The notes beneath the pieces were generated by a model, which saw nothing but the letters and a program-made list of their open reading frames with translations, was not told the DNA's origin and searched no databases. From Polytrichum commune (Eukaryota; Streptophyta; Polytrichopsida; Polytrichales; Polytrichaceae): a stretch of DNA of 64,000 bases. Shown piece by piece: positions 1-64,000 of the stretch. The translations under genes and the position numbers were made by a program. The stretch covers positions 48,508,758 through 48,572,757 of the forward strand of contig OX485805.1 of NCBI GenBank assembly GCA_950295325.1. Direction: 5' to 3'. Numbering within the stretch: position 1 is the first letter of the stretch; each line of letters opens with the position of its first letter.

Positions 1-1
1 C

Positions 2-2009
2 TACCTGCGGATGATGAGGACCCTCACGAAGAGAGGGGACTGCATCTTCAACGTTTTCGGGGGGTCCAAACCGATTTTTGCAGCCATGGTAAGCAGAAAA
101 CCCAGAAGTCCCTATACGTTCGGTTTGGGTCGAACGACCCAAACTAGGGGCATGCACAGTTTGGGTCGAGCGACCCAAACTAGGGCCATGCATAGTTTGG
201 GTCGAGCGACCCAAACTAACTATTCTTATTTTGTTTGGAAGTCATTTTCCATTATATGTTCATTTGGTGTTACTAATAGTATTGATTTTGATTGTGCAGA
301 TGTCTGGGTTGAACATCTACTCCTATGTAGAGGATGCCGATGTTCAATTCTACAGGTACCAAAAGGCGCTGGCCAAGAGAATGGACATCCTCGACTGGAT
401 ACCCGGATCCTACGTCGAAGAGATCGTCGAGGGGGGCGAGAATCCTTTGGATATTGCGAGGCGAATCAACCCGGGTGAATTCGCCATGCGGGCCCCCGTT
501 CAATTGCCAGAGCCGCTCATCGGGTTGCATCCGGGCAATCCGTCTATGGGAGCAGGTGGCAGGGTTGGGGAGGAGGGGGAGGAAGACGAGGAGGAGGCGG
601 AGGAGGCGGAGGAGGAAGCAGAGAAAGTGGAGGGGGAGGTGGAGGAAGGGGCAACAGGATTCACTCAAGAATCCGAGGCCCCTCAGCGGAAGAAGGCCAT
701 GCGGCCTGCCACGCCGCAGAGCAGGCTGGTGCCCGCGTTGACGGTGGACGACGCCAAGGATATGTACTCGAGGGACGCGACGGCCACCTTCAGGGAGCGT
801 AGAAGGATGAAGGGGAAGAAGCTGTACGGGGACTATGCGGTGGAGGAGACGATCGCAATAAGCTCCGAGGACGAGGACGACATGGAACTCGCCAAGAAGC
901 TGAGGTCTGATCCTGCCTCCCCCAGAGCGTTCGCCGGGAATGTGAGGGTGAAACCAGAGGTCCTCACCGTGGAGGAGGCGAACGCAAAAATGCTCCGAGA
1001 CGAGGAGCAGCGTGTGCGACTGCAGAGGGCTGCCGCCGAGGAACCCTCTGTCCGCAACGAAGTCGCGGAGTTGAGGGCTCTCCTGTTGGAGCAGGAGCGG
1101 CAAAGGGCGATGTCCCAAACTCCGTCCCAAGCGGACCTCATCACGCAAGTGATCCAGGGCATGCTGGCGCAGGGATTGGTGATGGCTCCCCCGAGTTCAT
1201 TCCCTCACTTGCCCGCAGGCTTCCCTCCACAGGATATCCGCCCGCGGCCGGCGTTGGAGCATTCCTTCAGCTTCGCGGATTTGCTGCAGCCGCACGCCCG
1301 TCCTTACGCGCCTGTGCAGCAGGTGGATGATCCAAACCTTTGGCGCGTCCCCGGAGCGTCCAGCTCGTTGGCACCCCCCCGCTCCGGCCTCCCATCCTCT
1401 TGCCCCCACACCACCAGCGGGACGACCCCCACATGTTTGGGTCGTCCGACCCAAACAGTGCCGACGTTGCAGCGTCGCAGAGCGACCCTCGCCAAGCAGC
1501 AGGGTTTGGGTCGGCCGACCCAAACCCCGTCCCCCATCAGACCCCGGTCGACGAGCCTATGCTAGATGTTGAAGGCCCGCAAGGGCCTGGTGATACCTCT
1601 ACTCCTAACCCAGTCGATGAACCAATGCATGATGCGCATGCGGAGGTTGGGTTGGGACAAAGGCCTGACAGTCAGCCTTTGCAGGAGCAGGTTGCGGCTG
1701 ACGGCGTCGTCGGAGGCGGCGGTGACAGAGGTGGGGCAGCGCACGCGATGCCGGCATCAACGTCGTCAAGGCACGACCAAGGCGAGGTAATGCACTGACC
1801 CCACTCAGTTTGGGTCGGCCGACCCAAACTTCCTGGGTCTTTGACTTCTTGCCTTGGTCGTGTCCCCTAGCTAGGACGAACTTAGGTCCCCCCCCCGGCA
1901 CTCGCGCCCTTCGTCACCCCCAGCGACCATTCGTTCGTCCACCTACCCCCGGCTTTGCAACGAAGTCTTCATCACGGCGGCCCGTCTCTTCAATTTTTTC
2001 TAGATGTAG
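2..2009 (+). CDS. DNA-methyltransferase-like gene, C-terminal part (5' end outside window)
   Basis: Exon 2-88 reads into an FGGS motif after 'LTKRGDCIFNV'. A GTAAGC donor at 89 and a TTGTGCAG acceptor ending at 299 join it in phase 0 to exon 300-1786, which continues with SYVEDADVQFYRYQKALAKR. This order (T.-GD-x-FxGS, then an acidic residue and an ARxR-type helix) resembles motif I and the following helix at the C-terminus of beta-class N6A/N4C DNA methyltransferases (FxGSGT...GxExxxxxxxxAxxR). The catalytic DPPY-type motif would lie upstream of the window and is not seen. The rest is low-complexity: a long Glu-rich stretch near 560-650, then Pro/Ala/Gln-rich sequence. The frame changes from 300-onward to 1340-onward at a C-run near 1373-1380, so one base appears lost, unless this is a sequencing error. 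A GTAATG donor at 1787 and a TTTTTTCTAG acceptor ending at 2003 would give a tiny last exon, Met-stop (2004-2009). The methylase reading is inference from a short match. Confidence 0.5.
123..216. repeat. Three copies of a 22-base palindrome in intron 1
   Basis: Copies at 123-144, 159-180 and 195-216 each have arms GTTTGGGTCG and CGACCCAAAC separated by two variable bases (AA, AG, AG). The spacers are similar (TAGGGGCATGCACA, TAGGGCCATGCATA), so the copies look like 36-base tandem units. Three further copies lie at 1435-1456, 1504-1525 and 1808-1829. Confidence 0.95.
1435..1525. repeat. Two palindrome copies inside coding sequence
   Basis: Copies at 1435-1456 (centre TC) and 1504-1525 (centre GC) have the same arms as the intronic copies. 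In the 1340-1786 reading frame they encode FGSSDPNS and FGSADPNP, so the palindrome is tolerated as peptide without breaking the frame. Confidence 0.9.
1808..1829. repeat. Sixth palindrome copy (second intron)
   Basis: Arms GTTTGGGTCG/CGACCCAAAC around GC; flanking A and T extend it to a perfect 24-base palindrome. It lies in the proposed intron 1787-2003. Confidence 0.95.
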
Positions 2010-2332
2010 AAGTAGGCTAGTTTGAACGCATCGTTCAACGCGGCTCCCCCAATCAAGATGTACATAGAGCATTGTATATAATATAATCACCATTTTTGAC
2101 TCCTATATACTTGTATATTGTGTTTGAATGTATTTTGTATGCTCTTGTATCCCTTGTATCCCTTGTTGCACCCCCTCCAAAATGAATCAAATGCTTTTGT
2201 GTTTGCACCGAGAACGCTCGTTTCCTTAATGCTTCGTTTGGACATAGCATGACATAAGTCGCCCCCGTTTTCTCTCGCTCGTATCCGCAGGGCTCGGAGC
2301 ATAGCGTAGCGGCTCCCCGACGCTCTTCCCCA

Positions 2333-3103
2333 ATGAGCGGAGAGGGCAGCGCGGCGGCGCCCCCGGTTTTACCCGCCCCGCCCCCGCTGCCGAAGAAACG
2401 ATTCCTGGTGTTAGACCTGAACGGGGTCCTCGTCCAATGCGTTCATTGCCCTAGGACCCCCACGGTGCCCTTTTGCAAGCCCGAGGACGCTAATTACGAC
2501 GGGCCGCCCACGTTCATAAAGAGCAAACTAGTTCACCTCCGCCCGTGGCTTCGGACCTTCCTCCAGATCGCCCAACAACGATGGTGGGTGGTCGTGTGGA
2601 GCTCCATGACGGCCGAGAACACCAATGCGGTCGTGGAGTTCATCTTCAAGGGCATCGAGCCCCCCTGCATGGTCCTAGCACAGGAAGCCTGTAGAATATT
2701 GTACACACAGGACGGCAAAGTCGTCAAAAAACCAAACAACCCCGCTTCCCCCCAATACCTCAAGGTCTTGAAGCCCATTTTTTGGGACCAGCGACCGTCC
2801 TTGATAGGCGTCCCCTACGACGTCCGCCCCACCCGCGAGAACACGCTCATGGTGGACGACAGCGCCGCAAAGAACATGTTGAACCCGACGGCCAACTTCA
2901 TAGTGTGCCCTACGTGGACGGTCGAGAAGGTCCGGGACCGATTTTTGTTAGACCTTAGTAAATACCTCCAGGCGCTCTGGGGAAGCGGACTTCCCGTAAA
3001 CAATTTTGTTAGGAATAATCCCATAGGCGAGAGATACTTGGATCCACGAGACCATTTGTACAGAGAGTTGTTATCTCACGCGAAATTTAACAAGCTCATT
3101 TGA
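2333..3103 (+). CDS. FCP1/NIF-type HAD-superfamily phosphatase-like protein
   Basis: An uninterrupted 256-codon frame starts at ATG 2333. After a Pro/Ala-rich N-terminus it shows KKRFLVLDLNGVLV (residues about 21-34), the position of the HAD catalytic DxDxT/V motif of NLI-interacting-factor/FCP1 phosphatases, then RPWLRTFL, WWVVVWSSMTAENT (motif II, with Ser-Ser-Met) and NTLMVDDSAAKNMLNP (motif III DD). These four blocks in order define the NIF domain, known for dephosphorylating Ser in RNA polymerase II tails or other targets. The second Asp of DxD is Asn (DLN). Plant NIF-like proteins with LDLNG are known, but loss of the acid/base Asp makes activity doubtful. There is no intron in the frame. 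GC-rich codon use matches its neighbours at 1-4032 and differs from the rest of the window. Confidence 0.85.
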   Translation: MSGEGSAAAPPVLPAPPPLPKKRFLVLDLNGVLVQCVHCPRTPTVPFCKPEDANYDGPPTFIKSKLVHLRPWLRTFLQIAQQRWWVVVWSSMTAENTNAVVEFIFKGIEPPCMVLAQEACRILYTQDGKVVKKPNNPASPQYLKVLKPIFWDQRPSLIGVPYDVRPTRENTLMVDDSAAKNMLNPTANFIVCPTWTVEKVRDRFLLDLSKYLQALWGSGLPVNNFVRNNPIGERYLDPRDHLYRELLSHAKFNKLI

Positions 3104-3246
3104 GACAGTACGTGTGTTTGTATGTGTGTGTGTGTATATGCGCCTACCCATTTTGTGTAATTTACGCTTCATATGTATCTTGATTTTCACACGCTCTATC
3201 TCCCCCCTTTTCCTTGGGTTTTGTTTTGTTCCAATTTTGGCTCCAG

Positions 3247-4032
3247 CGTTTGGAGCCCTCGATTGACGTCGTCAGCGAGTCAGACTTGGGGAGCTTCTTC
3301 TACGAGACCGTTTACGACGCCGCGTCAACCATCGACTACTCCAAGGAGCCTCTTGACGCCGGCGTCGTCGATAGCCCCCCACCCAAGCAAATCTTCCGGC
3401 GATCTGCGTCCCCGTCACCGCTCAAAGGCATAAATCGCAAATGCGTCCGGACATCCCCCTCTCGGCCCGGCGGCAGTAGTACACCTCAACGGCGGCTGCG
3501 GATGGACGCTCGGCCTACGAAGAGTGGAACCCTTCCTATTCCTTTGCGGGATGCCTTGCCCCTCCTCGCCAACTCCGACGGGAACGCCCCCGGTGACAAG
3601 GTGAACCCCCCCCCCCCAAAAAAAACATGGTTATCCGCGCATTACAATCATTTTGCACTTAAAAAATGAATGTGTGACACGTTTGGGTTTTCCTCCCTAA
3701 ACTAACACATGTGTTCTTGCGTTGACGCGTTGCAGGTTGCTCCCACCCGTAAACCTATGCGGTCTAGTGCGTCCATCGAGTTGGAGCGTTTCTACTCCAT
3801 GACCAGAAATGCAAGACAGTCCACTTCATCGTATTCGAATTCTTCGTCGTATAATTCGGGCGGCCGACGGAATACAAAATGTGTTATTGATGGCGTTCAC
3901 CCCAAGAATGGCTATAGTCGCGGGGCGGAGATTTTCAGGAATGTTGAAGCAATGCGAGCAAAAGAAGCTGCAGCAAAAGAAAAAGAGGCAAAAGAAAAAG
4001 AGGCAAAAGAAAAAAAAAGCAAAAGAAAATGA
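3247..4032 (+). CDS. Unrecognised two-exon reading frame with Lys/Glu-rich tail
   Basis: Exon 3247-3599 follows a CTCCAG acceptor and ends ...GDK before GTGAAC. Exon 3736-4032 follows GCGTTGCAG. The frame reads RLEPSIDVVSESDLGSFFYE near its start, is then rich in Ser, Pro and Arg, and ends in repeated AKEKE units before TAA. No family is recognised. The first exon of this gene is not found, because the sequence between the stop of the phosphatase frame (3103) and 3246 shows no ATG-led coding exon. It could be a downstream exon of an alternatively spliced phosphatase gene or a separate gene. The C-terminal charged repeat would form a helix or coiled coil. Confidence 0.45.
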
Positions 4033-5841
4033 AGCAAAAGAAAAAGAGGTAGTATCCGAGGCTAGATAGGCCATAGTAGGCGTAGGGTTTTGGGCCATAG
4101 GCAAGAACATTTTGGGTCGCACTATCCAATGCATGTGTGGTGTTAGCATGATATGCATTTTACATGCCACACTTTGTATGTTTTTTTTTTGCAATAATAC
4201 AAGTTAGACATGATTTCCCCTTCCATATGGTCTAAGGTTTGGATTGCCCTACCTAAACCATCACAAATATGAGTTTGGAATATTTTGTATGCAATATTAT
4301 ATTGGTTAACATATTAACCCTTCAATAAGATCTATGGTTTGGATTGCCCTACCTAAACCATATTCATACAAGCTCTAATATTTTGTGTGCAATAATATGA
4401 ATGTTTTAAGGTTTCCCCTTAAATGTGGTCTAAGATTTGGATTGCCCACCCTAAACCATCACAAATATGAGTTATTTATGGGGTTCTTGGTCTAAACACC
4501 TGCTTCAAAGTGTTCGCATCTTACAACTTTCTCCAATATGTGTTCCATTTATCCTTGTTCTTATTTATGTGAATGTCTCAAAATGCCCAAAAAGTCTCAA
4601 TTTAACGAATATAGTGTTAGGGATGTTTTGAGAGAGGTAAATATTGAAAGGCCAAATGCCGTTTGAAGGGCATTGAAGACTTCAATCTTGAACATTGCAT
4701 AACACACAATGAAATATTCTGCGGATATCAATCAGGTGGCATTTTGGGCCTGTGACCTGTATCGAATCTCCTGCACTGCTTTGCAAAAGTGGCCCGGAAA
4801 GCTTTTAGTCGTTGAGAAGGTTGGGAGTCTTGGTTCATAGCTCACCTGCTTTGCAATGTGAAAAGAGATCATGCAATGCTTTGAGCACAACGCAAATTGT
4901 TGAACCTTGTCATTTGGACTGATGGTACACACCCGTGATGGTCTGATACCGTCAATTTCATAATATCATTGGGGCATCTGTCATGAGGATTTCAAATTCT
5001 TTTGATACCAGTAGGGTATGGGTATTTGAGGATACTTTTGTTTTTGATAGCATTCAGGGTTTGTGAACCATCCCAAAATCTTCATCCCTAGGAAAAGCCA
5101 TCTTAGGATCAATATGATTTAGAATGGGTGTGGTCCCAAGTAATAACTCAGACATGCATACAAAGATACTCACATGATGACGAGCCCATCAAATATCAAA
5201 ATTTGATTGGTGTCGCAATTTTGATATTAAGTTCTTTCATACCATTATTGATGTTGGTTATTGATACCCATGCATGCACCTCACATTGGTTCACACCTTG
5301 ATAGATTTGAGTGAGTGTGGATATGCATGTGCGCGCTTTGAAGGTACTTGGTCAACCATCTCAATTTTTTGGGGAAATGTGTATTGCGTCACATCTTGGC
5401 TTGATGTCCAAACAAATGAATTTGACCTATGTCGACAAAAATATAACAAGCCTAACTCCGTAGAAACAATGTAGTGGACATTCTCTGAATTTGTTCCACC
5501 AAAAAGATGAAATGGATATGACCCATTTCGCATTGTAATCATTCTTAGAACATAAAAAAAAGATTGATGTTTGCAGGTTGCCCCCATGAATGTACTCGAG
5601 CAGAGACAACAAAATTATGGCGGGTATATCCATGGCTGCTAATGTTTGAGGGAATATGTACCCAGACGCATGAATAAGGGACAAACTAGTAATAATCCTG
5701 CAGGTTGTGATATGGTTGAGTGAGAATTTATAGGACAAACTTGGTCCCCCACAATCTGATCACCACCTTTTATGAGCCTCTCTTTTTGGCAGGAGTGTTG
5801 AACAGTTATGGCAGTGATTGTCGGAAATTGAAGGTGACCCC
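4033..5841. other. Gene-free interval with degenerate tandem repeat
   Basis: No supported coding frame. 4200-4475 holds three degenerate copies of a unit of about 100 bases centred on GGATTGCCC(T/A)(A/C)CCTAAACC, starting near 4221, 4321 and 4421. Bases 4618-4695 (GAGAGAGGTAAAT...TTGAAGGGCATTGAAGACTT) match the left flank of the truncated retrotransposon at 27830-27880, so this is a dispersed repeat. Confidence 0.7.
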
Positions 5842-5854
5842 TCTTCGATCTGAA
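5842..5854. repeat. Target-site duplication, left copy
   Basis: TCTTCGATCTGAA is identical to 18126-18138. The two copies bracket the 12.3-kb non-LTR element. Confidence 0.85.
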
Positions 5855-5875
5855 GAAGAAGAAGAAGAAAAACTT

Positions 5876-5894
5876 CGGTCTCCGGAGGAGACCG
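5876..5894 (-). other. 3'-terminal hairpin of the retrotransposon
   Basis: CGGTCTCC, loop GGA, GGAGACCG: a perfect 8-bp stem just inside the (GAA)n/(TTC)n terminal tract at 5855-5870. The related copy has it at 27897-27914 with changes, and the fragment at 25793-25894 has a different stem (CCCT/AGGG) in the same place. Such 3' structures can be recognised by the element's reverse transcriptase; that role is inferred. Confidence 0.65.
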
Positions 5895-6132
5895 ACGTGA
5901 ATTAAGTGTCTGTTCGATCCGCCCCCAATCCGATGCCCACAGGACAAAGGTATGGAAGTACAGATCTACTCCTCCCTTTCGAGAGTAGACACTATAGTCA
6001 CCAATCACCAGTAACAAGGACCATAATGGTTAGTTTTTAGGTATTATTAATATGTGTGTGGCCATCCATTCTCTAGTGCATTGTTAGTGGGTGGAGTGGA
6101 GTGGCTTAGTTGTTAGGGCTTTATAGTTCTAT

Positions 6133-7015
6133 CTATGGGGGGTCTAATGATTGGGGAAGCGGTTGGTGGTTTTCTATTCTTCTTTTGTGGAGGAGGATAG
6201 CCATGGCATATTTTATAGTGATAGTATTGATATTTTTAAAGGTGTTTTTAATGGTAAGCATAGGTATTTTGAATTTATTTTCGAGTGATTTCATTGATGG
6301 GATGTATGTAGTGGCTCTGGCGCCTGCAGTGATTATAATAAGGGGGTCATCTTTCCATCCTCTGGCAGCAATACTGTCTATTAATGGTCTGTATTTACTA
6401 TTTTTTGCTTCGATTGTTTCTGGTGTGAATCTGTCATTACAGTATGTGAATTCGATGAATTGTATGGTGAGGTTGGGGTCTATGTCTGTGGGGGGGGGCA
6501 TTTTGGTATGGTAATCCTCGAACACAAAGGATATCAGGTCTAAATCTAGAGTTACAATGGCATCTTTGTGTACCGCATGTGCAAGGGAGTAGCCAATTGG
6601 GAACGGTGTTTTCTTGTGGTGTGTTATTGAAGGTGCCGGCATTCATGAGAGTATAACATCGAGATTTTTCGGATGACATTAATAGTTTCCTGATTTCCCA
6701 TACTGCTTTGTTGTGTCTTTTGACATGAAGTGAATGTATGTGTTGTTGCTTACAAGTAAGTAGTACATGTAACCATGTATCCGGTTCGTATGAATTGCAA
6801 ATGGGGCACGTAATAGATGGATATGTTTGCCTACCAAAGAACAGTTGTTTTGGAGCATTACCCATATAAGTTCCAGTTCGGAATTTGATGAGGCATGATT
6901 TTTGTTTATCTGTGATTTCCGGGTTTTCCCAAAAATCATTAGAAAGTTCTTTGTCTATATCTGCATTTCCTGTCCATTTGTAAGTGTTAGGGGTTTGTGT
7001 GGCCATGTTTTCCAA
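6133..7015 (-). pseudogene. Retrotransposon ORF2, C-terminal part: CCHC knuckle and PD-(D/E)XK-like (REL) endonuclease
   Basis: On the minus strand from 7015 the frame shows RTGTYMG, then CPIC-x9-H-x4-C (CCHC; the R2-type REL domain has CX2-3CX7-8HX4C), then RFRPDILCV (Arg-Pro-Asp). The frame breaks at a run of G near 6489-6496 and resumes in the second frame with LTIQFIEFTYCND (conserved Glu), EAKNSKY (Lys) and IITAGARATT. RPD...E...K..KY is the pattern of the restriction-like endonuclease of R2/NeSL/Dualen elements. The second copy (27881-29603) conserves the same residues across its own break (KPDILCV, QFIEFTYCND, RKTTKY), which supports real selection on this domain in the family. In a living element it would nick target DNA to prime reverse transcription. 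Confidence 0.75.
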
Positions 7016-7042
7016 GTTATTTTCCCTATCATATTTTATAAT

Positions 7043-8578
7043 TTATTTTTCTAGGAATCTAACGGGGCCTTTATCAGGAATGTCCGTCATTGAGGCCCAG
7101 ACATCCTTTTGGTAATAGTATGGGGTAGCATGGGCATGTTCATATGGGTGAATGGCAATTCTGTGGTCTAGTTCTAGGCCTTCTTTTGCCAATTTATCTG
7201 CTTGTTCGTTGCCGTCAATATTGACGTGTGCTCTTACTTTGTATAGTGTGATTGGTTGTGTCCGATTTTGAAGTAGTTGTACCATGGTGGCGAGGGTGAT
7301 TTGATCTGGGTGGCTATTATGCAGTGTGGGGTGTTTAATTTGTGTGTTAAGTAAATATAATACATTTAGACTGTCGGTAAATATGTGTGCGGGTTCATTT
7401 GGGTATAGTGTATTAATGATTCTTAATGTTTTATGAATGGCTATCATTTCTGCTCTTAATATGTTTTGGTGTCCATGGAGTCTTTTGGAGATGTTAAGGC
7501 CTTTAGGGCTATAGATACCGTACCCGGTTCTTTCTCTTCGCCATACTCCAGGGTTAATTTCTTTGGGTTTCATAAAGGAACCATCTGTATAGTAGCTGAA
7601 TTGAGGGTGAAATTTTAGTGGTAAGTTTGTTTGGTAATTTGGGAGTTGTGGGATAGGTATGTTATTGTTTGCGGGTGCGTTTGGATATTTTGATTTAGCC
7701 CATTTTTTGCTAGGATTAACGGCGGTATTTGAGGGGGTGGGTGGTGCAGTTTGTGTATGAATTTGTAATATTTGAAGGTTATTCGCTATGTCTATTAGTT
7801 GATTCATTTGTTCGTAGGTGCCGATATGGTTGTTTTGGTGGTGGATGCAGAATATTCGTAGTGTTGATACTTCTTTTCTCGTGCTGTTGAGTTCAGGAGG
7901 AATTGTAGGTTCTTCGTATATGATGGTATCTGCTGCAAAGTGGGCAATGATGTGTGTATCCGGGAATGGGCCGGTGTATGGGTTAAAGTTGTGGTACCAG
8001 TCAATATCCTTTGAGATAAGTAAAGTGATTGTATTGGGGTCATTTTTGGCCGCAATACGGGCCCAGTGGATGGCTTGTTGTAAGTCTGTTGCGCTATGGG
8101 GGTGGGCATATCCAATTCCCTTCCATTTTTGGTCAAACGCGTTTCCTAAAGATCCAAATATTCTATCCCTAGAGAATGGTGAGTAGAATTGGGTAAATTG
8201 TGTAGGGCATGTTACTGGGGATGAGAAGTATGAGTGGTTGATGTTAAATGATGTTATTAGGAAATCTAGTATTGGGGTTGGTATTGTATATTGGGCACGT
8301 TTAAGTGGGTCATTTTTAGGAATACGGTATTTATATCTCTGGTATAGCCAGACGATTTCGGTTTCGAATGATTGGGTAGGTGGTTCTAGGCTATGTGGGG
8401 TATTTTTAGCTTGGTGATACTGTTTCCATAACCACAGTAATCTAGTTTTTGGGATGGTCATGAGGTGCCGGCCATTGTCTTCGTATATATGAGCTACGTC
8501 AAATTGTGTTTGGATAGTGTTATTATTTGTTTCGATGTCACTCTCTGGGTTGCATTCATTAATGGAAATATGTGCCAA
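7043..8578 (-). pseudogene. Retrotransposon ORF2: methyltransferase-like segment and RNase H domain
   Basis: A 511-codon open stretch. Residues about 330-470 are a ribonuclease H: YYTDGSF (first Asp), LRAEMIAIHKTL (Glu), HIFTDSLNVLYLL (Asp), VRAHVNIDGNEQADKLAKEG (His and last Asp). All four acidic residues are present. Upstream, residues about 105-240 contain a block (FYSPFSRDRIFGSLGNAF, YAHPHS, WARIAAKN, ITLLISKDIDWY) whose order resembles a Dam-type adenine-methyltransferase fold, but the expected (D/N)PP(Y/F) is HPHS. That second assignment is tentative. RNase H would remove the RNA strand after first-strand synthesis. The segment follows the thumb/connection region and precedes the CCHC/REL part. 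Confidence 0.8.
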
Positions 8579-8906
8579 TGGAATTATTGTGGCAGGGATA
8601 ACGTATCTATCATCTTTATGTTGTTCTGTGGAGAAGTAGGCATTAATAATGTTTGAGAAGTGTTTGTGTTGCCTTTTCGTATAATATTGGGTAAGTAGTG
8701 CGGTGTTGTGGCGATTAGTATTGGCGTCACAATAGGGGAATAAATCTCTTTGGGTACGCCATTTGTTGTATGTGTTATTATCTGGTGTAGTCCATTGGCA
8801 TAGGTATGATGTGTCTGTTCTTTTTATCCCATTAGGATCTATGAGTTGTCGTTGTTTGTGATCGAGTATTGTATGTATAGGGAATTGACGGGGGTTGTTA
8901 AGAATG

Positions 8907-9761
8907 TTATTGGGAGGGGGGTAGGTGGGGGATAGGGGGGTTCGGGGGGTGTACAGGAGGAGTTGGGTGTTGAGGTAGAATATTATGGTTTATTATAATG
9001 TAATCATTCTTTAGGGTTCGTGGGGGGTAGTGGTGTAGACATGGTAGGTTGCATTCTTGGTGGCAGGTAGGGTGATAGAATAGTTGATTCGCGATGTTTA
9101 ATGCGCTCTTGACAAGTTTTGTAGGATTGGAGTGATATATTTTAAAGTCGTCTGGGTTCATTAATGTGGTGCCGTTAGGCATAATTATTTGTTCTAATTT
9201 GATTATATTGTGCAGTAGAAGTTTTTGTAGTAGTTTAAGTGAAGTGTTGGGGTTCAGGCCTTGTAGATTTTGTGCTTCTTTCAGCCATGCGGTTTCGAGT
9301 AGGGATGAGTTTAAAAGGAAGCTATCTATTGTGCTTTTCAGGTGGACTCCTGCTTCATGTTTGAGTAGGAATAACGTTCGGGTGATAGGTGATCTAACGC
9401 AGTGATGATATTTAATACGGGTTATTTCTTTGGAGCCTCCGAATTTTGCAAGTATAAATTGTGTCAAGCCGTAATAGATTTTGCCGAGTCTCCCTTTATC
9501 GTTGAGGGCGTTTTGTAGTTGTTCTCCGATACAATGTAAGTAGGCATTTTGCAGTGAGAATGCTTCAATTCCGAATAGATCGTGTGGGAGTTGTGTGGCA
9601 ATATTGGGTGTACTTTTAGGTAATCCGCATATTGTTTTATGTAGTGCTATAATCTTTTTATCAAGTTTTTTTATAGCCGGAATAGAGTATGGTACTGCGT
9701 AAAAGCTGTAGGCTATTCCAGCACGTATCACTGCATCTGCCATGTTGATTTTTTGTTTCAT
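8907..9761 (-). pseudogene. Retrotransposon ORF2: region between RT and RNase H
   Basis: A 284-codon frame overlapping the end of the RT frame by one ATG (9758-9761), i.e. a frameshift between them. It contains KINMADAVIRAGIAYSFYAVPYS and KLDKKIIALHKTICGLPKST, the conserved post-RT stretch of LINE proteins where a helix follows the thumb. It ends in a Pro/His-rich tract. The 8579-8906 stretch before the RNase H frame is closed in all minus-strand frames here and is probably eroded coding sequence. Confidence 0.6.
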
Positions 9762-11313
9762 GGTGGCTGGGCATGCTCAAGGGCTTGACATTGTTTGATA
9801 ACTTTAGCTGTAGTGGTATTTATCTGTGTTTTCCATTTAAGTGAAAGCGCGAGATTTATTCCAAGATAAGTGTATGGTTCGTGTTGGTTTAAAACTGGTA
9901 GCGGTTGGTTTCTATAATTTATATTAGTAGATTGGATCAAGGCTTTGAATGTTATGGGATTCATTTTAGATTTATTAGGGCATCCTGTCACTGCACATTT
10001 GGGTATTCCTAGGTCCATTCCTGCCCATTCGCAGAATTTGTCTAATTTGTTTAGTTGTATTTGTAATGATTGTAATTTGTTAGCAATCGCTGCTAAGTCG
10101 TCGGCATATGCTGCGGATGAGATTTTGACTTTAGATGTTCCGAAGGTGTATCCATTATTACCATATTGTAGCCATCTTAGGAGAGGTTCTAAGAATATTA
10201 AAAATAAGTATGGACTTAAAGTGTCTCCTTGTATTGTACCTCTTTGAATGGGTATAGGTAGAGTTTTACCAAAGTATTCTCCAAGGTATATAGTAGAGGA
10301 TTGTGAGTATATATTTCCGATGAGGTTTATGGCGTCGGTTGGGTATCCAAGGTCTTTCATTATGGCTAAGAGTCTAGCGTGGTCAATGGAACCGAAGGCG
10401 TTTTTGAAGTCAATGTAAAGGATATATATATATATATATCTTGGTTTGTATGTCTAGCGTCTTCTAGTGCTGCAATGAGGAGTTGAAGTTGTCTGGATGT
10501 TCCTCTTTCTGCCCTGAATTATTCTTGGCTATCGTGCATTATTTGGTATCTTTCACCGTAAGCGGAAAGAATGGAGGTTAGTGTGCTTGTGTATAGTTTG
10601 TATATGGTGTTGGCTAGTGCAATGGGTCTATGATTAGTAAGTTGTGATGGATCACCTTTCTTATATAGTAAAATTGTTAGGCTAGTTTTCCACGATGCGG
10701 GAATTTGTTTTTGTTTGTAACAGTGTTTGAAGAATAAAAATAGTAATTTGTGAAAACGTGGGGGCATATTTTTTAGGATTGAATTAGGGATTTTGTTTGG
10801 TCCAGGAGCTTTATTATTTCCTAGGTTTTTAAGGCAGAAGTCGTATGTTTCTTGGTCAAAATATGTGTATAAGGGGATTTGGGGTTCTCCACGTTGGTCA
10901 ATCGTGAGTCCTTCTAAGTCATGCCATGGGTATTGCCTGACTCCACATGTGTAGTGTGGTGGGTGAATGTTTTGATAGTAACATGTGGGTACTGTTGGAC
11001 GGTTGGTGATGGATTGTTGAATGTATATTTCTTGTGTCATTTCTTCCGGGTTAGTTAGGATATTATTTTGTCTATCTGTGATGGAGTCGAGGGGTGAGGT
11101 GTCGGAATGTTTGAAGACTTTCCTATTTATCTTTTTGGGATTTTTTTCATACATTTGGCGATATTTTGATACAGCTTTTAGGATACAATTTTTGGTATAT
11201 TTTGTGGTGATTTTTCTGGCTTCTTTGTTGGCAGTTTTAGCGATAGCAGCTATGGCGTTAATCCATTCATTATGGGGGGGTGGTTGTTGTAGGTGGATGT
11301 GGGATTTGCACAT
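9758..11313 (-). pseudogene. Retrotransposon ORF2: reverse transcriptase
   Basis: Two frames, 11313-10519 and 10360-9758. The first has KAPGPNKIPNSILK (RT block 0/1), TILLYKKGDPSQLTNHRPIAL and YKLYTSTLTSIL. The second has QRGTIQGDTLSPYLFLIFLEPL and the catalytic YADD (SAAYADDLAAIAN) and continues into YTYLGINLALSLKW. They are separated by an in-frame TAA next to 10519, where related enzymes have a Q-x-GFR-type motif, and by a (TA)n tract at about 10424-10438 sitting inside the conserved IDFKNAF block. Motif content and order are typical of LINE reverse transcriptases. These two lesions alone inactivate the copy. Confidence 0.9.
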
Positions 11314-13703
11314 GTTGGTGGTTTCGGATTTCGTTTAAGATGGGGTGAGTTTGCCAGTGTGGGTTGTTATTTGCAATGTATATAGTTCTTCTAATGAGAT
11401 GGTATGTGTCGAGGTGTTTTTTCCATTCTTTGGATAGTTTCCGTGGTAGAAAGCCGCCTTGTTGTCTTGTTCTGTTCGTAAGGGTTGGTATTGGGTCTAC
11501 TTTGCAAGTTTTTTCAATAGATACTGAGATTTTCCCTACAATGTTATCTAATGCTATACATGTTTCTTGCCATTGATCAGGGGTGAGGTGGTTGTGGTTC
11601 TCTAGTAAGTTGGTCAGTTCGTTAAGTTGTGTGGAATTTGCTTCAAAAAATTCTATATTAAATTTTTCTAAGTTTTCTGGTGGGATTGGGTTTAGTATTC
11701 TAGTTGGTATGATGTTTGCGGGGGGTGGTGGTCTTGCTATAAGCGTGTTCTGGGGTATGTGTAAGATTACTGGATAGTGGTCTGAGTTAAGATTCATGTT
11801 AGTAATTGTAGTAGAGGTAAATCTACTACTGTTCGGTGAGTTGATATAAAAACCATCTATAAGGCTAGTAGATGTGTAATTATAACCTCCTTGTCTGGAA
11901 ATGTTAGTGTTTGTTGGAATATATTCTAGGTTGAGGGTTGTAGTGAAGTTTTTCCATTGGATGTCTTCTTCTCGTGGTGGTGTATTATTGTTGTTGTTTT
12001 TTTCTACCCGTAAGTGCGATATCTCTGTTAAAATCACCACCTAAGATGTGCATATGGTTTGGGTGTGTAGTTATTTGGTTAGTGATTGCTGTTTTTAGGT
12101 AGGGGATGAGATGGATGTCATCTAAGTGTGTAGGCATATACATGTGTATGATTATCCATGGTACAAGAGGGTGGTTGTTTATTTTTATTATTTGTAAATA
12201 AGGGGAGATGTTTACCGGCGTTGGGATCTTAGTGACGTTTCCAGGAAATGCGTATTTGTTGTGAATGAGTGTGAGTAGGCCACCTCTTCCGGGCGTATAA
12301 GGCATTCTTTGTTGTATGCATCTTGTGAGGGCGTGTGTGTTGTTGAAAATGAGTTTGTATTCGGGAAATATGTTCTGTATGTATTTTGTGAATTTTGTTG
12401 CTGTTATTTTGGTTTCTTGGATATTTATTATTGTTGTGTTTCCAAGGGAGTGGTTTATTAAGCTTTGTAGATTTGGTAAGGCTGTGTTAAGCGATGAGGC
12501 ATTCCAGGTTATTATGTTTGTCTCGTGGTTAGTGTTTGGGGTGGTTCTTGGTGTTGGTGTGGGGATGTTTGGAAGTGGAGGTGGGTGTGAGTATTCGTTA
12601 ATGTTTTCTAAGCACCGGAGTGATTCGGTAATTAATTTAACCGGGAGAAAGGGAAATTTCCTTTGAAGTGTGTTTTGTGTGGGTGGAGTCCCTTGGTTGT
12701 GAATAAATTTATATAGTTCTTTGTGTATAGAGTTTTTAGGGTGTATTATATCTTGGTTATTTTCAACAAATGTTGTGTATAGGTGTTGTGTTAGAATGTG
12801 TCGTTCAGGGGGGTTGTTAAGGTTGGCTAGTCTAATGATAAGTGTGTTGGTCCATATGTTGTTAAAGTGATAAATATGGGGTTGGGCTAGTATGTTATTG
12901 CAAGTATCTATTGAAGGGTTTATAGTGATGATTAAGGCATATAGTATGTGAGTTGATGGGGAGTAGCTTTGTGTTTGGATGTATTGATATAAATGTGGGT
13001 ACGAGACGGTTGTTTGGTGGTGTAGTGGGTGGTTATGTTTTAGTATGGGAGCGAATGTGCTTGCTATGTGTTGATACTCCGGTTGTAGTTTTATCGTGTT
13101 TGGAATAAAATATGTTTTGGCTATTTTTTTATGTGTAGCGGGGTGTGTGTGTAAAATATTAGGCATTGGTCCGGGGTTGGATTCTATATCTCCACATTGT
13201 AATAATGCTAGTTTATTGATGAAGTAGTATCCGTGAAGTTGGAGTATTTTCGGTTTTCGTTTATTTATTTTTTGATATTTAGTGTGTATGAATTTAGTTG
13301 TAGTGAAAAGGTTGGGTAAGGCGGGTGTTATTTTTTCTAGTTGTTGAGTTGGAAAGTGTGTGTTTGTGTTGTTTTTGGGTATGTGATTTGTTATTGTGTT
13401 AGTTATCCGGTAGTGTGTGAATTGGTATTTGTTTACAATATTGTGGCGAGGCAGGGAGGCCGAGGCCATTTTATTGTTGGTAAGTGCGAGCAATCCATTC
13501 TCCCCGGGTGTGTAAAGCCTTCGTTGAAGGTATTTTATATGTTTATTAATTTTTGTGGTATTTGTTTGATTATTACTTTTGACTTGTTTGGTAAGTGGTT
13601 TTGTTTTGATTTTTATTTGTATATTGGTTATTTGTGTTTTTATTGGAATACTATTAGGTATTAAGTTTATTTTCTTTACGTGTATTTGTATGGTATTTAG
13701 CAT
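11270..13703 (-). pseudogene. Retrotransposon ORF2 N-terminus: 2A-like peptide and APE endonuclease
   Basis: Frame 13703-11985 (572 codons) begins with a basic, Asn/Thr/Ile-rich leader. Near residue 175 it carries LALLQCGDIESNPGP (13168-13210), matching the 2A ribosome-skipping consensus D(V/I)ExNPGP with the preferred upstream LL..G. After about 190 residues of unrecognised helical sequence the APE domain starts: NIITWNASSL, then INIQETKI (catalytic Glu) and LGGDFNRDI (Asp, Asn). The frame then shifts near 12000 at a (TTG)n-T8 tract. The second frame, 12040-11270, finishes the fold with TSLIDGFYIN and LNSDHYPVIL (SDH motif). APE nicks target DNA in LINE retrotransposition. 2A sequences are known in other APE-type non-LTR elements, where they separate the ORF2 leader from the enzyme. 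Confidence 0.85.
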
Positions 13704-13911
13704 GCTCTTGTAGTATTTATGTTGTAGTTCATTGGTTTTTGTATTTGAGTATTTTTTGGTTTTGTGGTTATTTTTGTTTTGAATGATTTTTTTTTGGAAT
13801 TTAATTTTTCTATTGTGTTGGTGGTACTTATAAATACCTTATTTATGTTTTTAGTATTTAGATATACTGTTGTGGTTTTGTTGTGTGTTGCCGGGTCGTT
13901 TTTTACCTTAC

Positions 13912-15516
13912 CTAGTTTCCCGTGTCCATATTTCCTTCATCATGTCCTCCTTCCGAGTCTTTTGCCACGCTCTCGATGTAGTTGACTGTTGTGAGTAGTT
14001 GCTGCTTGAATATTGTGAGTTGAGCTGCTATAGATTTCATTGATTTGTCGGTGTACGTGGTTGCTCTACGGTATACAATCTCTTCTCTCTCTGCCAATTC
14101 CTTGCGTAATGTGGAAGTTTCTCCTTCCATCATTGTTTTCACCTCTTGTCTTGTTAGGCCTTTGCTAGGTGCATTCTCCAAAGCTTCCACGGTGTTTGCG
14201 AGTGCTGTGTTTACATCAGAGAATCCTAATATTGTTAACTCCTCTTGAGAAGGTGCGTTTATGCCATCCAAGCTCTTTGGGTGTGGGGTGAATTCTATAT
14301 ATTTACCAAGAAGTTTGGTATTTTTCTTTACAAACTTTTTGTAAATGGCAGCATTAAGACATTGTACATTGCAACTTCCCACATGCTTCCCGTTCTCAAT
14401 TTTAAAGAAGACATTTAACACATTTCTTTCACCCATGTATTTCTTTAATTCGTGTTCGATTATTTCTGTGTTTTTTACCTTGTTTAAGTTTTTTACTATT
14501 AGTATAAGGACATTTTTTCTTGCTTTGTCGTCTTCGGTTAATTTATCCCTTGAGGTAAATTTGGCTTCAAAAATTTCATTGTCAAGTGATATTTTATAAG
14601 TATTTATCTTTTTCGTTTGCTCGGGTGAGGTTGCCACCACCCAAGCAAACCCCATTTCTTTCTTTTTCTGGATATTTGTGATTTCATAATCGTATGTTCG
14701 ATCAAATCCCTCATGTACTACTTCTTCTAAAATATTATACCATTCTTTGCCTATTAGTGTATCGCTTGTGATTTTCACGGAGAGGAGGTTATTGAGAGCT
14801 AGTACGTCATAAGATTTACATATTTTTCCTCTCCATGGTTTCCCCTCTTCCAATGTGATGATAAAGGCCTTTGTCCCTTCAAGGAGGCTTTTAGCATCAA
14901 GGAATGGGTTTTTGAGGTGAGGTTTTATAATCCCACTTCACGTAGTAGATTTGTGAAAGCACATTATTGCTATAGGTTCTCCAATAAGCTCTCCGAGTTC
15001 TATGTCCATTTTTATTAGTCTTTCTTTTACCTTGTGCATGATTACATCCCGTTCCCATTTTTGTTCACCAAGTTCAAAATGTATTGATACTTGGTAATCA
15101 AAAGAATACCCGTTTTCATCAATTTCCACATCGAATGGAATTTGGGTTAGGTTGTAGTGTTGGCCTTCTTTCCCATCTTCCCTCTTGGATGGCCATTCTT
15201 TTTGAGGGACAAATGGGAAAGAAGGCCTAGCATTCTGCATTTCTTTGGCTTCATCAAAATCAATTTTCCTTTTCATTAATTCCCTTGTACTTTCCCCACT
15301 TTCCATTGGTTTTTCTTTTTGTTTGTTTAGAAGATTCAAAGCCTGAAAACCTAACCATAGAGAGGAGTATTTTGATCCTAAGTCTTTTTTGCTTTTAGCT
15401 TTCTTCTGAGTGGTGGTAACAATAGCAGAAGTGGTTCTTTTTTGAGAAGTGTGAATAATTTCATTTTCATCAACCACGCAAACATCCATGTTTCTTGTAG
15501 AGCTAGCTTCGGCCAT
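13912..15516 (-). pseudogene. Retrotransposon ORF1 (RRM-like, coiled-coil protein) with one in-frame TGA
   Basis: The frame begins at a Met at 15516 (MAEASSTRNMDVCVVDEN) and runs to TGA at 13912-13914, about 534 codons, interrupted only by TGA at 14938-14940, after which the same frame continues (SGIIKPHLKNPFLDAKSLLE). Open sequence extends upstream to 16140, but without ORF1-like character. Residues after the stop include NVLILIVKNLNKVK and HVGSCNVQCLN, spaced like the two RNP strands of an RRM, then a helical, charged stretch (TRQEVKTMMEGETSTLRKEL) likely to form a coiled coil. ORF1 proteins bind the element RNA. The TGA may be a CpG decay of an Arg codon or a readthrough stop; this copy cannot tell. 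It lies 209 bp upstream of ORF2. Confidence 0.7.
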
Positions 15517-18125
15517 TGATGTAGTCTTGTGTATAAAAGTATAAGGAGTATGTTTTTTAGAAAGAATTTGTACTAAAACATTCACACATTTTGTAGCATT
15601 TACTAAGATGTTACTTTTCTGTAAACCATAAAGAAGTTTGTTAAAGTGGTTTAAAGAGTTTTTTCTAAAGGTTTTTGTAGTTTTGAGTAAAGCATTACTC
15701 CTATAATCCTCATAACCACTATCTTCCCACCACTTAATTGGTGGGCCTAAGTGATAGTTGGTGGTAGAAAAGGAGTAGAGTTCATACATTCCAAGTGTAT
15801 ACAAGCATACATTCGGTGTGTGGCTATGTTTGTTATTGCTATGGTTTAAGTAATGTTTACTTTTGTTGTGAGAACAAAGGTAAACATTATATATATCACA
15901 ACTTACGAATTGGTTAGGTGTTGTATTTTTAAATGTGTTTTGGCAAGAGGTTTGTACAAAACATTCCCATGGGTTGTGTGAGTTGACAATGTGAGAGTTT
16001 TTCCAATATGGGGTGGCTAGTGATAGCCAAAGAATGAGAACAAGGTTGTTTATACATACAACCTTCATTCCTCTATCTATCCTAGCAAAGTCTAACAATT
16101 CTAAGTGCCTAATGCTACTATTGTGTGTGCCTATATGCAAAAATGAAATCTATGTGCAAGACTTACCTGGTTTTGATATCGCCTTCCTCCTGGGCAGCAA
16201 ACCTCCTGGTCACTCCAGCAGCTTCGGCAGCTCCAAAATGATCACGGCTCCAGCAGCGATGTGTCTTTTGCAGCTACCAGCAGCCTCTCAGTTAACGCAC
16301 ACTGAGCTTAGTTTACACACACCGAACTGGTTTACACTTCAGCAGAGAGTGTGTATTTGCTTTGGCAGTGGACCAACTCAGCAAATCAGCAGTCAAATCA
16401 GCAGTCAAATCAGCAGCTTCTTCTTCGAATTAACAGTCTTCAAATCGGCAGCTTCTGCTTCAAATCGATCTTTAACTTCCACACACCGAACTTGACTTGC
16501 GTAGAACGAAGATTTTACACTTAGCAACGAGTACTGATTCGAATCAGTATTTTCTTCGAATCAACGAGTACTTTCTTCGAATCACCAACTTCTTTCTTCG
16601 GAGCAGCAGCTACTTTCTTCGAAACAGCAACTACTTTCTTCGAATCACCAGCTTCTTTCTGCAGAGTAGCAGCTAGTTTCTTCGGCGCAGCAACTACTTT
16701 CTTCGAAGCAACAGCTACTTTCTTCGAATCAAAATCTACTTTCTTCGAATCACATCTACTTGCTTCGAATCAGCAACTTTTTCTTCAAGTTTATCAGCTT
16801 TTTTCTACAACTCCACAGCTTCTTTTTCGGATCAACAACTTCTTCTTTGAATCACCAGTTCTTCAGCAGCTCTTCCCATACAGCTCTTGGAGTAGAGGTG
16901 TACCACGAATCTGGCTCTTGTTTAATCTAGTAGCTTCGTCTCTTCAGCTCCAATCTACTACTGAAGCCTGCTGTGTCGCCTTATCTCGGTGGAGACGGCT
17001 AGTACTCTCCTCCGGGTTCGGGTAATTTAAGCAGCTCTGTATCTAGATCTCAGACTTCTCACCAGGTCGTTTCACAAATTTCCTACAGAGTCTGGACTTT
17101 CGACATTAGGGTCTTAACTGTACTCTCAAAATACCGCAATGTCTGGGCGGTGGCAAATAGGTTGTCCACTCCGCTTTCTTTCAATCTCTGGGTTTTTCAG
17201 CACTAAGATCTTAAGTATCTATCTTCAAAGCATCGATGGCTAAGCTGGTCTAATGTTACTCAATTTTGTGGGTTCCCTTCAGTCTCTTCCAAAATCTGGA
17301 CTTATAACTCTTGGGTACAATTGTGTATACTTAGAGAGACTTTGGACACTCAGTGGTAGCAGATCTCACAGAAATTTCGACACACATTTCCTACAAAAGT
17401 CAGGACTTGCAACACTAAGATCTCAACCTTGATTCACTAACAATCCTTGATAACAGTGTGTTTCGGAGCTTAATCCCACAGTAGGTTTCGACACAGATTT
17501 CAACCACCGTAGGTTTCGGTAAGTATTTCTGTGGCGGCTTCGGGATCTGGGGCGTCTTTGAATCGGCAGCGGAGAGAGCTCTCGGTGGCGGCTACAGTAT
17601 TAGGGACGTCCTCTCGGCAGCGATCGCGGTGTTCGGGGATGTCTTTAACAGCAGCATGCGTTCGACTCAGGAACAGATCGGTACTTCAGTCACGGGCGTA
17701 GTCAACAGGCGCTCAAGGGTGACCTCCGCGGCAGTGACAGTGTGTTTTCGGTGCTTCTGGTGCAGGTCAGGATCATCAGTTGCTTAGTCGTCTTCTTCAA
17801 CAACAACAAGGCACTCTTCTTCAGTGCAGATCAAGGTCGTCAGAGGCAGGCGTGTTGGTGTCGATTGTTTAGATGTGTGAATGGCTTCGGCAGGTCTTTT
17901 TTATGTTGTTGGTGTGAGTACTCACGGTGGTGGGTTTGGAGTAGGTTGCCCTTTCAGCTGCCGAAGAGGTGGGTGGCTAGGGAGGTTTCGAAAAAGGAGC
18001 AACATTGTTGCCGCTACAACTATTTTCGCTTCCCTAGCCTCCAACAGCCTTTCGGAGCTTCAAGGGCTTCGCCTATCCTCTTTCCCACTCCATTGCTCAC
18101 TCCATTCTCATGAGAGGACAGGTTG
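15517..18125 (-). promoter_or_regulatory. Retrotransposon 5' region
   Basis: About 2.6 kb upstream of ORF1, reaching the 5' duplication. 16380-16420 has three AAATCAGCAGTC units. 16540-16860 is a degenerate array of TTCTTCGAATCA/CTACTTTCTTCGAA units. No convincing protein is seen. By position it would carry the internal promoter of the element. Confidence 0.5.
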
Positions 18126-18138
18126 TCTTCGATCTGAA
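18126..18138. repeat. Target-site duplication, right copy
   Basis: TCTTCGATCTGAA, identical to 5842-5854. Confidence 0.85.
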
Positions 18139-20379
18139 ATAAAGATGTAGTGGAAACCAGTGTTTTTTTTTTTTTTTTTCAAAAGAAATGGGTCTCTACA
18201 TTGGCTCTTGGCCCATCCATTGGCTAGCTTCTTTGGCAATTTGAGTTGGCTTGAAGGAGCCCTAGCTGGCCACGTGGGATGACTTAACATATGGCGAATG
18301 CGACTAGATGTCATAGAAGGTTTGAGTATGTGGCGATATATAATTTTTTGGGGGCGAGTGTATGTGGCTATGTTTTGCCAACGTAGAGTTGAAATATGGC
18401 CCCCACTTCCTACGTTGTTGATGTAAATGTGGCTAATACAACCCAAAGTACATCAAAATTTGGCTACATCTAAGATTCAATGTACAAAAACTATTTGTTC
18501 CACGGCCCATGGGAAGAATGCTCAAAAATATGGCTACAGCCTATACATGCGAGGTATTCCTCCTCAAATACAAGGAGAGGGCCACAAGAACATGTCCCAT
18601 AACCCTTGTCCAAACCCCAATGAGCAGAAATAAAGGAAAAAAAAGACGGAGAAGGAGAAGGAGAAGGAGTTGGGCTTGGCTTGGCTTGGCTTGGCTTGGC
18701 TTGGCTTGGCTTGGCTTGGCTTGGCTTGGCTTGGCTTGGCTTGGCTTGGAAACAAGCCAAAGTTAAACAAAAAGTGCCCACCTGCAGAAACCTAGGCGCC
18801 CGGTGTGGAGGGAGTCTAAACTTGCCGGGGCCTGCCTCGTAGGACGGTGGGGACTTTTTGTTGGCAGGATAGGAGCAGAGCGGCGATGGAGAAGCACACA
18901 ACGGGCTTGGGGTGGCGATACGGGCGGCTGTGATTGAGCCGGGGGGTGGCCTCTAACACCGTGGTAACGGGGCCGGGTTGGCTACAATGCATGCCGCCCG
19001 ACCCGGTTTGAGGCTAACCCAACGGGCATTTTCAAAATAAACCATGTGTAAACATAGCATGGCCCTAACTAGTGTAGCAAAAAACATCTGTATAGCCAAG
19101 ATATAAAAACGTTGGTGGAAACATCACCATATGAGCCGTTTCTTGTGATATTTTGATGTACACTGTAGAGAAAATGGTTGAACCTTGTAATCTAGACTGG
19201 TGTCACAAACCCTTAATAAATTTACTTGCAAAAGTTATTGTATGCATCTTGTGTATCCTGGGGTGGAAGCCCATACATGTTTGCTAAAAGTGCTCTGTTT
19301 ACTCATTACTAGGAAGTGCACATTCCTAGGATAGCTGACCAACTTCAAAGCACAAGTATAACAGCACGCTATGATTTTTATTAAGGTGGGACACAACTTC
19401 AACAATTTTCTAGTTTCAATAAAACAAATATACGGCTCGTACTGTGTTTTCATTACATCTTTGTGTCAGATTGAAAGAGCAGCTCTCATCTCCAATTTCA
19501 AACATCTGAAAATATATTTCATGGTCACATTCTTTCTGAATACACTTTCATTTTTCTCTAGACTTTGAGGCCCATAAAGAATATTTCACATCTTTGAGAA
19601 ATTAGGTGATGAGAAGCACATCTGCCATTCAATAATGCCTTTGTCACATAACAGCTTGGAAGGACAACCAACCAATTTCCTCCTCAATGATGCACCTGCC
19701 TTTTCGCTCAAACAATATATATGGGGTAGGTAGAAATGTTGATATCGCTGCTCAAATGCAATCTTCAAGGTACGACCAAAAATAAAATCTTGTATCTATT
19801 TTAAAGTAGATTATGCACTGAAACAACTCATATCATCTTTGATGTTTTGTTGGAAGTTTTTTAGAGAATGTTCCCTGAATTTTAGTATGCCACGGTGAGA
19901 GAAGCACATGTTCAGAAACTAAGCTTACCAATCGCAAATTGCAATAAGGCACGGAATTGGATGATTGCATACTTTTTATTCACTTACTTTCTTTGATCGG
20001 ACCCCTATATTTGATTGGTGTGTTTTTTGGTTTTGGTGATAAAAACTACAAACATTGTAAAGACAAATATTTAAAGGATTGGATTATGTCTTTAATTTTA
20101 ATTAACTATTTTACACTCGATAGCGAACATAATAAGGAGGACCTATGTAATTAGGTAAGAAATCAACAACCATGAACTTTCGACAACTTTAAGTCCAATC
20201 TCTGATGTTTTGAATTTTAAGGGGAGGTCCGACTTTTGTTGATGCTTCATTGTAGATTTGCTAATACAACACAAGTTTTCATGTGTCAATCTAATGGGTA
20301 GAAGTTGGATAAGATAAAAAATACGCGATTAACACCTCACATACCTTAAACCAATGCTTGAGGTGATTGGCGAGTCTTT
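18139..20379. other. Gene-free interval with pentanucleotide satellite
   Basis: A T-run at about 18163-18179 follows the retrotransposon. 18673-18748 is about 15 copies of CTTGG/TTGGC with almost no variation. No host gene is recognised in the interval; short open frames look accidental. Confidence 0.7.
18673..18748. repeat. (CTTGG)n microsatellite
   Basis: About 15 perfect tandem five-base units; the preceding 18640-18670 is (GGAGAA)-rich. Confidence 0.95.
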
Positions 20380-20419
20380 GAAGATAAGGATTCCAAATCA
20401 GCTTGAAACATTTTGGGTT

Positions 20420-20967
20420 GTTACAATAGTTTGGTTGTGAAATTATTCAATACCAGCGTGTTGATGAGGAGGGTAAGACGATGTGAGCAGATGGGAAGCC
20501 CAAACCTTGCAAACCAATGCCCATGAAAAATGTGGAGGATGTTATAAAGGACATATTGGGCTTCATGCAATATTGTGATCGTCTACATGTAGTGAATGTT
20601 GGTGGATCATTTCACTACTGATATAGAACTTGGATAGACTATTAGACATGTTTTCATTTAGCTTTAATTAACCTTCATCAAGATATCCCCTTACTTTAAG
20701 GCGTGGTTTTAATCACAAAGCCATGTGGATGTTCTTGCATTGGAGGCTAGGCTTTTGGGCAATGGGGAGGTTCATGAGGAGTTCTATGAGGATGAACATT
20801 ATATTAGGTTTGCTATTAATCGTCCCCCATAGTATTTCCGTGTTGCAAAAGATCGTCATGAAGGTTATATGCTCATATTGCATCCTAAAGATGAGACATA
20901 TGCTACACAAGTTTGGGTGACAAGAGATTTGCCTCGACCGAGTTTTATAATTTTTAGTCCTCATTTA
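20420..20967 (+). pseudogene. Decayed coding sequence of unknown type
   Basis: One frame reads GCEIIQYQRVDEEGKTM, stop, ADGKPKPCKPMP then KNVEDVIKDILGFMQYCDRL up to a stop near 20620. From 20714 another open piece reads HVDVLALEARLLGNGEV, HYIRFAINRPP, stop, YFRVAKDRHEGYMLILHPKD, then YATQVWVTRDLPRP. The compositions look protein-like and the stops are TGA and TAG where CGA or CAG would fit. I do not recognise the family. In this setting an old transposable-element or host gene remnant is most likely. Confidence 0.4.
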
Positions 20968-21214
20968 TGACAGCTTGAAGTGGAGTATTGCCAACCTTTA
21001 ACACGTAATGAAGATATGATCCTCATTACACAAGTTGGGATACAAATCATAATTTTTTGTTGAAGGGTGGATTCTAAGCATGGTGTAAGTTGGATGGATA
21101 GAAATTTCGTATTTATAGCATGAAAACCATATAAGAAGTATAGTGGATCATTATCCATCCCTAAAAAATTCATAATGTTTGCAAAAGAAAACATTGCTTC
21201 CCTCATGGTGTCAA

Positions 21215-21503
21215 CTCGGGGGGTTCACTCCCTCTTATATTTTTCATACACGTGCGTTCGGGACCTATTTATTGGGGGGGGGGTTATTTACCTTGCAGAA
21301 AAGATTATTAGGTGATGGTATTTTACATGTAAAAAGCTTGAAAATATTATATATGATGGTATTTTACATGTAAACATGTTTCACTATTTTTAAATGCCCT
21401 ATTTTACATGTACATTTTTTACAAAATTTATCTACAATGAATATATTAGACCTTATTTTTTATCACACGTTGTTCTACGATTTTCGCCAGTGAACCCCCC
21501 GAG
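21215..21503. mobile_element. MITE-like element, 289 bp, 8-bp target duplication
   Basis: Terminal inverted repeats CTCGGGGGGTTCACT (21215-21229) and AGTGAACCCCCCGAG (21489-21503) are perfect over 15 bases. Flanks GGTGTCAA (21207-21214) and GGTGCCAA (21504-21511) differ at one base and look like an 8-bp duplication, as in hAT or P-type elements. The interior is AT-rich and non-coding, with TGATGGTATTTTACATGTAA twice. Confidence 0.7.
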
Positions 21504-21511
21504 GGTGCCAA

Positions 21512-24500
21512 AAAGAATTCCATTTTTTTCTAGAAAAATACGAAGTCTTTTGTTGTGGTGGATCTTTTTAGATTAAGGTTTGCTCTTTACATGTACTAGT
21601 TCCTCAATCGTCCCAAAACCAACCCTCAATCTTGTCCAAGTTACTCAAATCACATAGTATCCACAAAATATTACAATAAACTATTTCTCCCATTGTGCAC
21701 AATAGACCAAAACCCGGATTTGGGCGAACCAACTCATACACTCGTTCCTTGTTGGATGCCTAAACCCTTGCCTCCAAGGAACTAGTGTACGGGTTGGTTC
21801 GCCCCAACCCCAAAACTCAAGACCCAAATTATGCCTTCTTTGTAAACCAAATCTAGAAAAAACAACATTTTGCCTAGTGTGTACCCTCACTCCTCCGAGT
21901 AACCTCAACACCCTCAACTTCTCTAAGCATCGAAACATTCAATCTCTCAACCCCATAAGCTTTCTAAATACAAATCCTTCATCCCCTCAAGAATACTCAC
22001 AAAAATGCCTCACCACCCTTCTTCTACCCCTTAAATCATCTTGCTCCTTACCTCCTTCGGCCAATAGGAAACCATTAGGGTTAGGGCATCAAAAAATCCT
22101 AAGTGGTTAGGTGACGGCCGCCACTGCCAATAGATCTTAACATTTCCTAACCTCAAGTCATCCCTACCAAGCACTCCCTGTCGAAACCCTTGCTAGCCCC
22201 CTTAACAATCTTGCCAATTTTTGTTTCTAGCAAAGGTTACGATCGCCAACCCTTCGCATTCCGCCATGCTAATGGTTAGCTCCTCCTACCCCGGACCTTC
22301 TAGTTCATAAGAGGGGAACCAACCCTCCTACTTTACTTTCGGGACTCACCCCTTAAGCGGTAACCCATTTCTTCGATGTGGACTTCCACCATGGAAGTCC
22401 AGTCCTATGTTGATCATCGCGTTGCCGGAGCAACACTACAACAACCCAAACCATACTAGGCAACTATGGCCTCACAATGGGTCAAAGCCCATGAAGGCCG
22501 TGCCGTTCGGCCTCGGGTGAGTGAGGCCAAACCACCTCACCCATATAAGCCTCTAGGACTCTACGCGGGGCCCCTACCCCACCGTCAAGAAACCTCTTGT
22601 CTCTCTACCAGAGCCCTACATTGGGTGCCCGTACCCATGCCCATGGGTTTTGGGTGGGCATGAGTGGGCATGGGTGGGCATGGCTGCGATATTATTGTTC
22701 ATGGGTGGGCATGGGTGGGGCACAATTACACAATCATACAAGACACATTACACAATTACACAATACACATTACATAATTTTTGAATACATGGGCGCAATT
22801 TGAATAGCATGGGTGAGCACATGTCATGCTATGTGTGGGCATGGGTGCGCACATGTCATGCTATGGGTGGGCATGGGTGGGCATAGGTCACTGCTGATGG
22901 GCATGGTCTGGGTATGGGTGCAATTAAAAAGGAAAATGTTGGGCTATGCTCTCTACCAAGAGTTGGGGCCAAGTAGACATTTTCCCTTAGCCGCTGGGCC
23001 TAGAAGCCCCCAGCAGCTTCAAACCATCATAACTTCCTTGTATGATATCTAATGCTAACAAGCAACCACTCCATCTTTATCTACGCTTCACGTAGATGCC
23101 GATGGACTCCTCACTTGCCCCATTTAGGGAAGTATTGAGGAAGTTAGGGCCACTTCACACATGAGCCAAGAGCCGTGACCTTGTAATGGTGAGGACCCTT
23201 GACTCTCATCCAAAGGCCGTACCATGGGTGTTGGGAAAGCCATTTTATGTAGTCTTTGGCCCTCAAGCATAGTGTGAAGTGAGAATGAACCATGTTGCGG
23301 GACCATTGCATATTTTGTTGGCGGAAAAAGAGGGGAGGATTTGGTTTAATATAATATGTCTCCAAGTTTATCAATTTAAGATAACTACTTGGTGGTGTTT
23401 GTCTGTCTTGGAATCTGTCCTGGAATTTGCCATGCAGTCTGTCCTGAAATCTGTCCTGCTGGAAAAAATATTAAAAAAATCATGGTCTCCCGGAATTTGC
23501 GTCAAGCCCACCTCTTGGAGGTGGGTCTGACGCAAATTCCGGTAGACCATGCACCCTTATCCACAACTAGCCATGTAGGACTCCATGTAGACTTTTCATC
23601 CACGAACTTTTCTTTGGGCCTTTAGGCCTTCACCTCCTAGTGTGAAGTGAACTTGGACGGTCTCCGCCTTTTCGACCAATGAGAGCTCTTACATTGCCAT
23701 GGTCAAGGGCCTTCAGCCTTGTGTGTGAAGTGGCCCTTAGTCCTGTTCGAACCTTGGGAATCCCGGGAATCACTCCCAGGCACTGCTGTACCAGGGTGTT
23801 GTGCCGAGACAGCGCCCCACGTACTCAAATTGCCATAACTCCTAGCTCACACCTCCGATCGAGGTGATCTTGAGCATTCTAGAATCACCACGCCATGAGC
23901 TACGCATAGTTTATGGCCTTGTCCTCGTGCCTCCTAGTCTCCGTGGGTGGGAGGCGTTCCCAACGCCCGGGGCCCTCACCCACACTAGGATCACTCGGGC
24001 CCTCTCACCAATGGTGCCACAAGTCCCGGGTGTCACTCCGGGGTCCCCCTTGTGCCCATGGTTTTTCGGCACTCCTCATGGAGAGGTGCGCGACACTCCC
24101 AGTCTTGAACTCAAGACCAATTCTCAACTAAACAACTAACTAGAACATGATTAATACATCATCATACTAACATCTATCTACATGCATACTTAGAATAGCA
24201 ATAACACCCGCAAAATCCCTACATTTTAAATACTAACCGGCCCACATCACAACAACATGTGAATTAAGCCAATGAGAGTTTGGTAGAAATCAAGTTGTTT
24301 GGTTGTGAACAATCACCAATAATAATATCCCACTTTTTTTTAACTTGATCTATTATTATATCTTTATAATGTTTAAAATTATAGTAGATTACTAATAAGT
24401 CTACATGCATTGTACATTCAATGAAATTGGGCTAGACTTTGGGTAACTTATGAATCCTAATATATTTGGGCTTGGATGAATATAATATCTAAATTCTTAT

Positions 24501-25780
24501 TTTGTTTGGGACAAAACTCCTATGTTGCAATCAATTTGTATTTATTACACTCTAGTTTTGCCACCTGTAGGATTTGGGGTTTATTATATATTTAATATGC
24601 ATGTATTTCTTTGATTCTATATTGTAGTAGGTTTCAAGTACTCTACATAATGTGCTTACATTGGCTGACCTTTAACTTGGGGATTGGACTAATAATATAT
24701 TTCTTGCCGATATACCATAGCCTATGTATAGGGCGACTTCGTGTTGTTGTCATCCATATATTAATTTGAGACAATGAAAAGCCTCAAATCACCCGATATA
24801 GTGTTCATTGCAGTAATGACAATAATTACAATGATGACAATATGATGTGTGTGAGCGTGCGGTCTGAATCCTTTGGTGGATTATTTTGATGTCAAAACCC
24901 ATGATATAGATGTTTGGGCTTAATATTTATACAATCGAGCAAAAGTCTTCACAATAGCAATGCCAATGGATTTAGATAATTTGTCTATTGCCCAACATCT
25001 TGACACTTTATGATATGCTTGCATCCATACTGTAGCTTATTGTCTTTAGTTGCATCGATTCCCTAAAGAAGATTATGTTAATATGTAACGTGAGGCTCCC
25101 CCAACCCTAGATGTTAAAGGTGGGCCGCACCATCTCTTGTGTGAAGGATTTTATTACAAATGAGATTCCATTATTGAAAGACAAGAATAGACAATAATGG
25201 CAAAAAATATATAATAATTATGTCATTTGTCATCTTTCTATTGATAGGATTTTACACCACAAATTATAAATGGTTATTGAAGGTCTACCTTGTTTCTTTT
25301 GTGGTGTGTAGCTACCATGTTATTATGTGACCAATGCCAATGAGGTTGGTACATAACATGCTTAACTCCACCTTTGATTTTTTTGCCTTCATGTGGGTTT
25401 GTCTTTGGCATAAGAAATCTTCAGGACTTGCTACGTTTTTGAATGAATGCTAACTTGTTTTTTAGGATTATCAACTTTGTATGTGATAACAACTCTAGTA
25501 TTCATGTTGATTAGATATGATGATCGCTATTTGGAAAACTTGGATGAAAAATTACAAGAGAATTTAACACATGTTAAAGATGATTAAAGATGAGGCTCAT
25601 CAAATGTCCCCACCTTTAAGTTTGCTTGTAAGTTTTTGAAGCATTGTATGATTATTTGGCAAATGATTAATGATACCAACTATATATGTATATGGAGTTG
25701 AAAAAACAATTCATCACAATATTGATTTTTTTAAATTGTTAGTACATGTATAGTTGTTAGATATGGACATGGTTAGTAGG
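21512..25780. other. Gene-free interval with G-rich minisatellite and foldbacks
   Basis: No coding gene is supported. 22615-22930 repeats GGGCATGGGTG units with an ACACAATTACACAAT block inside. 23145-23738 is flanked by imperfect inverted copies of TTAGGGCCACTTCACACA and contains the hairpin at 23481-23551. 24795-24910 matches a MITE-like sequence in the MLO gene. The remainder to 25780 is AT-rich without visible structure. Confidence 0.6.
23481..23551. repeat. Long hairpin, 34-bp stem with 3-base loop
   Basis: Arms 23481-23514 and 23518-23551 pair with only three mismatched positions around TTG. Core CCGGAATTTGCGTCA pairs with TGACGCAAATTCCGG; the outer ends are CATGGTCT and AGACCATG. Confidence 0.9.
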
Positions 25781-25792
25781 TAAGAAGGACAA

Positions 25793-25894
25793 TTTCCCCT
25801 TGTCTGGTGGGCATCGGGCCATTTGACAATACGAACGGACACTTCATTCACGCCAGCCCCTTTAAATAGGGACCGGAGTTTCTATCTATCTATC
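25793..25894 (+). mobile_element. 102-bp 3'-end fragment of the same retrotransposon family (or SINE with LINE tail)
   Basis: Flanked by exact 12-bp duplications TAAGAAGGACAA (25781-25792, 25895-25906). Its sequence aligns with the sense 3' end of the 12.3-kb element: TGGGCATCGG, CGAACGGACACTT, ATTCACG, then a small stem (CCCT...AGGG) and GGAGTTTC, ending in (TATC)n instead of (TTC)n. It is either an extreme 5' truncation or a SINE that shares the LINE tail. Orientation is opposite to the 12.3-kb copy. Confidence 0.75.
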
Positions 25895-27142
25895 TAAGAA
25901 GGACAACTGAGTAGTTTTTTCTTTGCATGATATGTTATGTATAACAATGTATTATCACACGACATCTGTTAGATGATACGAGGTTGTTAGTTATTTTGTG
26001 TCAAATGATTTATTTTTATATTAATTCATATTAAAACTTAATTTATAAAATAATTATATTTGCGACTCAATTGATTTATTGAATCATGTCACAGGTGAAG
26101 AACATCCTATGGATACCCATAACTTTATAGAACCATTTTACGCCATAATATATCTCATTGGTGGAGCCTTAACCCATCTCATATTATTGGTCCATGAAAT
26201 AAAGATTAATCCACTTATTGAACCCTAAATTCTTGACTAGTGAATGTTCACGTCTTGAGGCCCAAGAGGGGTAGAGGGGAGGGACCTCATTCTCATTGGC
26301 ATTATTCATCAAATTGAGCCTTATGGAATTAAATTAAAGCTCAATATTTTGTTCAATAACATTCTTATATTCGTTTAATTAAGGGTTAGAGACGGCTTGA
26401 TTGAGATACCAAGTGAGAGGGGTAAGTAAATTTGAGAGTGAATATTCATACTTTATAAATGTTTAGTCTTAGATTTATGTATTGTGATTGTGTTTATTCT
26501 TTCTTTTTATTTGTTTTTCACTACATGATTTGTTGATTATCTTTTCTTTGATGTGTTATGTAAAACAATATATAATTATACGATGTAGAGTGCATATTTA
26601 AAAGTTGCTCATGGTGATTTTAAAAATCCACTCAGCCATAACCTACATTCTTCATGATCATTCATGTGTACAAATCAATCATCATAAATCTCAAAATCAG
26701 CTTGTTGAACTTGGCAAAGTGGTCCGAAATCCATCTAATTACCGGTAATATAGGCCATCATTCTCACTAACCCATGTTCTAATGAATGTGATAGTTGAAA
26801 ATCGTGTACTACTATGCACAAAAGCCCAAGCCTTGAAATGTGGAGCCTTATTTTAAACCACCTATAAAGTTTGTTATTGAAATTAGTCCTTACATGATTG
26901 GAATTTTGGTAATCTATAGATTTCCAATGGGATCCTGATTGGGAATAAATGATTAGACCTCATGCCCATGCTGCCCGCCACCTCCCCAGGTTTTTCCCAC
27001 CATACTCACCTTTTACATTTATAATCCCTAACCTTTCCATGTTTTTAAAAATTGATCATATGTTTGTGATTTGTGTTATTTATACTTTTTTGGAGGGAGG
27101 GGGGGGGGTCTTAAATTTTGGCACATGGCCCTTATCTTTGGA

Positions 27143-27223
27143 TTATTATTATTATTATTATTATTATGGTGGGGAATTGCGTAGTGACAACTACTATCAC
27201 CACCACCACCATGACCACCACCA
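27143..27223. repeat. Microsatellites (ATT)n and (CAC)n
   Basis: An (ATT)n tract at 27143-27166 and a CACCACCACC-type tract at 27200-27223. Confidence 0.9.
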
Positions 27224-27880
27224 AGTCTTCTCTTGTATATAAATATATGAATTGATGTTTTATGAGATAATATTACAAGCAACTAGTTGTAAGAGTGCTC
27301 TACCCTATTATTATCCAACAAAAATGGCTAATTTCTGTCGGTTGTCCGATGAAGGCCAAACTGTGACTCATTTTGGAGACCACTTCAGATCAACACTCAC
27401 TTACATATAATTGGACTCCACTTGAAGTTACCAACACCATAGTATTACAACACATATGTGGCCAAATTGTTGGCTACCAAACCTTGACCCAATTCAAAGA
27501 CCACCCCCAATATTCAAGTTTGAAGCCCTCATATGAGTTTCATTTTGAAGGGCTCTCAAATTTCAACTCTCCAGTTGAAGGGCTAGTTCAAATCCAAGAC
27601 GTCAATCCAAGAATATAAAAATGAAATAAAAACATTCATATTAAACATGTGCATGAATTATATGGTACATGTTTCCAGTACAATGTGAAGAAGTGAGAAT
27701 CAACCATCGAACTCCACTTCTTGTAGTGACAATGCCCATCGCTTGTTGCTTCTTGTGGCGAGCATATTATATTGAGGACTTCAAGTGATGTCTTCATTTT
27801 CAATTTGGGATTGCGTTTTGAAGGGTTGTTTTGAGAGAGGTATATTTTGAAGGGCCAAATCACGTTTGAAGGGCATTGAA

Positions 27881-29603
27881 GAAGAAGAAGAACTCTGGTC
27901 TCCGAAGGAGGCTGGAGTGAATAGAGTGTTTGTTTGTAGAACATCCTTGGCCACGCCCTAGGGCAATGGCATTAGATGTAGAACTATTTCATCCTTTGCA
28001 GGGAGTAGACACTATATTAGTAACTAATAATTGGTTAACCAACAACCGGTAGCATGCGACTGTTGTTAGTGGGGTACGTCTATCTAGTGTAGTGGCATTG
28101 TTTTACAGGGTAAAATGTATCTGGTTATAAGTTAGTTTATTTAGTTATACTAGGTTTTGAAGGTTTGTGATAGATTGTCAATTCTCTAGTCTTTGTTTAT
28201 GGACTAGTATTAAGTGTGCCTATTGTGTGGCAATTATGTTAATTTGTTGGAATGTGTTTATTTTTATTTTTATGAGAGGGAGTTTGAGTTTTGTTTCCAG
28301 GTTTTTCATTGATGGGATGTGTGTAGTGGCTCTTGCGCCTGTGACTAGTATCATGAGTGGGGCTACATTCCATCCCCTTGTTGTGATGTTGTTGATGAGC
28401 AGTTGGTATTTTGTGGTTTTCCTATCAAGGGTTTCTGCGGCAAATATGTCGTTACAGTATGTAAATTCTATGAATTGTATGGTGATTCATGTTGTAGGGG
28501 GCTTCTGGTGGGGGGTGGTTATATGGATGTCCTATGACGCATAGTATGTCTGGTTTAAACATGGCGTTGCAATGGCATCTCTGGGTGCCACATGTGCATG
28601 GCAATAGCCATGTTGGCACAATATTTTCTTGGGGTCGTTCGGTGTAGGTTCCCACATTCATAAGTGTATAGTGTCTACATATTTTATTTGACATAATTGC
28701 TTTATGTACTTCCCATACAACTTTGTTATGTTGTTTTGTTATAAGTGCATGAATGTGTTGTTGTTTGCATTTGAGTAGTACATGTAACCATGTATCTGCA
28801 TTTGATGAGTTGCAAATGGGGCACGTTTTTGATGGGTAAGCTTCTCTACCAAAGAAGAGCTGCTTCCGAGCGTGGCCCATGTGATGTCCCGTTCGGAATT
28901 TGATTAGACATGTTTTTTTGTTCATCCGTAATACTTGGATTTTTCCAAAAATTGTTTGATAATGTCTTGTCAATGTCCTTGTTTTCGAGCTACTTGTGTA
29001 GTTGGTGTGTTTGGTTAGCTATGACTTCTAAATTATGGTTTTTGTCATATTTTAGGACGTGTTTTCCAAGGTGTCGTATGGGGCCTTTGTCTGGTGTTTC
29101 TTGCATTGAGTGCCACCAATCTTTTTGGAGGTAGTATGGTGTAGGGTGTGCATGTTCATGTGGCATTGAGGGGGGTCTCTATGATCTAGTTTGCATCCTA
29201 ATTTGGCTAATGTGTCTGCTTGTTTATTGCCATTTATGTTAGCATGGGCTTTGACTTTATGGAGTGTGATGATTTGTGTGCGGGATTGTAGCATTGTGGT
29301 CATGGAATCAAGGATTTTTTTTTGTATGGGTGGCTATTATGTAGTGTGGGGTGTTGATTTGAGTGTTTAGTGAATATACGACATTAAGGCAATCCGTGAA
29401 GATATTAGTTGGTTCGTCACAATATGTGGTGGTTAGGAGTTGGAGAGTGTGGTGCATGGCCATCATTTCTGCTCATAGTATGTTTTGTAGCCCTGGTAGT
29501 CTTACTGCAATTTTTAGATTCTTTATAGAGTTATAGATACCATATCCTGCTTTTTTGCGTTTCCAATGTCCTTGAAATGTTTCTTTAGGTGGTTTGAATG
29601 ATC
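27881..29603 (-). mobile_element. 5'-truncated copy of the dual-endonuclease retrotransposon family
   Basis: On the minus strand it keeps the end of RNase H (VKAHANINGNKQADTLAKLG near 29230), the post-RNase H region, CPIC...WLHVLLKC, KPDILCV and, after a frame break near 28480-28510, QFIEFTYCND, RKTTKY and VTGARATT. It ends in the hairpin (GGTCTCC...GGAGGC) and GAAGAAGAAG. The 5' end stops inside the codons for the first RNase H Asp (GATCCAT near 29601). Short duplications CATTGAA (27874-27880, 29604-29610) flank it. It is about 1.7 kb long and diverged from the 12.3-kb copy, so it derives from a different source element. Confidence 0.85.
28452..28973 (-). pseudogene. CCHC knuckle and N-terminal REL fragment of the truncated copy
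   Basis: The frame shows KTCLIKFRTGHHMG, CPICNSSNADTWLHVLLKC and KPDILCVIGHPY, colinear with the 7015-6437 frame of the long copy. It ends before the QFIEFTYCND block, which continues in another frame at about 28475-28300. Confidence 0.8.
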
Positions 29604-29700
29604 CATTGAAAGCTTTGAAGGCTTCAATCTTGAACACTGACCACCCCTAGGTCTCTTCCTTCAGGGCCATAGCCAATTAAGGTGATACCAGTACAACACA

Positions 29701-29709
29701 GGTCTGCAT
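29701..29709. repeat. 9-bp target-site duplication (left)
   Basis: GGTCTGCAT, repeated at 31157-31165. Confidence 0.85.
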
Positions 29710-31156
29710 GGCCGGGGATTCGTGGCACTCAAGTAAAGTCATCCAGTAACGAAAATTGGATGAGTCCATCAAGAAGCTCGGATGGAGCTTACTTTAGTGA
29801 AACACCTCCGAGTTGGCATGTAAGACCTATTTTCTCCCTCATAGTTATTTTGTAAATATTAATTAGTTGGCAAGGGGCAATGATGTGGCCTTGGATGCTC
29901 TAAGCCTATTTTCTAACCTCCCATGAGTTGTTTCCAAGACCATGATGTGGCTTTGAATTCCACATGATTATTTTGATAAATATCGCAAGATATCAACGTG
30001 TGCAATATATAATTATGACGTGTTGTCATAGACATTTTTTTGTTTGTTCATAATTCATTTATTTTGCACGGGTGTGATTGCTCAAACATTTGTAATATGT
30101 CAAAATAATATATATCACCTTATGATAAATTGGTAAACTAAAAAACTAAAATCAATAAAAAAATATAATTATTATAAGATACTTATTTCAAAATAAATAA
30201 TATACAACATGTGATTTTAAAGATAATACAATATGTGATGAGGATAAATTATTACAATAATTGAGATAGGCTATAGTCAGAAACTTATGATTTTTTGAGT
30301 ATACCCCATCCATAACGTTGTCCCACAAGTCTAATTCCAAATAACATATCATTTATTTATACCTTATATAATACCACCTAAAAAAATAAAATTTATATTT
30401 ATAATTTTTTTTGTTATATGTTTTATATTCTATCTTCATTGTTTCATTTTGATCATCTTATGAACACTTGCACTAATCTATCATTAGAATGACAAAGATA
30501 ATTTTAAATGGTAAGTCACAAAATTAGAACCTCAATGTTAATGAGGAGTTTCTAATGTTTTTGACCTCCAAGTTAATTAAGTGCTTGATTGATGGTTTCA
30601 CTTCCGGAATGAAATCCCAATCAATTGCTTATTTACTAATTAGAAGTGCACATATATTGGATTTTAGACCTCGAAGGTGAAGTGCACTCAATATGGGATT
30701 TGTAGTCAAGCGGCCTTCAAGAATGCAAGGGCAATGTTTTTTTGAAGTTGGGCAAGGCGGACAACAATTTTCGGTCGGGTCTAGAAAATTTCTCTAGAAG
30801 GTTCCCCCAACCCGGATTTGATACCTCCGAAAGTTCATGAGGGGGTATTTAATGTCCGCCCATGTTAATTTTTCTTTAAAATAACCGGATTAGTAATGAT
30901 AGGTTGGCAACACAAGATGCCCCCACGTGCTTCTATATGAGGCATTATTATTATTTTTATGTCTATACCCCTTTATATTGGTGCCTTAAGTATTAGATTA
31001 GACTAGGATCTTTAAAACTACTAAAACTTGGTATTTTTGAAACCCTTGAGACAAGGAGCCGACGACGTATGAAAATGTCTAAAGTGGTTCATCTCATCCG
31101 CAAAGATGAATGAACTCTCACTAATGAAAATACATGAGTGCCACGAATCCCCGGCC
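29710..31156. mobile_element. Non-autonomous Mutator-type (MULE) DNA transposon
   Basis: The 1,447-bp element has perfect 22-bp terminal inverted repeats, left 29710-29731 starting GGCCGGGGATTCGTGGCACT and right 31135-31156 its complement, and exact 9-bp flanking duplications GGTCTGCAT, the duplication length of Mutator-family elements. The interior is AT-rich and has no transposase frame. The right end is 254 bp upstream of the PSF3 start codon, inside its promoter or 5' UTR region. Confidence 0.85.
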
Positions 31157-31165
31157 GGTCTGCAT
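31157..31165. repeat. 9-bp target-site duplication (right)
   Basis: GGTCTGCAT, matching 29701-29709. Confidence 0.85.
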
Positions 31166-31409
31166 GTGGCTACATGTCCTAGGTAGGCAGAGCAGCTTCA
31201 TCCACGATGGATGAGTTTACGAGGATGGATAGAAGCCCATGTCACCCAGCCTACAGAAATTTGATTCAAAGTTTGGCGCCATTCCCCCTCATCGACTCGC
31301 ACTAGGGTTTCAATTCCAAATCCAATTCCTTCTCCGAGGCTTTCAATCTCTCGCTCGCAGATCGCTCAAACCCTCTCTCTCAACTCTGTCGCACCAATTC
31401 GCGGCCACT

Positions 31410-33278
31410 ATGGCCACGGCCAATTACTATGATATCGGTGACATCCTCATGGAAGACGAGGTACTTCACATTCACCACTTTTCAGACGAATCGGCATGTG
31501 CCAACAATGTGTAGAGAGAATTTGCAGTACCTTCAACCGCTTCTTGTTGATCTCACAGTTCACAGGGCTTCTGCAGGCTGTGTCTACTGTGTTTCTTCAC
31601 AAGGCGAATGGCGCAGGATTCCTCGACCCAGCCTCGGAGGACAATAATGTGAGCTAGCTCTCCCAGGTTTTGCTTCGATTTTCTGTTTCCATGCTTCTGT
31701 TATGGATTGCTATCTCTCGTGATTGGGGTTTTAGGTCTTCTCTGTACTTGTGTTGATGGTGGATGTTCAATTCTCTGTTTCGATGCCTCTGTTTTGGGTG
31801 GCTATCTGTTGGGATTGGGGTTCTACTTCTTCTTTGTAATCTTGTGGATGGTGGATGCTCGATTTGCAGTGTCCACGCCTCTTTTTTTGATTGCTATCTG
31901 TTGGGATTGGGGTTCTACTTCTCCGTAGTCGTGTTGATGGTGGATGGATGTCTTTTGTCACTGGTTTTTGATGCAGGTGGCGCGAGGATCAGTGGTGGAG
32001 ATTCCCCTCTGGTTAGCACAAGACTTGCACCAGCGCCAAATTGTGCATGTGAAGCTACCTAGTGGCTTTAGTCCAAGGTTTGTCTCTCGCCTACCCTCAA
32101 GGAGGGTGTCAATCGTGGTTGAAGATGTTTGCTTTCTTTCTGTGTGAAGTGAGGTACATGTATCTGAATTAGAATTTGCGTGTGAATTTGTACCAGGGTG
32201 AGGAAGGAAGTGCAAGCAGACCCTGCATGTGTAGACCTGCGCAGCAAGTGCCCTTACTTCTATGAAATGGGATGCAAGTTGGTCTCTTTGTAAGTTCTTG
32301 GCTGTATGACTATATCTGCAAGTCTTATTATAAGGAACTTGGTGAGAATTGGGCCTAGCATTCAGAAATTTCATCAGGCAAGGATGAGTAATGTGGAAGC
32401 CTGGATGTGTTAACATTCTGGGGCTATTTATGCACTGACGACGTTTCAAATTAGGACAAATTAGGAAGGTCAGTTGTTTATGTGATATGCATCTGACATT
32501 GCATAAATGGGTTCAGAACAGGGGATCCTACACTTGGTGCATTCCTTTTATCCACTTTCCAAGGGCGTTATCGGGATTTATTGTGCAAAGCTCTGATATC
32601 AACGGTTACAGGAAGTCCAAAGTTCATGAATCTTCTCACAGAAGAGGAAGCTCATTGTAAGCGCCTTACTTGGTGTGTTGTGCTGTGCTGATTTTGTCAT
32701 CAAGATCAGGATACAGCTTGAAAGCATGTCTTTGTCAATTGATTCCCTACCCTAAGTGTCTTTTTCGAGAAGGTAGTGCTTGGTTGTTGAAGTTCAACAG
32801 ATGTCATCACAGTAAGCTCTCATATCTTAGTTTACCTGTATTCTCCAGCAGTTTGTTGAAGTGATTGAACCCTTGATTGAGCTCAGCAGCTGATATCATG
32901 TGACATGTTGACATTTGCCAATATGAATAAGTTGAATGGTTACTTGCCTAGAGATTTTTATCGTTATTCAACTGCAAGTGCTCTCATTTCATCACTAGAC
33001 CTCATTGGTGTTCATTGTGAATCCTGTGGGGTGCCTTTTGTCAGGTTATTTGATGTTAATAATAATAATGTATGGTTTTGCAGGATAGAAATCTCCTTTG
33101 CATAGTCTCTACAGTGCAGTTTCAGACAGTAACTAATAGGTGTTTTGTTATTGAAGTGTTTGAAGCAGGAAGAGACTCTATGCGAGCCTTCCAAAAATGG
33201 CGACTTCAAGGTCCAAGACTAGAAAGGGCAGCAATACTAGGAAGGAAGAGGGGCAGGGAGGTCCCTATGTGGACTTGA
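31410..33278 (+). CDS. PSF3: GINS complex subunit 3 (PSF3)
   Basis: Six exons (31410-31460, 31577-31648, 31977-32077, 32197-32289, 32517-32656, 33157-33278) splice through GT-AG sites in consistent phases into 192 codons, the normal PSF3 length. The protein starts MATANYYDIGDILMEDE (family NYYDIDDI...ME.E), then VFLHKANGAGFLDPASEDNN, VVEIPLWLAQDLHQRQIV, DLRSKCPYFYEMGCKL, LGAFLLSTFQGRYRDLL, and ends FQKWRLQGPRLERAAILGRK, all in the family order. PSF3 is one of four GINS subunits (with PSF1, PSF2, SLD5) of the CMG replicative helicase in the nucleus. The first intron acceptor (GCTTCTGCAG ending at 31576) was chosen because it keeps phase. The gene appears intact; a MULE end sits 254 bp upstream of the start. 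Confidence 0.93.
31680..31955. repeat. 92-bp tandem repeat in PSF3 intron 2
   Basis: About three diverged units; GCTATCT recurs at 31709, 31801 and 31893, each followed by ...GATTGGGGTT. The whole array is inside the intron 31649-31976. Confidence 0.85.
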
Positions 33279-35700
33279 AGCTGGATGGCTGCTTTTGTCA
33301 TAAGGAATGGTTTGGTGCATAAAGGGAGGAGGATATATATCTGATTCTGGGGTTTGAATAACACTCTTTCCCCTTTGCCTTAGTCTTTCTGGCCCTTCAG
33401 AAGGTTGTCAAAGTGTATAATATGTAACATGCTCATCAAGTCAAGACCCCACCTTTCTATGACTGAAAAATTTGTGGGTCTATGACTGTAGGAATAGAAC
33501 GGCCAACCTCACCCTTATCCTCTGTACAAATCACCATTCTAATGAAACCTAGCTGTGGTGACTATTTAATGGCGACTTTAAGTGTAGAAGTTGACATTGG
33601 TTGCAAACACCACTGCTATCAGGGAGCTTGCTTACTCACTGGTGCTGTGTTTGCTATGCTTAATAGCAAGATTCCAGTACTTGTTCTCTCCATTGAAGAA
33701 GTGCACAGCTTGTGCAGAGGGTTTGGTTCCAGATTCTGTAGCCAAGGTGTTACTAAAATTAACTGCCAAGAAGAGCAGAATCTATTCAAGTACATTAGTG
33801 GAACTGGGTTTATATAGGACGTGATAGGTCATCCATGTGCTATTTAGGAGAGCTCAAACAGTTTCACAATGCTAATAGGTACTCTGACCTGAAAGGGTTG
33901 TGTTGTTTTACCATTGATATTCATTGTAGGGTCAGCAATTTTATATGAGAATGCTTTGCAGTGGACTTATGTAAGGATGAATGTCATTTCCAATGTTCTA
34001 TGATATCCTTTCATTCGCTTCAATAAATAACATCTAGTAGGTGCATCTTGCTTTTAAACACATAAAGCGTGGTGTTCTATGTACTCTGGATAATTGTTTG
34101 TAGAGTAGTGTACCTGGGCACTTTGTAACTCACACTTGAATCCTGCTGTCTTGAAATATTTGAACATGGATTCACTGTCTTGCTGGGCATGCTGTAAGAT
34201 GGTATTGACATGTCATGCTAATTTTACAGTGGTTTGCTAATATGTCCTTGCTATGGTATCCACGTAGTTCACATTATGATGCAAATTTGAAAACATGTGA
34301 ATGTAGAAGGATGATGTCTGTGTTTCTAAAATGGAATCTTTGTATCTAAAATTGAAAGTGAAGACCTCCACCCCCAAGAGCAAAGCCTGTGATACTGCCA
34401 AGTGTAAGGCGAGTTGCTGTGCCATTTTTGCCAGCATCTTCATTTCAAGTCATTTTTGGATCCACTTCTTAGAATGCTAAATTTTGCAGCAATGCAAACT
34501 GGTTGGTATTTTTGAGTAGTCACATGTGAACGTGATGGATGCTCAGTAGAAAGTCAAATTACAAATTCACGACTACACATGTTTCTAACTAGAAGCTTCT
34601 AAATTACACTTTTGAACCTTCTTCTGCTAAGTACAAGGCTTCTGCACTAAATCAACCACTTTGTGTGATGGCATAGTCACTGTGCTCATGCCATCCTTCT
34701 TTGACAATGCATCCTTCTTGGATTGAAGGAATACTAACTTATAGTGCATTGAGTTGCGTTGTACTAAGCTTATTGGCGTACTAATCACTTTAGTGGGTTG
34801 TGGTCCTCAACTCCCCAAATCTATGCTACTTTAAATCTTGATGTTGAAGGTCATGTGTGCAAGCATATCAATGCTACATTATGTTTAAGTATGAACAAGA
34901 TTCATGACTTGGGTGAGTAGTTTCATTTGGAGCAAAGAACCCATGTACACAAGTGCCTTGTGCATATCTCATATATGAGTAGAGGTTTTACTCTAATATA
35001 ATTCATAAATTTGGGCTGCATGGAGCTTTTTTGTTTGGCAAGAAAGTCTTTGTGGCTACAAACATAAGTGTAGATGAGGTCATGTTGTGTTTGTGAGTGT
35101 CACTTTATCCAATGTACTGTACTGTGCAGGCTCTGATTTGGGGAACCATGATTGCATGTGATTCAACATCAACCCCCAAGAAGTTGTTTGCCTGGAATTT
35201 CTGCAAGGGAAGGACCCTGAGAAATTTGATGCCAACAAAAAGTGTACTACTTTAATTCCTTATTGAAACTAAGTTGTGCCTCAAGCATTGGACTTTCGGT
35301 GTGTTGAATTTTTCCAGTTGGCTGTTGAAACAAAGCTACACAACTCGAAGTTGATTGTTAGAATTCTATAACTAACAATAATATGCCACATAACATCTTG
35401 AGGACAGGTTCTCTGACATAGTAGGAATTTTGAAACAATTCTTCTCTACCTTGTACTGACTAAAAATTGTTAGATGCCAAATCTGATTTTAGAAAAGAGT
35501 TTTGCAACTACAAATTTATATTACAGGTCCTCATGACAAAAATTTGCAATTAACTACAATCTAGTGTGTATGTTTGACAAAATTTCATTTGATGTTCAAC
35601 TTCAAATCCAAAGAGTCATGTGATGTTTTAAAAAACAAAACAAATTGTCAATTGACATGCACATTTGATTCTAGAATGTCACGTCAACTCTGGATTACAC
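33279..35700. other. PSF3 3' region and gene-free interval
   Basis: No gene recognised. AATAAATAACA near 34022 could serve as a polyadenylation signal. The rest is AT-rich and unstructured. Confidence 0.5.
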
Positions 35701-35707
35701 AATATTC

Positions 35708-36320
35708 CTAAAAACTAATAATATAACTAATAAGAATATATGCTTGATTTGTAAACAAAAAACTATCAATTGGGCGTAAGTATCCTTCGATCTTCAATAT
35801 TTCTCCAAATGTTGAAGATGGTGGGCCAATTTGTTGCATCCACTTCAAACCATAAAGAGAGACATGCATAAGAGCATCAAGGGTCTTCAAGTTCAACTTA
35901 TTGCGTAAGTGGCTTTTGATTGCATTTTTCTTTGAAAATCCTTGCTCACAAATAGCTATATATACTTGATGGAATGAGTATAACCTTTTGCCAAAGCTAC
36001 ATAAGTTTAGGCCAATTTGTATGCCACTCCAAATTGCTACCACATACATGCCAAGCCTTGAATATCATTTTGTTCTCACACTCATGTAGAAGTGTTTCCT
36101 TAAATTCCAAAAGTTCTCCCTCACACATGTCACTTTCTTCTGTAGTATATTTAAACTTCAATAATATGCTTTTGAGCCATTGTTCAATATTTGTGTTTCG
36201 ATCACTATCATCACTTGTATAATGATGAGGGATGAATAGTTCAGTTGCATTGAAAACTAGAAGGTTTGAAGAATGATCATTCAAAGCATGAACAACTATT
36301 TGCACACAAGATGCACCCAA
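35708..36320 (-). pseudogene. hAT-family transposase remnant (C-terminal dimerisation region)
   Basis: Minus-strand frame 36320-35997 reads into ...KAWHVCGSNLEWHTNW. After a frameshift near 36000-36040, frame 36049-35708 gives FGKRLYSFHQVYIAICEQGFSKKNAIKSHLRNKLNLKTLDALM in several pieces. CExGFSxxNxIKxxLRNxLxxxTLDALM is the conserved hAT C-terminal (dimerisation) signature. No N-terminal DDE part or terminal repeats are found nearby, so only a decayed fragment remains. Confidence 0.8.
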
Positions 36321-38359
36321 GCACCTGCATCTGCATATTTTTAGAGGAGTCTTTAATCCGGTGCAAAGTTCTTCAATCCGTATGGGATTTAATTAAGCTG
36401 CTTATTAGTACAAGTCACTTCAATTTCTAAAGTGTCAATTGGCGTGTCATTTTTTTCTTCACGTGTCACACTAGTATGTGTCAAATTTTAAAATGTGCAT
36501 GTCGATTGATGTGCATTTCTTTTTTCTTTTTTAAAGTTGGGTGCAAGTTCTTGTGTGTCAAATGTGAAAAACTGGCAACAACTTTGTCAAAAATACACAC
36601 TGCTACAATTGACACTGAATGTGACAGGATGAGCTGATTTGGTGATAGGGGCCTTTTGATCTGGTAGAATGCCAGAAGCTTTTTATTCGAGTTGTGGGTG
36701 TACAGCACTGCTAGAATAGAATAACATGTCATCATTCTAAGGTCACAAGCTTGATAGGCATTCATTAAGAGTTTTGATTTATCGAGGCCTTACCTTTCTG
36801 TGATTGCGGGATCCCAGGTGTTTGATGTACCCCACTGAAGGCCTGGCACAGCCGAAAGACTTGTGGGTATTCCTTGTCGAAGAAAACTTGGTCAAGTCAC
36901 TACCACATGAAAGGCCCATGTGTTTTCACTCAAGGATGTACTTCTCATGTGTGGTGAATTTTGAACAAACTCCACCGAAAAGTCTGACTCATCTATAACA
37001 ATCCTGCTTTGGTGAGTTTTTTCGCTGAGGGTTTCCTAGTTTCAATATTCCAGTGACCAGTCAACACCCTCATTCCTCGAGACCCCGGAGACTCTTTTAG
37101 AGCCAACCAACTAACCTATCATGAGATCATGAGAAATCTTGTCTCGAAAGGTGTCGAGACTGAATGAAAACTTTTATTAGGATATTCCTTCACTAAAGTG
37201 TAAAGTATGACAGTTTGAATTCACACACCATGCTTACACTTACTAAGACAAAGTAAACACATGGGGTGTGATTCTCGAGACATGAAATCTGCATATGATC
37301 ACCACTGATCCCAAGACTCTACACTTTCTATTGACTCACCCAGGTGGTTTCTACACCATGGATTTCCAGTTTCACTTGAGAGCATTGAATCGTCAACCCA
37401 CGAAACCAGAACAACATGCACAATGCTTGGAGGGTAAGCTATCATATTTAGAAATGTCACACGAGGTATGCACGCGAGATAAATTATTTCTATGCCGTAC
37501 CCCTAGGCCAGTTTCAACCCTTGTATCGTGTTGACATAATTTAGTTTGGAATCCAGAATCATAACACAAAACATCATTCTTGATTTTTGAGTTTTGGAAA
37601 AGTGACTGATTTCGGATCTCGCAGAAACTTGTTAGGCCTGGTAACCCATCAGGGGCTATCTAGTCCGCTCTAACATTCCTCATGCAGAGGTGGGATCATA
37701 TACCCTATTTTTACATACACCTAGAAACATACTGTGGAAGTGATCTTCTTCTCCTCCTCCTCCTGAAAGCAGTACGGATTACTGGAGCATTGAAGACATC
37801 GACCAGATTCTTTACATTTGTTGTGTGCACTCTCCGAGGACACACGAGATTAATAAGGAAACCATTTCCACCTGGCACGCGTATGTGCGTGCAGAGCTGG
37901 AAGCCGGGCAAGTCCAGAGATAAGTGATTCTTACATATTAGCCCGCCAAAGTCTACTGAGTTAAACCTTAATAACAATCAAATGCCCTCATGATTTCTCA
38001 CTTCATGCGTGCCCATCCATGCCACAAATCCGCCAATTTGAAAAATTCAATATCTCTCATCCATCTGACATAAAAACTTGACCCTCTAGGTTTGTTGCCG
38101 TTTCATCCCAAATGACCTTGAGTACACTATATTGGGTCTTTGAAGCTAATTTCGGTGTCAAATCAACTAAGAAAGTAATCTCCGGGCTGCATACTATTTC
38201 AGGGCTTTTATGTCGGATGAATGAGAGGTAGGCTCGTATACGATAATTCCCTCTCTCTCTAACACAGGGCCACTGGGCTCATGTAATTCAAACAGTTACC
38301 TCTGTCTCAATATCTAGGATTCATCGTGCTGTCTACCCCCTCTTACCTTAAATTGCAGA
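36321..38359. other. Gene-free interval upstream of MLO
   Basis: No supported coding sequence; short frames lack family character. Confidence 0.5.
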
Positions 38360-38620
38360 CCAGTGTCCGAGTAGATTTTGGGCACAACCGGTACTCGATT
38401 TCCTAGCGTTTCCAACTCCAACCGGTTATATGTTGATATCATGCAGAATTCCTTTATTGATTAATAGGGTAATACATTCTACAGATTACTCTAAACCGGT
38501 CACTAAAGTGCCTAGAGTTGTGAACTACGATCTATTCTTAAACTCAACCAGCCTGGCCCATTTGTACTAACTAGCGGTCGGATCTCCCAGTTCGTAGTTG
38601 TGGACAGAGGTGATTCATAA
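38360..38620. repeat. Diverged direct duplication, upstream copy
   Basis: Contains CCAGTGTCC, TTCCAACTCC, GGTTATATGTTGATATC, ATTCCTTTATTGATTA and TGGCCCATTTGTACTAACTA in the same order as 39490-39735, which lies in MLO intron 1, about 1.13 kb downstream. The two copies flank exon 1. Confidence 0.8.
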
Positions 38621-38789
38621 ATTTCTTGGTGGTCCCTGTGTAACTGAATTTTGATCTGCAGGGTCCACATAACAAGCCACTCAGGATCCGAGGTCGAAAA
38701 TGGTATATAGTATTCCAGGTCGATTGATCATGTCAATGCAATAGTCGGGGAAGGGGGGGTGTGAGCTCCGTAGTGCCCCGCGCACACAA

Positions 38790-38828
<39 letters not shown>
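38790..38828. repeat. (GA)n microsatellite in the MLO 5' UTR
   Basis: About 19 AG dinucleotides ending two bases before the MLO start codon. GA tracts are common in plant 5' UTRs and are bound by BBR/BPC factors; the role here is inferred. Confidence 0.9.
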
Positions 38829-38830
<2 letters not shown>

Positions 38831-41800
38831 ATGGGCGCAAGTGAGTCTACCTCTTCCTCTTCCTCATCGTCATCAAGTTCTAGCAGTAGTGGGAGGTCGC
38901 TGGAGTATGCGCCGACGTGGGCGCTGGCCACAGTGGCTACCACCTTCGTTGTCATCTCACTTGTGGTGGAGCGCCTCATCCACATCCTGGGAAATGTGAG
39001 TAAGGGATATTGAACAATATTCAGTTGACAGGCACCATGATTTTACAATTAGAAGCTGCGGGTACTGTAGTAAGTATAGGTATAAATATCTATATATGGA
39101 CTACGTAGTCAATATGTATCCACAAGCATTGTCAACATTATGTGTATCTGGTCATTAACCCCCAAGATTCATGAATATGATGCAAGCATAGATTGCATTC
39201 AACATGTTACCGTTGCATGAATTAATTGGACAAGGCGATAATACTATTAGTGACAAGACCCACCTCAGCTGGCCTCACATACAAGTAGACTCTAAAGTCC
39301 CAAGACCAAAATGATCTCATTCATGCTAATGAAGGAAGTTAGAGATACATAATATCCATGACGTCAATTACTCGTGTTGAATGAGGAGTAGAAATAATGC
39401 AGACATTTAATCGGTTCAAGTGCATCCACGAGGACAACATACCTCAGGTTGAAATTGTGCTACAAAGGATGATCAATCCTGGCTTGTGTCAGTGTCCTGG
39501 GATTCTAGGGGCACAATCAATTGAGATCCCCAAGTGTTTCCAAGTGTAAGCGGTTACATGTTGATATCTTTCGGTATTCCTTTATTGATTAAAGATATAC
39601 TCTGTAGATTCCTCTAGAATGATGGGTGGTTTGCCTAATGTCTTGAACTTGAACCGGTCATTACTCAGACTCAACTGGCCCATTTGTAACTAGTGGTTGA
39701 GTCTCCCTGTTTGTAGGTTCTTATACTGATTCATGTGTCAACATGATCACATTAGTTGCCAGAATGTTATTTATTAAAACGGTTTCAATTAGAGATTCAG
39801 TGCTAGATAGTGGTGTACTGTTTGTAAAGGCTGCTGATGTTTGTTCTTGTGATTTTCAGTACCTGCACCGATCCAAGCAAAAAGCATTGTATGCAGCCCT
39901 GCTGAAGATGAAGGATGGTGAGTCTTTATAAACTTTGCAATTATTCCCATTAGTTAGTTCTCATCTCGTGCTGTCAGCTGAATGTGATACCTGGCATTGG
40001 TTGAAAAAATTACTAGCTTCCTTACCTCAACATTACTTCAATGAATCTAGTGAGGATTCTGGAAATTTGTAGTAAGGGGGTTAATGTTTGTGGCAGAGCT
40101 GATGTTGCTGGGTTTCATTTCCCTGACACTAGCCATACTGAGGGACCCGGTATCCAAGATCTGCATTAGGTCCTCTTTGTATGACAAATGGACACCATGC
40201 AAAATTTCGGATCGACCAAATGCGACAAGTACAAGTAACTCGTCTGCTGCAATTTCTGGCCAAAAATTGAGCACCCCAAGATCATGGAAACCATCAGATG
40301 ATGGCGCAGCACCATTACCTCATGGTCGTAGGCTCCTTGCCGAGGCCACAACCTCCTATACTTGTCCTCAGGTGCACATAATTGTTAGGACAATTCATTT
40401 TATTCGGACCACCGGTTGGCAACTAACTGTAGCATGCATGTACTCACAGGGTCACCGTCTTTAGAACTTGGTTTGGAGCTGCTAAACCATTTCTTAGAAG
40501 CATTCTTTGGGAGCTGCTTTCACTTTATAATCATTTTTAAGACCTTAAATTCTAAGAATTGTTTCATAGAATTTTTTAGGTTCAGTAATTTCTTACAACA
40601 CCTAGGGGTTCTGGATGCATGGTTACCCTTGTTTTAGAATAAATACTTCTATTTAGTTCTAAAACTGATATTTGGAAGTGCAAACCTTTTCTAATTGAGA
40701 CACAAAGCATATCAATGGTTTTCTCTCACTGCCCTCTTTCCAAGCGTGTTTCTTCTCTTTGTGAAAGATCAGTTCATAGATCTATTAGAAGTATTAGAAG
40801 TGATTTAGAAGCAGCTGTTCTAAAAGGGAGAGTTGCCACCCGGGTTCAGACCACAGAAAACCCGACCCACCGCTGAGAAACATCAATGACTTGTCTCATT
40901 ACAAGTAGTTGCCTTGGAAGTTTCTTTGTAGGGTCAAGTTAATTATTTGTATGCAATTTGAAGCTATCTATGTTTCCCCCCTGGAATAGAAGCAGTCGTC
41001 TGAAAACATGACCTCCTCAACTATAATTTATGATCAACTAGAAAAGGTCTCCAAGATTTGTTTTTAATAAATGAAGTAGTCTAACAACATTGGGTGATAA
41101 TGTGCATGGAATTTCTGCAGGGCCAGGAGCCATTTCTGACAACAACAGACATGGAGCAGCTCCACATCTTCATCTTCATCCTGGCTGTTGTGCATGTGGT
41201 GTATTCTTGCCTCACCATGGTACTCGCTCTCCTAAAGGTAGGGATCATCTCCAAATTTTGTGCAAAAATTTCAAACCTCATTAATTTGTAGCAGTTAGTG
41301 ATTCAGTGCAGTCTGAACCTGATTCCTAGCTACTGAACAATTTACCTAATCCATGGAGCACCATCTCAAGCTGTATCGGTGTGAACTATTGTGAAAATGA
41401 ATGCTTTATTGATTATTTCTCCCATTCAGGTATACAGTTGGGGGAAATGGGAGAAAGAGGCCCATGATGCAGTATCTCAACATACTATGGAAGGTGTGAA
41501 CTAGTTTCCTAAGCTAGCCTTAATTTCTAATTGTGTACATCTAGCCTCCATCATGGGTAGGTGATAAAACTTAAATGAAAGAAAATAAAGCAATAAAAAC
41601 CCACTGCTTTGTCAATGTGTGATTGAAGATGCATATAATGAGTAACTTAGACAACCTTCATTCAGTTACCTTTCTTATTAGGACACCTATATGTGAGTGG
41701 TATGTAATTGGGTACGGCTCCAAGAACGGATATCAAGAAGATGTATTAAGAAGAGATTGAACTATGGGCACGAAATATGATAGTAACCATTCTAGTAGAT

Positions 41801-44800
41801 TTAATAGTCAACATAATTGGGGGGACCTATATGACCATATAATGAGCATGAGAATCTTGACAGTGAATAAGATATTTAGATAAGCTCCGAAAGTCATGAG
41901 GAAAGTGGCTATGGCCTCGATTTGGATTTGCTAACCATTTCGTTCTAATCATGTGTTTCATATTACCCTAGGAGAAGTGGACTAGTCGAAAAAGTACTTA
42001 TTTAAAACCCATCTATCTTCAGTAATTTCAATATTGCTTATGGAAGTTTGAGCCAATGCTATGGTTTCAGTCAATACGTTTGAGTTTCTTGGGTTGTGCA
42101 GTGCTTTTGAGGAACATAACTTACTCGCGGCAATCAACATTTGTGCGGTATCACACATCTAGGCCATGGAGCGGTTCAGATTGTGTCATGTGGGTGGTAA
42201 GTCCCAGATGTAAACTTGAACCCGCCGCCAAGTTTCACCACAATCATTAAGTATACACTCTGACCTCCCTAATATCATGCTTGTGGCAACCACATTGCGC
42301 GTGATATTAAGGAGGTATGTAGTGTTAACATGGATGTGTGATAAAAGAGAATTAGTGTTGCATTTGACATTATGAAATAACACAAAGTTAACATTGCAAT
42401 AATGATAATAAATACAATGATGACAGCGTGATGCGTGCGAACACGTGGTTTGAATCCTTTGATGGATTACTTTAATGTCAAAACCCATGATATATGAAAA
42501 GGAAATGTGACAACAAAAAGGGAGAATTAGTTTGAGAACATCTTTTCCCTAAGGTTTTGAGATACAAGAGAAGGAATGGCATTAAGGAGGGTGATATTAC
42601 GGAGGTTAGGGTGTAGTAGCGTACAAATGTGTGCCAAAGCACTGGTTTAAGTGCTTCTAAAATACTACTCAGTGGTGGGCAGAGTCCCAAACCCTCATGA
42701 TGCTAATGAGTACATCAGCAGCTACCTATTTGGTCACCAACCGATTCAAATGCAAACATCTGTAGATCCCATCACATTGATGATATTCTTACAGCAACTC
42801 ATATGGTCTGAAAATAATTTTCTCAATAATCAGCTTTCTCGGATTTTAAACTTAACCCTGCCGCCCACAAAGCCCAAATGTTTGTCTGTCAAATCCTTAT
42901 TGTCTGCCGATTATTGAGAGAGAGGCAACCCTCTGAATCATTTCTCACCCTCAAAGGTATGTGGGTGTCATTCAATTCAATTTTCCTGTTTTCTACCTTC
43001 TAATGATTAGATTTACAGTACGAAGCTTGTGTTGTATTCTCAAATCTTAGAGGAAATATCATAAGAAACAGGATTGAAAAGCATACCTCTCCAAATTTAG
43101 TTATAGTTATGTTTGTTGATTTCTTAACTGAATACATACCTCAATTGTGTACATTGGTAAGTGTGGAGTAGTTAATAACATTTAAAAACGTACTCCTTTC
43201 GCTTTTAAACATGTGCCATTATGGTGTTTGTTCTTTGATCCTCACCTATCCATGCACTAATCAAATATAAGTGTCCAATTAAGGAAAGAATCCAAATAAC
43301 ACCCAGATACCTTAATGGGGGCCAAAGGACTTTAGAGGGTGGTCGCTATCTCAATTATGGTTGGGAATGAAAATCTATGATGTATGTATGCACTTTTTTT
43401 GTGTGAGATGAGTGCACATGGCATTGCCTCAAAACTCTTCAAAAGCCAATTATCAAGAAAAGCGATTTTTCTGTGACCATAGAAGTTGCTCTTAGGCTTG
43501 TTTAGCCATGCTATTACAGCTGCTTATAACATATATGGGACATTCCAACATGAAGTTCACATGGCCAGACGGCGTACTATCAATTGCATAAGTACAACCT
43601 ACTCTTAATATTATCTTGTTGTTTTGTTCTTGAATAGGTTTGTTTTCTCCAGCAATTTTATGTTCCTCGTGCAGACTACCTCGCCTTGCGCCTGAGCTTC
43701 GTCACAGTAAGTCTAGCCTAGTAGCTAGTTTCATCAAAATTATCAGTTGAAATCACTCAACTAGAACTTGAGCTGTAACATTTATCCAACAATTTATCCA
43801 ACAATTTAATACAATGTGATGTGGGAGATATTGATGATGGCATTATGTTCTGGCATTGTAGGAGCATCATCTGCCAGATAATTACCATTTCCATGCATAT
43901 ATGGTTCGCTGCATGGAGGATGAGTTTCAAACAATTGTTGAAATAAGGTGAGGTTGAATCAGGGACTTTGGGTTAAAAATTTAGGTTTGATTTGCTGATA
44001 TTCATTAGGCTAATGGACAAATATGCTCTTTTGAGTTCATCTTAATAGTACTTAACTCTCAAACTGACCTCAAAAGCTTACAAATTTAAGGAACATCATT
44101 TGGCACGCGAATGCAAATCAGATACTAGACTGTTGTGCTTGCACCATAGCTGTGGATTTTAAATGTTTTTATTTTGGAGATGAGACTCAAATTTCACTTA
44201 GAGTGAATGTGTACAAGATTGATCACACAAAATGTCTTTACAAATAATGCTTTTAGGTACTTTGTTGCGTCATAGGCTGAGTGTTGTTGAAAGTTGAAAG
44301 GCCAGATTTTGATTCTACACTGACATGCGTGACAATATCTAATAGTTCTCAGAGATTCAAAAACCTATCTTTTGATGCCATTAAAATGTGTTTTTGTCTG
44401 CAGCATTTGGCTATGGGGGTTCGTTGCTGTCTTTTTGGTAATGAACGTCAATGGTAAGGGCTGAATCTCCAAAATGATGTGAATTCCCTCACAAGTGGAT
44501 TCTGTTCAATTTACCTGGATGCAAATGGATTCAAATTCACAAGAAACTAAATTGGAGCTTATTCAATCTTGAGGAAAAATGCCCAATGACACTAACTGTG
44601 AATTAAAATCTTTGGTGTCAATCTGAACTACTTCTCATAAGTTTTATTGGTCAAAATTTACAGGGTCCAACTTATATTTCTACACATCGTTCGTCCCTGT
44701 AGTTGTAAGTCCATGTAGCACCTCCTCCTTCCTTCCTTTGTTGTTGTTGTTGTTGTCGTCGTCGTCGTCGTCGTCGTCGTTGTCTCTCCATATCATGCTG

Positions 44801-47800
44801 AGTGCTCTGCCATTGTTATCTAAAAACATTGGCTTAAATATGTTAAAAATTGATCAAGCGTGGGCGATGTGCAGGCAGTGTTAGTGATAGGTACAAAGCT
44901 GCAGCATGTGGTAGTGACACTAGCACTTGAAAATAGGGGAGTGCATGGCCCATTTATTGGTGTGCTATTAAAACCTCGGGACCAATTATTTTGGTTCAAC
45001 CGTCCCAAGTGGCTTCTTTACCTACTCCACTTGATCCTGTTTGAAGTATGCATCCCGTTCACAAATATCTTATATTATCCACCATGTTGTATGTGTGTAT
45101 GTACTTAATATACTGCCAAATTTATGTTATGAAATAAATATTAAGGTCTTGAAGATCTTCACACGAAGAATATAATTTAAAAAATAAAATTCCAGGTGTT
45201 ATGTTCAGAGGTACCAAGCTCAAGGCCAACCATAAAAAAATTGATATTTTCTTAGAAGGTGATTGAACCAAGTTTTCAGCAAATTTCATTTCTGTGTGAA
45301 TTTGTGAGGGACTGACTGACAGGATATATTTTATGGTCTAAATTCTGATTTTATGTATCACAGAGCGCGTTTGAGGTGGCAACGTTCTTCTGGGACATAG
45401 TAAGTCTACTAAAGTTAGAAATAAACTGAATAATTAGCAGTTGTTTGCTCAGTGTGGCAAGGCCCCATTGCCACATTATATGAGATTTTCTTCTCATAAT
45501 CTGCACAAGTGGAAATTTGACTTGAGGAATTGAAGGGGTGATTCATCCCTGTAGATGGTGTAAGCAGTTGCATGGTCTCATTTATAGAATACTGTCTTTC
45601 TGACCTGTACAGTGGCAATTTGGAATCCACACGTGTCTCTTGGAAGATAAAAAGGAGTATATAATCATCCGCCTAGTACTTGGGTACGTATCTTTAAATT
45701 TCCCATGACATCAACACCTCACAAGAAATCCATTCACATGATTCCGAGAATCCTGTCATGGTGGTAATTGCAGTCATTCAAATACGGACACATAACTTGG
45801 TTTCTGTTCACGATTTGAGAGTGGCACTGAATGGTTTTGAATTGTGCAGGTTGGGAGTACAGCTCCTGTGTAGCTTCAGCTTGCTACCTCTTTTCGCTCT
45901 CGTTTCTCAAGTGAGCATTCCAATAAATTTCCGATGCTTCAGTTATTCAGACAATCTTGAATCTGCCCAGATTCAGCAGAATTTTCATTTTTTCAAACAT
46001 AACCGATCACCCATCTAAGAGCAGAAGGGTTATCAGATATTGCCACAAGTTTCTACCCATGGAAGCGAGATACCCATCCATAAATCTTAGATTTTGTCCA
46101 TGAGCTGATCGGTTATGACTAATAACCAGCTCGCGTAGGTGGATCACTTGCCGCTCTTGCATTTTATCATCCACTCTCTTGCTGGTTATCTAGTCCACAT
46201 GCCAGCCTTACTAGACAATTAGAGTGGCTGACATTAATTTTTTCCACTCACTTTGTAACCACACTAATGGGACCATCTTAGATTAAAAGAATCTTTTATT
46301 TCTTTTATTTGATTTTGGTTTTGTTTTACCAAGTGAGCGACCAGTTGAAACATGGACCGTTGTGGGCTGTCAGATGGGAAGCAACTACAATTTAAAGGCA
46401 ATTTTTTCTCCGAGAGTGGAGCGAGCTTTACGTGCATGGTACAAGCGTGCAAAGCAAAGGTTGAAGCTCAAAGCTCTGATTGAAGCTGAAAGTGCCAGAT
46501 ATAAAAGAAGATGCAAACCAATTGTTGGGGAAGCGAATTATTTTTGGAGGAAGAAGCACTGCAGTGCAAGCCCTCATCATCAGCTCGAGATAACATTGCC
46601 GCCAATGGCCGCACACATGGAGGACAGATCTTTTGCCAGGTACTAATTCAACATTAACCTGTCGAGTTGCAATTACATTACCCTGAAGGAGCTAATTTCA
46701 ATGTCTTTGAGGAATAAGAAATATTGAGGGATTTTGCAATGAGGGTGGCTTGTACCCAACTGGGTTTAACCCGGATCCCATGGGCAACTCAAAGAATATT
46801 TAGCCGCCTAAGACTGGAATAGTACTTGGATGGGTGACCTTCCTAGCACTTGATTTTTGGTGCACTCTAACCAGTTATGCTCCACCCAATCATAGTGGGG
46901 GTATGTGAGTGAATTGGATGTTTTCAACCAACCATATGACAACTTATGGACTTGCCCCTTGAGGGAGGTAAGTGCCCACTGGTTTGTTTGCGCCCATTCA
47001 AGGTGTTCACATTCGAGGGAAGGCAGTAGTCTTCGGGGGCCCTCTCATTCTTGTAATGCATGTTACAAGATTACATATAGACCTGGACCAACTCAAAAAC
47101 AAAGAAACACCAAAATTCATGTCGATGGCAACATCGGAGTTGTCTTTCTTTCTTTCTTTCTTCTAATAGCTCATGCCGCACCATGTTAGTACTCGTATCC
47201 AGTGGATTTAATGTCACATTTGTTTGTCAACTTTGTGACATTCCAAGCTTCCACTTAGAGAAAGTGATTTGTGCTCAATAAGTTGACATTAACACAGTCA
47301 AAACTCATTAATGTGTGTTGGGATGGTTTAGGTGTTGTTCATTGACATCACAAATTCCCAAAGGATGAGTGTACTATTTAGTTTCTACGGAAAGATTATC
47401 CGTATTGGTGTATAATGTAGTTCTCTGATAGTATTCATGTAGCAGAATGTGGCACGCATTAGAAGGAAAATAAAAATAAATCATGCAATTAGAACGCCCG
47501 GATAAGGAATTTATTATGCTAGTATGTCAACATTTTCTTGTTCCTACATTTGGATTTTGCCTCCAGAAGTTTGAAATGGAGTTTAAGCATTAATCCTAGA
47601 GTGTTATAAGGAAATCCAAGTATTAGTCTTACAACAAATATGTTAGTACCACCTCGCACTAAATAATCCTGCCATACTAGAGTGCGCTCTCCTGTTTCCT
47701 CTTTTCAAGTGCCCCAATGTATTTTCCATGTGGAATTGAAGAGGGTCTCCACCAATGTTGGGGAGGACATGTGGCGGAATCATGGAGATCAGACCCCTTC

Positions 47801-48252
47801 AGTACTCTAAAAATGGTCACATGAGTATATCTTAGGTGTCTGTAAGGTTTTGAAATTTGCAAAGTTTCTTGTTTTTTTGGTTCTAATATACACAGATGTG
47901 TTTCTAATTCGATGTCAGCACCACATCAGAATCGTCAGATTGGACAGTGGCCGTTGCAGAGGGTCCAGAAGGAGGACAAGCAATAAATGTTCCACAAAGC
48001 ATGGCCCAAATCCTAAATAGGGAGGAAGGGGAATTTTCTCGATCGCAAAGTGGATCAGGGAGCACATCAATGAGGGGTGACCCAGTTTCAGATCACGAAG
48101 ATTCAATGTCCACCCAGACAATGATCGAGTATACAATTCAAATTGTGAATTCAGCCAAGAATCAGTGGCTCAATCAAGCGTCCTCTTCAAACTTTGATGA
48201 AGCCTTGTCACCTGAAACTTCCCAAGAACAACATCAAAGTTCCACTCCATAA
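38831..48252 (+). CDS. MLO-family seven-transmembrane protein
   Basis: Sixteen exons: 38831-38995, 39860-39917, 40097-40371, 41121-41237, 41430-41493, 42102-42196, 43638-43706, 43862-43947, 44404-44453, 44664-44704, 44875-45045, 45364-45399, 45613-45683, 45850-45910, 46374-46639, 47919-48252. Phases agree throughout and give 652 residues. Family blocks in order: APTWALATVATTFVV with RLIHILG (TM1), ELMLLGFISLTLAILRDPVS (TM2), LHIFIFILAVVHVVYSCLTM (TM3), STFVRYHT, CFLQQFYVPRADYLALRLSF, WLWGFVAVFLVMNVN, FYTSFVPVV, LVIGTKLQHVV, FWFNRPKWLLYLLHLILFE, LGVQLLCSFSLLPLFALVSQ, MGSN, and the calmodulin-binding RALRAWYKRAKQRLK with its Trp. MLO proteins are plasma-membrane calcium-channel-related proteins with roles in powdery-mildew susceptibility, root thigmomorphogenesis and fertilisation; the subgroup here is unknown. 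The N-terminal poly-Ser tract and Ser/Gln-rich tail are variable. The gene appears intact. Confidence 0.93.
39490..39735. repeat. Diverged direct duplication, intron-1 copy
   Basis: Second copy of the sequence at 38360-38620 (CCTTTATTGATTA, ACTCAACTGGCCCATTTGTA, GTCTCCCTGTTTGTAG). Confidence 0.8.
42254..42615. mobile_element. MITE-like element in MLO intron 6
   Basis: Imperfect terminal inverted repeats of 24 bases (TACACTCTGACCTCCCTAAT... and ...TATTACGGAGGTTAGGGTGTA) bracket 362 bp. GTA flanks both ends (42251-42253, 42616-42618); alternatively TA is the duplication. A related TGATATTAAGGAGGT lies inside near 42304. Bases 42385-42495 match 24795-24910. Confidence 0.6.
44738..44782. repeat. 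Microsatellite (TTG)n(TCG)n in MLO intron 10
   Basis: About six TTG followed by eight TCG units. Confidence 0.9.
46771..46866 (+). repeat. 5S-rRNA-derived fragment in MLO intron 15
   Basis: CGGATCCCAT, AACTC, AATAGTACTTGGATGGGTGACC and CTTGATTTTTGGTGCA follow the order and spacing of the 3' two thirds of plant 5S rRNA (CCGGATCCCATCAGAACTC ... AGTAGTACTAGGATGGGTGACC ... GTTGCA). The 5' third is missing. It could be a 5S pseudogene, a 5S-derived SINE or part of a Cassandra-type TRIM LTR. Confidence 0.75.
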
Positions 48253-49806
48253 CGATTATAGTTCAGCTGGTTTTTGAAGTCAATTTCCTCATCGAGGCTT
48301 CCCAATTTTGGCCCATCCAACATGAAAGGTTGGATTGATTCATTGATCCACATCCACATTATGACTCACACAAGAAAATTAGGTCTGCCAAGCATATTAG
48401 CTGCAATTAATGAGCACAAAATTGAGATTTTTTTTTAATGTGGAGGTGAAGATTTGCATCAGAATTGATTTTATTTTCTTGGCTGCAATGTACAACTGTA
48501 GCGGGTGTATTAGTATCTGTATATAAGTAGCAGTTGAAACCCATGCCATGGCTTATAATTGCGCAGTTGATTTGTACAATAACTGAAAAATAATGTATGA
48601 AATGATATATTAAAAATCCCACCTTACAATCTTCCATGTGACTCAAATTTTCCTCGTGGATGTCATGCTGATCATTTTTGGAATTTGTGATTTCTAATGA
48701 GACTACAGTGGCCTTGCTGTAATTCTAACCACCAATGCCCTCCAGAATATTCAATGTTTCTGATTATTTTCCAAACGATGCTTCAAGATGATGGAGGGAC
48801 GATTCCACCACAACACAAGATCATTGCTACTTCATGTACCACGAATTTCATACACTACTAGGAAAACATGTGAAATATGACTGGGTTTTGTGACTAAAAA
48901 CGGGCATAAATGATCTTATGACTACTACCCATTTTAGTCATCAACCCAGTCATAACGGACAAGTCAGATTTTGAAATATGACTACAGTCATATCTGCGGG
49001 CATACGTTCCCAATGGCGCGTTCCCGAAATATTTTTGGGTTTTCGATTCTGGGCAGCCCGTCAAATGTGACTATTTATAGTCACAAATATGTGACTCGTA
49101 TTAGTCATAATTATTTGACTGCATTTAGTAAGCTTCTTCAACTCAATGACTAAAATGTCATGAAATGTGGTTCTCATAACATGACTGCCAGTGGTTGCAG
49201 AATATGATCGTGATGACTACAATTAGTCATTGATGTAGTTTTGAAATTCTTAAGGCTCGTCATCCATTCACATGTGTTGGTAAACATTCGAGATGTCGTG
49301 ACTATATCTAGTAATTCCGGATGACTACAACTAGTCACATTTAAAAACAAAATACTGGTTTCTGACTGATTCTCGATTGTTTTCAGTCTAGAAAAAACGA
49401 CTACTCATAGTTATCCACTTAAAAAATTTGCGTATGCTTCCTGATCACTGGTCATCATTTCCAGTTACGTTACTACTTCGTATGTGAAATAATAGTTAGA
49501 ACTTTAGATACATTCAGGATCACGCACAACGATATGACGATATAGATGCGACATATGAGAACAATGTTGACAAAAATTGCAAAAAATCAACCTTTGTTTA
49601 TATAGTCATTGCTTTCAAACATGTGACTAGAGCTAATGAGTACATGTAGTCAGCTTGGGTCACATAACATACTCATCAGACCCAAAAAACTCACTGAAAA
49701 CTAAATGACTACATATAGTCCGCTAAATTCAATCGATCACTACAATCACAGTGAAGCTCTAATATCCAAATTGTTCTAACCAAATTGAATCGTGCCCTAT
49801 TTTAGC

Positions 49807-52800
49807 CTAATTGAGTTCACATGGATGCTTTAGGAATTGGGTGGGCCACAATATAAAGCTGCCTATTGCTTGTCCCATTTTCGTGATCGGTGGGTCGTCC
49901 AAATCTACGCTGCAATAGAGAAGGTACTCGTCAAGTTTGCTCTTTTGCACTTCCACTGAGACACACCCTTCTGGAATTGTGACCTTATGCAACTTGGACC
50001 CTTCCAGGTTAACCACTTTTTCAATACCAACCACCTCTTCTTTTTTCCCATCTTCAACACCCATGATCTCAACAACGTCGCCCTTGCAAAATTTCGAGGT
50101 CGATGAGCCTTCATCCTTTTGTCCGCTTATCTACAATAACACAAACACTTGTAAATAAAGGAATGAGGACTGCCATTAAGACTATTCATGCACTTTAAGA
50201 AAACACCAAATGTGCAGTGCGTTGGGTCCCCTTACCTTTGATGTGTTTTTCTCCTGGTGAGCCCCCATTTTTGTCTTCTTTCCTATCTGGGGCCGAGACA
50301 ACATGACTGCTTGATTGCTTCTGTTTTGCAGCTTGTCCCCGTGTCTTCCTTTGCTCAACAACTAGGGATCCCTTCGAAGACCGGCTTTGCTCCCCCTCGT
50401 CCAAGGACCCCTTCTCCTTTCTCCTCTGCTTGCTGGTGGTACCCTTCTCAGTCCGGGGTATTTTCTGCTCACCCCCCATGATTTCCAGCTTTTGATTCTT
50501 AGTGATCCTCCTTTTCTTCTCACCAGGTGGACGAGGCTTCGGGAGGGACGTCAAAGCAACATCGTCCACATCTTCCTTCCTTTTGCTGACTTCTTCCATC
50601 TGCATGCCCTCTCTTCCATCAGAGATTTCTTTGGAATCCTTAGATCAACCATAGTCAGTCATGCAGTGACAGTCAATGTTAAAGGGAATTTTCTGACTAA
50701 AGCTAGTCACAAATAGTCTAGAACGTGACTAATGTTAGTCATAGTCTCCATAAACTTCACTAGCACTAGTCATAAGCAACTCGAAACTTTGAGGTTCATA
50801 GACAACGAGCACAAAAACACCTAAACTTAAACTGTGATTAACCATTGATTATGTGTCTCAAACCTCTGCAACATACCTTTTCACTGCAGACAACGTCGTC
50901 AATTTTCAGCTCATTCTTCATTTTCTCCCCTCCACTGTCATTTCCACGTTTAGGGACAATATTATCTTTGTCCATATTCTCTGCTGAGCTGCTTGCAGCT
51001 CCACCTTCCACCTGTACATTTGGAGGAGGTACTGCGTCTGCCTGTGGAATCTTCAAGGCAGCTAATATCAACTTCAGGCTCTCCTCTAACCCATCCATGC
51101 GTCTGTGTATGTCTCTATCCGGCACCATTTTCGAGTGCATGCTGGACGGCGAGCTGCGATCAAATCTGCTTCCTCCTGGTGACATGGAGGAGACATGGCT
51201 GCCACTTGCCTTCTTAGTTACAACCTCTTTTTCCTTTCGCATGGACAAGTCAAATTCTTGCCGTGTTAGAGTCCTCTCCAATTCAATGGCCTGCACCAAC
51301 ATAGTCTTCCCTTGCAAAGTGGATCATTGAATCCTATCATGAAAGATTAAGGTAACATTGACTGCCTCAAACAAAGGTTGATGGTCCAAAACTTACCAGA
51401 TTGTGTGCAAGCCCATCTGAGTCCCGAGCTGAGATCGATGGCCTCTTCAACTGTACCCGGTTCTCTCTTAGCTTCTCCGCCTCCTTTACCTTCCTCTCCT
51501 CCACAATCAGCTTTGAGAGGCTCACCCAATGGTCTTGACGAATGTGCTTAGGCTTTGTCCTCCCAGCTAATAATGCCTTCTTCAGCTGATATCTCTTAGT
51601 CTTCAACTGGTTTTTCAACAACGAGTGGAATGCTTCCTCGGTGACTCGCCCAAGTCCTCCCTCATAATCAAAGGTGTTGTCAACACGTTGCTTGATGGAG
51701 AGCAACATTGTTGTGATGTGCATGTGGTAGTTGTCGACGCTGAAGTCCACATCTTGTGCATGGCCCTGCAGGCACGTCATGCACAACGGCCTGTTTTGTC
51801 CGCAGGGATGGCCCTTCATGTCAACCTCCACTGTGTATCTCTTCTTGTCATGGTGTTCTCTTTCCCGAACTCCCAATTGTTGCTGTAGCTCCACATTTCG
51901 TCTGCGACTACATAGCTCAGAGTCCTCCTTCCGCATCACCGTGTCTTCCTTGAGCCTTTCACTTCCATGTCCCTGCCCATGTTGCGCACTGCCTCCAGAG
52001 TATTGTGCATGCGCGTGTTGTCCACCTTGTCGTCGACGTTGTGAACTCAACAACTCCAACTTCTGCAACTCCAATTTCTTGATCTCCAGGTCAAGTGACA
52101 TGGCTGCATCCACGTGGGCATCACCTTCTGAATCGGGAGCGCGATCATCAATATTTGATGATGGAATTGCCACATCGTCGACTGGAGGTTCCTCTTCGTA
52201 GAAATCATGCTCCATTGAATCGCTTGGCCATGATGCCTGCGACATCTTCACGGCAGGTGCACTCGCGGGGCGTGGTGCAGATTGGGTGACGCGCTTTGGA
52301 ACCCCGAACTCAGGGCTGGATTGGGAAGGACGTTTTCTTACAATCCACTGTACTAGTTCTGACGTCTTCAGCTCTTGGACATGACATAAACATTGAATTA
52401 TGGGGAGTAGTCAAATTTTGGAGAGATGCTGATTGCAACTAGTCATAGTTGTGGTAGTTGTGACTATAGGTAGTCATATGTTTGGTATACATGACTACAA
52501 CTAGTCATACTGCAGGCAGATGTGACTATATATAGTCAGATTTTTGGTATATATGACTACAACTAGTCATACTGCAGGCATATGTGACTACAGAGATTAG
52601 GCTTTGGTATTGCATGAAACTACAACTCACATTGCCTACAAAAATAATGTATCCCAAGATGTGCCTTGATCAGTGTTACCTTTCCCTTAACTCGTAGAGG
52701 CAGTGTGGCTGGCTCTTCCCCCTCCTCTAACTCCGTATCCTCGTCGTCTTCAGAAGGCTCCGAATCAGCAACACCCTTTTCCTCGCAGACTGACCTATTT

Positions 52801-53077
52801 ATCCTCGCAGATCTCCTCGTACTTGAAGGTGGGTTGGAAGGCTGTGTACACCGCACAGATTGCCGAGTGGACCTCCGCTTATGTGGAATTGGAGCCTCCC
52901 TGGAGTCCGCATACATGTCAGACATCACATTGCCATGCGATTCAAGATATGACTCAAAATTTGTGGCAATCTAGCAACTCCCTGGAATACTTCTTCCACA
53001 CGTTCGTCCGGCAAGTTCGCCACCAACATCATTATCTCCGGTACAGAGGGTGGATCATGATTAGGCATTTGTCCCAT
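49807..53077 (-). pseudogene. CACTA accessory protein gene (Transposase_24/En-Spm-like)
   Basis: Minus-strand exons: 53077-52680 (start MGQMPNHDPPSVPE; a one-base loss near 52971 shifts frame into NFESYLESHGNVMSDMYADS), 52371-51397, 51290-50877, 50638-50236 and 50130-49807. The 52680/52371 splice (VKGK to LKTSELVQWIVRKR) is in phase with a GTAACA donor; 51397 and 50877 have GTAAGT and GTATGT donors. The 52371 exon carries an acidic N-terminal part, a Gln/His-rich segment and DHWVSLSKLIVEERKVKEAE...LRENRVQLKRP, the pattern of plant Transposase_24 proteins (x-W-x-L...NR.K). The last exon (HKVTIPEGCVSVEV...MGQAIGSFILWP) matches their C-terminal 'A-G-x-x-W-P' end. The last junction does not keep phase. 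Expected role: binding the subterminal repeats. Confidence 0.65.
52455..52605. repeat. Tandem palindromic CACTA subterminal units
   Basis: TGACTATAGGTAGTCATATG, TGACTACAACTAGTCATACT, TGACTATATATAGTCAGATT and TGACTACAACTAGTCATACT occur in succession with GCAGGCA(G/T)ATG and TTTGGTATA spacers. Confidence 0.9.
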
Positions 53078-53344
53078 TAACAACCTATGCTGCAGCTAGA
53101 GGAGGAGTTCATAAACAAAATTAGGGTTTAGTGAGCACTAAAAAGAGCTGGAGTTGCGTTGTTTTTTCCCTCTCTCAGGTGCCTTCGGAGGCTTCGAGTG
53201 CTTTGCACCCGCCACCCCTGCAGCCAAGTTGGTGATGCCCAACTCTCAAAATCGAGCGAGATTGCGCTCGATGCTTGCTTTTCGCTGTGCCTCGTAGGCG
53301 TTTGGCACTCCGCGCTTAGGGGCAGCTGCCCTCGACCTCACCGC

Positions 53345-53527
53345 CTACGCCTCCGCCACGGAGTCCTCGCTGCTGGAGCCGATTTTGTTGTTGCCGCCGC
53401 TGTTGCTGCACGCCCACTCCTCGCTCGACTGCTCCGCCTTAGACGTCTCCTGCGCTAAGGACGTCGCCGACTCCTTACTCTTCGAGCTGCTGCTCCTGCT
53501 CTCCGTCGACCACTTGAACTTCGCCAT
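53345..53527 (-). CDS. Possible Ser-rich small exon
   Basis: ATG at 53527 in a GC-rich stretch (GGCCGCCATGGCG context), 60 codons starting MAKFKWSTES, then Ser/Glu/Ala-rich to a stop. It is upstream of the CACTA accessory gene on the same strand and could be its first exon or the start of a captured gene. No homology is recognised. Confidence 0.25.
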   Translation of the reverse strand: MAKFKWSTESRSSSSKSKESATSLAQETSKAEQSSEEWACSNSGGNNKIGSSSEDSVAEA

Positions 53528-54293
53528 GGCGGCCGCACACCCCCTTGCCGCGAAGACGACGTGAAGGTACCGCTTCGGCCGTGGACGTCGCCATTTCTCT
53601 GCCCCCCTGCAACTATAAGGTAAGACCTACACAATGGCACCAAGAGAAATGGTTTAGTCTTGGCTGCGGGGATGTAGAAGCGAGTGACAACGCAATAAGA
53701 CCGAATTAGGGTTTCATCGTTAATTGGGGGGGGGGGTGCTCATTGATTACTGATTAATTTTGTAGTCATACTAGTCCTCACAGACATATGACTGTCTATT
53801 TAGGGTCAGACTTGTGACTTGTTTGACTGCATGACTAAAGGTAGTCATATTTAGGACTACATGACTAAATCTAGTTAGATATAGGGACAAAGTGACCACA
53901 GGTAGTCATATCACCACTAGAATATGATGTCCAAATCAACAAGTAACCAACTATTTTTTGTTAAACTGTGTACGTCAATGACCATTTCAACAAAATTCTA
54001 ATATTTTGTTAATTTGAACAAAATGACTGTTCTTATTTCTGTTAGATTACGTACTGTACCTTTTCTTTGACAAATTAATGGGCTTTTAGATTAGGATATG
54101 CTGATGTGGCGATATTCAAAGGAAATAATTTTTTTATTTTATTTTTTGTATTCACAGAAAGGTATAAAGTTCTAACCTTGCACCACATGCGCTGATGTTT
54201 TTCATCCATCCATTTTTTTATTTTTTCCTAAGGTTTAATACCATTTGTATGGGAAGGATCATCAAAATATGAGAATGTGAACTTCTGAAAAAT

Positions 54294-54801
54294 TACATAA
54301 ATAGCGGTTTTTGCAAAAAACATACTCAGAGGCAAAATGTTTTTACATAAATAGCGGTTTTTGCAAAAAACAAACTCATAAGTAAAATGTTTTTACATAA
54401 ATAGCGGTTTTTGCAAAAAACATACTCAGAGGTATAATGTTTTTACATAAATAGCGGTTTTTGCAAAAAACATACTTAGAGGTAAAATATTTTTACATAA
54501 ATAGCGGTTTTAATTTGCAAAAAACATACTCAGAGGTAAAATGTTTTTACATAAATAGCAGTTTTAATTTGCAAAAAACATACTCAGAGGTAAAATGTTT
54601 TTACATAAATAACAGTTTTTGCAAAAAACATATTCAGAGGTATAATATTTTTACATAAATAACGGTTTTTGTAAAAAACATTCTCAGAGGTAAAATGTTT
54701 TTACATAAATAGCGGTTTTTGCAAAAAACATACTCAGATGTATAATGTTTTTACATAAATAACGGTTTTTGCAAAAAACATACTCAGAGGTATAATGTTT
54801 T
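54294..54801. repeat. Ten-copy 50-54-bp tandem array
   Basis: TACATAAATAGCGGTTTTTG recurs at 54294, 54344, 54394, 54444, 54494, 54548, 54602, 54652, 54702 and 54752, each followed by CAAAAAACATACTCAGAGGT. Two units carry a four-base TAAT-type insertion after the GGTTTT, giving the 54-base spacing. GTTTTTGCAAAAAAC inside each unit is nearly self-complementary. Confidence 0.95.
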
Positions 54802-55913
54802 GTAGTTAGCTTTTTGATTATAAATAAATCCATGGAACAATCAGGGAAGACTTAAAAGGTGATTATTATATCATCTAGGTGTCTTAAACAAGGTTTGTTA
54901 GGTAAAACATAGGGTTATAACACTTTATTTCCATTAAGGTGTGTCAATTAGTTTACGGGCAAGAGATAAAAACTGCTAAAAGATCTCTCCACGATGGTAA
55001 ATGCAAATGTGACGGTCTCTCTTCTCACTCTAAGTCCCAGTCAATGGTCTGGCAGTGAATTCATTTTAAATGGACCAAGTGCGGTGCAAAAGCATAGGGC
55101 TCGCCATCGACTATCGTCATTTGCAAAAGCAACCCATTCAGTCTTGCTTATCAAAATCGAGGGCACTTTGATATTGACCATAAGCTGGTATTTAATTAAT
55201 CCTTTTTAATTGAACTTGAAATGGTCGGTGCAGTCATCCCCTCATGGTTGTTGCAATTCATTAATTAATTTCTCCATTTTAAGTTATACAGTCCGACCAT
55301 AGTCTTTACCGAGTCTTGGTCAAAGCAATAGATCTCTCCTCATAGCGTTTACCATAGATTTACCATAGCGTCTCTCCTCAAGGCAATAGATCAAAGCTAA
55401 GTAATTGTTAAAACCCTCAATACATAAATAAATTACTTTGGCTTGTATTTAAATTTAGAACAATCCATTATAGAAATGACAATTTCCCAAAGATATCTTA
55501 TTCAATTAAGATTACGATTGATTGTCAAAACATACCATTGCCGTAAAGGTCATGACTTTTAGTCTTCTGGGTTTTCCAACGCAACATTCCACAGACCATA
55601 GCCTTTTTCTTTTAACATTACATCAATCATGAAAGAGGAGGGGAGAGCAGTTTCTCCATTTACACAACAATGTCCATAGTCTTCTAAAGAAATTCAGTCC
55701 CAACCTCGTACACCGCAACAAACTTCACCCTCTACTTTCTCAAAAAGATTATTGTGACATGTCAGTTCTTTTCTGTGATTTTACTGTGATATATGGTTCA
55801 GTGTGGTTAGGCCTAATTGCCCCTCTGTTTCCTCCAAGGTAACCTACACAGGGAGTGATTTGCTCTTGCTATCATCAGGCCATAGATTTCCAGAGAATGA
55901 CCTGTAATTATGA

Positions 55914-56335
55914 GTCCTCCCCACGGGTAGATCACTTCATTGTCAAGTTGAACACCACGTGCGACCAAAAAAAATCTTCTTTTGGTAAGTTGCACCACCA
56001 AAATGGGTCAAAATTTTATCAATTTTTTTTCATGAGTAGATATACACAGTACCTATGACATAGTCAAAAGTTGTAACTAAATTTGATGATTTGTTTTTTT
56101 CATAAAACATACCATTTCTAACTAGAATGACACATAATTGAACTAAAAAATTTAATAAAAAAATAAAGATGACTAAAAATTTCAAAAAAATACAAAAGAT
56201 ACTATCAATGGTTATGTATATGTAGAAAAAATATCATAAATTTTAAAATTATATATGGCATGTAATATAGGGGTAGCAAACTTTGTCCGCACGTGGTGTC
56301 AACTTGACAATGAAGTGACCTCCCCGTGGTCCTCC
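55914..56335. repeat. Imperfect inverted repeat, about 50-bp arms
   Basis: Left arm 55914-55966 contains TCACTTCATTGTCAAGTTG and CACCACGTGCG; right arm 56286-56335 contains CGCACGTGGTGTCAACTTGA and CAATGAAGTGA. The 320-bp middle is AT-rich. This is a foldback/MITE-like structure without visible target duplication. Confidence 0.75.
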
Positions 56336-57767
56336 CTCTTCGCTAATTTCTGGTCACATAACCTTTTCGTTTGTTTAGACCGCGACAATTGCCTGATACA
56401 AATACCACCTAGCCTAACAGTAGGTTCTGACAATAGAGCTTTTCATAACATGTTTTCTCTTATACTACTTTCTTTAATAAAATCAGCTTACAATCTCAAA
56501 CCGTAGTCTTATCAATCTCAGTAATAACCGATAAGGACTCCGCTAAATACAACATGAATATAACAGAGACTTTCTCTAATTCAACTACTCACTGTCTACA
56601 GTCCATCCTCTATAAATGTTACACCTATAAGTGTTAACCCTCTCTAAATGTTAACTTCCTTCTACTCCCCATATATTGCACACTATAAATGTTAAACGTG
56701 TTAACTGTTAACAAAGTGGTACTCCCTTCTTTGTAAATTTGACTCTATAAATGTTAACTTTGATCCACTCCCGAGGGTTAACCTTTATAGAGGGTAAACT
56801 GTATTGTCTCGTGATGACTGAGTAGGATCTCTTGCAAATTCATATAATATCAGCATTAATTCCAGGGTTCACTATGACCGGATTTCGAGCCTACCAACGA
56901 TAATAATCACAAACAACCATGATTCCTTACACACATATCTCATTGAAGAACACGGTTTCAACATTGACATTCATTATTTCAAACAGGCTATAGATTTAGA
57001 GTTCTCCGAGACCAGTTCACCCTCACTTTTCATACTCATTTCCAATTGCCTGCAGTTATCCCAAATTATTTAAAATATCCTTACCCACATAATTCAATCA
57101 CTGCAAAGGTGATAGCCCTCTATCAACCTTCAGAGACAATAGACTTGGATTATCCTTTGTCATAAGACCTACTGAATTCAGATCTCTACCTACCAGAAGT
57201 CGGCATCATCCAAACATTATAGCATAGCCCCACAGATACTTAAACATTCACTATCGCCATCCAAGGAACTTAAAATCAGAGTGCAATTTGAGATATATAC
57301 TTTACTTTCATATATAAAGGTCTCAAGCACAAATATGAAATCGAAATATGTTCACAGATTCACACGAGTTACCGAAATCTCTAGTACATGCTCCCTGGAG
57401 TTTCACGAATCACTCATTCACGACAGAAATGATAATTAACTACAATATTATCAGGCCTGCAATAACTCCAGCAGTTCGACTCCAACATGTAGACTGTTTT
57501 TATCCAGGCTCTCCCAGCCCAGCCGATAGGCTACTAGAAAAACTACTTTCTCCCACTAGGCACAGACTGTTGCTATTTTCAGACAAAAAATAATCCCCCC
57601 TTCTCCCTCCTCTGCAGCCCCTTTGAGTCTGTCTATAGCTCTGACAGTTACTTTTCGGCATAACAGACTATGGTCCTGTTCATATCTACTGGCTTCTACT
57701 AATTCAGTTATAATTTAGCCTATTTCTCACTTAAGCTCTATTTAGCTTCAAAAAAACCAAAAAATTG

Positions 57768-57850
57768 GCTTTACATGTTTTTACATAAATAGCGGTTTTT
57801 GCAAAAAACAAACTCAGAGGAAAAACATACTCAAACAAGAATAGCGGTTT
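57768..57850. repeat. Isolated copy of the 50-bp array unit
   Basis: ACATAAATAGCGGTTTTTGC then AAAAAACAAACTCAGAGG, and a partial second unit (AGAATAGCGGTTTTT), 3 kb to the right of the main array. Confidence 0.9.
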
Positions 57851-58267
57851 TTAGTAATTAAAAAGATATTAATCTTCAAGTAGGGTATATAAATAATATA
57901 TGTGTAAAAATATATTCAATCAACTGAAATAATATAATTTCAACAAGTCAAAAGTCTTTATATACTATCTTCAAGCTCATAAAAATAATAAAATAATAAA
58001 AATACTATACAATTAATATTTGGAATTATCTTAACTTTGTATGAACATTACGTTTAAAAATAAAGATAAGTGAAGATTGACTCTCAAAACAAAACAAATA
58101 TTATAGTTTGAAACTTAAATTTAAATTATACTATCGTTTATTTGATAAACTTTTAAATATCTATATTCAAAAAGAAATTTCACCAATGTCTTTTGTATCT
58201 TGATTACAAACAAAATATTCAATTTTTTTAATAAATAGTGTTATGACCCAAGTCTAGTACTTTTCTA

Positions 58268-59211
58268 CTAGTATCTAAAATTCCAAATTTTTAATGCTTT
58301 TAAACCTGCTTTTAAAACAATAGGCTTTACTAAGACGGCAACTCCATATTGCTTATACCCCGTATTTTCAGTTGTACCATAGTTTATTTTTGAAGCATCA
58401 AAACATATTAAAGTCCCACGCGTTGGGCGAAAAAATAATCCATAGTCCTTTATACGGAATTGTGCCCGTTCAATTCGAGAGTGGTCTGGAATCTCTGCAA
58501 AATATGTTGAATTCAATTACAACACTAGAAACTATTGAATCTAGAATTTTTTTTAAAAATTCTAGTATAACATACGATGACATAATTTTATACTAGTTTT
58601 AAAATAAATTCTCTGATTGAAAATTACCTTCATGGATCCAAAATATAAACCTGGAACCTCCATCTTTATCATTTATATGGTCAGAAGACCAATATTTCTC
58701 TGTCACGTTCATCGTTGTGAATGAAGTATATCCAATACGACCCCACAGTATCCCCAACTCTTTCCGAACTAAATTTTGCAAATCTTTAATCCAAGATGAT
58801 ATTTGAATATTCAACATGTCGAATACTCTAGTCGCTGTTCGTGCACTTAGTGTGTTTAAATCTGTAGCTAAAATTTTCATATTTTTTTCCCTATTTTTTC
58901 TATTAGTTTGCTTATATATGCCAAATCCTTCAGCGTAGCAATTTCTCCATAAAAAAACAACCATATCCCCACCACTCTTTTCTTTATCCCTTTCTATTAT
59001 TTTTCCTGCAGTATATAGTATACTACATTCATTGGTCAATATGTTTATCAATTCATTTGGAAAAAAATTGAAATCAATAATTGCCATTACTTTTTTATTT
59101 TCAACCAAAATTGCAGAAGTAGTGATTTCAGTGAAGGCATCTAAAAAATCCACCTTTTTAGATACATAGATCACATGGCGAATTCCAATTGGAATTGAAA
59201 CTCCTTGTGAT
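58268..59211 (-). CDS. Unrecognised two-exon gene (partial), jelly-roll-like
   Basis: Exon 59211-58628 (after a GTTTAG acceptor, donor GTAATT) joins in phase 1 to exon 58494-58268, giving about 270 residues. No ATG is found at the 5' end, so an upstream exon is missing. Visible blocks: VSKKVDFLDAFTEITTSAIL, LGILWGRIGYTSF, SSDHINDKDGGSRFIFWIHE, then GLFFRPTRGTLICFDASKIN with YGTTEN and GYKQYGVAVLVK. H-x-N-D near residue 185 followed after about 45 residues by RGTLICFDA...YGTT has the spacing of 2-oxoglutarate dioxygenase double-stranded beta-helix domains, but the distal His is not evident, so function is not claimed. It is divergent from the gene starting at 59523. Confidence 0.45.
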
Positions 59212-59266
59212 CTAAACTTTTGTATTACAACATAACATTATTTAGCGGCCTCAATTTGACCTCATT

Positions 59267-59308
59267 AAAAGAGTATCAAACCGGCGCGCGCCAGTTTGAT
59301 GCTCTTTT
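59267..59308. repeat. 42-bp near-perfect palindrome between divergent genes
   Basis: Arms AAAAGAGTATCAAAC and GTTTGATGCTCTTTT (one mismatch) surround a GGCGCGCGCC core, a perfect 10-base palindrome. GC-rich in an AT-rich setting. Confidence 0.9.
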
Positions 59309-59522
59309 GAGAGCTAATGTAATACTACATATAAAATTTTACTTAGCCTATTTTTAAATGATTTGGGTATATACTTTTACTAGTTAACATTTAATATAAA
59401 GTTTCAAAGACAAAACCAACACTAGAAGACAAAAAAAAGTATTCACCTAAAGTAGGTCAAGATCAAAACAAAATTAGAAAGCAACTAAATAACAAAAAAT
59501 AACCCGTGCAAGTCGGCAGTAT

Positions 59523-61157
59523 ATGTCGTTGAATTATGGCCAATCGGATGGTATTATCAGTGATCGTTTATTACGTCATATGGATATTTTACTAGAGGTA
59601 AAACATCTTTGTTTTGATTTATTTTTCCTATGAATGTTATGACAGCGAAAAACTTAACGTTATGTGATAAATTCAATTGACCATTGACATATTTTATTAT
59701 TATGTTCGGTATTGTTAAGGTGGTGCGAGACGAAGCGGGTAGTACTCGTTATGAGTATATGTATAAGATGTGGGATGCTTACCGACGTTTGGATATGTTA
59801 CAACAATCATATAATAATTTATCGCTCGAATTGGAGCTGCCTTTGAAAGAAATGTATGATCTGTAATATATAATATGATTTCAATGTATTTATTTATTTT
59901 TTAAAATTTAAATGATACATTTTATATATTAATATGGTTTTTGTTGGTTGTACAGCTTATCATATGTGGCACGTAGGTTTGGTTGGTATGCCTCCAAATG
60001 TTTTGTTCAATTTACTCCATATTTTCATATCCAAATGGCTCATGCTGGGCAAATTTCTCGTGGGCTACCACATCCTATTACATTAGGGCGCTTGAAAAAT
60101 GAGGTTTTAGAGAGAAAACATAGAGAGGCCAAGAATATGCACTTTGCACAAGGTGCAGGTCGTGGGGGTTCTTCAGCTCGTATTCGTGGGGTAAGTCCTA
60201 ACTTATGTTTGTATTTGATTATTTAATTTATGATTTTGTAAGGGTTGAGTATATGTTTACAATGACTAATATTATAAATTTTTTAATAGACTACGGAATG
60301 GGACAAAATGGACCTTGATAAGGAGATGCTCGTACAATATATTCGATTACGAATGTCATGCAATGATATGATTCCGGTATGTTTCTAAATATACTATATT
60401 TATCAAGTTTCTACCATACCAGTTTATAAATTTTCTATTGATATTTTGTTTGATTTTTGGCCTAAAAATTTCCTCATGCTTGCAATGTATTGCAGAAATA
60501 TTGAGAAAAAATACAAGTTCATGCAGATATTAAAAATGCCATGAGGTCGATATTTTTGGAGCATCCTTCATTTCTTACTGAACCCGAGGCAGAAATACTA
60601 GCCTTGAGATATGGAGATCGCGTTACAGCTAAACAATTGATCCAATTGTTTAGGAATTGGTATCATAGGCATGAACGAGAACAATTGAAAGCAATACAAA
60701 CTCCCACAGCCTTGACCGAGTCTCATCAGGTAAAAAATTTAATTATCTTATTTGGATAATATTATGTTAAGCAAAATCTATAAAATAAATCTATAAGGTT
60801 TATTATTGGTATATATATTATCTAACTTATGTCTTATGATTATAAAATGTTTTATTGTGACAGGGACGCCGTGTATTGGAACGACTTAGACCATTGACTA
60901 CACTAGCAATGGAGGTAGATATATCTAGACAAACTTTTCGACGTATGCAAAAGCGTCCTATACTACAGTCCACATCAAATGCTCCATGTATTGAGGCAAT
61001 AGAAACCGCTACTATAGTCCATACTGTTACGAATATTATACCATCCAACATTGGACGTGGCCGAGGTAGAGGTCGTGGTGGAGCTCGTGGTGGAGCTCGT
61101 GGCTCTCGTGGACGTGGACGTGGCCGGATGGGATTCACAACACCCGTAATAGACTAG
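59523..61157 (+). pseudogene. Unrecognised six-exon gene with RGG tail and one in-frame TGA
   Basis: Exons 59523-59597, 59720-59862, 59956-60190, 60290-60376, 60496-60729, 60864-61157 keep phase through GT-AG sites and total 356 codons. It starts MSLNYGQSDGIISDRLLRHM. Exon 3 has FHIQMAHAGQISRGLPHPIT and NEVLERKHREAKNMHFAQGA. Exon 5 carries ILALRYGDRVTAKQLIQLFR. The last exon ends in an Arg-Gly repeat (GRGRGRGRGGARGG...), an RGG-type RNA/DNA-binding tail. TGA at 60502-60504, three codons into exon 5, interrupts the frame, so this copy is probably dead unless another acceptor is used. LERKHREAK resembles linker regions of transposon-derived proteins, but I cannot name a family. Its 3' end faces the minus-strand gene ending at 61442. 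Confidence 0.55.
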
Positions 61158-61441
61158 TTAGATGTTTTATTGGTTTATTCATCTTTATATATTTGTATAA
61201 CCTTGTTATTATATCATATTTCATATATTGAATGTTTTTGGATTACATTTATTGGTGTTTTTATATTTAATATATTGAGATTGTTTATTGTTGAATTTAG
61301 TATAAATTTACAATCCAATAGTATGTACAAGATGTAACCAAAGTATCAAATATATAAATATCAAAACCAAATACATATCATGTCATTCACAAACTACTCT
61401 CAAGGACTAAAGTGACGGTCCACTACACCAATGCTCTCATA

Positions 61442-63046
61442 TCACCGACGTATGGGCTCCCAAATATATCTATCCCATGTAAAACCAACTCGAAGATGCG
61501 GAACCCTAACTGAGTGGCCGTAAAAACTAAAAACCATCCTACTATCCACCCGATTGATTGGTGGATGGGGGAAATCGTCAGAGGGCTCAGCAAGCTGACG
61601 ATCCGGAAATGTGGACCAAAGATAGAATATATGCTGTCGGAGAATGTCATACCATGTACAAGCTAAACGGATATGGCGGGTATGGTGCTCCACAATACAA
61701 TACTGCAATATAGGACCAAATACCGCACTCCACGTATCACTATCACACTCAACGTCTATATATGAATCATCACTACTTCCTCGAATATGACGTAGACTAG
61801 TGAGCCGATCGTAAATATGACTACCTAAAATAGTCTTGAACACAAGAACTCTCACATGAGGTTGAGGAATCCCGATACAAGATGGTAGCACACCAACCTG
61901 TGAGTAAGCTCGGCTACTAGCAAGTCTTTTCAGCACAGCCTCGGCGGAACTAGATGTACACAAACGCCTCCAAATCCCATGTGGTATAGACAAATCCACC
62001 ATATACTCGCAAAAATACGCCATAAGCAATGACATCCGACCAGACCACAAATGATAAGACTGCACGGTAAAGAAACAATCCACAACATCTGCAATGATTC
62101 AACATACAAGATTTTCATTAGTATGATATAGTAGGTATGATTATATTTGAAAACTATATCAAACATAATTGACAACAGTATAGAACTTACCGTGCACTTG
62201 GGATGCATTACCCAAGAAAGAACTTGTTGAATAGAATACCTCCTGTCGTAAACATCTCCGCCTTACACCATCAGAATGAATGAACTCAGGAATAGTATAA
62301 CCTCGACTAGTGATATCTTCAACCCAAGCGAACAAACGAGCTATAAACATCGGCTCGCCATCCTCAACGCCAACAAGACACTCCAAAACCTCTAGAAGTC
62401 TAACCTGCTCCGCACCATCATTGTATGCGATATACGATCCCCCCCAAAACTCTGTGCGCACCCCTCGAAGGAACACAACGTGCGACGAGGCTCGGAAATA
62501 ACGAAGGCCCATGTACCAAACTATTGATCCAATAGTAATAGATGCACCCTTTGCCCTCTTTGAATTTAAACCCTGGTATAGATAGTGCACGGCCTAGTAG
62601 AGGGTATATTGGTGGTCGGGATGATGTATTTCCATCTATTACTATTGGATTAGGGCACCCCCTCGAGAAACCGGACGAACACTCGGCCTCAAAACCGAAA
62701 CTTGCTCTATGATAGGATCATGTCGCACTTGAGACTCCCTGAAACAATTCTCCGTTCGCGTAGCATCCAATCGCCTACGCAAGTCACCCCTGATCTCCTC
62801 ACCTAGCTGACCAGGTCGATAGTTATATGGCCTAGGACGAGACGGGGGAGGTTGGGGTATTTTTACCAAGTCCATAACCTCCTCAGGGGACATATCCAAA
62901 GCCTGGCGACCACGTGGAGAAGGAGTTTGAAGCCTAGCATGTACCGCTGCAAAGTCAGCTCGAGCGACGTCTCGCTCCGCAGGGGACAAACCTCCAGAAT
63001 AAATTTCAGATGAAGTACCAGTCCTCGGAGGGGTTTGGGACGCCAT
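61442..63046 (-). CDS. Unrecognised three-exon gene
   Basis: Minus strand: exon 1 from ATG 63046 (MASQTPPRTGTSSEIYSGGL, Pro/Arg-rich, with MSPEEVMDLVKIPQPPPSRP) to about 62654; exon 2 about 62596-62191 (SIVWYMGLRYFRASSHVVFL, GVRTEFWGGSYIAYNDGAEQ, VEDITSRGYTIPEFIHSDGV); exon 3 62088-61442 (FFTVQSYHLWSGRMSLLMAY, SIPHGIWRRLCTSSSAEAVL, ending RVGFTWDRYIWEPIRR). The exon 2/3 junction has a GTAAGT donor and TTGCAG acceptor in matching phase. The exon 1/2 junction is unclear and lies in a small inverted repeat (62527-62544 with 62633-62650). Total about 480 residues. No family is recognised. It is convergent with 59523-61157. Confidence 0.5.
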
Positions 63047-63427
63047 CTACATTATTAGAATTTGTTTTAGTATCCTCAAATAATATAAACAACTTCAATT
63101 GTCATGACACAATATGATATGCATAAAATAGTTTTAATACATTTAAAAACTTTGATCATATATAAAATAACATAAACAAACTTAATGTGCTTCTCTCTAG
63201 CTTGAATGTCTATAGTATATCTCAAAAAACCTTAATTGTATGATGAAAATAACTTAAAACAATGTTGATTGAGTTGTGGATTGGAAATTTACTAAGTTAA
63301 AATTCTAAATTTTGGCATGACCTTGTGTTGAATTTTTTAAAAGTTAATGTTGAATTTATTTTATTATTTTCATATTTATTGTTAAATAAATTTCAATTGA
63401 GTTTATATTTTCATTTTTTTTGATGTT

Positions 63428-63700
63428 TTTGTTGTTTTTTTTTTTGGTTGACACACTCGGGAGTTGAACCCGTTTTTCAGAGGTAGTTGATTTTATGGGA
63501 CAAAAGGCAAGTCAAAAGGTGTCTCATCTTCACCCCTCATTGCAAGCAAGCTTGCAACTAAGAACCACCCCGAAGGGCGGAGGTAACCTCAACTACTTTG
63601 CCTTTTGCTCAAACAATTTGTCCCATAAAATCAACATTAATAGGGCCCCGCCCCGACCGAGGTTTAACAACTCCTCGGCCATGCCTCAATGTGTCATTTT
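63428..63700 (-). mobile_element. Possible SINE or foldback element
   Basis: On the minus strand a GGTTCAACTCC sequence (63455-63475), close to the tRNA/SINE B-box consensus GGTTCGANTCC, is followed by GTGTCAACC and an A-rich tract (63425-63450). Inside, GTTGATTTTATGGGACAAA (63486-63504) and its exact complement (63617-63635) form 19-bp inverted arms. No A box or target duplication was found. Confidence 0.4.
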
Positions 63701-63910
63701 GTGTGTGTTTTTTGTGTGGTAATTTTAAATGAATTAATTAAGTTAAACGGGCGGGTGCACCGCCAATTTAAAAATCAATTAGAAATATAACAAGTACATT
63801 CAATAAACAATGGGTGAGGATATTCTAATTCCTTCACCAATTGTAGACCATCATTGAATTAAAAAAAAACCAACCCCCTTCTAAAAGAATCCCACGGGAA
63901 GGGTAAAACG

Positions 63911-63958
63911 TGCTACATCTAGTATGGCGTTTGCATTTACCCCATGCTAGATGTAGCA
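63911..63958. repeat. Hairpin, 17-bp stem
   Basis: TGCTACATCTAGTATGG (63911-63927) pairs with CCATGCTAGATGTAGCA (63942-63958) with one wobble position, 14-base loop. Confidence 0.9.
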
Positions 63959-64000
63959 AGCTATCTATGCATCTAAGATGGCATGCATATCTTCTCTCCC

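Follow-up and report, generated by a model that had tools for sequence, protein, structure and literature searches.

The window, i.e., the whole stretch of 64,000 bp analysed from the moss Polytrichum commune (contig OX485805.1), contains on its minus strand a long non-LTR retrotransposon. The 13-bp sequence TCTTCGATCTGAA occurs on the plus strand of the window only at 5842-5854 and 18126-18138, so that the body of the element comprises exactly positions 5855-18125; the first-pass annotation had likewise described a 12.3-kb element inside an exact 13-bp duplication. The following features were located:

18126-18138, no strand, target-site duplication on the 5' side of the element (TCTTCGATCTGAA), exact 13-bp match
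5855-18125, minus strand, whole retrotransposon copy of 12,271 bp, degenerate, with target-site duplications (TSDs) at both ends and relatives elsewhere
13915-16107, minus strand, ORF1 with a single in-frame stop at 14938, 44% identity to ORF1 of relative B
13167-13193, minus strand, 2A/StopGo motif GDIESNPGP with LALLQC before it, from sequence and genome-wide pattern
11726-12521, minus strand, APE endonuclease domain with a frameshift near 12000, from tblastn with relative B; PF03372 weak (E = 0.011)
9453-10929, minus strand, reverse transcriptase (RT) with YADD, frameshifts and one stop; PF00078 (E = 3e-13)
8642-8890, minus strand, chromodomain-like module, 75.9% to relative B, weak profile scores in relatives
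7832-8431, minus strand, PCIF1/CAPAM-like apparent pseudo-methyltransferase domain, HPHS replacing NPPF; PF12237 (E = 2.7e-10)
7142-7621, minus strand, RNase H; PF00075 (E = 2.5e-14)
6136-7081, minus strand, CCHC finger and PD-(D/E)XK restriction-like endonuclease (REL) with one stop and one frameshift, from motifs and relatives
5873-5899, minus strand, 3'-terminal stem-loop preceding the tail, folding at -16.2 kcal/mol (z -3.42)
5855-5869, minus strand, (TTC)n tail, read from the sequence
5842-5854, no strand, target-site duplication on the 3' side of the element (TCTTCGATCTGAA), exact 13-bp match

The copy in the window is dead, with the in-frame stop in ORF1 and with ORF2 broken across several frames. 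It is a repeat rather than a chance arrangement, since its last 883 bp are matched at 91-100% identity by the 40 scored of 1167 candidates (window included). At least 150 scored relatives exist in the same 408-Mb genome, and further long copies are among them: the stop-to-stop frames of ORF2 extend over 2131-2924 codons in six relatives, some of them exceeding 2,600 codons, and in five of the six (A, B, C, D, and L009) APE through REL lie in a single frame each. The ORF2 sequences of A and C, situated on different contigs, are 99.4% identical, which indicates recent activity of the family.

Concerning the insertion sites, 13 bp of the target are duplicated in the window copy and 12 bp in relative B, where the repeat is situated directly past the tail and its second copy 12.7 kb upstream. 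A k-mer search for TSDs in six relatives gave a convincing result in B only, and shorter chance matches also came up; TSDs of A, C, D, L009, and L010, whose 5' ends may fall outside the sequence taken, were not found by this search. The TSDs of the window copy and of B are unrelated, which argues against a fixed 28S rDNA target as in R2, and no common target site was recognized by eye in the 3' flanks of the window copy, A, B, C, D, L009, L010, and L025. The elements end in repeat tails other than poly(A), namely (TTC)n in the window copy, as first annotated, versus (TATC)n or (TTTTC)n elsewhere in the family. The 3' stem-loop was present in all seven copies folded; a consensus pattern for it had no match in the window, missing even the known one, and was thus too strict.

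The order of the parts in ORF2 is one or more 2A motifs, APE, RT, chromodomain-like module, PCIF1-like domain, RNase H, and CCHC/PD-(D/E)XK. The domains named in the first-pass annotation are all contained in this list, whereas 2A as well as the chromodomain-like and PCIF1-like parts had been overlooked. The APE motifs ITWN, IQETK, GGDFNRD, and SDHYPV are readable on the minus strand on the N-terminal side of ORF2, where this domain had been placed, and in L009 the domain is matched by PF14529 (E = 9.7e-8). RT and RNase H, by the Pfam matches given above, lie between the two endonucleases as had been stated, and in L009 both belong to the same frame of 2372 codons. At the C-terminus, CCHC, RHN, RPD, IEFTY, and K..KY are found on the minus strand and at the same positions in the relatives; the residues CCHC, RHN, D, E, K, K, and Y are invariant across 17 rows, and a REL match was obtained in all 24 dual loci examined. 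The proposed PD-(D/E)XK nature of this part stands in the fold comparison and not in the profile comparison: the top seven fold matches of the REL model are all R2 proteins, with other PD-(D/E)XK nucleases matching weakly, whereas a profile search against PDB sequences returned nothing at E <= 1. Despite this empty search, the R2 fold matches together with co-linear weak pieces support the assignment as REL.

Plant genomes mostly harbour L1 and RTE LINEs (PMC3747384, PMC9033089), and CCHC motifs also occur in the L1-like LINEs of this genome, such that an ordinary plant L1 element, whose C-terminal CCHC/RPD part is a chance likeness or a finger of the zf-RVT type, might be considered. Among solved structures, however, the element RT matches R2 proteins (1.3e-39) and no L1 ORF2p at E <= 0.05, whereas the RT of L012, an L1-like LINE of the same genome, matches L1 ORF2p at 7.5e-59 and R2 at 1.3e-14. 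In the RT tree, which comprised R2, the L1-like LINEs of the genome, and one RTE-like fragment, the dual elements are split from all others (99.9/100) and the L1-like group is recovered with 100/100. They form their own clade outside the L1-like and RTE-like sequences, the position of R2 being weak (70/66) and the root a long branch; the grouping with plant L1 or RTE, named beforehand as a result that would speak against the Dualen/RandI reading, did not occur with the L1-like LINEs or the one RTE-like fragment. As judged from these sequences, the RT is R2-like and not L1-like. Moreover, no match to the PCIF1 or REL queries was obtained in five L1-like LINEs of the genome (L011-L015). An ordinary L1 is therefore very improbable, and this reading was rejected on the RT comparison, the tree, and the modelled REL fold.

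The window copy, broken in several frames, could in itself also be taken for a chimera or a nested insertion, in which an APE LINE came to adjoin an R2-like element by chance. Against this stand the single open frames from APE to REL in A, B, C, D, and L009, by which it was discarded, the recurrence of 2A, RT, and PCIF1 at comparable distances in many copies, and the one TSD pair that surrounds all parts; such an origin is hardly credible. The locus is read, with high confidence, as a dead copy of an abundant dual-endonuclease LINE family into which the additional domains were recruited.

Elements combining APE and PD-(D/E)XK endonucleases are known as Dualen/RandI (PMC3636483, PMC4640811); they carry RNase H (PMC4640811), and non-poly(A) repeat tails are listed for eight of eight RandI families in the table of PMC3747384. 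The moss element resembles them in all three respects, i.e., both endonucleases in one element, RNase H, and a non-poly(A) repeat tail, and by its domain anatomy, on which its likeness to the algal elements is based, it appears to be of the Dualen/RandI type. It differs from the green algal elements, as far as their descriptions set it apart, in its moss host and in the 2A, chromodomain-like, and PCIF1-like parts. A cysteine protease domain in Dualen was reportedly described by Kojima and Fujiwara in 2005 and may not define the clade; no such protease was found in Pfam scans of ORF1 and ORF2 pieces, in which ORF1 of B and L009 was covered in part. The interpretation proposed at first is supported in part, and a land-plant host, which it included, is likely by an Lhcb test. 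The element is close to R2 in its RT, for which R2 is nearest among solved structures, and in its C-terminus, where CCHC is combined with a REL of matching predicted fold, whereas APE and RNase H are also present, REL is not the sole nuclease, and the flanks show no common target by eye. Relatives outside the genome were not found in viral contigs, queried with the L009 RT and with alignment A2.

Concerning the 2A motif, which sits ahead of APE in ORF2, the pattern including variants has 420 matches genome-wide and the canonical form 255, versus none for either in the control. On contig 1, the pattern is situated 1.9-3.4 kb upstream of RT in 23 of 32 scored RT copies, the exact pattern being absent upstream of the other nine, and 13 of 14 close pairs are in frame. 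Sometimes two or three 2A-like motifs occur per frame. The form (D/G/C/N)(V/I)ExNPGP is exact in the window, B, D, and L010, whereas A and C possess K and L009 possesses H at the key position.

In some families, E is replaced by K or Q, and the activity of E14Q is cited as 26-56% (PMC12846837), such that the motifs might be conserved only as a peptide and cause no ribosome skipping. On the other hand, 255 of the 420 motifs are canonical, and more than 95% activity is reported for 2A with H at the key position (PMC12846837). Furthermore, the residues preceding the motif are rich in L and terminate in CG or SG in many copies, which agrees with the known contexts of A, S, or C followed by G (PMC12846837), and in GG or HG in others. 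A mere peptide motif is thus rather unlikely, and ribosome skipping is probably used by this dual-endonuclease LINE, as far as its sequence indicates. In other LINEs, 2A is likewise found in front of the endonuclease. The 2A-bearing LINEs (L1Tc of Trypanosoma, sea urchin and other elements) differ from the moss element, which has a plant host, dual nucleases, and up to three 2A-like motifs per frame.

The module between RT and RNase H may be a chromodomain, an identity to which weak scores point. PF00385 matches six of 12 members (best E = 0.019) with scores seen (12.8 bits) under the cut-off of 25.1, the profile of the module matches CDYL chromodomains at 0.16-0.51, and no chromodomain is among the top 50 Foldseek rows of its model. 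In the pair B-D, dN/dS of the module is 0.48. Chromoviruses likewise contain a chromodomain in a retroelement polyprotein; they are LTR elements with the chromodomain at the integrase end (PMC11288735, PMC5348765), whereas here the module follows the RT of a LINE and precedes its RNase H.

The adjacent domain is matched by PF12237 in all 12 members, in L009 and L010 at 27.4 and 26.1 bits, i.e., below the Pfam cut-off of 31.1. PCIF1 ranked first in the profile search and in the fold search, the latter with a structure model of mean pLDDT 52.6 overall, in which the confidence of the PCIF1 part is low. By profile and modelled fold, this ORF2 domain is considered a homologue of PCIF1/CAPAM, the methyltransferase that forms cap m6Am. 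The motif NPPF, which is the catalytic motif of PCIF1 (PMC8868631), is missing in all 14 aligned rows, its replacement varies, and N of human PCIF1 is aligned to H in the element domain. The RNA-cap methyltransferase domain is thus seemingly disabled. Nevertheless, dN/dS is 0.06-0.14 in five pairs, with dS near saturation in several of those used, and the aligned sequences indicate that the domain is under purifying selection although NPPF is gone.

This selection and the fold match to PCIF1 would also agree with a domain that is still an adenine methyltransferase, acting with a different catalytic motif on RNA or DNA of the element. In view of the varied replacement of NPPF in every aligned row and of the H aligned to the human N, retained activity is regarded as improbable. 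Adenine methyltransferases in mobile elements are reportedly discussed in a 2016 paper by Iyer. A plant retrotransposon with a recruited m6A-related enzyme is also found in orchids, where Ty3/Gypsy elements carry an AlkB m6A demethylase (PMC9289625); those are LTR elements with an active eraser, whereas the moss element is a LINE with a motif-less homologue of a writer.

For the dual-endonuclease family, the following mechanism is suggested. Target-primed reverse transcription would copy the RNA, beginning at its 3' stem-loop and repeat tail. The nick used for priming would come from one nuclease, and the second strand may be cleaved by the other. Skipping at each 2A would release the enzyme from the N-terminal portion or portions of ORF2. 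Guidance of the complex to marked chromatin might fall to the chromodomain-like module, and the PCIF1-like domain might bind without catalysis, the simplest ligand being the capped 5' terminus of the element's RNA, which would favour own or full-length templates. Taken together, it is conceivable, and put forward tentatively, that in a plant lineage of dual-endonuclease LINEs the 2A arrays serve StopGo recoding into several ORF2 proteins, and that a captured cap-m6Am methyltransferase has become a non-catalytic reader of capped RNA which, together with the chromodomain, would couple the choice of template to chromatin-guided integration.

In the literature searched, none of the matches listed describes a retrotransposon with PCIF1, a LINE with a chromodomain, a land-plant Dualen, or a plant LINE with 2A, and the combination of dual endonucleases, 2A, a chromatin-reader-like module, and a pseudo-methyltransferase was not met there. 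PMC9033089 names only L1 and RTE for plant LINEs. Natural use of 2A is described for viruses and for trypanosome and animal elements (PMC4981915), and a 2026 survey reports none in plant viruses (PMC12846837). The 2A arrays, if skipping is true, would constitute a native plant case. Dual-endonuclease LINEs are cited as connecting the REL-type with the APE-type LINEs (PMC4640811), and with a large population that includes near-identical copies such as A and C, it becomes testable in this moss how the two nucleases divide their tasks. A PCIF1 domain that is constrained without its catalytic motif would point to a binding role of this fold and may link cap chemistry to retrotransposition.

The body of the LINE in the window extends over 12,271 bp on the minus strand (5855-18125) and is flanked directly by a 13-bp duplication, TCTTCGATCTGAA, whose two identical copies (5842-5854 and 18126-18138) are its sole plus-strand occurrences within the window. 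Its parts were located by tblastn with the domains of relative B, a copy from the same genome, as queries:

16107-13915, minus strand, ORF1, with one stop
from 13193, minus strand, 2A region
12521-11726, minus strand, APE
10929-9453, minus strand, RT
8890-8642, minus strand, chromodomain-like module
8431-7832, minus strand, PCIF1-like domain
7621-7142, minus strand, RNase H
7081-6136, minus strand, CCHC-REL

These domains are scattered across three frames with stops present, so that the copy is dead, and the APE, RT, RNase H and CCHC-REL motifs that the first-pass annotation had placed inside the exact duplication are real. In Pfam, pieces of this copy match RVT_1 (3e-13), RNase_H (2.5e-14), PCIF1_WW (2.7e-10) and, weakly, Exo_endo_phos (0.011). 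By eye, a stretch at 13470-13523 (RRLYTPGENGLLALTNNK) is similar to an APE stretch (RMPYTPGRGGLLTLIHNK).

The window further contains (GGCTT) repeated perfectly 15.4 times at 18673-18749, roughly 0.5 kb away from the element, the remnant of a second, diverged element of like kind (28151-29607, minus strand), whose pieces of RNase H and CCHC-REL reach 49-62% protein identity in the longer matches, a 50-bp tandem repeat of ten copies with 90% matches (54293-54801), and a plus-strand open frame (2258-3103) resembling, by eye, an FCP1/SCP-type phosphatase domain (LDLNGVLV).

In the genome (408 Mb, 64 contigs), where searches scored the best candidates only, the 3' end of ORF2 gave DNA identities of 91-100% in the best 40 of 1167 candidates, and the RT protein identities of 83-100% in the best 150 of 1557. 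With the PCIF1_WW profile, the best 150 of 697 candidates all exceeded the curated cut-off, and 14 control genomes yielded no match. Stop-to-stop ORF2 frames of the fetched relatives comprise 2924 (A), 2625 (B), 2663 (C), 2919 (D), 2372 (L009) and 2131 codons (L010, in which a second frame continues ORF2). PCIF1 and REL queries both match in 24/24 fetched loci of dual elements, i.e., LINEs with APE and a restriction-like endonuclease (REL); as L016-L033 (18 loci) and D were chosen for PCIF1, only the REL match is independent among these. L009 and L010 were chosen by RT alone and also carry PCIF1, under the Pfam cut-off. Neither query matched in the L1-like LINEs L011-L015. In B, TGGCCCCATAGG lies directly after the tail and again upstream, which would make its body 12.7 kb; a comparable pair was not found in five other relatives. 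In ORF1, A and C resemble L009 (53%) more than B (30%) (L001/L005 vs. L009 and L003), yet in ORF2 A shares 89% identity with B as against 42% with L009; judging from these similarities, an exchange of the 5' half between families seems to have taken place.

Concerning the RT, L009 matches R2 proteins (1.3e-39) and has no match to L1 ORF2p at E<=0.05, whereas the control L012, an L1-like LINE of this genome, matches L1 ORF2p at 7.5e-59 and R2 at 1.3e-14. In a maximum-likelihood tree of nine dual elements, five L1-like LINEs of this genome, two R2, one RTE-like fragment and two group II introns, a branch supported at 99.9/100 separates the dual elements from everything else; the L1-like group receives 100/100 and its union with the RTE-like fragment 89.3/78. 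R2 joins these at just 70.1/66, so that its position relative to the dual elements is tentative. A grouping with L1 or RTE, set beforehand as the refuting outcome, thus did not occur.

In L009, a single frame holds Exo_endo_phos_2 (9.7e-8), RVT_1 (1.4e-32) and RNase_H (1.3e-14). Across 17 REL rows, C100, C103, H113, C118, R130-H131-N132, D191, E218, K234, K237 and Y238 are invariant. The C-terminal PD-(D/E)XK endonuclease is supported by fold: with an AlphaFold2 model (mean pLDDT 66.3), the top seven Foldseek matches are all R2 proteins (E from 3.9e-6 to 9.7e-3), followed, all at E >=0.056, by two chains from the spliceosome, cap-snatching nucleases, and enzymes of the restriction or nicking type; the sequence profile of the 17 rows had no PDB match at E<=1.

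PF12237 matches 12/12 rows of the PCIF1-like domain (best 1.9e-12). A profile of alignment A3, covering chromo and PCIF1 parts, finds zebrafish PCIF1 (6irx) at 0.0044 and human PCIF1 at 0.27; with the PCIF1 core only, the values are 0.0037 and 0.16. The two best Foldseek matches of a low-confidence model (52.6) are human PCIF1 (4.4e-6 across 257 columns and 2.0e-5 across 256). Human ANPPF is aligned opposite AHPH of the element, and the place of the catalytic NPPF is taken by HPHN, HPHT, HPHS, HPPN, HPKD or FPTD. In six pairs, analysed with our own Nei-Gojobori-type script, dN/dS of this domain is 0.09, 0.13, 0.10, 0.14 and 0.06, the sixth being undefined (saturated); it is 0.07-0.12 in APE, 0.05-0.09 in RT, 0.08-0.12 in REL, 0.24-0.38 in the spacer after the PCIF1-like domain, and 0.03-0.23, once 0.48, in the chromo module. 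These low ratios, with NPPF absent in 14/14 aligned rows, argue that the domain is maintained under constraint though without its catalytic motif.

For the module preceding it, the only matches of the 12-row A3 profile at E<=1 other than PCIF1 are chromodomains of the CDYL type, all weak (0.16-0.51), and Pfam Chromo weakly matches 6/12 rows (best 0.019). The model shows three strands and a long helix (block pLDDT ~68-85), with no chromodomain among its top 50 fold matches. Individually weak, these scores taken together with position make a chromodomain-like module quite probable.

The 2A motif reads ALLQCGDIESNPGP in the window, CGDIEPNPGP in B, SGDIETNPGP in D, GGDIKPNPGP in A and C, and CGDIHPNPGP in L009; L010 has two (HGDIELNPGP and SGDIEINPGP), as have L041, L042 and L043, and L039 and L040 have three, each set within one open frame. 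The GDIxxNPGP DNA pattern occurs 420 times in the genome vs. 0 for the reversed control, 255 of the matches (control 0) with E at the key position. Contig 1 holds 93 motifs among the matches listed; 23/32 scored RT copies there have one 1.9-3.4 kb upstream and 9/32 have none, and 13/14 neighbouring pairs (<1 kb apart) are in frame, the copies being related and the events not independent. A StopGo survey gives >95% activity for H at the key position, cites 26-56% for E14Q, and reports no natural 2A/StopGo use in plant viruses (PMC12846837). The motifs suggest ribosome skipping in these elements. Ahead of 2A, the ORF2 N-terminus of B (L003/L004) contains, by eye, repeated ASAYRPRH...(A/I)PNLFT units.

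All 3' ends read (window, A-D, L009, L010, L025) consist of a stem-loop and, after it, a tail of repeats: the (TTC)n reported for the window element, which is present and recurs in L025, (TATC)n in A-D, and (TTTTC)n in L009 and L010. Folded stem-loops beat the shuffle mean in 7/7 (z -2.45 to -5.96; C, near-identical to A, was left out). LINEs that select their template stringently are known to have such ends, and algal RandI families have non-A repeats (PMC3747384).

Two further loci were recorded. At G000:C5:1751760-1846160 (contig C5 of this genome), a 95-kb span holds fourteen matches of LHC type, all scoring 177.1 bits in Pfam, each in a single open frame. Compared with PDB entries, an Lhcb protein of this genome reaches 461 and 459 bits with 8htu and 7xqp (both from the moss Physcomitrium), ahead of 438 bits with the next LHCII entry, 8c29; 9vfj, a longer chain of several domains, gives 512 bits. 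The host is accordingly a probable moss. L034 (NZ_CP104070.1, 19715-22176) is a piece of an RTE-like LINE interrupted by stops; although its record is labelled Alicyclobacillus plasmid, it has the look of eukaryotic DNA inside a bacterial assembly.

From established LINE biology, target-primed reverse transcription would start at the stem-loop and tail. One nuclease would make the priming nick and the other may cut the second strand; 2A skipping, predicted from sequence, may separate products, chromatin may guide the element, and the pseudo-methyltransferase may bind the cap. Membership in Dualen/RandI, as first proposed, is putative: the two nucleases agree with it, as do the presence of RT together with RNase H and the type of tail. 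Dualen also carries a protease; Pfam scans found none of this type in the ORF1 and ORF2 pieces scanned of the window element and its relatives. Because nucleases, RT/RNase H and tail fit while the protease was not found, the element is assigned to the dual-endonuclease kind as a probable variant, which by analogy would work like Dualen/RandI.
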